The notes beneath the pieces are model-generated. The model had not been told where the DNA came from, did not search any database, and saw only the letters and a list, made by a program, of their open reading frames with translations. Below are positions 1 through 35,193 of a DNA stretch of 35,193 bases, piece by piece. This stretch comes from Roseofilum capinflatum BLCC-M114 (GTDB taxonomy: Bacteria > Cyanobacteriota > Cyanobacteriia > Cyanobacteriales > Desertifilaceae), in the NCBI RefSeq assembly GCF_030068505.1, contig NZ_JAQOSO010000044.1:1-35193 (forward strand), read 5' to 3'. How positions within the stretch are numbered: the stretch's first letter is position 1; each line of letters begins with the position of its first letter. A program made the translations under genes and the position numbers.

Positions 1-52
1 TATTCCCTATTCCCTAGCGCGTTCATGTCCGCGAAGCGGAAAGCGCTATATC
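1..52 (-). repeat. Dispersed palindromic repeat with heptamer tail, copy 1 (truncated by window edge)
   Basis: Bases 1-52 are the exact reverse complement of 35075-35126. The element has a nested palindrome (AGCGC...GCGCT outside, TCCGC-TTC-GCGGA inside) and a tail of GGGAATA heptamers; two heptamers, read as TATTCCC, are visible before the window edge. A shorter relative lacking the inner hairpin lies at 16643-16662. Heptamer short tandem repeats are well known in filamentous cyanobacteria. Confidence 0.8.
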
Positions 53-110
53 AAGTTCGTTGGATTAGTTATATAGTTAATTCAACTAACAGTGAGACAC
101 CAACGAGTAG

Positions 111-239
111 TGGATCGGCAAGCTTAAAATTGGGGGTAAGAGTGTAGGTTGGGTTGAGGAACGAAACCCAACACCCGTCTGACGAAAGTTGGGTTTCACT
201 TCGTTCAACCCAACCTACAGTTTTAAGCTTGCCGGTCCA
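111..239. repeat. Long imperfect palindrome (about 129 bp)
   Basis: The left arm starting at 111 (CGGCAAGCTTAAAA, 116-129) pairs with the right arm ending at 239 (TTTTAAGCTTGCCG, 221-234). A second inner pair is TGTAGGTTGGGTT (about 143-155) with AACCCAACCTACA (about 207-219). No ORF fits inside. It looks like a non-coding MITE-type hairpin repeat. I see no second copy in this window. Confidence 0.65.
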
Positions 240-240
240 G

Positions 241-263
241 TAGGGTGGGCACTGCCCACCTTA
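241..263. repeat. Short GC-rich hairpin
   Basis: GGTGGGCA (244-251) and TGCCCACC (253-260) form an 8-bp perfect stem around one base. It is followed by TTACAAATT rather than a T-run, so it is more likely a dispersed hairpin than a terminator. The rest of 264-351 shows no feature I can support. Nothing in 1-351 looks protein-coding. Confidence 0.4.
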
Positions 264-351
264 CAAATTGACTTAACATCATGTCTCATTTTTATTTAAA
301 GCGCGAATGCTTCCCTGCTTTGCTGATGCACTTATTTGAGTCTATCCTGCA

Positions 352-801
352 TCACATTTTTTTGAGTATATTTTTCACCATGTAGACACTATACGGATCT
401 TCTCCGTAGTCTCCAAAGGGTGGACAATCTACATATCCTAATTGGCGATAGAGAGCGATCGCCTCATATTGATAAATTCCAGTTTCTAACTTTGCCTCGC
501 GAATGCCCAAATTCATCAAATAGTTTTCCATTTCACCCATGAGCATTCGACCTAATCCTTGACCTCTGAACTCTGGCTTCACATACAGGCGCTTCATCTC
601 CCCATAATCATCAAATACTTTCACTGCACCAATTCCCGCTAATTCACCATCCACAAAAGCGCCCATCATGTGGACATTCTCCTGAGAGAGAACCTCAACC
701 GAATCTAAATGATTACTTTCATCAGGATAAAACCCCTGGAGATAGGTATCAAGTTCTGCGATTAGCTCTTGTGCTTGACTTGCTTCAATCACTCTCAGCA
801 T
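352..801 (-). CDS. GNAT-family N-acetyltransferase
   Basis: This 149-residue protein is the usual length for a single GNAT domain. The acetyl-CoA-binding motif A is clear: MKRLYVKPEFRGQGLGRML at about residues 69-87, with the R/Q-x-x-G-x-G/A signature as RGQGLG. The later YEAIALYRQLGY segment (about 111-122) is the motif B helix and strand. The family transfers acetyl from acetyl-CoA to an amine; the substrate (small molecule, peptide or antibiotic) cannot be read from the sequence. It starts 9 nt after the stop of the upstream same-strand gene at 811-1326, so the two are probably co-transcribed. It is intact, with no membrane segment or signal peptide. Confidence 0.9.
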   Translation of the reverse strand: MLRVIEASQAQELIAELDTYLQGFYPDESNHLDSVEVLSQENVHMMGAFVDGELAGIGAVKVFDDYGEMKRLYVKPEFRGQGLGRMLMGEMENYLMNLGIREAKLETGIYQYEAIALYRQLGYVDCPPFGDYGEDPYSVYMVKNILKKM

Positions 802-810
802 GGCTAGGGT

Positions 811-1326
811 TTAGGATGGATTGGGGGCAGTATAGCCTTGCAGACTTTCCGGTTCAAAGGCACGAATGATCGTGGTAGATTCTTCAATTAAACCACTCGA
901 ACCTTGTACCACAATTAGATACTTTCCTTCTCGTAAGCGGTTGCGATAGGGGAGAGCATCGCCACCCCCACTAATTAAGCCGACACCACCGCCGACAAAT
1001 AAAGCTCCTAGTCCACCAGAACCCGCCCCTAAAATACCCCCAACAATATGGTTGCCGACTTCTCCAGCCCAGGCAAAAGTATTGAGTCCAGAAATCACGC
1101 TAAAGGTAACGCCACCAAAAAAACCAAAGGGGATAAGCCATGTTGCCATCAGTCGAGCTTGTTTTTGAGCGGCTTGGTTGGGGTTAATCAGGCCAAACTC
1201 ATCGGCACTTTTGTATCCTTTGCCTAAGATGTTGACTTGGGCAGTGGGTAAGCCTGCTTTTTCTAAGGCACAGTAGACTCCTTCAGCTTGAATGCGATCG
1301 CGCAATACGGCAACTAGATAATTCAT
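811..1326 (-). CDS. Hypothetical glycine-rich membrane-associated protein
   Basis: I do not recognise a characterised homologue. The chosen start is the ATG at 1326, preceded by a GAGAG-type ribosome-binding site, giving 171 residues; an in-frame GTG at 1350 would add eight. The N-terminal third (YLVAVLRDRIQAEGVYCALE...) looks like a small alpha/beta fold of the kind seen in YflT-type stress proteins. The middle is hydrophobic, with glycine-zipper-like runs (GGILGAGSGGLGALFVGGG) that could insert in a membrane. The C-terminus (GKYLIVVQGSSGLIEES) returns to a soluble beta-alpha pattern. It precedes the GNAT gene by 9 nt. The YflT comparison is an impression, not an established assignment. Confidence 0.7.
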   Translation of the reverse strand: MNYLVAVLRDRIQAEGVYCALEKAGLPTAQVNILGKGYKSADEFGLINPNQAAQKQARLMATWLIPFGFFGGVTFSVISGLNTFAWAGEVGNHIVGGILGAGSGGLGALFVGGGVGLISGGGDALPYRNRLREGKYLIVVQGSSGLIEESTTIIRAFEPESLQGYTAPNPS

Positions 1327-1368
1327 CGGCTCTCGATAATTGGACTTCACAGCATGATTAAAGCTCTT

Positions 1369-1419
1369 CCTATGATACCGGTTTACGCCTAAGCTAGTAG
1401 TCGCGATTAACGAAAATTA
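1369..1419 (+). repeat. Partial duplicate of the dapL leader and 5' end, upstream of xisH
   Basis: Bases 1369-1400 match 2166-2197 exactly over 32 bp. Bases 1400-1419 match 2223-2242, the first codons of dapL, with one mismatch. The 25 bases between these two blocks in the dapL copy (2198-2222, including the start-codon area) are missing here. This upstream block is therefore a deleted copy of the dapL leader, separated from the intact copy by the xisHI pair. TATGAT (1371-1376) inside the repeat could be a -10 element. Confidence 0.85.
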
Positions 1420-1428
1420 GCGCAGGTG

Positions 1429-1854
1429 ATGCCCTCTAGAGATGCCATTCATGCTCAGGTTAAAGTTGCCCTACAACAAGAAGGGTGGACAATTACCGAC
1501 GATCCCTATGTTATCTCCTATGGGGAGCGATTTTTATTTGTAGACTTAGGAATAAGCGGACGGTTTATCGGAGCCGAGCGCGGGAGTTACCGCATTGCCA
1601 TAGAGATTAAGGAACTGCGGGGCAAATCGCCTATTGCTGAACTCGAACAAGCCATGGGTCAATATACCCTGTATCGACTACTGTTAGCACAGGTTGACCC
1701 AGAGCGATCGCTCTATCTAGCCGTCAGTACCCAAGTGTACAATGAGCTATTTCAAGAGCCAATTGGCAAACTGGTTATCCGAGACTTGCCACTGAATCTA
1801 TTGATTGTAGATGTGGAAACTGTAGAGGTAAAACAATGGATACCGCAACTCTAA
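1429..1854 (+). CDS. xisH: XisH family protein (element-excision factor homologue)
   Basis: The protein has 141 residues from the ATG at 1429; a GTG directly before it at 1426 is the alternative start. The sequence follows the XisH family: WTITDDPYVI near the N-terminus, then a PD-(D/E)XK-like core with D39 and E59-x-K61 (IAIEIKEL), then a Q-rich helix and LYLAV. In Anabaena, XisH and XisI are needed with the recombinase XisF for fdxN-element excision. Most cyanobacterial homologues, like this one, have no recombinase nearby, and their role is unknown. It overlaps xisI by 19 nt, which implies translational coupling. The pair lies between duplicated copies of the dapL leader. Confidence 0.92.
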   Translation: MPSRDAIHAQVKVALQQEGWTITDDPYVISYGERFLFVDLGISGRFIGAERGSYRIAIEIKELRGKSPIAELEQAMGQYTLYRLLLAQVDPERSLYLAVSTQVYNELFQEPIGKLVIRDLPLNLLIVDVETVEVKQWIPQL

Positions 1855-2156
1855 GAGAGAAAGTCAAACAAGTGATTAGCCAATATGCCCACTTAACCCC
1901 CTCTCATGGGCAAATTCGGCTAGATACTGTTTTTGATGACACCCAAAATCGCTATGCCCTGATGCAAACTGGCTGGAGCCAAGGGCGCAGAGTGCGAGGT
2001 AACTTGATCTACATTACCCTGCAAGATGAGCGTATTTATCTGGAATATGACGGTATGGAACAGGGAATAACTGAGGACTTGCACAATCTGGGTGTACCTT
2101 CTGAGCAGATTGTCCTGGCTTTTTTGCCAGAATCTCCCTTGGCTCTGGCGGGATAA
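1836..2156 (+). CDS. xisI: XisI family protein (element-excision factor homologue)
   Basis: This 106-residue protein has the XisI hallmarks: a helical N-terminus ending in VISQYA, a central VFDDTQNRYALMQTGW segment, then RGNLIYITLQDERIYLEYDG and a C-terminal GVPSEQIVLAFLP. The family is a small alpha/beta protein that accompanies XisH in near-fixed order, as here. It starts 19 nt inside xisH, so the two were probably acquired as one cassette. The nuclease-like XisH beside a small overlapping partner has invited comparison with toxin-antitoxin pairs; that is a hypothesis, not something the sequence shows. The reading frame is intact. It ends just before the second copy of the dapL-leader repeat. 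Confidence 0.92.
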   Translation: MDTATLREKVKQVISQYAHLTPSHGQIRLDTVFDDTQNRYALMQTGWSQGRRVRGNLIYITLQDERIYLEYDGMEQGITEDLHNLGVPSEQIVLAFLPESPLALAG

Positions 2157-2165
2157 ATCCTCTTC

Positions 2166-2197
2166 CCTATGATACCGGTTTACGCCTAAGCTAGTAG
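2166..2197 (+). repeat. dapL leader repeat, intact copy
   Basis: This is an exact 32-bp match to 1369-1400. It lies 23 bases before the dapL ATG, in the leader where a promoter would be expected. Near-identical CTCTTCC bases extend the match leftward to 2160, with one indel. Confidence 0.85.
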
Positions 2198-2219
2198 AAA
2201 GAGTCTCAAGAAAGCCACA

Positions 2220-3455
2220 ATGGTCACGATTAACGAAAATTATCTCAAATTGAAGGCGGGTTATTTGTTCCCGGAGATTGCCCGACGGGTGAAGGTGTTT
2301 GCTGAGTCTAATCCGGATGCTCCGATTATTAAGCTGGGAATTGGGGATGTGACGGAACCTTTGCCGGAAGCTTGCCGCACGGCGATGATTAAGGCAGTAG
2401 AGGAAATGGGCGATCGCGCTACATTTAAGGGATATGGCCCAGAACAGGGGTATGCTTGGTTACGGGAAACCATCGCCCGCCAGGACTTTCAAGCGCGAGG
2501 ATGTGAGATTGATGCCTCAGAAATCTTTGTTTCCGATGGCGGCAAGTGCGATACAGGCAATATTCTCGATATTTTCGGCAAGGATAACACCATCGCCGTC
2601 ACCGATCCGGTTTATCCCGTATATGTAGATACTAACGTCATGGCCGGTCATACCGGGCCAGTTAATGATAAGGGCGAATATGGAGGCTTATTCTATCTGC
2701 CGATTACGGCGGAGAATAACTTTACCGCTAAAATACCGGATCAACCCGTTGATCTAATTTACCTCTGTTTCCCCAATAATCCCACGGGGGCAACGGCATC
2801 GAAGGCTGACCTAAAAGCTTGGGTAGACTACGCTAGAGCCAATGGTTCCGTGATTCTCTTTGATGCAGCCTATGAAGCGTTTATTACCGATCCAGAACTG
2901 CCTCATTCCATTTATGAAATTGAAGGGGCTAGAGAATGTGCGATCGAATTTCGTTCCTTCTCGAAAAATGCCGGATTTACGGGAACGCGATGTGCTTATA
3001 CCGTGGTTCCCAAGAGCTTAAAATCCAAGACTGCCGAGGGTACAGAAGTTACCCTCCATCAACTCTGGAATCGTCGTCAATCTACCAAATTTAACGGCGT
3101 TTCCTACATTGTGCAGCGCGGAGCAGAAGCGGTTTATTCCCCAGAAGGACAAAGCCAAATTCAAGGCTTAATCAAGTTTTACCTGGAAAATGCCCAAATT
3201 ATCCGTCAAAAGCTCTCTGAGGCTGGATTAACCGTTTATGGTGGCGTTCATGCTCCCTATATTTGGGTGAAAACGCCCCAAGGATTGTCGAGTTGGGATT
3301 TTTTTGACAAATTGCTTAATTTGTGCTATGTAGTTGGCACTCCTGGCTCAGGATTCGGTGCTGCGGGAGAAGGGTACTTCCGTATCTCGGCCTTCAACAG
3401 TCGAGAAAATGTGGAAGAAGCCATGAATCGCATTACTGCCAATTTCAAGGTCTAA
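2220..3455 (+). CDS. dapL: LL-diaminopimelate aminotransferase
   Basis: DapL is a PLP enzyme that converts tetrahydrodipicolinate directly to LL-2,6-diaminopimelate with glutamate as amino donor. It is the lysine and peptidoglycan precursor route used by cyanobacteria, plants and chlamydiae. The 411 residues are the usual family length. Visible signatures are IGDVTEPLP (41-49), [10 protein letters not shown] (69-78), [10 protein letters not shown] (105-114), [10 protein letters not shown] (186-195), DAAYEAFI (215-222) and the PLP-lysine loop [12 protein letters not shown] (K249). The start at 2220 retains the expected N-terminal [19 protein letters not shown]. The leader carries the 32-bp repeat that also precedes xisH, so xisHI appears to have been inserted at this gene's 5' end without breaking it. 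The stop codon abuts a MITE-like repeat. Confidence 0.97.
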
Positions 3456-3456
3456 C

Positions 3457-3619
3457 ATCAAGTCCGGTTAAATAGATGTCATTGCGATCGGAGGGAAGCA
3501 ATCGCTGCTACAATTAGCGAGATGATCGAGATTGCTTCATTCCACTTCGTTCCACTCGCGCTTCGCGCATACTTCGTAAACGCAATGACTTGTTATAGCT
3601 GATTTAGCGGACATGATAT
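3457..3619. repeat. MITE-like palindromic element, copy 1
   Basis: The element is about 163 bp with no ORF. Terminal inverted segments are ATCAAGTCCGGTTAAA (3457-3472) and TTTAGCGGACATGATAT (3603-3619). Nested inner arms are GTCATTGCG/CGCAATGAC (3478-3486 and 3581-3589) and GAAGCAATC/GATTGCTTC (3495-3503 and 3530-3538). A second copy with the same order lies at 31666-31823. TAACAT occurs at both edges (3453-3458 and 3619-3624) and could be a target duplication. The left edge touches the dapL stop codon. Confidence 0.75.
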
Positions 3620-3637
3620 AACATCCTTAAAAATCCA

Positions 3638-3700
3638 GGGAGCGAGACGCTCCCACTCCAGTCAGATCAACCGATTCCAGGAGTGCGGGCATCTTGCCTG
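3638..3700. repeat. Compound hairpin repeat
   Basis: GGGAGCG/CGCTCCC (3638-3644 and 3648-3654) forms a tight 7-bp stem. It is followed by CACTCC (3654-3659), which pairs with GGAGTG (3680-3685). There is no T-run directly after either stem. It resembles dispersed intergenic hairpins of cyanobacteria and may act as an end-of-transcript structure for dapL. Confidence 0.4.
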
Positions 3701-3767
3701 GTTCTCTTTTCCCATTAACTGGATTTGAGATTAGGGCTGACTTTTTTGCCTAGCGTAGGAGCTAGAG

Positions 3768-3790
3768 GTCTTGCACTGCAAGACTTTTTT
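3768..3790 (+). terminator. Candidate rho-independent terminator (+ strand)
   Basis: GTCTTGCA (3768-3775) and TGCAAGAC (3777-3784) form a perfect stem (in practice GTCTTG/CAAGAC with a 5-base loop), followed by six T (3785-3790). It faces rightward, so it could end readthrough from dapL, about 310 nt upstream, before the oppositely oriented tRNA-Phe. Confidence 0.55.
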
Positions 3791-3793
3791 CAA

Positions 3794-3866
<73 letters not shown>

Positions 3867-3966
3867 TTATTTTCAATGCTTAACTAACGTAGCACTAAAT
3901 TCTTGCGGTTGTCAATCCCCTAAAGAGGAAATTTTTAGGGAAAGGCGATCGCCTTCCCCTTCTAAT

Positions 3967-4416
3967 TTAAATCGGGCGTAAGCGAGTTAACTTCAAATTA
4001 AACTGGCCGCCAGACGTTTCCCCAAAGGCGCGTACCCGTACGATATACGTGCCTGACTCAGTAATTCGGGCAAAGAGCAAGGAATTGGTACTGCCATCGG
4101 GCCCATCATCATTTTCAGCCACCGTAGTTCCATCCTCCGCCAGTAGGGTAATAATGGTATCAAACTGATCGGAATACAGATCAATGACCACATTATCGCC
4201 TTCATTCAATTTGACCATATAATCCCGTGCAAACCCTCCTTGGCCAGTAGGAATATCCTTTTGAGAGAGGGTATCGGTAATTTCGTTGGTCGTAGGTAGT
4301 GGTTTGGGATTATAAATTTCTGATTGGGCTTGAGCTACTGTCTGAAGACCGATCGCCATCAACAGGCTGAATACAAAACGAATGCCGCTACCTGGGGTAG
4401 CTATAGAGTTAAGCAT
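3967..4416 (-). CDS. Secreted PPC-domain (pre-peptidase C-terminal) protein
   Basis: This 149-residue protein begins with a short polar stretch, a hydrophobic core (FVFSLLMAIGLQ) and an AQA-type cleavage site near residues 29-31, so it is probably exported. From about residue 65 to 145 it is one PPC-type beta-sandwich. The typical pattern is visible: DYMVKLNEGDNVVIDLYS, then FDTIITLLAEDGT, then ENDDGPDGSTNSLLFARI, then GTYIVRVRAFG. PPC domains usually hang on secreted peptidases and assist export or binding, but here there is no peptidase domain, as in many small cyanobacterial PPC proteins. It lies downstream of the kinase gene on the same strand, 84 nt away. Its substrate or partner is unknown. 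Confidence 0.88.
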   Translation of the reverse strand: MLNSIATPGSGIRFVFSLLMAIGLQTVAQAQSEIYNPKPLPTTNEITDTLSQKDIPTGQGGFARDYMVKLNEGDNVVIDLYSDQFDTIITLLAEDGTTVAENDDGPDGSTNSLLFARITESGTYIVRVRAFGETSGGQFNLKLTRLRPI

Positions 4417-4500
4417 GAAACATCAAGTCAACTGATGGGTGTTCTGTGAACATCTTAAACTAGGCTTTCCGGTAATCGCCAGTGTTCTCTAGGTTTCTAA

Positions 4501-6354
4501 TTAGGTTTCAATATTACCGCGACGAGCGATCGCACACCGGGGAGCAATCCACCAGGGGCCACCCCCATTCCCCCGCAGGTCGCACTGTTCTATCGGCCCT
4601 GCCCCATTAGAAGCCACATGAATGCCTTGTTTTTGGTTGCCATATAACCGGCAGTGCTTCAAACTCAGATTACTCTGTTTGTTGATTTGCACGCCTCGGC
4701 CGCCATTTTGGAAAATCTCGCAGAAGGAGGCGCTACCGTGACCCTGTTCAGACACCAAAATCCCCTCGCGACTCATTTGGGAAACCTGGCAATGTTCTAG
4801 ATTTGCTTCCCCATGGCGATCGATTTTAATCCCAATCCTCTGGCCAGAAATCTGACAAAATTCTAAGCTAGAGCGGCTATATTGGGTAATCCAAACCCCA
4901 TATTGGGGGTCTCCCGTCATCTCACATCGACGTAGGGTAGCATAAGTATTTTTTCCTTTTATATAAACATTGGCCAGTCCCATGGCGTGAATCTTGCACT
5001 CTTCCAGGGTGAGGTTGCCATGGGTAATAGAGATAGCGTAGGGGCTATGGAGCTGTTGACCCATGAAGCGACCGAGGGAGTCGGCCCGGTGAATTTGCGT
5101 CCAGTTGCGATAGTGAAACGTTACCCCCCGAATCAGAGCGCGATAATGCGACCCATCGCTGACGCGATCGCCGACCATCCGCACACAAGGAGCCAATTGA
5201 CTCTCAATAATAATATCGTCCTTATTGCCTTCACCGATAATTTGCAACGGTTTATCGATCCGTAGACTTTCGGCATAAAAACCGGCACGGACTTTAATGA
5301 TGCTATAGGGAAGAGCATTTTTAATCGCCTCATTCAGAGTGCGATAGTTCGCCGCCCCCAGTTTAGCCACCACCAGGGGCGGTGCGTCCAGAAACTCTGG
5401 ATCTTCAGTTTCCGGTTGGGTAAGAGTAGGTAGACCATAGGGACTACTGTTGAGATCGTTGAGGGCTTCTTGGGCCGATTGATAGCGATCGCCGATCGCC
5501 ACCTGAGTCAATTTATCCAACACTCCCCCCAGATTCTCACTGATAGGATTGCCCTCTAATTGACTTTCCCGCCATAACCAGCGCCCTTGACTCGGCTCGT
5601 AGAGGCGATCGGGTTCCACGCCTGTCAACAGACATAAACAAGTCACTCCCAAACTATACAAGTCACTAGCCGGATAGGTTTTACCCGTCAGCATTTGTTC
5701 CAAAGGGGCGTACCCTTGCGTCCCAATGCCCACCGTACCCGTCTGCGCGATCAGAGTTTGCGCCAGTTGCTTAGAAATACCAAAATCAATCAGCACAAAC
5801 CCTTCCGGAACCGATTCTAATCCCTGTCGGAGCATCAAGTTTGCCGGTTTAATATCCCGGTGGATAATCTGCCGGTTATGGATAAATTGCAGCACCGGTA
5901 GCAGTCCTTGCAGTAAGTTGCGAATTTGAGCTTCTGTAAACGGCCCATTTTGCTGCAAACATTGGGCTAAATTCTGCCCAGGGATAAACTCTTGCACTAA
6001 ATAGCGTTGGTTCTCTTCCTGGAAAAAGTCCCATAAACTGGGGATTTGCGGATGGGTATCCAGATGGGTGAGCCGTTCAGCTTCGAGTTCAAACAGGGCG
6101 ATCGCCTTTTCATAAAGCTCAGGGTTCCCTTTCACCTCCGGCAGGGGAACCAAGTGTTTAATCGCACATTTTGCCTCCCCCCGTTCCCGATCCAGAGCTA
6201 AATAGGTACGAGCGCATCCACTGGTATTAGAGATTAATTGATTCACCTGATAACGTCCTTTGAGTAACCCCAAAGCTGACCCACAATTGAGACAAAATTG
6301 GGTTTGGGGCGGATTTTGGGGTTGGGAACACTCCGGGTTGAGGCAGTAGCTCAT
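4501..6354 (-). CDS. Zinc-ribbon Ser/Thr protein kinase fused to a right-handed beta-helix
   Basis: This is a 617-residue three-part protein. (1) Residues 1-26 form a four-cysteine zinc ribbon (C4, C9, C21, C24). (2) Residues 34 to about 300 are a Hanks-type kinase: AIK lysine K66, catalytic loop HRDIKPANL (H165, D167), metal-binding DFG 190-192, activation segment GTQGYAPLEQ (211-220) and DLYSLG (231-236). The glycine loop (ISNTSGCART) is non-canonical, as is common in cyanobacterial four-Cys kinases. (3) Residues about 325-610 form a parallel beta-helix of the pectin-lyase/CASH type, starting AKLGAANYRTLNEAIKNA, with repeated strands such as GILVSEQGHGSASFCEIF. I see no membrane segment, so it is probably cytosolic. 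The beta-helix may bind a polysaccharide, cell-envelope or protein partner; this is inference. Confidence 0.93.
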   Translation of the reverse strand: MSYCLNPECSQPQNPPQTQFCLNCGSALGLLKGRYQVNQLISNTSGCARTYLALDRERGEAKCAIKHLVPLPEVKGNPELYEKAIALFELEAERLTHLDTHPQIPSLWDFFQEENQRYLVQEFIPGQNLAQCLQQNGPFTEAQIRNLLQGLLPVLQFIHNRQIIHRDIKPANLMLRQGLESVPEGFVLIDFGISKQLAQTLIAQTGTVGIGTQGYAPLEQMLTGKTYPASDLYSLGVTCLCLLTGVEPDRLYEPSQGRWLWRESQLEGNPISENLGGVLDKLTQVAIGDRYQSAQEALNDLNSSPYGLPTLTQPETEDPEFLDAPPLVVAKLGAANYRTLNEAIKNALPYSIIKVRAGFYAESLRIDKPLQIIGEGNKDDIIIESQLAPCVRMVGDRVSDGSHYRALIRGVTFHYRNWTQIHRADSLGRFMGQQLHSPYAISITHGNLTLEECKIHAMGLANVYIKGKNTYATLRRCEMTGDPQYGVWITQYSRSSLEFCQISGQRIGIKIDRHGEANLEHCQVSQMSREGILVSEQGHGSASFCEIFQNGGRGVQINKQSNLSLKHCRLYGNQKQGIHVASNGAGPIEQCDLRGNGGGPWWIAPRCAIARRGNIET

Positions 6355-6430
6355 GGATTCAAGTCAAAATTCAAAGGATGTTTTTGTATTGTACCTGTAG
6401 GGGCAAGTTCACCCGATGTTTGCCCGGCAA

Positions 6431-6469
6431 TAATAGAAAACAAGCCTGTGGTACTTCAGCAGGCTTGTT
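6431..6469 (-). terminator. Rho-independent terminator of the sigma-factor gene
   Basis: AACAAGCCTG (6439-6448) and CAGGCTTGTT (6460-6469) form a perfect 10-bp stem with an 11-base loop. Read on the minus strand, the stem is followed directly by TTCTATTA after the stem's own TT, giving a T-rich tail. It sits 56 nt beyond the sigma gene's stop. Confidence 0.8.
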
Positions 6470-6524
6470 GAGAGGGAGAATCAATGGATTAGGGCAGGCT
6501 AGATCTCTATAACAGCTAGAGACT

Positions 6525-7481
6525 CTAACTCGCGATGTACTCACGCATATCCGCTTTGCGCTTGCGTAACTTACCCAGAGCTTCCCGTTCAATTTGACGG
6601 ACGCGCTCACGACTAATATTGAGCCGATCGCCGATTTTAGCTAGGGTCATGGATTGACCACTTTCTAACCCAAACCGCAAGGATAAAACTTGCTGTTGTT
6701 GGGGCGTTAAATCGGCCATCATTTGCTCTAATTCCGCTCGCAGAGAAGTATTCATGGTGAAATCCTCTGGAGATGGCCCAGTATCTTCCAAAAGCTCGCC
6801 CAATTCTGTATCCTGGTTATCTCCCACGCGCAAATCTAGGGATAAAGGAAGGCGAGAGCGCTCTAAATATTCCCGCACTTGTTTGGGTGTTAGATCGAGT
6901 TCTTCGGCTAACTCGTTAATGGTTGCCGATCGCCCCAAGGTTTGGGACAATTGCCGTTGAGCTTTCTTGATCTTATTGAGTTTTTCGGTAATATGAATCG
7001 GTAAGCGGATGGTGCGTCCTTTTTCGGCGATCGCCCGTGTAATCGCTTGGCGAATCCACCAATACGCATAGGTAGAGAACCGATATCCTTTCGTGGGGTC
7101 AAACTTTTCTACTCCCCGTTGCATTCCAATGGTTCCCTCTTGGATCAAGTCCAACAAGTCTACATTACGCTTAATATACTTCTTGGCTACTGAAACCACC
7201 AGACGCAGATTCGCCTCCACCATTTTCCGTTTGGCTCGCTCTCCTTGGGCGATCGCCACCTTCAATTGATCCACAGACACATCAGCCGCTTTCGCCCATT
7301 CCTCTAAGCTCGGTTCCCTGTCGGTGTCTTTGGCTAAAGTATCTTTGGTTTCCTGAAGATCGGTTAAACGCTTCACTTGCTTACCCAAGGTAATTTCCTC
7401 CTCGTGAGTAAGCAGAGGAACACGGCCAATTTCGCGAAGATAAGCACGAACGGGATCGGTAGGTTTTTGGGGGGTTTTCAT
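6525..7481 (-). CDS. Group 2 RNA polymerase sigma factor (RpoD-like, SigB/SigD type)
   Basis: This 318-residue sigma-70 protein lacks the long region 1.1 of the primary sigma, which is typical of cyanobacterial group 2 factors. Region 1.2 is [20 protein letters not shown] (residues 9-28). Region 2 is seen as [31 protein letters not shown] and [15 protein letters not shown]. Region 3 begins after [17 protein letters not shown], and [18 protein letters not shown] links to region 4. Region 4.2 is the [21 protein letters not shown]. Group 2 sigmas direct stress, carbon/nitrogen, light or stationary-phase genes. The sequence does not let me choose among the SigB, C, D and E names. A clean terminator follows, and a small membrane ORF lies 81 nt upstream on the same strand. 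Confidence 0.95.
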
Positions 7482-7562
7482 AGGTCTGCGTCTTGGGTTG
7501 ACAACAATGGATAGCTAGTTCAAGAACTAGGAACTCTCAATCGACTCACTAAGCAAGGGAAA

Positions 7563-7712
7563 TTAAGCCTCATCTGTTCTCACAGGAATGGGAACGGTTT
7601 CCGCTTCTGGGTTAGATTCCGATTGATTTTCAATCAGGCGTTGGGCTTCGCTCAGAACAAGGATAAGACCTACAACAGATGTGGCTGTGACTAAGATTAG
7701 TTCGCTTGTCAT
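7563..7712 (-). CDS. Putative small single-pass membrane protein (49 aa)
   Basis: ATG (7712) to TAA (7563) encodes 49 residues. The N-terminus is hydrophobic (LILVTATSVVGLILVL, about 5-20), a plausible transmembrane helix. An acidic, polar tail follows (SEAQRLIENQ, then a P/E-rich end). I know no named family. In its favour are the clean amphipathic layout, its position in an otherwise empty 600-bp gap, and the same orientation as the sigma gene that starts 81 nt downstream. Against it are the lack of a strong ribosome-binding site and its small size. A 16-bp palindrome (7515-7530) lies between it and the sigma gene. Confidence 0.5.
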   Translation of the reverse strand: MTSELILVTATSVVGLILVLSEAQRLIENQSESNPEAETVPIPVRTDEA

Positions 7713-8090
7713 TGTCTTTATTTCCCGGAATTCTATTATGTTAAGTATTGTAACATTGTTTTAAGTTAACGTCTACTGCTTAGGAATAAGTACCTCCAGA
7801 AATCTTGCTTACAGGTAATTCTCCATAGGTTACCCAGGAACTTTATGAAGAAATGCATTGTTTACAACATTTTTGTAAATTTGTAGCCCCTTGGCGCTGA
7901 TCGGGAGGAGGCAAAAGTCCCTAGGTAAACCGGGTTTTGGGCAATCTCCGAAGAGGAAACCGGATGCTCCTATTTGAAACATTAACCCCATAGACCAGGG
8001 TCTACGGGGAAATTAGTAAGTCGCCATAGCAATCAATCCCATCCATAAGAAGTCAGTATAGTTAGACCCCTCATGGACTCCAGGCCACGG
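7713..8090. other. Gene-free region between carB and the 49-aa ORF
   Basis: I find no ORF with coding character. The 7713-7780 part is AT-rich on the side upstream of the small ORF and probably holds its promoter. Between about 7880 and 8010 are G/C-rich blocks, including an imperfect pairing of ACCGGGTTTT with GAAACCGG and a strong stem CCCCATAGACC/GGTCTACGGGG (about 7986-8009, one mismatch). The second stem lacks a T-run on either strand. An RNA element or an end-of-carB structure is possible; I cannot match it to a known family. Confidence 0.35.
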
Positions 8091-11000
8091 TCAACCCTGG
8101 AGGTGGTCTTGCACTGCCTTCACCTCCAGGGGCGAAGACCGCAAGGAGCGAATCGCCTCGGCTGTGGCCTTCGCGCCAGCAATCGTCGTAATAATCGGCA
8201 ACTTATACGTCAGAGCCGATCGCCGCAGCAGTCGTCCGTCTGCCTGGGCCTCTTCTCCCGAAGGCGTATTAATAATCAACTGGATATTGTGATTCTTAAT
8301 CTCGTCAATCACATTCGGACGGCCCTCATGGATCTTATACACCGGTTGCACATCCTTCAGGCCCCTCTCTTGCAACACCCGCCGTGTCCCAGAAGTAGCC
8401 ATCACCTTGAATCCCAGCTCCATCAACTCGGCGATCGCCGGCACGATCTGCTCCTTTTCCCGATCGCTCAAACTGACGAACACGCAACCAGACAGGGGCA
8501 ACCGCACCCCCGCCGCCACCTCCGCCTTAGCAAACGCCGTAGCAAACGTCGAGTCAATCCCCATCACCTCCCCCGTCGAGCGCATCTCTGGCCCCAACAG
8601 GGTATCGGCCCCAGGGAACTTCTCGAAGGGCAACACCGCCTCCTTCACCGACACATGGCCCGGCACAATCTCCTCGGTCAGTCCCACCGCCGAAAGAGTT
8701 TGCCCCGACATCACCAAAGAAGCCAACTTGGCCAAAGGTTTCCCGATCGCCTTCGAGACAAACGGAACCGTCCTTGATGCCCTCGGATTGGCCTCCAGGA
8801 TATACACCGTCTCCTGTTGCACCGCAAACTGAATATTCATCAGCCCCACCACCTGCAACGCCTGGGCCAAGGCAACCGTAGAAGCACGAATATTAGCCAA
8901 AACCTCTGGGGACAGGGTAAACGGAGGAATAGCACAGGCCGAGTCTCCCGAATGGACTCCCGCCTGTTCAATATGCTCCATAATCCCCCCGATCGCCACC
9001 TGCCCCGTAGCATCACACAACGCATCCACATCCACCTCGATCGCCCCTTCCAGGAACTTATCAATCAGAATCGGATGATCCGGCTCCACCAGCACCGCCG
9101 TTGTCATATAGCGCTCCAGGTCAGCATCCGAATAAACAATCTCCATCGCCCTGCCCCCTAGTACATAGGACGGACGCACCACCACCGGATAGCCAATCCG
9201 CCTTGCCACGGCGATCGCCTCCGTCGCCGAGCGAGCAATCCCATTCGGAGGTTGCAGGATATTCAACTGCTGACAAATCTCCTCAAACCGTTCCCGGTCT
9301 TCCGCCGTGTCGATAGCATCCGGAGATGTGCCCCAAATCTTCGTTTTCCGGTGATTTTCCAGGGCAGCCGCCAAAGGAACTGCCAACTTCAGGGGCGTTT
9401 GTCCCCCAAACTGGATGATAATTCCCTCCGGCTCCTCCACCTCAATAATATTCAGCACATCCTCCAGAGTCAGAGGCTCAAAATAAAGGCGATCGCTCGT
9501 ATCGTAGTCCGTCGATACCGTCTCCGGATTCGAGTTCACCATAATCGTCTCGAATCCCCCATCCCGCAGAGAGAAACTCGCATGACAGCAGCAATAGTCG
9601 AACTCAATCCCCTGGCCAATCCGGTTGGGGCCGCCCCCCAAAATCATCACCTTGCGCCGCCCCGAAGCACTCACCTCCGTTTCCCCCAGTTCATAGGTCG
9701 AATAGTGATAGGGAGTAAACGCCTCAAACTCCGCCGCACAAGTATCCACCGTCTTGTACACCGGCCTCACCCCCAGCTCCTTGCGCCGGGCCCGCACCGT
9801 CGCCTCCGGAGTCGAAGTCGCAAACCCAATTTGCCTGTCGCTAAAGCCCAACTGCTTAATCTCAAACATCTGCTCGCCGCTCAGGTTCAACAGAGGCGTA
9901 GCCTTCAGCAACTTCTCCCCCTGCAAAATCCCTTGGAACTGGCGCAAAAACCAGGGGTCAATCCCCGTCAGCTCATAAATCTCCTCAACGGACAAACCCG
10001 CCATCAGCCCATGGCGCACATCAAAAATGCGATCCGGGTGAGGAGTCAGCAGCGCCTTCCGAATCGACTCCAAAGAGGGCAGCACCTCCGACCGGTCACA
10101 GCCCCAACCGGCTCGCCCCGTCTCCAGAGACCGCAGAGCTTTCTGGAACGACTCCGCAAACGTGCGCCCAATAGCCATCGCTTCCCCCACCGACTTCATC
10201 TGGGTAGTCAGCACCGGCTCCGTCCCCGCAAACTTCTCGAACGTAAACCGGGGAATCTTAGTCACCACATAATCTAACGTCGGCTCAAACGAAGCCGGAG
10301 TCTTCTTCGTAATATCATTGTTTATCTCATCCAGGGTATAGCCGATCGCCAACTTCGCCGCAAACTTAGCGATCGGGAACCCCGTCGCCTTAGAAGCCAA
10401 AGCCGAAGACCGAGACACCCTAGGGTTCATCTCAATCACAATCACATCCCCATCAGCCGGATTCACCGCAAACTGGATATTAGAACCCCCCGTTTCTACC
10501 CCAATCTCGCGAATAATAGCGATCGAAGCATCCCGCAAGCGCTGATACTCCTTATCCGTCAGAGTCTGAGCCGGAGCCACCGTAATTGAATCCCCCGTAT
10601 GTACCCCCATGGGGTCAAGATTCTCAATCGAACAAATAATCACCACATTGTCCGCCAAATCTCGCATTACCTCCAGCTCATACTCCTTCCAGCCAATCAA
10701 AGACTGCTCAATCAGGATCTGGCTCACCGGCGAACAGTCCAACCCATACTGGGCCATCTGCTCGAACTCCTCCTGGTTATAGGCAATGCCGCCCCCCGTT
10801 CCCCCCAGGGTATAGGCGGGGCGAATAATCAGAGGATAAACCCCAATGCGATCGGCAACCTGTTTACACTCATCCAGGGTGCTGGCAATCCCAGAGGGAC
10901 AAACCTTCACCCCGATGCGCTCCATGGCTTCCTTAAACAATTGCCGGTCTTCTGCCATCTCAATGGCCTCTAGTTTCGCGCCAATCAGTTCTACCCCATA

Positions 11001-11330
11001 GCGATCGAGTGCGCCGCTTTTGGACAAGTCCACCGCCAAGTTAAGGGCCGTCTGACCCCCCATGGTAGGCAAGAGAGCATCGGGACGCTCTTTGGCGATG
11101 ACTTTCTCGACAATTTCGGGTACGAGGGGTTCGATGTACGTCCGTTCTGCCATCTCTGGGTCAGTCATGATGGTGGCTGGATTGGAGTTAATCAGCACCA
11201 CCTCATATCCCTCGGAGCGCAGGGCTTTGCAGGCTTGTACGCCGCTATAGTCAAATTCGCAGGCTTGGCCAATGACGATGGGGCCAGAACCGAGGAGGAG
11301 GATTTTTTTAATATCGTTGCGACGGGGCAT
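8091..11330 (-). CDS. carB: Carbamoyl-phosphate synthase large subunit
   Basis: CarB makes carbamoyl phosphate from ammonia (delivered by CarA), bicarbonate and two ATP, feeding arginine and pyrimidine synthesis. The chosen ATG at 11330 gives 1079 residues, the normal length, starting [18 protein letters not shown]; a TTG at 11354 would add an unneeded leader. The two homologous ATP-grasp halves are plain. The first shows [29 protein letters not shown] and [18 protein letters not shown]. The second, after [20 protein letters not shown], shows [27 protein letters not shown] and [16 protein letters not shown]. The C-terminal MGS-like allosteric domain starts near [15 protein letters not shown]. 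The carA partner is not in this window, which is usual for cyanobacteria. It is intact. Confidence 0.98.
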
Positions 11331-11610
11331 AGTTGTTGAGTAATAGGAGTGCAAAGAAACGTTATTGAGTTGCCACTGCCTGTTGCTGATGGCCCAATCT
11401 AGGGGGAATATACAACAGCCGAATGGCCAACAGTCATTTTACGGGTTTGGGAGAATGGTACTGTATTTCCTTTAGCTAAATTTTGGTATCCGATCTATTA
11501 AGGAAGGGTGAGCCACCGGGCTGCACCAGTAAACTTTAAAAATCCTCGCCTCTGTGTTAAGCCTAACTTAGGATGAGAGTATGCATTGACTAGGTATCCG
11601 GTACACGATT

Positions 11611-11796
11611 ATGGCTCTGAATAGTTCTTCTGTGTGGTTATTGTTTGGCGTTTTTTTCATTCTGTTGCTGATCTCTGCGACTCCCATACTGGGATCGCTG
11701 GAGGTTAAAGGGTCTCTGACGTTTCTGCTCTGGCTATTTGGGATCTTTTTTGTGGGGGGATGGGTGTTGTTTATTTGTTATCCTTTGTTTTCTTGA
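11611..11796 (+). CDS. Small two-helix membrane protein, hypothetical
   Basis: These 61 residues contain two strongly hydrophobic stretches: VWLLFGVFFILLLISATPIL (about 8-27) and LTFLLWLFGIFFVGGWVLFI (about 36-55). They are joined by a short polar turn with one acidic and one basic residue. That is a convincing helical hairpin for the membrane. I cannot assign a family. The start ATG at 11611 is the only candidate before the first helix. Its last 26 nt overlap the 3' end of the convergent trhO gene, so the two transcripts would be antisense at their tails. Without homologues to compare, it could still be a chance ORF. Confidence 0.55.
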   Translation: MALNSSSVWLLFGVFFILLLISATPILGSLEVKGSLTFLLWLFGIFFVGGWVLFICYPLFS

Positions 11797-12670
11797 GTTG
11801 GCTTTGCTGGTATTTGGCCTGTTGGCGGGCCCGTTTTTCGGGGGTCAGGCGATCGCCACAATGGGGACAGCAGATCCCTTCTTCGTACTCTGGCGAAGCC
11901 TTATCTGCCTCAGAAATGGGATACCCACAACCCGCGCACAGGTCATAACTGCCCGGATGTAAGCCGGTTTTGACAGCGATCCGTTGGTCAAAGACAAAGC
12001 ATTCCCCTTCCCATAAACTTTCGGGTTCGGGGACTTCTTCGAGGTATTTGAGAATGCCTCCTTGCAGATGGTAGACTTCCTGAAAGCCTTGTTGGAGCAT
12101 AAAGGCGGTTGCTTTTTCGCAGCGAATTCCCCCGGTACAGAACATGGCGATCTTGGGATGTTTTTGGGGATCGAGATGGGTTTTCACATAGTCGGGGAAG
12201 TCCCGAAATGAGTGAGTATGGGGATTTTGGGCCCCTTGAAAGGAGCCGATCTGTACTTCGTAGTCATTGCGGGTGTCAATCAGGGTAACGTCTGGATCGT
12301 TAATTAATTGATTCCAGTGCTGGGGACTGACATAGGTTCCGACTTGCTCGTTGGGATTAACGTCGGGTTGGCCGAGGGTAACGATTTCTTGTTTGAGGCG
12401 CACTTTCAGGCGATCGAAGGGATAATCTGGGCAGAGTGATTCTTTATGGGTGAGATCCGATAGCCGAGGATCGCAGCGCAAATAGTCCAGCAGGGTGTCC
12501 ACGGCGGAACGGGAACCGGCGATCGTGGCGTTGATGCCTTCGGAGGCGAGGAGGATGGTTCCTTTGATGGCTTGTTGTTCGCACAAGGTCTGGAGAGGCG
12601 ATCGCCATTCGCCATAATCGGCAAAGGAAAAAAATTGGTAAAACGTCGCGACAACAAGACTCATGGTCAT
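11771..12670 (-). CDS. trhO: tRNA uridine(34) hydroxylase (rhodanese family, UPF0176)
   Basis: TrhO (formerly YceA) uses oxygen to hydroxylate U34 of certain tRNAs, giving 5-hydroxyuridine, the first step of the cmo5U/mcmo5U wobble modifications. The protein has 299 residues. Its N-terminal alpha/beta domain contains GTILLASEGINATIAG (38-53). The rhodanese domain has LIDTRNDYEVQIGSFQGAQ (130-148) and the active-site loop CTGGIRCEKA (178-187; catalytic cysteine C178). The C-terminal metal-binding-like segment has C245-x-x-C248 and C267/C268/C271. Two in-frame ATGs (12670 and 12664) are equally possible starts. It faces the small membrane ORF and overlaps it by 26 nt. It lies beside tRNA-Ala(UGC), a tRNA class that carries cmo5U in some bacteria. 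Confidence 0.95.
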   Translation of the reverse strand: MTMSLVVATFYQFFSFADYGEWRSPLQTLCEQQAIKGTILLASEGINATIAGSRSAVDTLLDYLRCDPRLSDLTHKESLCPDYPFDRLKVRLKQEIVTLGQPDVNPNEQVGTYVSPQHWNQLINDPDVTLIDTRNDYEVQIGSFQGAQNPHTHSFRDFPDYVKTHLDPQKHPKIAMFCTGGIRCEKATAFMLQQGFQEVYHLQGGILKYLEEVPEPESLWEGECFVFDQRIAVKTGLHPGSYDLCAGCGYPISEADKASPEYEEGICCPHCGDRLTPEKRARQQAKYQQSQLKKTKDNK

Positions 12671-12698
12671 CCCCCGAAAAAAAAATTAGCTCAACCTC

Positions 12699-12726
12699 TT
12701 TTCAAATGAAGTCTTATGTGTATAAT
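12699..12726 (+). promoter_or_regulatory. Likely sigma-70-type promoter for tRNA-Ala and the CsaA-like gene
   Basis: A perfect -10 hexamer TATAAT (12721-12726) lies 16 bp after TTTTCA (12699-12704, 4 of 6 to TTGACA). Predicted initiation near 12733 is about 43 nt upstream of the mature tRNA 5' end. The only + strand genes immediately downstream are the tRNA and the tRNA-binding protein gene. Confidence 0.65.
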
Positions 12727-12775
12727 AGATCGGGTGGGTTGAATTTGAACCTCTTCACCCATTCGCAAATTTCTT

Positions 12776-12848
12776 GGGGGTATAGCTCAGTTGGTAGAGC
12801 GCCTGCTTTGCAAGCAGGATGTCAGCGGTTCGAGTCCGCTTACCTCCA
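12776..12848 (+). tRNA. trnA-UGC: tRNA-Ala (TGC)
   Basis: This is a 73-nt cloverleaf. Acceptor GGGGGTA pairs with TACCTCC (one G-T). The D-arm is AGCTCAGTTGGTAGAGC. The anticodon stem-loop CCTGCTTTGCAAGCAGG carries TGC, which reads Ala GCN codons. The T-arm is AGCGGTTCGAGTCCGCT and the discriminator is A. No CCA is encoded. In cyanobacteria a tRNA-Ala(UGC) usually also occurs in rRNA operons; this one stands alone. Confidence 0.97.
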
Positions 12849-12901
12849 TTAATCATGACTTTATTAATGGAGACTCTTCTAAGAATGAGGACGTTCTCGG
12901 T

Positions 12902-13252
12902 TTGTCTATCTTAACTCTTGACTCGATTACCTACGAAGATTTTGCCCAAGTTGATATCCGGGTGGGAAAAATTATTGCCGCCCAGCCTTTTCCCCAAGCA
13001 AGAAAACCAGCCTACCAGCTAAGGATTGATTTTGGCCCCCTGGGAATTAAGAAATCTAGCGCTCAGATTACTCAACTCTATGCTCTGGAGGAATTGCCCG
13101 ATCGCCTGATTCTAGCTGTGGTCAATCTTCCCCCTCGTCAAATTGCTAACTTTATGTCTGAAGTCTTGGTTTTAGGTGTGGTATTAGATAACCAGGATGT
13201 GGTTCTGATTCAGCCCGATCGCCAAGTCTCTCTAGGTCAACGAGTCTTGTAA
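12902..13252 (+). CDS. csaA: CsaA-like tRNA-binding (OB-fold) protein
   Basis: From the TTG at 12902 (GAGG ribosome-binding site at 12887-12890) this gives 116 residues, close to the family's roughly 110. The Trbp111/CsaA OB-fold signature is present: YEDFAQVDIRVGKIIAAQPF, then KPAYQLRIDFGPLGIKKSSA, then QITQLYALEELPDR and the NLPPRQIANFMSEVLVLG end. The homodimeric family binds the outside corner of tRNA without strong sequence preference and is proposed to act as a tRNA or export chaperone. No in-frame ATG lies between the tRNA-Ala and the conserved core, so the frame could only extend upstream through the tRNA gene. It begins 53 nt after tRNA-Ala and may share its transcript. Confidence 0.9.
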   Translation: MSILTLDSITYEDFAQVDIRVGKIIAAQPFPQARKPAYQLRIDFGPLGIKKSSAQITQLYALEELPDRLILAVVNLPPRQIANFMSEVLVLGVVLDNQDVVLIQPDRQVSLGQRVL

Positions 13253-13423
13253 CCGATCCTCTAGCCGGTTGGCAAACCTTTAGCTGTTGGGACTTCCCAA
13301 AATCAATCGGATGCTGCTAAAATGGTTGGCGAGAATAGATAGGGGTGGATTTGTTTGAATATTTACAGGCTGTTCCCCCAAACCTGATTCTCTCAATGTT
13401 TGCTTTGATTTAGGAAAGTCTCG

Positions 13424-13693
13424 ATGTCAATTTATGTAGGTAACCTTTCTTTCGAGGTTACGCAAGAAGATATGCAAGAAGTCTTCAAAGATTATGGAAC
13501 TGTTAAACGAATTACTCTGCCTAAAGACCGAGAGACCGGTCGGATGAGGGGATTTGGTTTTGTAGAGTTGTCCAGTGAGGCAGAAGAAGAAGGTGCAATT
13601 TCTGCCCTTCATGGAGCTGAGTGGATGGGTCGCACATTAACTGTTAATAAAGCTCGACCTCGTGAAGAGAGGGGGAACAAGAGAAGTTTTTAA
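13424..13693 (+). CDS. RRM-type RNA-binding protein (cyanobacterial Rbp family)
   Basis: This 89-residue protein is a single RNA-recognition motif. RNP2 is IYVGNLSF (residues 3-10) and RNP1 is RGFGFVEL (42-49), with the family's TVKRITLPKDRETGR between them and the EWMGRTLTVNKA C-terminal strand. The tail is short (RPREERGNKRSF) and lacks the glycine-rich extension of the cold-induced Rbp proteins, placing it in the short-tail group. Cyanobacterial Rbps bind U-rich RNA and several are involved in mRNA localisation or cold response. The gene has 171 nt of non-coding sequence before it, consistent with a long regulated 5' UTR. An 8-bp stem TCTGGCAA/TTGCCAGA (13706-13713 and 13745-13752) follows the stop but has no T-run. 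Confidence 0.93.
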   Translation: MSIYVGNLSFEVTQEDMQEVFKDYGTVKRITLPKDRETGRMRGFGFVELSSEAEEEGAISALHGAEWMGRTLTVNKARPREERGNKRSF

Positions 13694-13811
13694 GAGGTAC
13701 ACAGGTCTGGCAATTTCTTGAGCTTGAGCTAACCTCCCCGATCCTTGCCAGATAGTCGATCGAGTTTAGATTTTCATTACTATTTTTAACGTCAGGTTGA
13801 GGGCTGGATTT

Positions 13812-14717
13812 TTAGATAAACTCCAGCCTTCCTGTGTCTGCATCTAAGCAGACCGCAGCCCCAACGGGTAAGGCTCCATTTTCGCCATCATGGCCAAAGG
13901 GTAAATCTGAGATAATCGGAAGTCCTAAGTTCGAGAGGCGATCGCCTAAAACCTCTTCTACGGTTAAACTCGGTCGTCCTTGGGGCGGTTCGCATTGACT
14001 AAACCGACCTAACGCAATGCCTTTAACTTGGCTTAAAAGACCACTCATCCGCCACTGGGTCAGCATCCGATCCAGTCGATAGGGCATTTCTCCCACATCT
14101 TCCCAGGCTAAAATCACCCCCTTAACCTTGGGGTGTAAGGGAGTCCCCAGTAGATGAGTTGCAACCGTTAAATTACCTGGCAGTAACATTCCTTCCCTGC
14201 GCCCCCCTCCCCATCCTTGACCGTGCAGAGGGGCTAGGGGTTCTCGACGGACAGCACTCCATAACCGATCCAGCGACCATGAGGGTTCTTGGGAGAGGGT
14301 GGTCAGTAAAGGAGCATGGAGTCCTCCGCCCACCCCTTGGTAAAATTGACTCCAAAACAACCCGGTAATATCGGAAAAGCCAATTAACCATTTAGGGTAT
14401 TCTTTCCAAGGGAGATCCTCGATCCAGGGTTCTAAGAGTCGGGTGGTTCCGTAGCCTCCGCGCACGCATAAAATGCCGCGACAATGGGGATCGTGGAGAG
14501 CGTCGAGAAGTTGGGCGCGGCGATCGCCATCTTTTCCCGCTAAATACCCCCATTGGTCATAAATTCTCTCATCCACTTTGACCTGATACCCTTGTTGTTG
14601 CCATAGCTCCAGACCGGCTTGAAAACGCTGCGTTTCTGTCAATGGGCCACTCGGAGCAATAACTGTTAATGAATCTCCGACTTGTAGGGGCGGAGGAAGT
14701 GCTAAAGCCAGGGGCAT
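13812..14717 (-). CDS. Muramoyltetrapeptide LD-carboxypeptidase (peptidase family S66)
   Basis: S66 LD-carboxypeptidases cut the terminal D-alanine from murein tetrapeptides during peptidoglycan recycling. The ATG at 14717 gives 301 residues starting just before the first conserved strand (PLQVGDSLTVIAPSGPL). An upstream in-frame ATG at 14831 would add 38 residues that look non-family. In the 301-residue numbering the Ser-Glu-His triad is S115 (GFSDIT), E206 (LAWEDVGE) and H276 (PFGHDGEN), matching characterised LdcA. Also visible are CVRGGYGTTRLL (about 84-95) and the LDRMLTQWRMSGLL helix. There is no signal peptide, as expected for the cytosolic family. It is divergent from the gene at 14919 across about 200 nt and convergent with the RRM gene. 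Confidence 0.94.
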   Translation of the reverse strand: MPLALALPPPLQVGDSLTVIAPSGPLTETQRFQAGLELWQQQGYQVKVDERIYDQWGYLAGKDGDRRAQLLDALHDPHCRGILCVRGGYGTTRLLEPWIEDLPWKEYPKWLIGFSDITGLFWSQFYQGVGGGLHAPLLTTLSQEPSWSLDRLWSAVRREPLAPLHGQGWGGGRREGMLLPGNLTVATHLLGTPLHPKVKGVILAWEDVGEMPYRLDRMLTQWRMSGLLSQVKGIALGRFSQCEPPQGRPSLTVEEVLGDRLSNLGLPIISDLPFGHDGENGALPVGAAVCLDADTGRLEFI

Positions 14718-14918
14718 AATCTTAAAGACAGGATAACCAAGATTTACCTTGTCTAGGATACCGTTAGATGGAAAACTTGAAGAAAGTAATCCCCCAGTTG
14801 TCCCCAACTGGAGGAGTTCATCAGGGTGCATCTACCATTTCTGTATACTCTCTGATTTTGATGATATCCGGAAGGAGATCAGACCCCTCATCGATCTCTT
14901 CACCTGTTGGGGTATGAT

Positions 14919-16109
14919 ATGAAATATCTATCTAACCCAGCTTTTATGACTAACTCCGATTCTGAGTGGTTGAGCGATCGCAGGGATCAGTGGTATGCCC
15001 AGTTCTGGGAACAAGAGGCGGGATATCACTCTGAGCGTTTGGCCGTTCTGGATAGGGGAATCGATCGCTCCCCCTATGCCGATCAGATTCCGGAGTATGG
15101 CGATCGCCTCAAACAAGCCCCTCAGTTATCTGCGATGGGTGGCCAAGATTATCCCCTAGTCGGCGAGCTACCGAGCATTATTGATGAACAAGCCCTAGAT
15201 TTCCTCCATCCAGATATTAAGAATGCCTGTATTTGCGTGGGGGGATGGCATGACGGCCAGTTTCAAGGGCGGTGGTTAGGCAGAAACGCCCTTGAAAAGG
15301 TACAGTTTTGGAGTTCCACTAAAATTTTTCCCCTTCTCAATACCCTAACGCAACTGACGGGAGCGTTAGAGGGATTAGAAATTGGCGATCGCCACGCCTA
15401 CTATCCTTTTGAAGGTATTTTAGAGGATCTGGTAACCTATCAGGAAAAATATTGCAGTTCTAATGCGATCGCCGCTACCCTCAAATGTTTCCAAACCTAT
15501 TTGGGATTAGAACAATGGGTCAAAGACCTCACTGGACACAGGGATCTCAATTTCCAAGGTCTCTATGGAGAAGCTCCCTTTACCCCCACACCCCAAATTG
15601 TCGATCTGCATAACGTGCGACTTTCAGCCGTTAATGAACTCAAATCTCGCCGTACCCAACCGGGAGAAAACCTCATTCCTGCCTATGTCCTAACTCGGAT
15701 CTTGTCCCTAGTCGGTTGGCATCATCATCTCCCTGAAGCGGCCCAAATTCCAGGATTAGAGTCCGGTAAACTCCAGCTATTGACCTCCTGTTTAGGGAAA
15801 GATACTGCTCGATTTGTCGATCTAGCCATTCATACATTAGGGATAGACATCCAAAACCCCATTATTCTCTCCAAAATGGGCTTTGGTTATAGTTCATCCC
15901 GTAGACGCACGGAAATGACTTACACCGGCTTTGTACAATTTGAACATCAAAATCAACTCAACGCTTTGACGTTAACCCTACGAGGCGCAAGAGCCTTAAA
16001 TAACCCGGATCAAACCGAGCGAGAAAATCAAGAAGCCATAGAAATTGATGCTCGCATGACGACAGAAATCACCGAAATTATCCGCCGATTTATCCTCAAC
16101 CGATTGTGA
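14919..16109 (+). CDS. Uncharacterised protein with beta-lactamase/serine-hydrolase-like motifs
   Basis: The family is not one I can name. From the ATG at 14919 it has 396 residues; a TTG at 14907 and an ATG at 14946 are alternatives. Numbered from the TTG, three short motifs occur in the order of class A beta-lactamase/PBP enzymes. They are S136-S-T-K139 followed by a hydrophobic helix (FWSSTKIFPLLNTL), S184-S-N186 in a helix (YCSSNAIAATLKCF), and K323-M-G325 before a strand pair (SKMGFGYSSSRRRTEMTYTGF). The third replaces the usual K-T/S-G. There is no signal peptide, which is odd for a cell-wall enzyme and may point to a cytosolic or degenerate role. The N-terminal 90 residues have no recognisable fold. 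The reading frame and composition match neighbouring genes. The motif reading is inference. Confidence 0.7.
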   Translation: MKYLSNPAFMTNSDSEWLSDRRDQWYAQFWEQEAGYHSERLAVLDRGIDRSPYADQIPEYGDRLKQAPQLSAMGGQDYPLVGELPSIIDEQALDFLHPDIKNACICVGGWHDGQFQGRWLGRNALEKVQFWSSTKIFPLLNTLTQLTGALEGLEIGDRHAYYPFEGILEDLVTYQEKYCSSNAIAATLKCFQTYLGLEQWVKDLTGHRDLNFQGLYGEAPFTPTPQIVDLHNVRLSAVNELKSRRTQPGENLIPAYVLTRILSLVGWHHHLPEAAQIPGLESGKLQLLTSCLGKDTARFVDLAIHTLGIDIQNPIILSKMGFGYSSSRRRTEMTYTGFVQFEHQNQLNALTLTLRGARALNNPDQTERENQEAIEIDARMTTEITEIIRRFILNRL

Positions 16110-16209
16110 ATTATGAACCGCTTTTCGATTCCCTAGGGTCTAGGGCTAGAATTGGTCAGAAAAAGTCTTTTGCTTTATGATTAAGACAATTCAGTTTATC
16201 GCCTTTTGA

Positions 16210-16554
<345 letters not shown>

Positions 16555-16591
16555 TTGCCCTCATCCCCCAGCCCCCTTCGCTCAGGGCAAG

Positions 16592-16611
16592 CCTTCTCCC
16601 ACGGGAGAAGG
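16592..16611. repeat. Hairpin downstream of the HIT gene
   Basis: CCTTCTCCC (16592-16600) and GGGAGAAGG (16603-16611) form a perfect 9-bp stem with a 2-base loop. It is flanked by C/T-rich and G/A-rich sequence and followed by GGAGAAAG rather than T. It is likely a dispersed hairpin that may still serve as an mRNA 3' end. Confidence 0.45.
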
Positions 16612-16642
16612 GGAGAAAGAAATCTCTCTTAGCAACGGACAA

Positions 16643-16711
16643 TATAGCGCTTTGCGCTAGGGAATAGGGAATGGGGAATGGGGAATGGGGAATGGGGAAT
16701 GGGGAATAGGG
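16643..16711 (+). repeat. Heptamer tandem repeat GGGAATA/GGGAATG with palindromic head
   Basis: TATAGCGCTTTGCGCTA (16643-16659), with the stem AGCGC-TTT-GCGCT, is followed by seven heptamers: GGGAATA, five GGGAATG, then GGGAATA (16660-16708). It is the short form of the repeat at 35075-35154, missing about 20 inner bases. Confidence 0.8.
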
Positions 16712-16750
16712 TTGTGGTACATGGCTTTGAGCCTTTAAGACTGTACACCA

Positions 16751-16796
16751 TAACAGCGCAAAGCGCTGTAATTGTTAATTGTTAATTGTTAATTGT
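16751..16796. repeat. Palindrome plus TTAATTG heptamer repeat
   Basis: The palindrome CAGCGCAAAGCGCTG (16754-16768) is followed by about four TAATTGT/TTAATTG heptamers ending at 16796. The stop codon of the pentapeptide gene (16797-16799) starts on the very next base. A shorter version of the same head and heptamer occurs at 31885-31911. Confidence 0.75.
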
Positions 16797-18029
16797 CTAT
16801 CGTCCTAATAGATTGGGAATTCCTTCACAGCCTCCGGGAATGGTTTGTCGCGATGCTTCACCACACCAAGAACAGCAATAATGGCGCTGTTCGTCTGAGA
16901 GTTCTTGAACGCCAGAAAAGTCTACATTTTCGACGACTGCGCCGGTATGTTCTCCAGTTTTATAGTTGGGAGGGTGCTGGCGATCGCGGGGAGTAGCTGT
17001 TTGAGCAGAGCCATAAAAGAACCGCGTGCCCTTTAAGTCGGCTCCCGCTAAGTTGGCTTGATATAACACCGTTCGGGATAAATTGGCTTTGGTTAAATCG
17101 GCATTTCTGAGATCGGTGCGGACTAAATAGGCCTCGCTTAAATCCGTCCATCGTAGGTCAGTCCTGACTAAATTGGCTCCAGCTAACATCACGCCCAAAT
17201 TAATCACCCGAATCCCATTGAGCCGATCTTCCTGATATCCGCCTCGCCCATCAAAAATGGGTCGCCCTAAATGATAATCCCGGCGTAAGGGAGTCAGGAG
17301 ATTAGATTGGGACAAAAAGCGAATTACTTTGGCTTTTCCGGCTGCATTGACGCTGCTGAGAATGGCGGCAGTGCGACCTTCGGCAAAACAGCGCTCTTGG
17401 GGCCAATCTTCTAACATGCCTTCATCATCTAAGGCAAGTTCGGAAATGCCCTGAAAGAAGGCATCAATGGTTTGTTGTTGGGTAATGGTATTTTGCTGAA
17501 TGGTTAAGTCTTTGGAGATCACATATTGTCGCCAGGAAATGTAAACGGCTAAAATGGCGATCATGATTTGTCCGACAGCGCCTACCCATTCGGCCCAAGA
17601 GCCAAATTCGTCCCATTTGACTTGATTGAGCCAGTTACTAATGGCGCGATAGAGTCCTAAATAGTTGAGTAAGCCGGCTAGGGAAATAAATAAACCGATA
17701 AATCCGATTAACTGCGATCGCTGTCGAGGCGTAAGATCTTTAAGGGTTCCCGCTAATGTGGGCCAGACTAACCGTAGGGCGATCGCAAAGGCAACCCCTG
17801 CTCCAGACATTCCTATCCAGAGATTATTCAGGGATAATCCCACAAACATGACGGCGATCGCCACCACCATAATCCAATCCCCAGATGGGGGCGGTTTACT
17901 TGACCAACGCTCTGGATTAAACTCTGAAGGCTCTAGAGTTGAGGGCGGTTTTTCGAGGGAATGACGGGGTTTCCCTGGGGGACTAGGGGGAAGGGGAGAA
18001 GACGATGACACAGGGCGATCGGGCATCAT
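16797..18029 (-). CDS. Membrane pentapeptide-repeat protein
   Basis: The chosen start is the first of two tandem ATGs (18029, with AAGG upstream), giving 410 residues. The longer frame to 18125 would run into the divergent gene's start. The N-terminal 50 residues are P/S-rich. There are three hydrophobic regions: a hairpin around WIMVVAIAVMFVGLSL and GAGVAFAIALRLVW, then LIGFIGLFISLAGLL, and WVGAVGQIMIAILAVYISW. A soluble central part follows with RTAAILSSVNAAGKAKVIRF. Then come about eleven pentapeptide repeats of the A(D/N)Lxx type (LAGANLVRTDLRWTDLSEAY... to ADLKGTRF), which form a right-handed quadrilateral beta-helix. Function is unknown; cyanobacteria have many such proteins. The stop codon abuts a TTAATTG repeat. 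Confidence 0.9.
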   Translation of the reverse strand: MMPDRPVSSSSPLPPSPPGKPRHSLEKPPSTLEPSEFNPERWSSKPPPSGDWIMVVAIAVMFVGLSLNNLWIGMSGAGVAFAIALRLVWPTLAGTLKDLTPRQRSQLIGFIGLFISLAGLLNYLGLYRAISNWLNQVKWDEFGSWAEWVGAVGQIMIAILAVYISWRQYVISKDLTIQQNTITQQQTIDAFFQGISELALDDEGMLEDWPQERCFAEGRTAAILSSVNAAGKAKVIRFLSQSNLLTPLRRDYHLGRPIFDGRGGYQEDRLNGIRVINLGVMLAGANLVRTDLRWTDLSEAYLVRTDLRNADLTKANLSRTVLYQANLAGADLKGTRFFYGSAQTATPRDRQHPPNYKTGEHTGAVVENVDFSGVQELSDEQRHYCCSWCGEASRQTIPGGCEGIPNLLGR

Positions 18030-18100
18030 ACAGAAAACCTTAGCAAGGATCGTGAAGGACATGCCATCCTTAAGAAAGAGATAGCGGGCAGTCTTCAGAC

Positions 18101-19357
18101 ATGATACTGAAAAATAAGTGGACAATTCGTGATCTGTTGATGCTCTTGGGTATCCTAGGATTATCGGCTTGTGGCTCCAACCTCCCCGAATGTACAGACC
18201 GGTTAGGATGTGTCACGGTTGGCCCCGATGAACCCATTGAGTTGGGGGTACTGCAAAGCTTGAGTGGCAATATGACCCCGGTTGGCAAGACCCAGTTAAA
18301 TAGCATTGAGTTGGCTATCAAAGAACGGAATACCCAATTATTGGGTCATCCCTTAGTTTTGCATACCGAGGATGAACTCTGTAGTGAGGAAGGGGGAGCC
18401 AATGGCGCTTTGAAATTGGCTGCCAATCCCCAGATAATTGCTGTATGGGGTACAACCTGTTCTAATGCGGCTACTGAAGCGAGTCAAATTTTGTCGGAAG
18501 CGGGACGGGTGATGGTTTCAGCCACGAATACGGCCCCTTCCTTAACCGCGATCGCTTCAGAAGCAGCCAGTGATTGGTCTGTGGGGTATTTCCGCACTGC
18601 CTATAATGGGGCGAAGGTGGGGGAAGTGGCGGCTCAATTTGCTATTGAACAGTTGGGGGTGAACAGGGCAGCTACGCTTAATGATGGGGATGCTTTTACC
18701 GAGGGCTTAAGTCAGTCTTTTGAAGAGGCGTTTCGTGAATTGGGAGGTGAGGTGGTTTTAAGGGGGGCAGTGAATAAGGGCGATCGCAATATGAAGCCGA
18801 TTTTAAGGTCAATTGCTGCTTCTGAGAGCCAACTTTTGTTTATGCCCCTTTTCCCCGCAGAAGCGACGGAGTTACTGAGCCAATTGAGGCAGATGCCGAA
18901 TTTATCGAATTTAATTTTAATTACCGGAGACTCTCTGCAAAGCGATCCGGTGTTAAGGGCGATCGGTGAAGATGGGGTAGGATTATATTTTGTTACTTTT
19001 GCTTGGCCCGATCGGGAGGCTTTAGACGAACTCAAACAAGCCTATGAAGGTGAATATGGTTACCCTCCAGAACATCCTTATTATAGTTTTGCCTATGATG
19101 CAGCTAATATGGTGTTAGAGGCGATCGCGACAGTGGCGGTGCGATCGCCCAATGGTACACTCCAAATCGGCCGTCAAGCCCTGCGAGACGCTTTGTATAA
19201 GATCTCTGATTTTCCTGGAGTTACAGGGACTTTAAGCTGTAATCAGTTTGGCGATTGCGCCTCTGGCCAGTTTAGCATCCTTCAATTGAACGATCCGGCT
19301 GCTGGCCTAGAGGGATTGAATGCGAATCGAGTTTATCTCTATCAACCCAATCCCTAG
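18101..19357 (+). CDS. Lipoprotein periplasmic binding protein (type 1, branched-chain amino-acid-like)
   Basis: This 418-residue protein has a lipoprotein signal: basic N-terminus, hydrophobic LLMLLGILG and lipobox LSAC with the lipidated cysteine at C24. The mature part is a type 1 periplasmic-binding fold (Peripla_BP_6, LivJ-like). It opens with IELGVLQSLSGNMTPVG and continues with QLNSIELAIKERN, VWGTTCSNAATEASQIL, VMVSATNTAP, YFRTAYNGAKVGEVAA and YYSFAYDAANMVLEAIA. Such proteins bind amino acids, amides or urea in ABC uptake, but no permease or ATPase gene is present. The next gene, 68 nt downstream on the same strand, is a membrane sensor kinase. A sensory role, as for TorT with TorS, is therefore plausible. 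That role is inference. Confidence 0.92.
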   Translation: MILKNKWTIRDLLMLLGILGLSACGSNLPECTDRLGCVTVGPDEPIELGVLQSLSGNMTPVGKTQLNSIELAIKERNTQLLGHPLVLHTEDELCSEEGGANGALKLAANPQIIAVWGTTCSNAATEASQILSEAGRVMVSATNTAPSLTAIASEAASDWSVGYFRTAYNGAKVGEVAAQFAIEQLGVNRAATLNDGDAFTEGLSQSFEEAFRELGGEVVLRGAVNKGDRNMKPILRSIAASESQLLFMPLFPAEATELLSQLRQMPNLSNLILITGDSLQSDPVLRAIGEDGVGLYFVTFAWPDREALDELKQAYEGEYGYPPEHPYYSFAYDAANMVLEAIATVAVRSPNGTLQIGRQALRDALYKISDFPGVTGTLSCNQFGDCASGQFSILQLNDPAAGLEGLNANRVYLYQPNP

Positions 19358-19425
19358 AAGACAACTGGTATAGTTCGTGTCCTCCTGATACTGTTACCGT
19401 CCATTCGTTTCGATCCGAACTTTTT

Positions 19426-22400
19426 ATGAAACCGGCGATCTTCACTCAATTTAGAAGACTTCAGCAATGGTGGAATCGGTTAAGTATTACCACCAAGTTT
19501 TCCACTGGTTTTGGTGGTTTGTTTGGCTTAATTATTCTCGTTTCTATCAACAGTTATATTGCCCTGACCATTGTTCAGGGTCAAGCCAAAGAAGATATTG
19601 CCATTAGCGTGGAGCTGCAACGATTAGTTTTAGAGATGGATCGCCATTTGCAAGAAGCTCGCACCCATCAACGGGACTTTTTCTTACGCTATCCAGAAAT
19701 TGGATTTAATCAAGCCAAAGAACTGTACGCCCAAAAAGCAGTTGAGAGTATCGATCGAGTTGTCCAGTTAACCAGTGAGTTTAAAACCCTAATTGAGCAA
19801 CCCCAGGTCAGCCCTTCTCTCAAGCAAACTGATGTGGATCTCAAGTTGTTTGTATCTTCGGCCCAGCGCTATGAAGATACGTTTATCGAAGCGGTTGAAT
19901 TAGTCACTCAATTAGCTGAGGATGAAACGGGATTACAAGTCCAATTAGATGATTTAGGTCGCCAAGGCAGAAAAGCTATTCAGTCTCTGGATATTCAATG
20001 GCGAGAACAATATCAAGCCTTACGCTTGGCGGAAAAAGAGTATTTGATTACCCGACAGCGGCCTTATATGCAGTCGGCTTTTAATCTTTTGCTTGAATTA
20101 CAGAACGGAATATCAGAAGACGAGAGCATTAATACGGAACAAAAAGTTGAACTGTTTAATCTGCTAGAATCCTATAGATATACTGCTGAAAAACTGGTAC
20201 AAGTCAACACTTCAATTGAATCCAGATTTCGTGATTTTGATTTACAAGCCCAAACCATTGATGAAATTTCTGGGCAACTGATTACTTTGACCAATGAAGA
20301 AGTGATTAAAGCGGAAAACAAAGTCGGAAAAGCGAGTCAGTTAATCTATTTTATCTTATTGTCGTCTGCCCTGTTTGGATTATTCTTTATCGGAATTGTG
20401 GCGCGACTGTTCAAAAATGGAATTACTCAAAGAATTCTGAAATTGACCCAAGGTGTGAACCAGCTTAAGCAAGGATCGCTTGACCATCGTTTATCCATAG
20501 AATCGGAAGATGAATTAGGGGAATTGGCAGCAGGATTTAATCAAATGGCCAGCCAACTGCAAACTTTAGTCAATGATTTGGAGCAACAGGTCGCAGAAAA
20601 AACAGTGGCCATTCGTAAAAGTGAAGCCTTGCTCAATGAAACCCAAAAAATTGGTCAGTTAGGAGGATGGGAATTTAATCCCCAGACTCAACAGTTGATT
20701 TGGACTCAGGAGGTTTACCAGATTCATCAAGTTGAACCTGAGTATGTACCGACTTTAGAGGGAATGTTATCCTTTTTTGAGGAAAAGTATAAAATAAAAC
20801 TCAAACAAAAAATTGATGAGGCGATCGCTCATTTAACCGACTTTGATTTAGAACTCCCTTTAATCCCTGATTCAGGTGACTTAATTTGGGTGCGTGTCAT
20901 TGGTCAACCTTTTCAAGTTGAAGATCAGGGGGTTAAGTTAAAAGGAACCTTGCAAAATATTACGGATCGCAAAGAGATTGAAATTGCCTTGCAACAGGCC
21001 AAGCAAGAGGCTGATAGTGCCAACCAAGCCAAAACCGAATTTTTGTCGAGCATGAGTCATGAACTTCGCACTCCCCTTAATGGAATTTTAGGCTATACCC
21101 AAATCTTAAAACGATCAAAAACATTGGAAGGAGAAGATCGTAAAGGGGTAGAGGTAATTCATGAATGTGGCTCTCACTTACTGACTCTGATTAATGATAT
21201 TCTCGATATGGCTAAGATTGAATCGAGAAAGATTGAGTTGGATGAAGAACCTTTAGAATTAAGCTATTTTCTCGATGGTGTGACATCCATTTGTAAAATT
21301 AAAGCGCATCAGAAAAAATTAGGGTTTAAAAGTATTTATTCTCCCCAGCTTCCGAAAACTATTATTGTCGATCCCAAGCGCTTGCGCCAAGTCTTAATTA
21401 ATTTGATTGGCAATGCTATTAAATTTACTGATACTGGAGAAATTACCTTCGAGGTCAATGTCTTAGATTCAATCTCTAAAGACGGTCAACAATTCGCTAA
21501 GATTCGCTTTCAGGTAGAAGATACCGGAATTGGCATTACCCCAGAACAACTAGAAAAAATATTTTCTCCCTTTGAGCAAGCGGGAGATAAGTCTCGGATG
21601 TCTGAAGGAACGGGATTAGGATTAGCCATTAGTCAAAATATTGTGCAACTCATGGGGGGTCAATTGCAAGTTGCGAGTGTCCCTAATGAAGGCAGTCGTT
21701 TTTTCTTTGAAATTCAGTGTTTATTAGCTGAAGATCAAACTCCCGCAGAGTGTTCAATTCAGGAACACTTAGTGACGGGGTATTTGGGAAGAAGACGCAC
21801 TATTTTAGTGATTGACGATCGTTGGGATCATCGGTCTTTAGTGGTCAATTTGCTCAATTCTCTTGGATTTGTTGTGATTGAGGCAACGGATGGGCAAGAA
21901 GGTCTTAAAGAAGCGAAAAAAGTTAAACCAGATTTAATTATTACCGATATTTTTATGCCAGTCATGGATGGCTTGGAACTAACTCAGATTTTGCGGCATT
22001 TACATGAGTTGAAACATATTCCAATCATTATCTCTAGTGCCAGTATTTCGGGTTTAGAAGCAGAAAGTAATCAAGGACTGGATTGTAATGATTTTATTGC
22101 TAAACCGATTGATACTGATGTGTTGCTGTCAAGCTTGAAAAAACACTTGAATTTAACTTGGATTTACGCGGAAAATCAGGAGTTAGATCATTTAGATTAT
22201 CCCATAGATCAAGCAAAAAATAGTAGTTTAGTGCCGATGACATTTCCGCCGAAGTCAGAACTAGAAAAGCTCTATCACTCAGCACGAATTGGTGATATTG
22301 AGGATATGGAAAATGAGATTAAGCGCTTGGGTGAACTGGATGAGGACTATTATGCCTTTGTCCGTTATACGTCAGAATTATTAGATGAGTTTGCGATTGA

Positions 22401-22455
22401 AGAGATTCGGGTTCTGTTAGAGGATTTTTTCCAAAAGGTAGAAAATTCAGCTTAA
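19426..22455 (+). CDS. Membrane hybrid histidine kinase (sensor-HAMP-PAS-HisKA-HATPase-REC)
   Basis: 1009 residues. TM1 spans about 27-50 and TM2 about 306-328. Between them lies a roughly 255-residue helical extracytoplasmic domain, a size and composition like the TorS/HBM four-helix sensors. A HAMP domain follows (about 330-385), then PAS (about 403-515; IGQLGGWEFN, ITDRKEIE). HisKA has H545 ([15 protein letters not shown]). The ATPase has N-box GNAIKF (662-667), G1 VEDTGIGI (697-704) and G2 GTGLGLAIS (728-736). The receiver (about 792-908) has D797/D798, phospho-acceptor D841 (DIFMPVMDG) and K893. The final 70 residues form a helical module shared with two other kinases here. It follows the binding-protein gene and may sense through it. 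Confidence 0.95.
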   Translation: MKPAIFTQFRRLQQWWNRLSITTKFSTGFGGLFGLIILVSINSYIALTIVQGQAKEDIAISVELQRLVLEMDRHLQEARTHQRDFFLRYPEIGFNQAKELYAQKAVESIDRVVQLTSEFKTLIEQPQVSPSLKQTDVDLKLFVSSAQRYEDTFIEAVELVTQLAEDETGLQVQLDDLGRQGRKAIQSLDIQWREQYQALRLAEKEYLITRQRPYMQSAFNLLLELQNGISEDESINTEQKVELFNLLESYRYTAEKLVQVNTSIESRFRDFDLQAQTIDEISGQLITLTNEEVIKAENKVGKASQLIYFILLSSALFGLFFIGIVARLFKNGITQRILKLTQGVNQLKQGSLDHRLSIESEDELGELAAGFNQMASQLQTLVNDLEQQVAEKTVAIRKSEALLNETQKIGQLGGWEFNPQTQQLIWTQEVYQIHQVEPEYVPTLEGMLSFFEEKYKIKLKQKIDEAIAHLTDFDLELPLIPDSGDLIWVRVIGQPFQVEDQGVKLKGTLQNITDRKEIEIALQQAKQEADSANQAKTEFLSSMSHELRTPLNGILGYTQILKRSKTLEGEDRKGVEVIHECGSHLLTLINDILDMAKIESRKIELDEEPLELSYFLDGVTSICKIKAHQKKLGFKSIYSPQLPKTIIVDPKRLRQVLINLIGNAIKFTDTGEITFEVNVLDSISKDGQQFAKIRFQVEDTGIGITPEQLEKIFSPFEQAGDKSRMSEGTGLGLAISQNIVQLMGGQLQVASVPNEGSRFFFEIQCLLAEDQTPAECSIQEHLVTGYLGRRRTILVIDDRWDHRSLVVNLLNSLGFVVIEATDGQEGLKEAKKVKPDLIITDIFMPVMDGLELTQILRHLHELKHIPIIISSASISGLEAESNQGLDCNDFIAKPIDTDVLLSSLKKHLNLTWIYAENQELDHLDYPIDQAKNSSLVPMTFPPKSELEKLYHSARIGDIEDMENEIKRLGELDEDYYAFVRYTSELLDEFAIEEIRVLLEDFFQKVENSA

Positions 22456-22695
22456 GGTAATTCCATAAAACCATTGATGTCAATGTAACAAAAAAACATA
22501 AACCACAGAAGATGCGGAGACGTTTTTCAGAAAAAACTCGTAGATTTATCTGTAGTGCTAGACAAGTGCAGACCATTTTCATACAATGGTAATAAATCAA
22601 GTCGCCTGGTTGGGTGTTCTATTAGATTTTCTGAACCCATTTCTATACCCCTGGAATATCTAAAGAATACAAGCTATGTATAAAGAATTATTAAG
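22456..22695. other. Intergenic spacer, no gene seen
   Basis: 240 bp between two co-directional kinase genes. It contains AT-rich sequence with a CCACAGAAGATGCGGAGACG-type segment reminiscent of dispersed cyanobacterial repeats, but I see no second copy. A promoter for the downstream kinase operon is expected near 22640-22690; no clear hexamer pair can be named. Confidence 0.3.
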
Positions 22696-25623
22696 ATGGT
22701 CATCTTAAAGTCTCATCGTCCGCAAATTTTAATCATTGATGATTCCCTCAATAACCTGCATGTTCTCTGTAGCGCTCTGAAACAGGCGGGCTATAAAACC
22801 CGTGGGGTGAAAAACAGTAAGATGGCTCTGATTAGCATTCAAGCTGCTCCACCGGATCTGATCTTGCTCGATATTAGAATGCCTGACCTGGATGGGTATC
22901 AAGTGTGTCAGCGCTTAAAAGAGAACTCTAGGATTGCCCATATTCCGGTAATTTTTATTAGTGCCTTAGACGATCCGATTGATTTGATCCGAGCCTTTGA
23001 AGTCGGAGGATGTGACTATATTACCAAACCGTTTCAGATTGAGGAAGTCTTGGTGAGAATCAAGCACCAATTAAAGATTCGGAGTTTAGAACAGCAACTG
23101 CTGGATCAAAATAGCCAATTACAACACGAAATCGAGCAGCAAGAAAAAACGAAAAATGCGCTACAGGAATCAGAAGAAAAGTTTTCTAAGGCATTTTTAC
23201 TCAGTCCTTATCCGATGGCGATCGCCAAATATCCCAAGGGAGAGTTTATTGATCTCAATCAAGCCTTCCTCGATATTACCGGCTATTCTAAGGCAGAGAC
23301 CATCGGTCAAAATCCTCGATCGCTCAACTTATGGGCCAATGCCAGCCAGCGCGATAGCCTCTTAGCCGAACTGAAGCGATCGCAGCGCATCCAAAACTAC
23401 CCCCTGGAAATTCTCACCAAAACCTCAGAAGTTCGCAGCGTTCTTATCTCGGCAGAATTGCTTAATTTGCAAGCGAACTTTTATGTTCTTTGCCTGTTCA
23501 ACGATATCACCGAACGGCAAACCATAGAAGCCGAGCGCAACCAAGTGTTAACGGAACTGCAAGAAAAAATAAAACTAGAAAAAGCGACCCGACAAGTTGT
23601 AGATCGGATGCGAAGTACCCTAGATATCGAACAAGTGTTCCGCTCCATCACCCAAGATATCCGCAACACTCTACAGTGCGATCGTGTGGGTATCTTTCGC
23701 TTTAATGCTGACTGGAGCGGGCAATTTGTGGCCGAATCCGTGGGCAAAGGCTGGCAATCGATCATCAGCAACGCCTCTAGATCTGTAGAGAGCGATCGCT
23801 GTTTTGTCAACCTCTACAACCAAGACCCTCAGCGCTTCACTGATACCTACTTCCAAAACAACCGCAGCAGACGCTATGACCATTCAACCTCCTATTTCTG
23901 TGTGCCCGACATCGAACAAGCAGGATTCAACACCTGCTATCTCGACCTCCTGCGGCAATTCCAAGCAAGCGCCTATCTCACCGTTCCCCTGTTCACCGAA
24001 ACCCAACTCTGGGGTCTCTTAGCCTGCTATCAAAACGGGAGTCCCCGCTTCTGGACAGACAGCGAAATCCATTTTGTCCTCGAAATTGGCGAACAACTGG
24101 GCATCACGCTCCAACAAGCCAAACTTCTAGCATCAGCCCAACGCCAATCCCAAGAACTTGCCCAAGCCAAAGATCTCGCTGAAGCGGCCAATGAAGCCAA
24201 AAGTGAGTTCTTAGCTAAAATGACCCATGAACTCAGAACCCCCCTCAACGCAATTTTAGGCTTTAGCCAAATTCTGCAACAGGATGAGACCCTCAACCCT
24301 GGAGTCCAAGACTACATCAATATTATTCACAACAGTGGCGAGCATCTGCTCAGATTAATCAACGATGTCTTAGATATGTCCCAACTCGAATCGGGACAGA
24401 TCAAACTCTATCCCAAGCAATTTGACTTGTCTCATTTTCTCAACTCCCTCACCGAAATTATAGAAGCCAGAGCGATCGCCAAAGGACTCACCTTTCAACT
24501 CATTCTGGCAGACCCTACCCCGGCAATCGTGCAAACCGATGAAGGCAAACTCTGGCAAGTGCTGATTAATCTCCTCGACAACAGCATTAAATTTACCAAC
24601 TCAGGAACCATTACCCTACGGGTATCTTCTCCCTCCCATATTCGCTTCGAGGTTGAAGATACCGGCATTGGCATGGATTCCGAAGTCCTCTCCACCCTAT
24701 TTAATCCCTTCTCCAATGCCCCCTCTCAAGACGGAACCGGCCTCGGTCTAGCCCTGAGTCAAAGACTGGTAAACTTAATGGGAGGACACATTGAAGTCAG
24801 AAGCCAAATCAACCAGGGGTCTCGCTTTAGCTTTGAAATTCCCTTAATACTTGACCAGAGTTTAAATACTAGCGAGCCGAACTGTTCTTCTGCCGTCGTT
24901 GGACTGGCTCCGAATCAACCGAACTATCGTATATTAGTAGTTGAAGATCGCTGGGCCAGCCGACAACACCTAGTCAATCTGCTGCAATCTGTTGGATTTC
25001 AAGTGCGTGAAGTGACTCAAAGTCAAGACGTTATCCCCCTATGGGAAACCTGGTTTCCCCATGTCATCTTGATGGATATTCATAGCCCGGCGATCGAAAG
25101 CCAGACCATTACTGAAACCATTCGCTCCACACCCAAAGGGGAGGAGACCGTGCTAATTGCTCTGATTCCTCAATTTACCTCTAATCGCACCAGCGACCTG
25201 AGTGCGGCTGGGTGGGATGACTACATGAAGCAACCCATTCAAGAAGAAACGGTGTGGAAAAAAATGGCCAAACATTTAGGAGTTCGTTACCAATATGCCC
25301 AAGAATTAACCTCTCCTCAGATTGCTCCAGAGTTAACCCCTCTTTCTACTGTAGAAGACAGGCATTCTGATGCTAATCCTAATTTTGAGAACGGTTCAGA
25401 TCGCTTGCAACAAAAACTCAGCCAAATGCCTCCCGATTGGATCGATCGGGTATCCCAAGCTGCTCGCAGAGGATCGGATATAGAACTCTTAGATTTAATT
25501 CAATCCCTGCCTTCTCAAGACCAGGATGTGGCTGATATTTTAGAACGTTGGTCGAATAACTTTCAATTCGATCAGATTTTGGAGCTTGTCGAAACTGTTT
25601 CCCATTCTCAAGAATTATTATGA
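22696..25623 (+). CDS. Hybrid histidine kinase with cyanobacteriochrome-like GAF (REC-PAS-GAF-HisKA-HATPase-REC)
   Basis: 975 residues, soluble. The N-terminal receiver has D15/D16, D59 ([11 protein letters not shown]) and K111. A coiled coil (about 130-160) leads to PAS (about 162-275). The GAF domain (about 308-475) has the bilin-GAF pattern [21 protein letters not shown] (D367, C369), [15 protein letters not shown] (C414) and [11 protein letters not shown]414 is at the phytochrome/CBCR chromophore-cysteine position, followed by Tyr instead of His. C369 sits in a DXCF motif, 45 residues earlier rather than about 28. HisKA has H511 ([14 protein letters not shown]); ATPase motifs are [14 protein letters not shown] and GTGLGLALS. 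The C-terminal receiver (746-860) keeps D794 and K845 but lacks MPxMDG and the conserved Thr/Ser. The tail is the shared helical module. It overlaps the next gene by 4 nt (ATGA). Confidence 0.94.
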
Positions 25624-26765
25624 ACCCTCAAACTCAACTGGTCAATCATGCCGAAATTCTAGTGATTGATGATAATGTGGTTAATGTGCGATTATTATCC
25701 GATATTTTAAGCGGTATGGGCTATGATGTCCGTAAAGCCTTGAGTGGCAAATCAGCCATAGATTCCATTTATAGTTGTTTGCCAGACTTGATTTTATTAG
25801 ATATCAGAATGCCAGAAATGGATGGCTATGAAGTCTGTAAACTGTTGAAAAATGACAGTAAGACCTGTGATATTCCCATTATTTTTATTAGTGCGTCCGA
25901 TGATACTTGGGATAAGGTCAAAGCCTTCCAGTTAGGCGGTGCAGACTACATTACCAAACCCTTTAAGAATGCCGAAGTTTTGGCTCGGGTGAAGAATCAT
26001 TTACAAATTCGCTCCTTGCAACAACAATTAATCGAAAATAATGAAAAACTGATTCAGGCCAATCAGGAATTAGAGAAATTCACTTCGGTGGTCTCCCACG
26101 ATTTGCAGCAACCGGTACAAAGTATTTTAGGATTTGCTCGCATCCTAGAGATCACCTTAAAAGATAAATTAGAACCGGAAGAATCTAGCAATTTACAAAG
26201 CATTGTTAGTGCCGGCGATCGCATGAAGCGACTGATTCAAGATTTGCTCACCTATGCTAAAATGGGTCAGGAGAAAATCACCTTAGAACCCATCGATTGT
26301 AATCAAGTGATCGAGCAAGTCAAAGAAAACTTAGCCAGCGCCATCACCCAAGGAAATGTAAAGATTACTTGCTCCTCATTACCCACAGTTCAAGGCAATG
26401 AAGTCCAGCTTATTCAACTGTTTCAAAACTTAATTAACAACGCTATTAAGTTTACCCCTCCCGATCGCCAATCAGAAATCCAAATCAAAGCCGTAATCCG
26501 TAAAACCAAATGCTTAATTAGTGTCAAAGATAATGGTATCGGCATCCCTCCAGAAAAAACCGGAGAAGTCTTTCAAGTCTTTAAACGCTTTCATGATGCG
26601 AAACAATATAGCGGCCATGGAATTGGATTAGCCACTTGCCGCAAAATTGCGGAGAATCATGGGGGCAAAATTTGGTTTAAATCCGAAGTCGATCTGGGAA
26701 CCTCCTTTTATTTTACTCTTCTGATGTCTGAGAATAACGAGCCGATTCAGGAAGTAGGGGAGTAA
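25620..26765 (+). CDS. Response regulator-histidine kinase (REC-HisKA-HATPase)
   Basis: 381 residues. The N-terminal receiver has D17/D18, phospho-acceptor D61 ([15 protein letters not shown]) and K113 (ITKPF). A coiled coil (130-153) follows. The HisKA domain is of the phytochrome-associated type, with H160 in [16 protein letters not shown]. The ATPase has [18 protein letters not shown] and [12 protein letters not shown]. This REC-kinase layout is common downstream of cyanobacterial photoreceptor kinases, where the receiver is phosphorylated by a partner. The start codon overlaps the preceding gene's stop (ATGA), implying translational coupling and a fixed ratio. The last 53 nt overlap the 3' end of the convergent kinase gene. 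There is no membrane segment. Confidence 0.95.
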
Positions 26766-29442
26766 GTCGATCGAGTAAACTCTCAAAATCAAAACCATTT
26801 AATTTTTGCTTAATGAACTCGATCGTCTCCACCCGATCGGCTGGCAAATCTTGAATCAGTTCGAGAATTCTTTGATCGTCAAGGGTAATGGTCGCATAAT
26901 AGATCTCTGCTAACCAGGATTTGGGCATGGTTTGTAAAACACTCAGATCGACTGTTTCCGGATTTATAGGTTCAGAAAGGAGGCTCATGGTCAATGAATC
27001 TTCATAGGTATATTCTAGGGGTAAAAAATCAGCAATTGTAGAGAAAAGAATCGATCCTTGAAGGGGTTTATAAAGTAGGCGATCGTAACTAATTTGAGAG
27101 TTTAACTGCTCTTCATTTTCAAAGACCATAGCTGTCATGGCGATAATGGGTATGGACTCCCCTTGGCTCATGGCACGCATTTGTTCAATGGTTGGATATC
27201 CTGACTGATTAGGCATTCGCAAATCCATCAAAATCAGGTGGGGATGAAAATTCTGCCATTGGGCGATCGCCTTTTGGCCATCAGCCGCACTCTCAACTTC
27301 AAACCCCACCATCTCCAGTAACTGCACCAACCATTGACGATCGTCTAAGCGGTCTTCCACTACCAAAATACGATAAGACGGTTGATTGGGGGCTAACCCC
27401 TTCACCTGACGATACTCTTGATACCCTGCAATCTGAGGTAAATACTCTAGTTCTACGGGAATCTGAAACTTAAACACGCTCCCTTGATTCACCTGACTCG
27501 ATACGGTCAACTCACCTCCCAATAACTCCACAAACTTATGACTAATGGACAGCCCTAAACCGGTTCCCTCTTGAGACGCTAAACCTGACGACGTTTGTTG
27601 AAAGGGTTGAAACAATAACTCAAGTTCGGCAGGGGTAATTCCCGGCCCCGTATCTTCCACCTCAAACGTTAAGAGAGGAAGTTTGTCTTCTCGCTCCAAA
27701 TAGCCCACTCGTAAGATCACCTGTCCACGAGAGGTAAATTTAATCGCATTGCCAATTAAATTAATCAAAATTTGCCGTAACTTCCCCTCATCCGTTTGTA
27801 TACCTTGGGGAAACTCAGTGATTTTTTTAACTTCAAATCTGAGTTGTTTTTCCTCTGCTTTCAAATTTAACATCTGATGCAAAGTATCTAAGAAAACCTC
27901 TAGATTAATGGGCGTAGAATTGATATGGATATAACCGGCTTCTACCTTAGATAAATCTAAAATATTATTAATCAGCCCTAATAAATGTTCTCCACTGTGA
28001 TAAATCGTATTGAGCGCTCTCTGATAATCTGGGGACAAAAATTCATCTCGGAGTAGTACCTGAGTAAACCCTAAAATTCCATTCAAGGGCGTTCTTAACT
28101 CATGGCTCATATTGGCTAGAAATTGACTTTTGGCTCGATTGGCTTTTTGGGCCTGTTCTAGGGCCAAATCGCGCTCTAATTCTACATGCTTGCGTTGGGT
28201 AATATTCCGAGCAATCCAAATCACCTGATCCTCTGGCATGGGGGATAAGGTCGCCGAAAACCAAACCTTAGAGTCTTCCATCTCCAGGGCATAATCGAAG
28301 GTCAGGGTAATTTGCTGGCTTACGACCTGCTGTAACTGTTCGCAGAGGGTTTCCCGTTGCTCTCCATAGATGATTTGATTGATGGTTTCCGAAATTTGCT
28401 CGACTCCCTCTCCCAAAGCGGGAGCGGTGGGAATCATTTTGATGGTTTCTCCGGCGCGATCGAGAACTAAGACAATATCCCCCATGGCTCCAAAAACGGA
28501 GCGCATTTCCATTTCTGAGGTCTGGATTTTTTGTTCTAAGAGTTTGCGATCGCTAATATCAAAGACAATGCCAAATAAACCTTTAACTGTTCCATCCCTG
28601 CTTAAAATCGGCTGTACTCGCAGCTCACAATAGCGCAGGTGTCTCTCCTGGCGATCGCCTCTATAATCGCCACTATAGAGCGAGATTTCCCAATCTTGGG
28701 GCACACCTTCGGCGATCGCCTCTTGAATGCGCTGATGAAACTCCCGACGATACTTAGAATGAACTCGTTTAAGGATTTGAGTATAGGTTAACCGTTGGGG
28801 AGTAAGTCCCAAAATGCGATAACTCTCCTGAGAGCCTAAAATTTCCTGAGTGAGAGTGTTGTCCTGCTGACGTTGCCATTCCCAACTGCCAAAATGGGCA
28901 ATCTCCTGGAGTCCTAAGAGGAGGGAATTATCGGAGAGCAAACGCTCTGAAGACACAGAAGCGGCGATCGGCTGTTGCCAAACATAACATTCAGTCGAGG
29001 GTAGAATATAATCGGACTCTTCCCTGTATTGAGACCGCAGGCGAGTGTCAGCGAGTTGCCCTTCAATCGCACTGACAAGATCGGCCAAATTAGAAGAGCA
29101 AACCAATCTCAAACCCTGTCGGGCTAAGGATTGAACCCGATTGAGCGCTACCTCCCCTTGGGTGAACACTATCAATGGAACCGAGTAGGTTTTCGGGTCA
29201 GACTTCAGACGTTGATCGACCTGCTGCCAATAATAAGGGCAATCGGATTGAATTAAAATTAAATCGGGTAACTTCCTGGAGGCGATCGCCCATTCCTCAT
29301 CTACAAAGCTCTCAACTGCATATCCAAGCTGAATCAATTGATTTTCTAAACGCTCTGCTTTGGTGGGCTGATGGCTAATTAAAATCAGGCGGGGTTGAAC
29401 CTCTCTATTCTGGGGGTTATCAGTGCGATCGTCTCTCATCAT
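26713..29442 (-). CDS. Hybrid histidine kinase (pseudo-REC-PAS-PAS-HisKA-HATPase-REC)
   Basis: The start at the ATG 29442 (tandem with 29439) has AAGGA seven bases upstream and gives 909 residues. TTG 29487 and ATG 29481 lack such a site. Residues about 18-130 resemble a receiver that has lost its acidic pocket (SHQPT for the DD pair; ILIQSDCP where LLDIRMP is expected). Two PAS domains follow (about 175-300, with GSWEWQ and DISDRK; about 305-420, with NITQRK). HisKA has H447 ([14 protein letters not shown]); ATPase motifs are GNAIKF, VEDTGPGI and GTGLGLSIS. A good C-terminal receiver has D740 (LMDLRMPNQSG) and K792. The shared helical tail ends the protein. It is a close paralogue of the 22696 protein, sharing [17 protein letters not shown] before the receiver. 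Confidence 0.94.
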   Translation of the reverse strand: MMRDDRTDNPQNREVQPRLILISHQPTKAERLENQLIQLGYAVESFVDEEWAIASRKLPDLILIQSDCPYYWQQVDQRLKSDPKTYSVPLIVFTQGEVALNRVQSLARQGLRLVCSSNLADLVSAIEGQLADTRLRSQYREESDYILPSTECYVWQQPIAASVSSERLLSDNSLLLGLQEIAHFGSWEWQRQQDNTLTQEILGSQESYRILGLTPQRLTYTQILKRVHSKYRREFHQRIQEAIAEGVPQDWEISLYSGDYRGDRQERHLRYCELRVQPILSRDGTVKGLFGIVFDISDRKLLEQKIQTSEMEMRSVFGAMGDIVLVLDRAGETIKMIPTAPALGEGVEQISETINQIIYGEQRETLCEQLQQVVSQQITLTFDYALEMEDSKVWFSATLSPMPEDQVIWIARNITQRKHVELERDLALEQAQKANRAKSQFLANMSHELRTPLNGILGFTQVLLRDEFLSPDYQRALNTIYHSGEHLLGLINNILDLSKVEAGYIHINSTPINLEVFLDTLHQMLNLKAEEKQLRFEVKKITEFPQGIQTDEGKLRQILINLIGNAIKFTSRGQVILRVGYLEREDKLPLLTFEVEDTGPGITPAELELLFQPFQQTSSGLASQEGTGLGLSISHKFVELLGGELTVSSQVNQGSVFKFQIPVELEYLPQIAGYQEYRQVKGLAPNQPSYRILVVEDRLDDRQWLVQLLEMVGFEVESAADGQKAIAQWQNFHPHLILMDLRMPNQSGYPTIEQMRAMSQGESIPIIAMTAMVFENEEQLNSQISYDRLLYKPLQGSILFSTIADFLPLEYTYEDSLTMSLLSEPINPETVDLSVLQTMPKSWLAEIYYATITLDDQRILELIQDLPADRVETIEFIKQKLNGFDFESLLDRLTPLLPESARYSQTSEE

Positions 29443-29455
29443 GAGAATGTCCTTG
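29430..29455 (-). promoter_or_regulatory. Ribosome-binding site deciding the kinase start
   Basis: On the minus strand AAGGA (29450-29454) lies seven bases before the tandem ATGATG at 29442-29437. The two upstream in-frame candidates have no purine-rich site. This supports starting the protein at MMRDDRTDN. Confidence 0.6.
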
Positions 29456-29644
29456 GCATCAACACAGTTGTAGATGGGCATTAACAAAGCTGGGATCGTA
29501 GGCGCAGCAAGAATGTGTGAAAATTAGATTTAAACTCTGAATATCAATTTATGGGGTAATCGGTTCAGACGAGAGGCGATCGCCTCAACGATCCCCTTTG
29601 CATCCCCCCTCTTTTCAGAGCCTAACCGCGAATAACCGATAACC

Positions 29645-31654
29645 ATGAGAATTTTAGTCACCGAAGATGACCCAATTTTAGCGCCCATGCTCAAGAAAGC
29701 CTTAACGCACCAACATCATGTGGTTGACATTGCCGATGATGGACAACTGGGCTGGGAATATGCTGATGCTCTCACCTACGATCTAATTTTATTAGATATC
29801 GATCTCCCCAAACTCGATGGATTGAATCTATGTCGGCGTTTACGACAAGAGGGATACCAAGGGGCAATTATTTTATTAACTGCGAAACACCAGAGTACGG
29901 ATAAGGTTAAGGGACTCGATGCTGGAGCCGATGATTATGTCGTTAAACCCTGCACCCTAGAAGAGCTGAACGCCCGCATTCGGGCAGTCATGCGCCGTCG
30001 GCAAAGCTATGCACAATCGATTTTAATTTGGGGAGACTTATCCTTAAATCCGAAAACCTGTGAGGTCATCTATCAGAAACAACCTCTTTCTCTCTCAGCA
30101 AAGGAATATAGTTTACTAGAATTATTTTTACGCCATCCCCAAAGAATTTTTAGTAGTAGTAGTATTTTAGATTATTTATGGGCATTTCCCGATAGTCCAG
30201 GGGAAGAAACGGTGCGGGCCCATGTGAAGCGTCTGCGACGCAAGTTAAAAGGTGTGGGAGCAGAAGGACTGATTGAAACCATTTATGGCATGGGTTATCG
30301 CCTAAAAGCCTTACCCCCTAAAGATCCAGAGGAGGAAATTCCTGTCACTCCTGTGTCCCCAGAACCCGCACCGCAGAAACTAGAGACTCCAGAAGCTGAA
30401 ACTCAGGCGGCGATCGCCGAATTATGGGACTCATTTAAGGGGCCGATCCTAGAGCGGTTAGCCCTGCTAGAGGATGCGATCGCTGGCTTAGAACAGGGGC
30501 AACTCTCAGAACAGATGCGTGAGGATGCAAGAAGCGCAGCCCACAAATTAGTGGGATCTTTGGGGATGTTTGGCTATCCCCAAGGCTCAGAACTGGCTCG
30601 CTCAATGGAAATGATGTTCCTATCCGAGGACTATAGCCATCAGGGGAGCGAGTTGCGATCGCATCTGGCACAACTGCAAGCCCTGATCGTATCTCCTGAG
30701 CAAGAAACCCCTGTACCACCACAACAGCAGGAAGGCAGATCTGGCGATCTCCCCGATCGCCAGGACTCGGATCTTCCCGCTCCCTTAGTTGTCCTTGCTG
30801 TAGACGATGACCCCTTAATTCACAAACGCCTCACCACCTGCCTCCCTCCCTGGGGCATTGACATTACCCCTTTGGGAGACCCCAATAACTTTTGGCAAAC
30901 CCTAAAGCAAGTCCAGCCCCATCTGCTGATTTTAGATATCGATATGCCCGATATCACCGGCCTAGAGTTGTGTGAAGCCGTTCGTAACGATCCCGATTGG
31001 AATAGCTTACCCATTCTCTTTTTAACCAGCTACAACGACCCAGAAACCGTGAATCGTCTGTATTCTCTGGGGGCAGATGATTATGTGAATAAAACCGCAA
31101 CCGATCCCGAATTAGTCACCCGCATCTTAAACCGTCTAGAACGATATCAACTGCTTCACTCTCGTTTAAACCTGTCTCCCCAGATCGATCCAGAGGATGA
31201 ATTAACCCAAGTGATTCGCCGCTATCCGGCTTGGAGCCAACTCGAACATCAGCTCGAAAGATGCCATCAAGATCGCCAATCCCTAGCTGTGATCCTATTG
31301 GATGTGGATCGCTTTGGGCAGATTAATCAACAGGGAGGCTATCGATTAGGCGATCGCGTCCTGCAAAATATTGCCCAAATTTTACGGGAACAAGTCCCCC
31401 CAGAAACCCTAATTACCCGATGGGGCAACGATCAATTTTTATTAGCCGTTCCCGGAATCAATCCCCGACAAACCGAGCGATTAATCCAGCAAATCCTCAC
31501 CCAAGTGGATCAGATCGATATCAGGAGTTTAAGACCGATTAAAATTACCCTCAGTAGCGGCTCTGCCCAATTTCCAGATCACGGTCAAGAATTAGAGCAA
31601 CTCTGTCAGAAAGCAGAACGAGCCATGAATTTAGCCCGAAAAAACGGGGGCTAG
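29645..31654 (+). CDS. Multidomain response regulator (REC-wHTH-HPt-REC-degenerate GGDEF)
   Basis: 669 residues. REC1 (1-118) has D51 (LLDIDLPKLDG), T79 and K101. An OmpR/PhoB winged helix (about 125-222) shows LSAKEYSLLELFLRHPQRI and VRAHVKRLRRKL...IYGMGYRL. A P/E-rich linker leads to an HPt domain (about 255-348) with H300 in AAHKLVGSLGMFG. REC2 (about 381-500) has D387/D388, D431 (LDIDMPDITG) and K483. A GGDEF-fold domain (about 545-665) keeps LLDVDRFGQIN and GYRLGDRVLQ but reads GNDQF (594-598) for the GGDEF signature, so cyclase activity is doubtful. DNA binding, HPt and receivers in one chain could receive phosphate from the neighbouring hybrid kinases and regulate genes directly. It is divergent from the 29442 kinase across 202 nt. 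Confidence 0.93.
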   Translation: MRILVTEDDPILAPMLKKALTHQHHVVDIADDGQLGWEYADALTYDLILLDIDLPKLDGLNLCRRLRQEGYQGAIILLTAKHQSTDKVKGLDAGADDYVVKPCTLEELNARIRAVMRRRQSYAQSILIWGDLSLNPKTCEVIYQKQPLSLSAKEYSLLELFLRHPQRIFSSSSILDYLWAFPDSPGEETVRAHVKRLRRKLKGVGAEGLIETIYGMGYRLKALPPKDPEEEIPVTPVSPEPAPQKLETPEAETQAAIAELWDSFKGPILERLALLEDAIAGLEQGQLSEQMREDARSAAHKLVGSLGMFGYPQGSELARSMEMMFLSEDYSHQGSELRSHLAQLQALIVSPEQETPVPPQQQEGRSGDLPDRQDSDLPAPLVVLAVDDDPLIHKRLTTCLPPWGIDITPLGDPNNFWQTLKQVQPHLLILDIDMPDITGLELCEAVRNDPDWNSLPILFLTSYNDPETVNRLYSLGADDYVNKTATDPELVTRILNRLERYQLLHSRLNLSPQIDPEDELTQVIRRYPAWSQLEHQLERCHQDRQSLAVILLDVDRFGQINQQGGYRLGDRVLQNIAQILREQVPPETLITRWGNDQFLLAVPGINPRQTERLIQQILTQVDQIDIRSLRPIKITLSSGSAQFPDHGQELEQLCQKAERAMNLARKNGG

Positions 31655-31665
31655 AGGCCCTAGTG

Positions 31666-31823
31666 ATATTATGTCCGGCTAAACAGTTGTCATTGCGACC
31701 GGAGGGAAGCAATCGCCAAATCTCCCGATATTGCTGAGATTGCTTCATTCCACTTTCGGCTGTCGCCGACATGCACGTTCCATTCGCAATGACATATTGT
31801 AGCTGATTATTCGGACTTGATAT
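31666..31823. repeat. MITE-like palindromic element, copy 2
   Basis: The element is about 158 bp, with the same order of motifs as 3457-3619: ATATTATGTCCGGCTAAA (31666-31683) at the left and TTATTCGGACTTGATAT (31807-31823) at the right. The inner block GTCATTGCGACCGGAGGGAA pairs with CATTCGCAATGAC, and GATTGCTTCATTCCACTT is central. It starts 12 bases after the response-regulator stop. The middle segments of the two copies differ, as expected of old MITE copies. Confidence 0.75.
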
Positions 31824-31853
31824 GAGTAATGAGTAAGCATCTAAGCCATACAA

Positions 31854-31911
31854 GCTTTTGCCTTTTGCCTTTTGCCTCTTGCCTAGCGCGAAGCACTGTA
31901 ATTGTTAATTG
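31854..31911. repeat. CCTTTTG heptamers, palindromic core and TTAATTG heptamers
   Basis: Four heptamers (GCTTTTG, CCTTTTG, CCTTTTG, CCTCTTG; 31854-31881) are followed by TAGCGCGAAGCACTG, a decayed form of the CAGCGCAAAGCGCTG core. Two TAATTGT/TAATTG units (31899-31911) follow. The stop codon of the next gene (minus strand) begins four bases later at 31915. Confidence 0.7.
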
Positions 31912-31914
31912 ATA

Positions 31915-32289
31915 TTAAACTTTCTGGTGTGAGGTTTCCAGTAGCTCCTCAACAGCAGTACCCCTCTGCAATTCTTCCCATTGACCATCAATCGGTTGAT
32001 ACTGGCAGTAACAGATCACAATTCGTTCATCCGTATCAAAGCTGGCAAATTGGCAAACCTGTACCACCTTCCATTCACCCTCACGTCCGTGAGTTACACC
32101 ATTACCCGGATCGCTGACATTCATATACTCTCTAACGCGATCGCCCACTTTGGGAATTTCTACACTGCTGGAATAATGCCACTCTTCAGCCAGAATACTG
32201 GTTAAACTTCCTGATGGTAAAAGTTGCCGCTCTTCCCATCCCAAAGCATCTGCATCACTACTCTTGTAGATAATCCAAGTTTGTCTCAT
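31915..32289 (-). CDS. Hypothetical protein
   Basis: The ATG at 32289 has GAGGA eight bases upstream and gives 124 residues starting MRQTWIIYKSS. ATGs at 32298 and 32322 are less well placed. I do not recognise the family. The protein is mostly beta-strand by pattern, acidic and soluble: GWEERQLLPSGSLTSILAEE, a VEIPKVGDRVREY segment, then WKVVQVCQFASFDTDERIVICYCQY and a charged tail. The PKVGDRVREY and EWKVVQVCQF strands resemble small beta-barrel modules of unknown function. It is isolated between repeats and the divergent SH3b gene. Its stop lies against a heptamer repeat. Good codon structure and the ribosome-binding site argue that it is real. Confidence 0.7.
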   Translation of the reverse strand: MRQTWIIYKSSDADALGWEERQLLPSGSLTSILAEEWHYSSSVEIPKVGDRVREYMNVSDPGNGVTHGREGEWKVVQVCQFASFDTDERIVICYCQYQPIDGQWEELQRGTAVEELLETSHQKV

Positions 32290-32381
32290 ATCGTTCATCC
32301 TCGAAACTGGTTTGCTTTCCATAAAAAACGCAATCTACTTTAAAGTTATGACAAGAGGAACCGATCGCCTTTAAGGAGAAG

Positions 32382-33194
32382 ATGAATAACCTTTACAGCC
32401 TATTGTTCATGACTCTAGTAACGGCAACTCTAGGAGGAGCCAGCTTTGCCCTATTTTGGCACAGTCGCCCGGTTGTCAATGCTTCCCCAGTGTCTCGACC
32501 TTCTCCAACTCCTGCTTCCCTTTCCCCTACTGCATCGATGGAGATCCCTTCAGAAATCCGTCCATTAAACCTGTTGGACACAGATGAGGTAGAACCGGGA
32601 AGCGAATTCGATCGCTTTCGTCGGGACTTTCGTCATGCAGTCGCGAACCGAGATCGAGTGTTTATCATGGACTTGCTGCCAGAAGAGAGTCCATTATGGG
32701 AGAAAATGGGAGAGGTCAGGCTGTGGGAAGAGTTGGAAAAGGCGATCGCTCTCGGATGTATTATCGAAGAGAATTCTACCGATACTAACATCGATCCCTT
32801 TACCTCCCTGTGGACTTGTCCCCCCGTCCAATCTGAACTGCTGCAAGCCTATCCCCCCTCGGCCGACTCGCCCCAACCTAGACTAAACTGGGAAAAGAAT
32901 CAGGTCGTTGTCGTCGGATCGGGGGTGAATGTGCGATCTGGGCCCGATATCGACAGCGAAGCTATTTCTGTTGCCTCTAACGAAGTCTTAACCCGTAATT
33001 CTTCCCTATCAGAGACAACCCCCGACACCCTTGCCAGTCCCCTAGATGGATGGACTGCCATCTGGTTACCCAGTGGAGAAGCTGGTTATATTTATAATCG
33101 TTATATCTATTCTCCCCTAGACCCCCAAATCCAATTTGGCCAAGTGCAAGGAGAATGGAAGCTCTTCTATTTTCCTACACCTCCTAACCCTTAA
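32382..33194 (+). CDS. Membrane-anchored or secreted SH3b-domain protein
   Basis: 270 residues. The N-terminal hydrophobic stretch (LYSLLFMTLVTATLGGASFALFW, about 4-26, broken by Thr/Gly) is a signal anchor. A P/S/T-rich linker follows (about 33-60). Residues about 70-160 are helical and unassigned, with FRRDFRHAVANRD and the pair C137 and C156 around a loop. Residues about 178-250 are a bacterial SH3 domain: VVVVGSGVNVRSGPDIDS, then VLTRNSS, GWTAIWLPSGEAGYIYNRY. SH3b domains usually bind peptidoglycan or are found in envelope proteins. It ends 15 nt before ftsH, whose ribosome-binding site lies in the gap, so the two are probably one transcript. That hints at a link to membrane protein quality control, which is inference. 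Confidence 0.88.
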   Translation: MNNLYSLLFMTLVTATLGGASFALFWHSRPVVNASPVSRPSPTPASLSPTASMEIPSEIRPLNLLDTDEVEPGSEFDRFRRDFRHAVANRDRVFIMDLLPEESPLWEKMGEVRLWEELEKAIALGCIIEENSTDTNIDPFTSLWTCPPVQSELLQAYPPSADSPQPRLNWEKNQVVVVGSGVNVRSGPDIDSEAISVASNEVLTRNSSLSETTPDTLASPLDGWTAIWLPSGEAGYIYNRYIYSPLDPQIQFGQVQGEWKLFYFPTPPNP

Positions 33195-33209
33195 CTGGAG
33201 TAATGAGTA

Positions 33210-35075
33210 ATGAGTATTAAGAAAAAACCCAAATTACCTCGACCGCAACAAATCGGTTGGATTTTAGTGGGGGTCTCTGGGGTGATTTTGGCCGTTAACT
33301 ATATTCTCCCTCAATTTCTACGGCCAAAACTGCCTACGGTTCCCTACAGTGAATTTTTGTCCCAAGTCAAGAATAATCAGATTTCTGGTGTGCAAATTGG
33401 ATCGAAAGAAATTCGCTATCGCCTGAAGTCGGAAAATGGTGCAGAAGAACTCGGCCCCTTACTCTCAACCACTCCCGTCTTTGACCCGGAATTAGTTAAT
33501 CGCTTGGAAGCCAATGGGGTTCTGTTTCAAGCGGCTCCACCGCCAACGAATACCTGGTTTGCTGTGCTTTTGAATTGGGTAATTCCGCCGATTATTTTGG
33601 TCGTCGCGTTTCAGTTTTTCCTCAATCGGGGCAATTCCCAATCTCTGGCCATTAGTAAGAGTAAAGCCAAGATTTATGTGGAAGGAGAAGCGGGAAAAAT
33701 CACGTTTGCGGATGTGGCTGGAGTCGAAGAAGCGAAAGTTGAATTAGCGGAAATTGTGGAGTTTCTCAAAAGTCCCGATCGCTTCAAGACCATTGGCGCG
33801 AGAATTCCTAAAGGGGTATTATTAGTCGGCCCTCCAGGAACCGGAAAAACGCTTTTAGCCAAAGCTGTCGCCGGAGAAGCCAAAGTTTCCTTTTTTAGCA
33901 TCTCGGCTTCGGAGTTTGTGGAGCTGTTTGTGGGCACGGGAGCCGCACGGGTGAGGGATTTGTTTGAACAGGCGAAAAAGAAAGCCCCCTGTATTATCTT
34001 CATCGATGAATTGGATGCGATCGGTAAATCCCGCAGTAGTGGCGCGGGGCAAAGTGGCTCGAATGATGAACGGGAGCAAACCCTAAACCAGCTTTTGACG
34101 GAAATGGACGGGTTTGGGGTCGGGGATGCCACGGTGATTGTTTTGGCGGCAACCAACCGCCCGGAAGCCCTGGATGCTGCCCTGTTGCGCCCCGGACGCT
34201 TCGATCGCCAAGTGCTGGTAGACCGACCGGATTTAGCGGGACGGTTGACAATTTTAGAAATTTATGCTAAGAAAGTCAAGCTCGGAGAAGATGTTGATTT
34301 GAAGGCGATCGCCACCCAAACCCCCGGATTTGCCGGCGCAGATCTAGCCAACCTGGTGAATGAAGCTGCACTACTCGCTGCTCGGAACCACAGGGAAACC
34401 GTATCCCAAGCCGATTTTAAGGAGGCGATCGAGCGCGTCATTGCCGGACTAGAGAAAAAGAGCCGCGTATTGAGCGATCGCGAGAAAAAACGAGTCGCCT
34501 ACCATGAAGTCGGCCATGCTTTGGTCGGAGCCTTAATGCCCGGAGGCAGCAAAGTCGCCAAAATCTCCATCGTTCCCCGTGGCTTATCCGCCCTCGGCTA
34601 CACCCTCAAACTGCCCACCGAAGACCGCTTCCTGATGGAAGAATGGGAACTGCGCGACCAAATAGCCATGTTACTCGGCGGACGAGCAGCCGAAGAACTC
34701 ATTTTCAACACCATATCCACCGGAGCCTCCGACGATCTACAACGAGCCACCAACCTCGCCGAACAAATGGTCACCACCTACGGCATGAGCAAAGTATTAG
34801 GCCCCCTAGCCTATCAAAAACTCTCCTCTGGTAACTTCCTCGGCAATGGCAGTGGAAATACTCGCCGCATGATGAGCGACGACACCGCCCAAACCATCGA
34901 TCGCGAAGTCAAAGAAATCGTCGAACAAGGATACGAAAAAGCCTTTAGCATTTTGTCCCACAATCAAGACCTGATGGAAAAAATGACCCAAGAACTCTTA
35001 CAAACCGAAGTCTTAGAAGGGGAGCAACTGCAAATTTGGCTCGATCAGGTCAGTCCCGTTTCTTCGCGATCGTAG
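33210..35075 (+). CDS. ftsH: ATP-dependent zinc metalloprotease FtsH
   Basis: FtsH is a hexameric membrane AAA+ protease. In cyanobacteria, paralogues serve photosystem II repair, iron acclimation or essential functions. 621 residues. TM1 spans about 15-33 and TM2 about 116-138, with the small lumenal domain between. The AAA+ module has Walker A GPPGTGKT (207-214), pore-loop FVGTGAAR (240-247), Walker B IIFIDE (262-267), the second region of homology with R330 and R333 (PGRFDRQV) and sensor ATNRPEALD. The zinc site is HEVGH (432-436), with the third ligand in the GASDDLQRAT segment. The ribosome-binding site GGAG is nine bases before the ATG at 33210. I cannot assign which cyanobacterial FtsH paralogue it is. 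The stop codon touches a 52-bp dispersed repeat. Confidence 0.97.
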   Translation: MSIKKKPKLPRPQQIGWILVGVSGVILAVNYILPQFLRPKLPTVPYSEFLSQVKNNQISGVQIGSKEIRYRLKSENGAEELGPLLSTTPVFDPELVNRLEANGVLFQAAPPPTNTWFAVLLNWVIPPIILVVAFQFFLNRGNSQSLAISKSKAKIYVEGEAGKITFADVAGVEEAKVELAEIVEFLKSPDRFKTIGARIPKGVLLVGPPGTGKTLLAKAVAGEAKVSFFSISASEFVELFVGTGAARVRDLFEQAKKKAPCIIFIDELDAIGKSRSSGAGQSGSNDEREQTLNQLLTEMDGFGVGDATVIVLAATNRPEALDAALLRPGRFDRQVLVDRPDLAGRLTILEIYAKKVKLGEDVDLKAIATQTPGFAGADLANLVNEAALLAARNHRETVSQADFKEAIERVIAGLEKKSRVLSDREKKRVAYHEVGHALVGALMPGGSKVAKISIVPRGLSALGYTLKLPTEDRFLMEEWELRDQIAMLLGGRAAEELIFNTISTGASDDLQRATNLAEQMVTTYGMSKVLGPLAYQKLSSGNFLGNGSGNTRRMMSDDTAQTIDREVKEIVEQGYEKAFSILSHNQDLMEKMTQELLQTEVLEGEQLQIWLDQVSPVSSRS

Positions 35076-35154
35076 ATATAGCGCTTTCCGCTTCGCGGAC
35101 ATGAACGCGCTAGGGAATAGGGAATAGGGAATAGGGAATAGGGAATAGGGAATA
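35075..35154 (+). repeat. Dispersed palindromic repeat with GGGAATA heptamers, copy 2
   Basis: Bases 35075-35126 are the exact inverse of 1-52. The nested palindrome AGCGCTTTCCGC-TTC-GCGGAcatgaaCGCGCT is followed by six GGGAATA heptamers (35113-35154). It begins on the last base of the ftsH stop codon. The remaining bases to 35193 hold nothing I can identify. Confidence 0.85.
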
Positions 35155-35193
35155 GTGCGATTCGTTCGCTAGAAACTACGCTAATTCATTAGC

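What the first reader, a model, noticed from the sequence alone, without database searches (positions are those of the whole stretch)
1364..2242. xisHI cassette lies between two copies of the dapL leader
Seen directly: 1369-1400 equals 2166-2197 over 32 bp, and 1400-1419 equals the first codons of dapL (2223-2242) with one mismatch. The upstream copy lacks the 25 bases between these blocks. The upstream gene ends in non-matching sequence. This is a genomic scar: either xisHI entered with a duplication of the target leader, or a tandem duplication was later filled by the cassette. It may also have handed the dapL promoter to xisHI. XisH/XisI pairs are widespread but their mobility is unexplained, so a precise insertion scar is informative.
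Basis: partly seen in the sequence, partly recalled or inferred. Interest (0 to 1): 0.75.

Follow-up and report, generated by a model that had tools for sequence, protein, structure and literature searches.

The report
Gene pair between duplicated gene starts
In a marine cyanobacterium a two-gene cassette sits between two copies of the start of the gene dapL, a scar left when the cassette was added, and some other copies of such cassettes carry the same kind of scar made from whichever gene they lie beside.

Summary
Two related Roseofilum genomes have the same arrangement with a complete upstream copy (about 90 bp: leader, dapL start codon, about ten codons). The window copy is that copy minus 25 bases. 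The most distant relative, G004, has the empty site: one leader, no xisHI. The leader is not a dispersed repeat. So xisHI lies in an insertion-duplication scar.

The scar is not unique. Three more xisHI insertions in the genus have empty sites and direct duplications of a neighbouring gene end (radA 181-187 bp, cheB 63-75 bp, an unnamed ORF 76 bp). Other families show more, without empty sites checked. Lengths vary, no shared insert ends were seen, and no recombinase lies between the dapL copies. One xisHI insertion has no duplication, and PIN-toxin pairs show the same scar. It is neither a fixed signature of xisHI nor transposon-like.

Best mechanism, inferred: homology-anchored capture, most simply one crossover between a resident gene end and donor DNA carrying the cassette joined to that gene end. 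Unresolved: in two relatives dapL lies elsewhere and a decayed leader stayed behind, so the order of events is open. Promoter hand-over is plausible but untested.

The parts
811..1350 (-). Divergent neighbour (hypothetical, 179 aa), left flank of the filled, empty and decayed versions of the site
   Evidence: no Pfam family
1364..1419 (+). Upstream copy: dapL leader plus remnant of the first dapL codons, lacking 25 bases after 1400 that include the start codon
   Evidence: complete in G003 and G005
1429..1854 (+). xisH (ATG at 1429; the ORF list starts at GTG 1426)
   Evidence: PF08814, 158.2 bits
1836..2156 (+). xisI, overlapping the end of xisH
   Evidence: PF08869, 95.9 bits
2160..2248 (+). 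Downstream copy: leader, dapL start codon and about ten codons
   Evidence: PF00155; 82-97% identical homologues in relatives

Best explanation
The ancestral site was hypothetical gene - leader - dapL. A xisHI cassette was then added in a way that duplicated about 90 bp (leader, start codon, about ten codons): the upstream copy leads into xisH, the downstream copy keeps dapL whole. The most likely route is homology-anchored capture: donor DNA holding xisHI joined to a dapL 5' end recombined with the resident dapL end, either as a circle by a single crossover or as a linear piece with homology at one end and illegitimate joining at the other. Later the window lineage lost 25 bp of the upstream copy. 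Shown: both copies, the empty site, the shared filled site, recurrence at other loci. Inferred: the recombination route and any borrowing of expression signals.
For: Empty site with one leader in G004; filled site in G000, G003 and G005, overlapping by 87 bp on the empty sequence (35 bp for the shortened window copy). Same anatomy with empty sites at radA (181-187 bp), cheB (63-75 bp) and an unnamed ORF (76 bp). Lengths vary, the duplicated piece is the end of one neighbouring gene, and the ends of the inserts printed for eight sites look unrelated by eye. Strong flank duplication at 15 of 83 xisHI units in Roseofilum and 6 of 67 elsewhere, against 13 of 593 local positions and 7 of 1777 generic positions. 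In E. coli, single crossovers with partly degraded plasmid circles gave target-gene duplications, 109-950 bp in 14 sequenced clones (PMC3240628, passages). Insertion without duplication (G000:C117, replacing 36 to about 200 bases) fits one-end homology with illegitimate joining.
Against: No donor with xisHI directly before dapL and no upstream copy was noticed among the 110 dapL loci, which looked only for copies of the dapL start. DNA uptake by Roseofilum was not examined. In G001 and G002 the leader exists twice without xisHI between, so the duplication may be older than the cassette. In PMC3240628 true homology-facilitated illegitimate recombination gave deletions, not duplications, and was very rare. 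Junction microhomology cannot be judged, because the alignments absorb it into the repeat. Only four clean events with empty sites were found.
Confidence: 0.5

Rival explanations
1. Staggered break repair: offset nicks tens to hundreds of bases apart, perhaps made by XisH, open the target; the cassette is ligated in and fill-in copies the target, giving a long, variable target duplication. xisHI would be a self-propagating nuclease cassette.
For: The structure X - insert - X with a single X at the empty site is formally a target duplication. XisH is called a likely endonuclease in PMC4853749 (passages). xisHI is present in many copies per genome.
Against: The same scar surrounds PIN-type pairs and, at a dapL start in G014, an unrelated 115-aa ORF. 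An insertion without duplication exists. No shared target motif was seen by eye among the eight sites printed.
Confidence: 0.14
2. dapL is what moved. The leader-dapL unit was copied or relocated, a leader remnant stayed at the hypothetical gene, and xisHI came to lie between remnant and unit.
For: In G001 and G002 the hypothetical gene is followed by a decayed leader without dapL or xisHI, while leader-dapL lies behind ilvC. In the pairwise comparisons the homology ends at about the dapL stop codon, except between G001 and G002 (G003 could hardly be judged, as its contig ends about 250 bases further on).
Against: The most distant relative, G004, has hypothetical gene - leader - dapL intact. 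At radA and cheB the neighbouring gene is whole on one side of the cassette and the scar is still there. Homology also ends at or near the stop codon of radA and ilvC, so this does not single out dapL.
Confidence: 0.16
3. A plain tandem duplication of the leader arose first and xisHI entered between the copies later.
For: Not excluded by the state of G001 and G002.
Against: It needs two independent events at each of the four loci with empty sites; the empty sites compared there have one copy.
Confidence: 0.12
4. Ordinary dispersed repeat or chance similarity.
For: At some xisHI loci the flank match looks like a dispersed or palindromic repeat (L090, L109, L302; judged from the sequences).
Against: The dapL leader is confined to dapL and the hypothetical gene in six genomes and includes dapL codons.
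Confidence: 0.02

Closest known systems
Single-crossover integration and homology-facilitated illegitimate recombination (PMC3240628, passages read)
   Same: Insert beside a partly duplicated target gene, duplication length variable, no dedicated recombinase; lacZ-end duplications of 109-950 bp in 14 sequenced clones
   Different: There an engineered plasmid in E. coli, and the duplications came from single crossovers while the illegitimate events gave deletions; here natural cassettes, inferred from genome comparison
Modular insertion of effector-immunity pairs at Vibrio cholerae T6SS clusters (PMC5361080, passages read)
   Same: Two-gene modules added beside a conserved anchor, leaving gene-end remnants; the authors propose homology-facilitated illegitimate recombination
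   Different: There the old effector end is displaced downstream; here the anchor gene stays whole and its end is duplicated
XisH-XisI of the Anabaena fdxN element (Ramaswamy 1997 and Hwang 2014, seen only as citations and in passages of other papers)
   Same: Same two protein families
   Different: The fdxN element is excised by the recombinase XisF; here only xisH and xisI were found as ORFs of 60 aa or more between the copies
Transposons with target-site duplication (recalled)
   Same: X - insert - X with a single X when empty
   Different: Lengths vary from 63 to 187 bp among the sites with empty relatives, no shared insert ends seen, no transposase between the dapL copies

Membership tests
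XisH / XisI protein families | Match above the curated Pfam cut-off | tested here: met
   158.2 and 95.9 bits, cut-offs 25
fdxN-type excision system | Recombinase XisF in the same element | tested here: not met
   No ORF of 60 aa or more between the copies besides xisH and xisI; the rest of the genome was not searched for XisF
Transposon / insertion sequence | Target duplication of fixed short length | tested here: not met
   Overlaps of 63-187 bp at four sites, none at G000:C117
Transposon / insertion sequence | Shared terminal sequence of the insert | tested here: not met
   18 bases at each insert end printed for eight sites, compared by eye only
Single-crossover integration | Target-gene end duplicated around the insert, length variable | tested here: met
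Homology-facilitated illegitimate recombination | Insertion coupled with deletion at the target (as described in PMC3240628) | tested here: inconclusive
   Not so at dapL, radA, cheB and the ORF of L155; fits G000:C117
Single crossover or illegitimate recombination | Donor DNA with cassette joined to the anchor gene; dependence on recombination proteins | not testable with these tools
   No donor noticed, which was not a search for donors
Toxin-antitoxin module | Toxicity of one partner relieved by the other | not testable with these tools
   Only indirect: XisI matches outnumber XisH matches in all six genomes; no PADLOC model matched

The most novel reading that the evidence does not exclude
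xisHI is an addiction-like cassette that spreads by duplicating the end of the gene it lands beside: the upstream copy can lend it leader and start signals, the downstream copy keeps the host gene alive, so that entry into an essential gene end is harmless. Gene-end duplication would be a general entry route of such recombinase-free pairs in cyanobacteria, and the repeats would allow clean loss unless the pair is held by selection.
Probability: 0.15. Interest if true: 0.8.

Novelty: new variant of a known kind. Interest (0 to 1): 0.5.

Why it matters
How widespread gene pairs without a recombinase, such as xisHI, enter new sites is open. Empty sites with measurable scars in one genus turn that into a countable question: how long the duplications are, which gene end is copied, and whether cassette types differ. 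The case also shows that xisHI can enter at the very start of a biosynthetic gene and leave that gene whole.

Tried and rejected
Naked-cassette mobility. Pairs of xisHI units at different places often lose homology at or near the xisH start and the xisI stop. I first read this as a precisely bounded mobile unit. Rejected as specific: leader-dapL, radA and ilvC also lose homology at or near their stop codons between Roseofilum genomes, and the pair L104/L135 proved to be related to one rearranged locus.

Long duplication as a rule. Rejected: 14 loci without a clear duplication were looked up in relatives and nine were compared in detail. G000:C117 is an insertion (or loss) that replaces 36 to about 200 bases without duplication. 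At G000:C32 two of three relatives keep the last 37 bases of xisI, so those are deletions. The rest were partial deletions or larger rearrangements.

xisHI specificity. Rejected: 6 of 25 PIN-domain loci passed the threshold against 0 of 27 acetyltransferase loci (30 loci fetched for each, 5 and 3 dropped as too short). Of the six, only L353/L351 (one locus in two genomes) and L371 (59 bp) look clean; L349 is a repeated sequence, L370 low complexity, and L373 holds xisH sequence.

What the 15 of 83 contain (my sorting). dapL three times (one event), radA, cheB and the ORF of L155 are clean; L106 is ambiguous; L100/L151 are xisI-tail repeats; L108 and L140 twice look like array spacers; L088 was not resolved; L090 and L109 look like a dispersed repeat. 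With strict counting the contrast is not significant: 5 of 64 against 0 of 27, p 0.16; for the second set 6 of 67 against 1 of 67 local positions, p 0.06. The broad contrasts are significant (15 of 83 against 13 of 593, p 7e-8; 6 of 67 against 7 of 1777, p 3e-6), but related loci are not independent (all). With shifted windows the counts are 14 of 64 and 7 of 60.

Concerted evolution of the two dapL copies. Only hinted (shared variants in G005), weak in the tree; not claimed. Microhomology at the junctions: not testable, since the repeat was extended to the first mismatch. A gene tree of the six genomes is unrooted with G004 on a long branch, so I use it only for distance.

Full report
What is there. 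The window (G000, contig 44) carries, left to right, an acetyltransferase and a hypothetical gene on the minus strand, then a leader copy, xisH, xisI, a second leader copy and dapL. The repeat is as described: 32 of 32 and 19 of 20 bases. Of 1386 mismatched flank pairs of xisHI loci, 99% score at most 27.5; the window pair scores 33.5, the complete versions in two relatives 91 and 83.

The scar in relatives. Six genomes of the genus were held and compared. G003 and G005 have the same order with a complete upstream copy: leader, dapL start codon and about ten codons, then the start of xisH. In G003 the fragment reads [10 protein letters not shown] and its stop codon overlaps the xisH start (TAATG); in G005 it reads on past the xisH start and stops just inside it. 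In the window 25 bases including the start codon of the fragment are gone. In G003 xisH is frameshifted after about codon 28, so the pair is not intact everywhere. G004, the most distant (dapL DNA identity 77.6-79.5% to the others), has the empty site. G001 and G002 have a decayed leader beside the hypothetical gene, its start codon changed to ATA, with neither xisHI nor dapL there; their leader-dapL lies behind ilvC. Homology of leader-dapL between genomes ends at about the dapL stop codon except between G001 and G002.

Is it repeated elsewhere. I compared left and right flanks of 83 scorable xisHI units of the genus (86 found in the stretches I fetched) and of 67 units from other genera and families. 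Strong duplications: 15 of 83 and 6 of 67. Controls: 13 of 593 positions near the same Roseofilum loci, 1 of 67 near the second set, and 7 of 1777 in loci around dapL of many cyanobacteria. Many of the 15 are related or trivial; see Tried and rejected. A comparison of fetched loci for inserts against empty sequences gave 126 rows, mostly xisHI units or arrays compared with each other, which I did not all classify. Clean long overlaps are at dapL (87 bp), radA (181-187), cheB (63-75) and an unnamed ORF (76). Some rows without xisHI overlap by 14 bases or less (for example L103, L137, L151, or none at L122 and L133). At the four clean loci the insert ends 0 to about 40 bases behind the xisI stop and begins about 3 to 136 bases before xisH. 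In other genera, L324 has 279 bp made of the leader and 5' end of the downstream gene, ending 13 bases before xisH, the same anatomy as in the window, with the second copy about 166 bases behind xisI; L277 (95 bp) and L297/L265 (82 and 71 bp) copy gene 3' ends; L299 has 42 bp; L302 is palindromic. L272/L296 have 112 bp further out. Empty sites were not sought for these.

Not only xisHI. At radA in G000 a third copy of the radA end follows a PIN-domain gene and a weak MazE-like partner below the Pfam cut-off; in G001 remnants of both pairs lie between two copies in the other order. In L353 a 257-bp gene end brackets a PIN-type pair (116 bp in L351). Among 110 dapL loci (at least two of them the same site fetched twice, 30 with only 1500 bases or fewer upstream), the dapL start was found duplicated upstream in Roseofilum, in G014 around an unrelated 115-aa ORF with a HutP match below cut-off, and in degenerate form in L258.

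How it probably arose. The duplicated piece at the clean loci is the end of one neighbouring gene, its length varies, the printed insert ends look unrelated, no recombinase lies between the dapL copies, and an insertion without duplication exists. That fits homology-anchored capture better than transposition. In E. coli single crossovers with partly degraded plasmid circles gave target-gene duplications of 109-950 bp, while true homology-facilitated illegitimate recombination gave deletions and was rare (PMC3240628, passages). A model of the second kind was proposed for effector-immunity pairs in Vibrio (PMC5361080, passages). In the passages seen, neither paper deals with xisHI. The route remains an inference.

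Literature seen. 14 papers hold both words XisH and XisI (listing); passages of four were read. One maps a xisH transcription start 33 bp before its start codon in Lyngbya, so at least one xisHI pair has a promoter of its own. The structural paper by Hwang and colleagues is not held. Searches for XisH with toxin-antitoxin or nuclease terms and for target duplication or empty site with toxin-antitoxin listed seven entries in all, none of which, by title and start of abstract, describes this scar; most subscription journals are not in the library.

Verdict. A confirmed insertion-duplication scar, recurrent but not universal at xisHI and shared with PIN-type pairs.

Noticed in passing
L097 (G000:C96) 3065-5361 and L169 (G001:C79): Three copies of the radA 3' end alternate with xisHI and a PIN-type pair; in G001 remnants of both pairs lie in the opposite order between two copies.
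   Followed up: partly
L022 (G014), upstream of dapL: Separate duplication of the dapL leader and first codons around an unrelated 115-aa ORF on the other strand.
   Followed up: partly
L258, about 920 bases before dapL: Degenerate copy of the dapL start; what lies between was not examined.
   Followed up: no
six Roseofilum genomes: XisI matches outnumber XisH matches in every genome (36 against 22 in G000, fragments included), so solitary xisI sequences seem common.
   Followed up: no
L100, L151, L158 upstream of xisH: Apparent remnant of a xisI 3' end directly before a xisHI unit, as if an earlier unit had been overwritten (read from the sequences).
   Followed up: partly
G000:C92, L088 and L089: Two nearly identical xisHI units (99% where aligned) about 7.4 kb apart, each with an in-frame stop in xisH.
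   Followed up: no
window 3794-3866: tRNA-Phe on the minus strand shortly behind dapL, in the flank that differs from the relatives.
   Followed up: no
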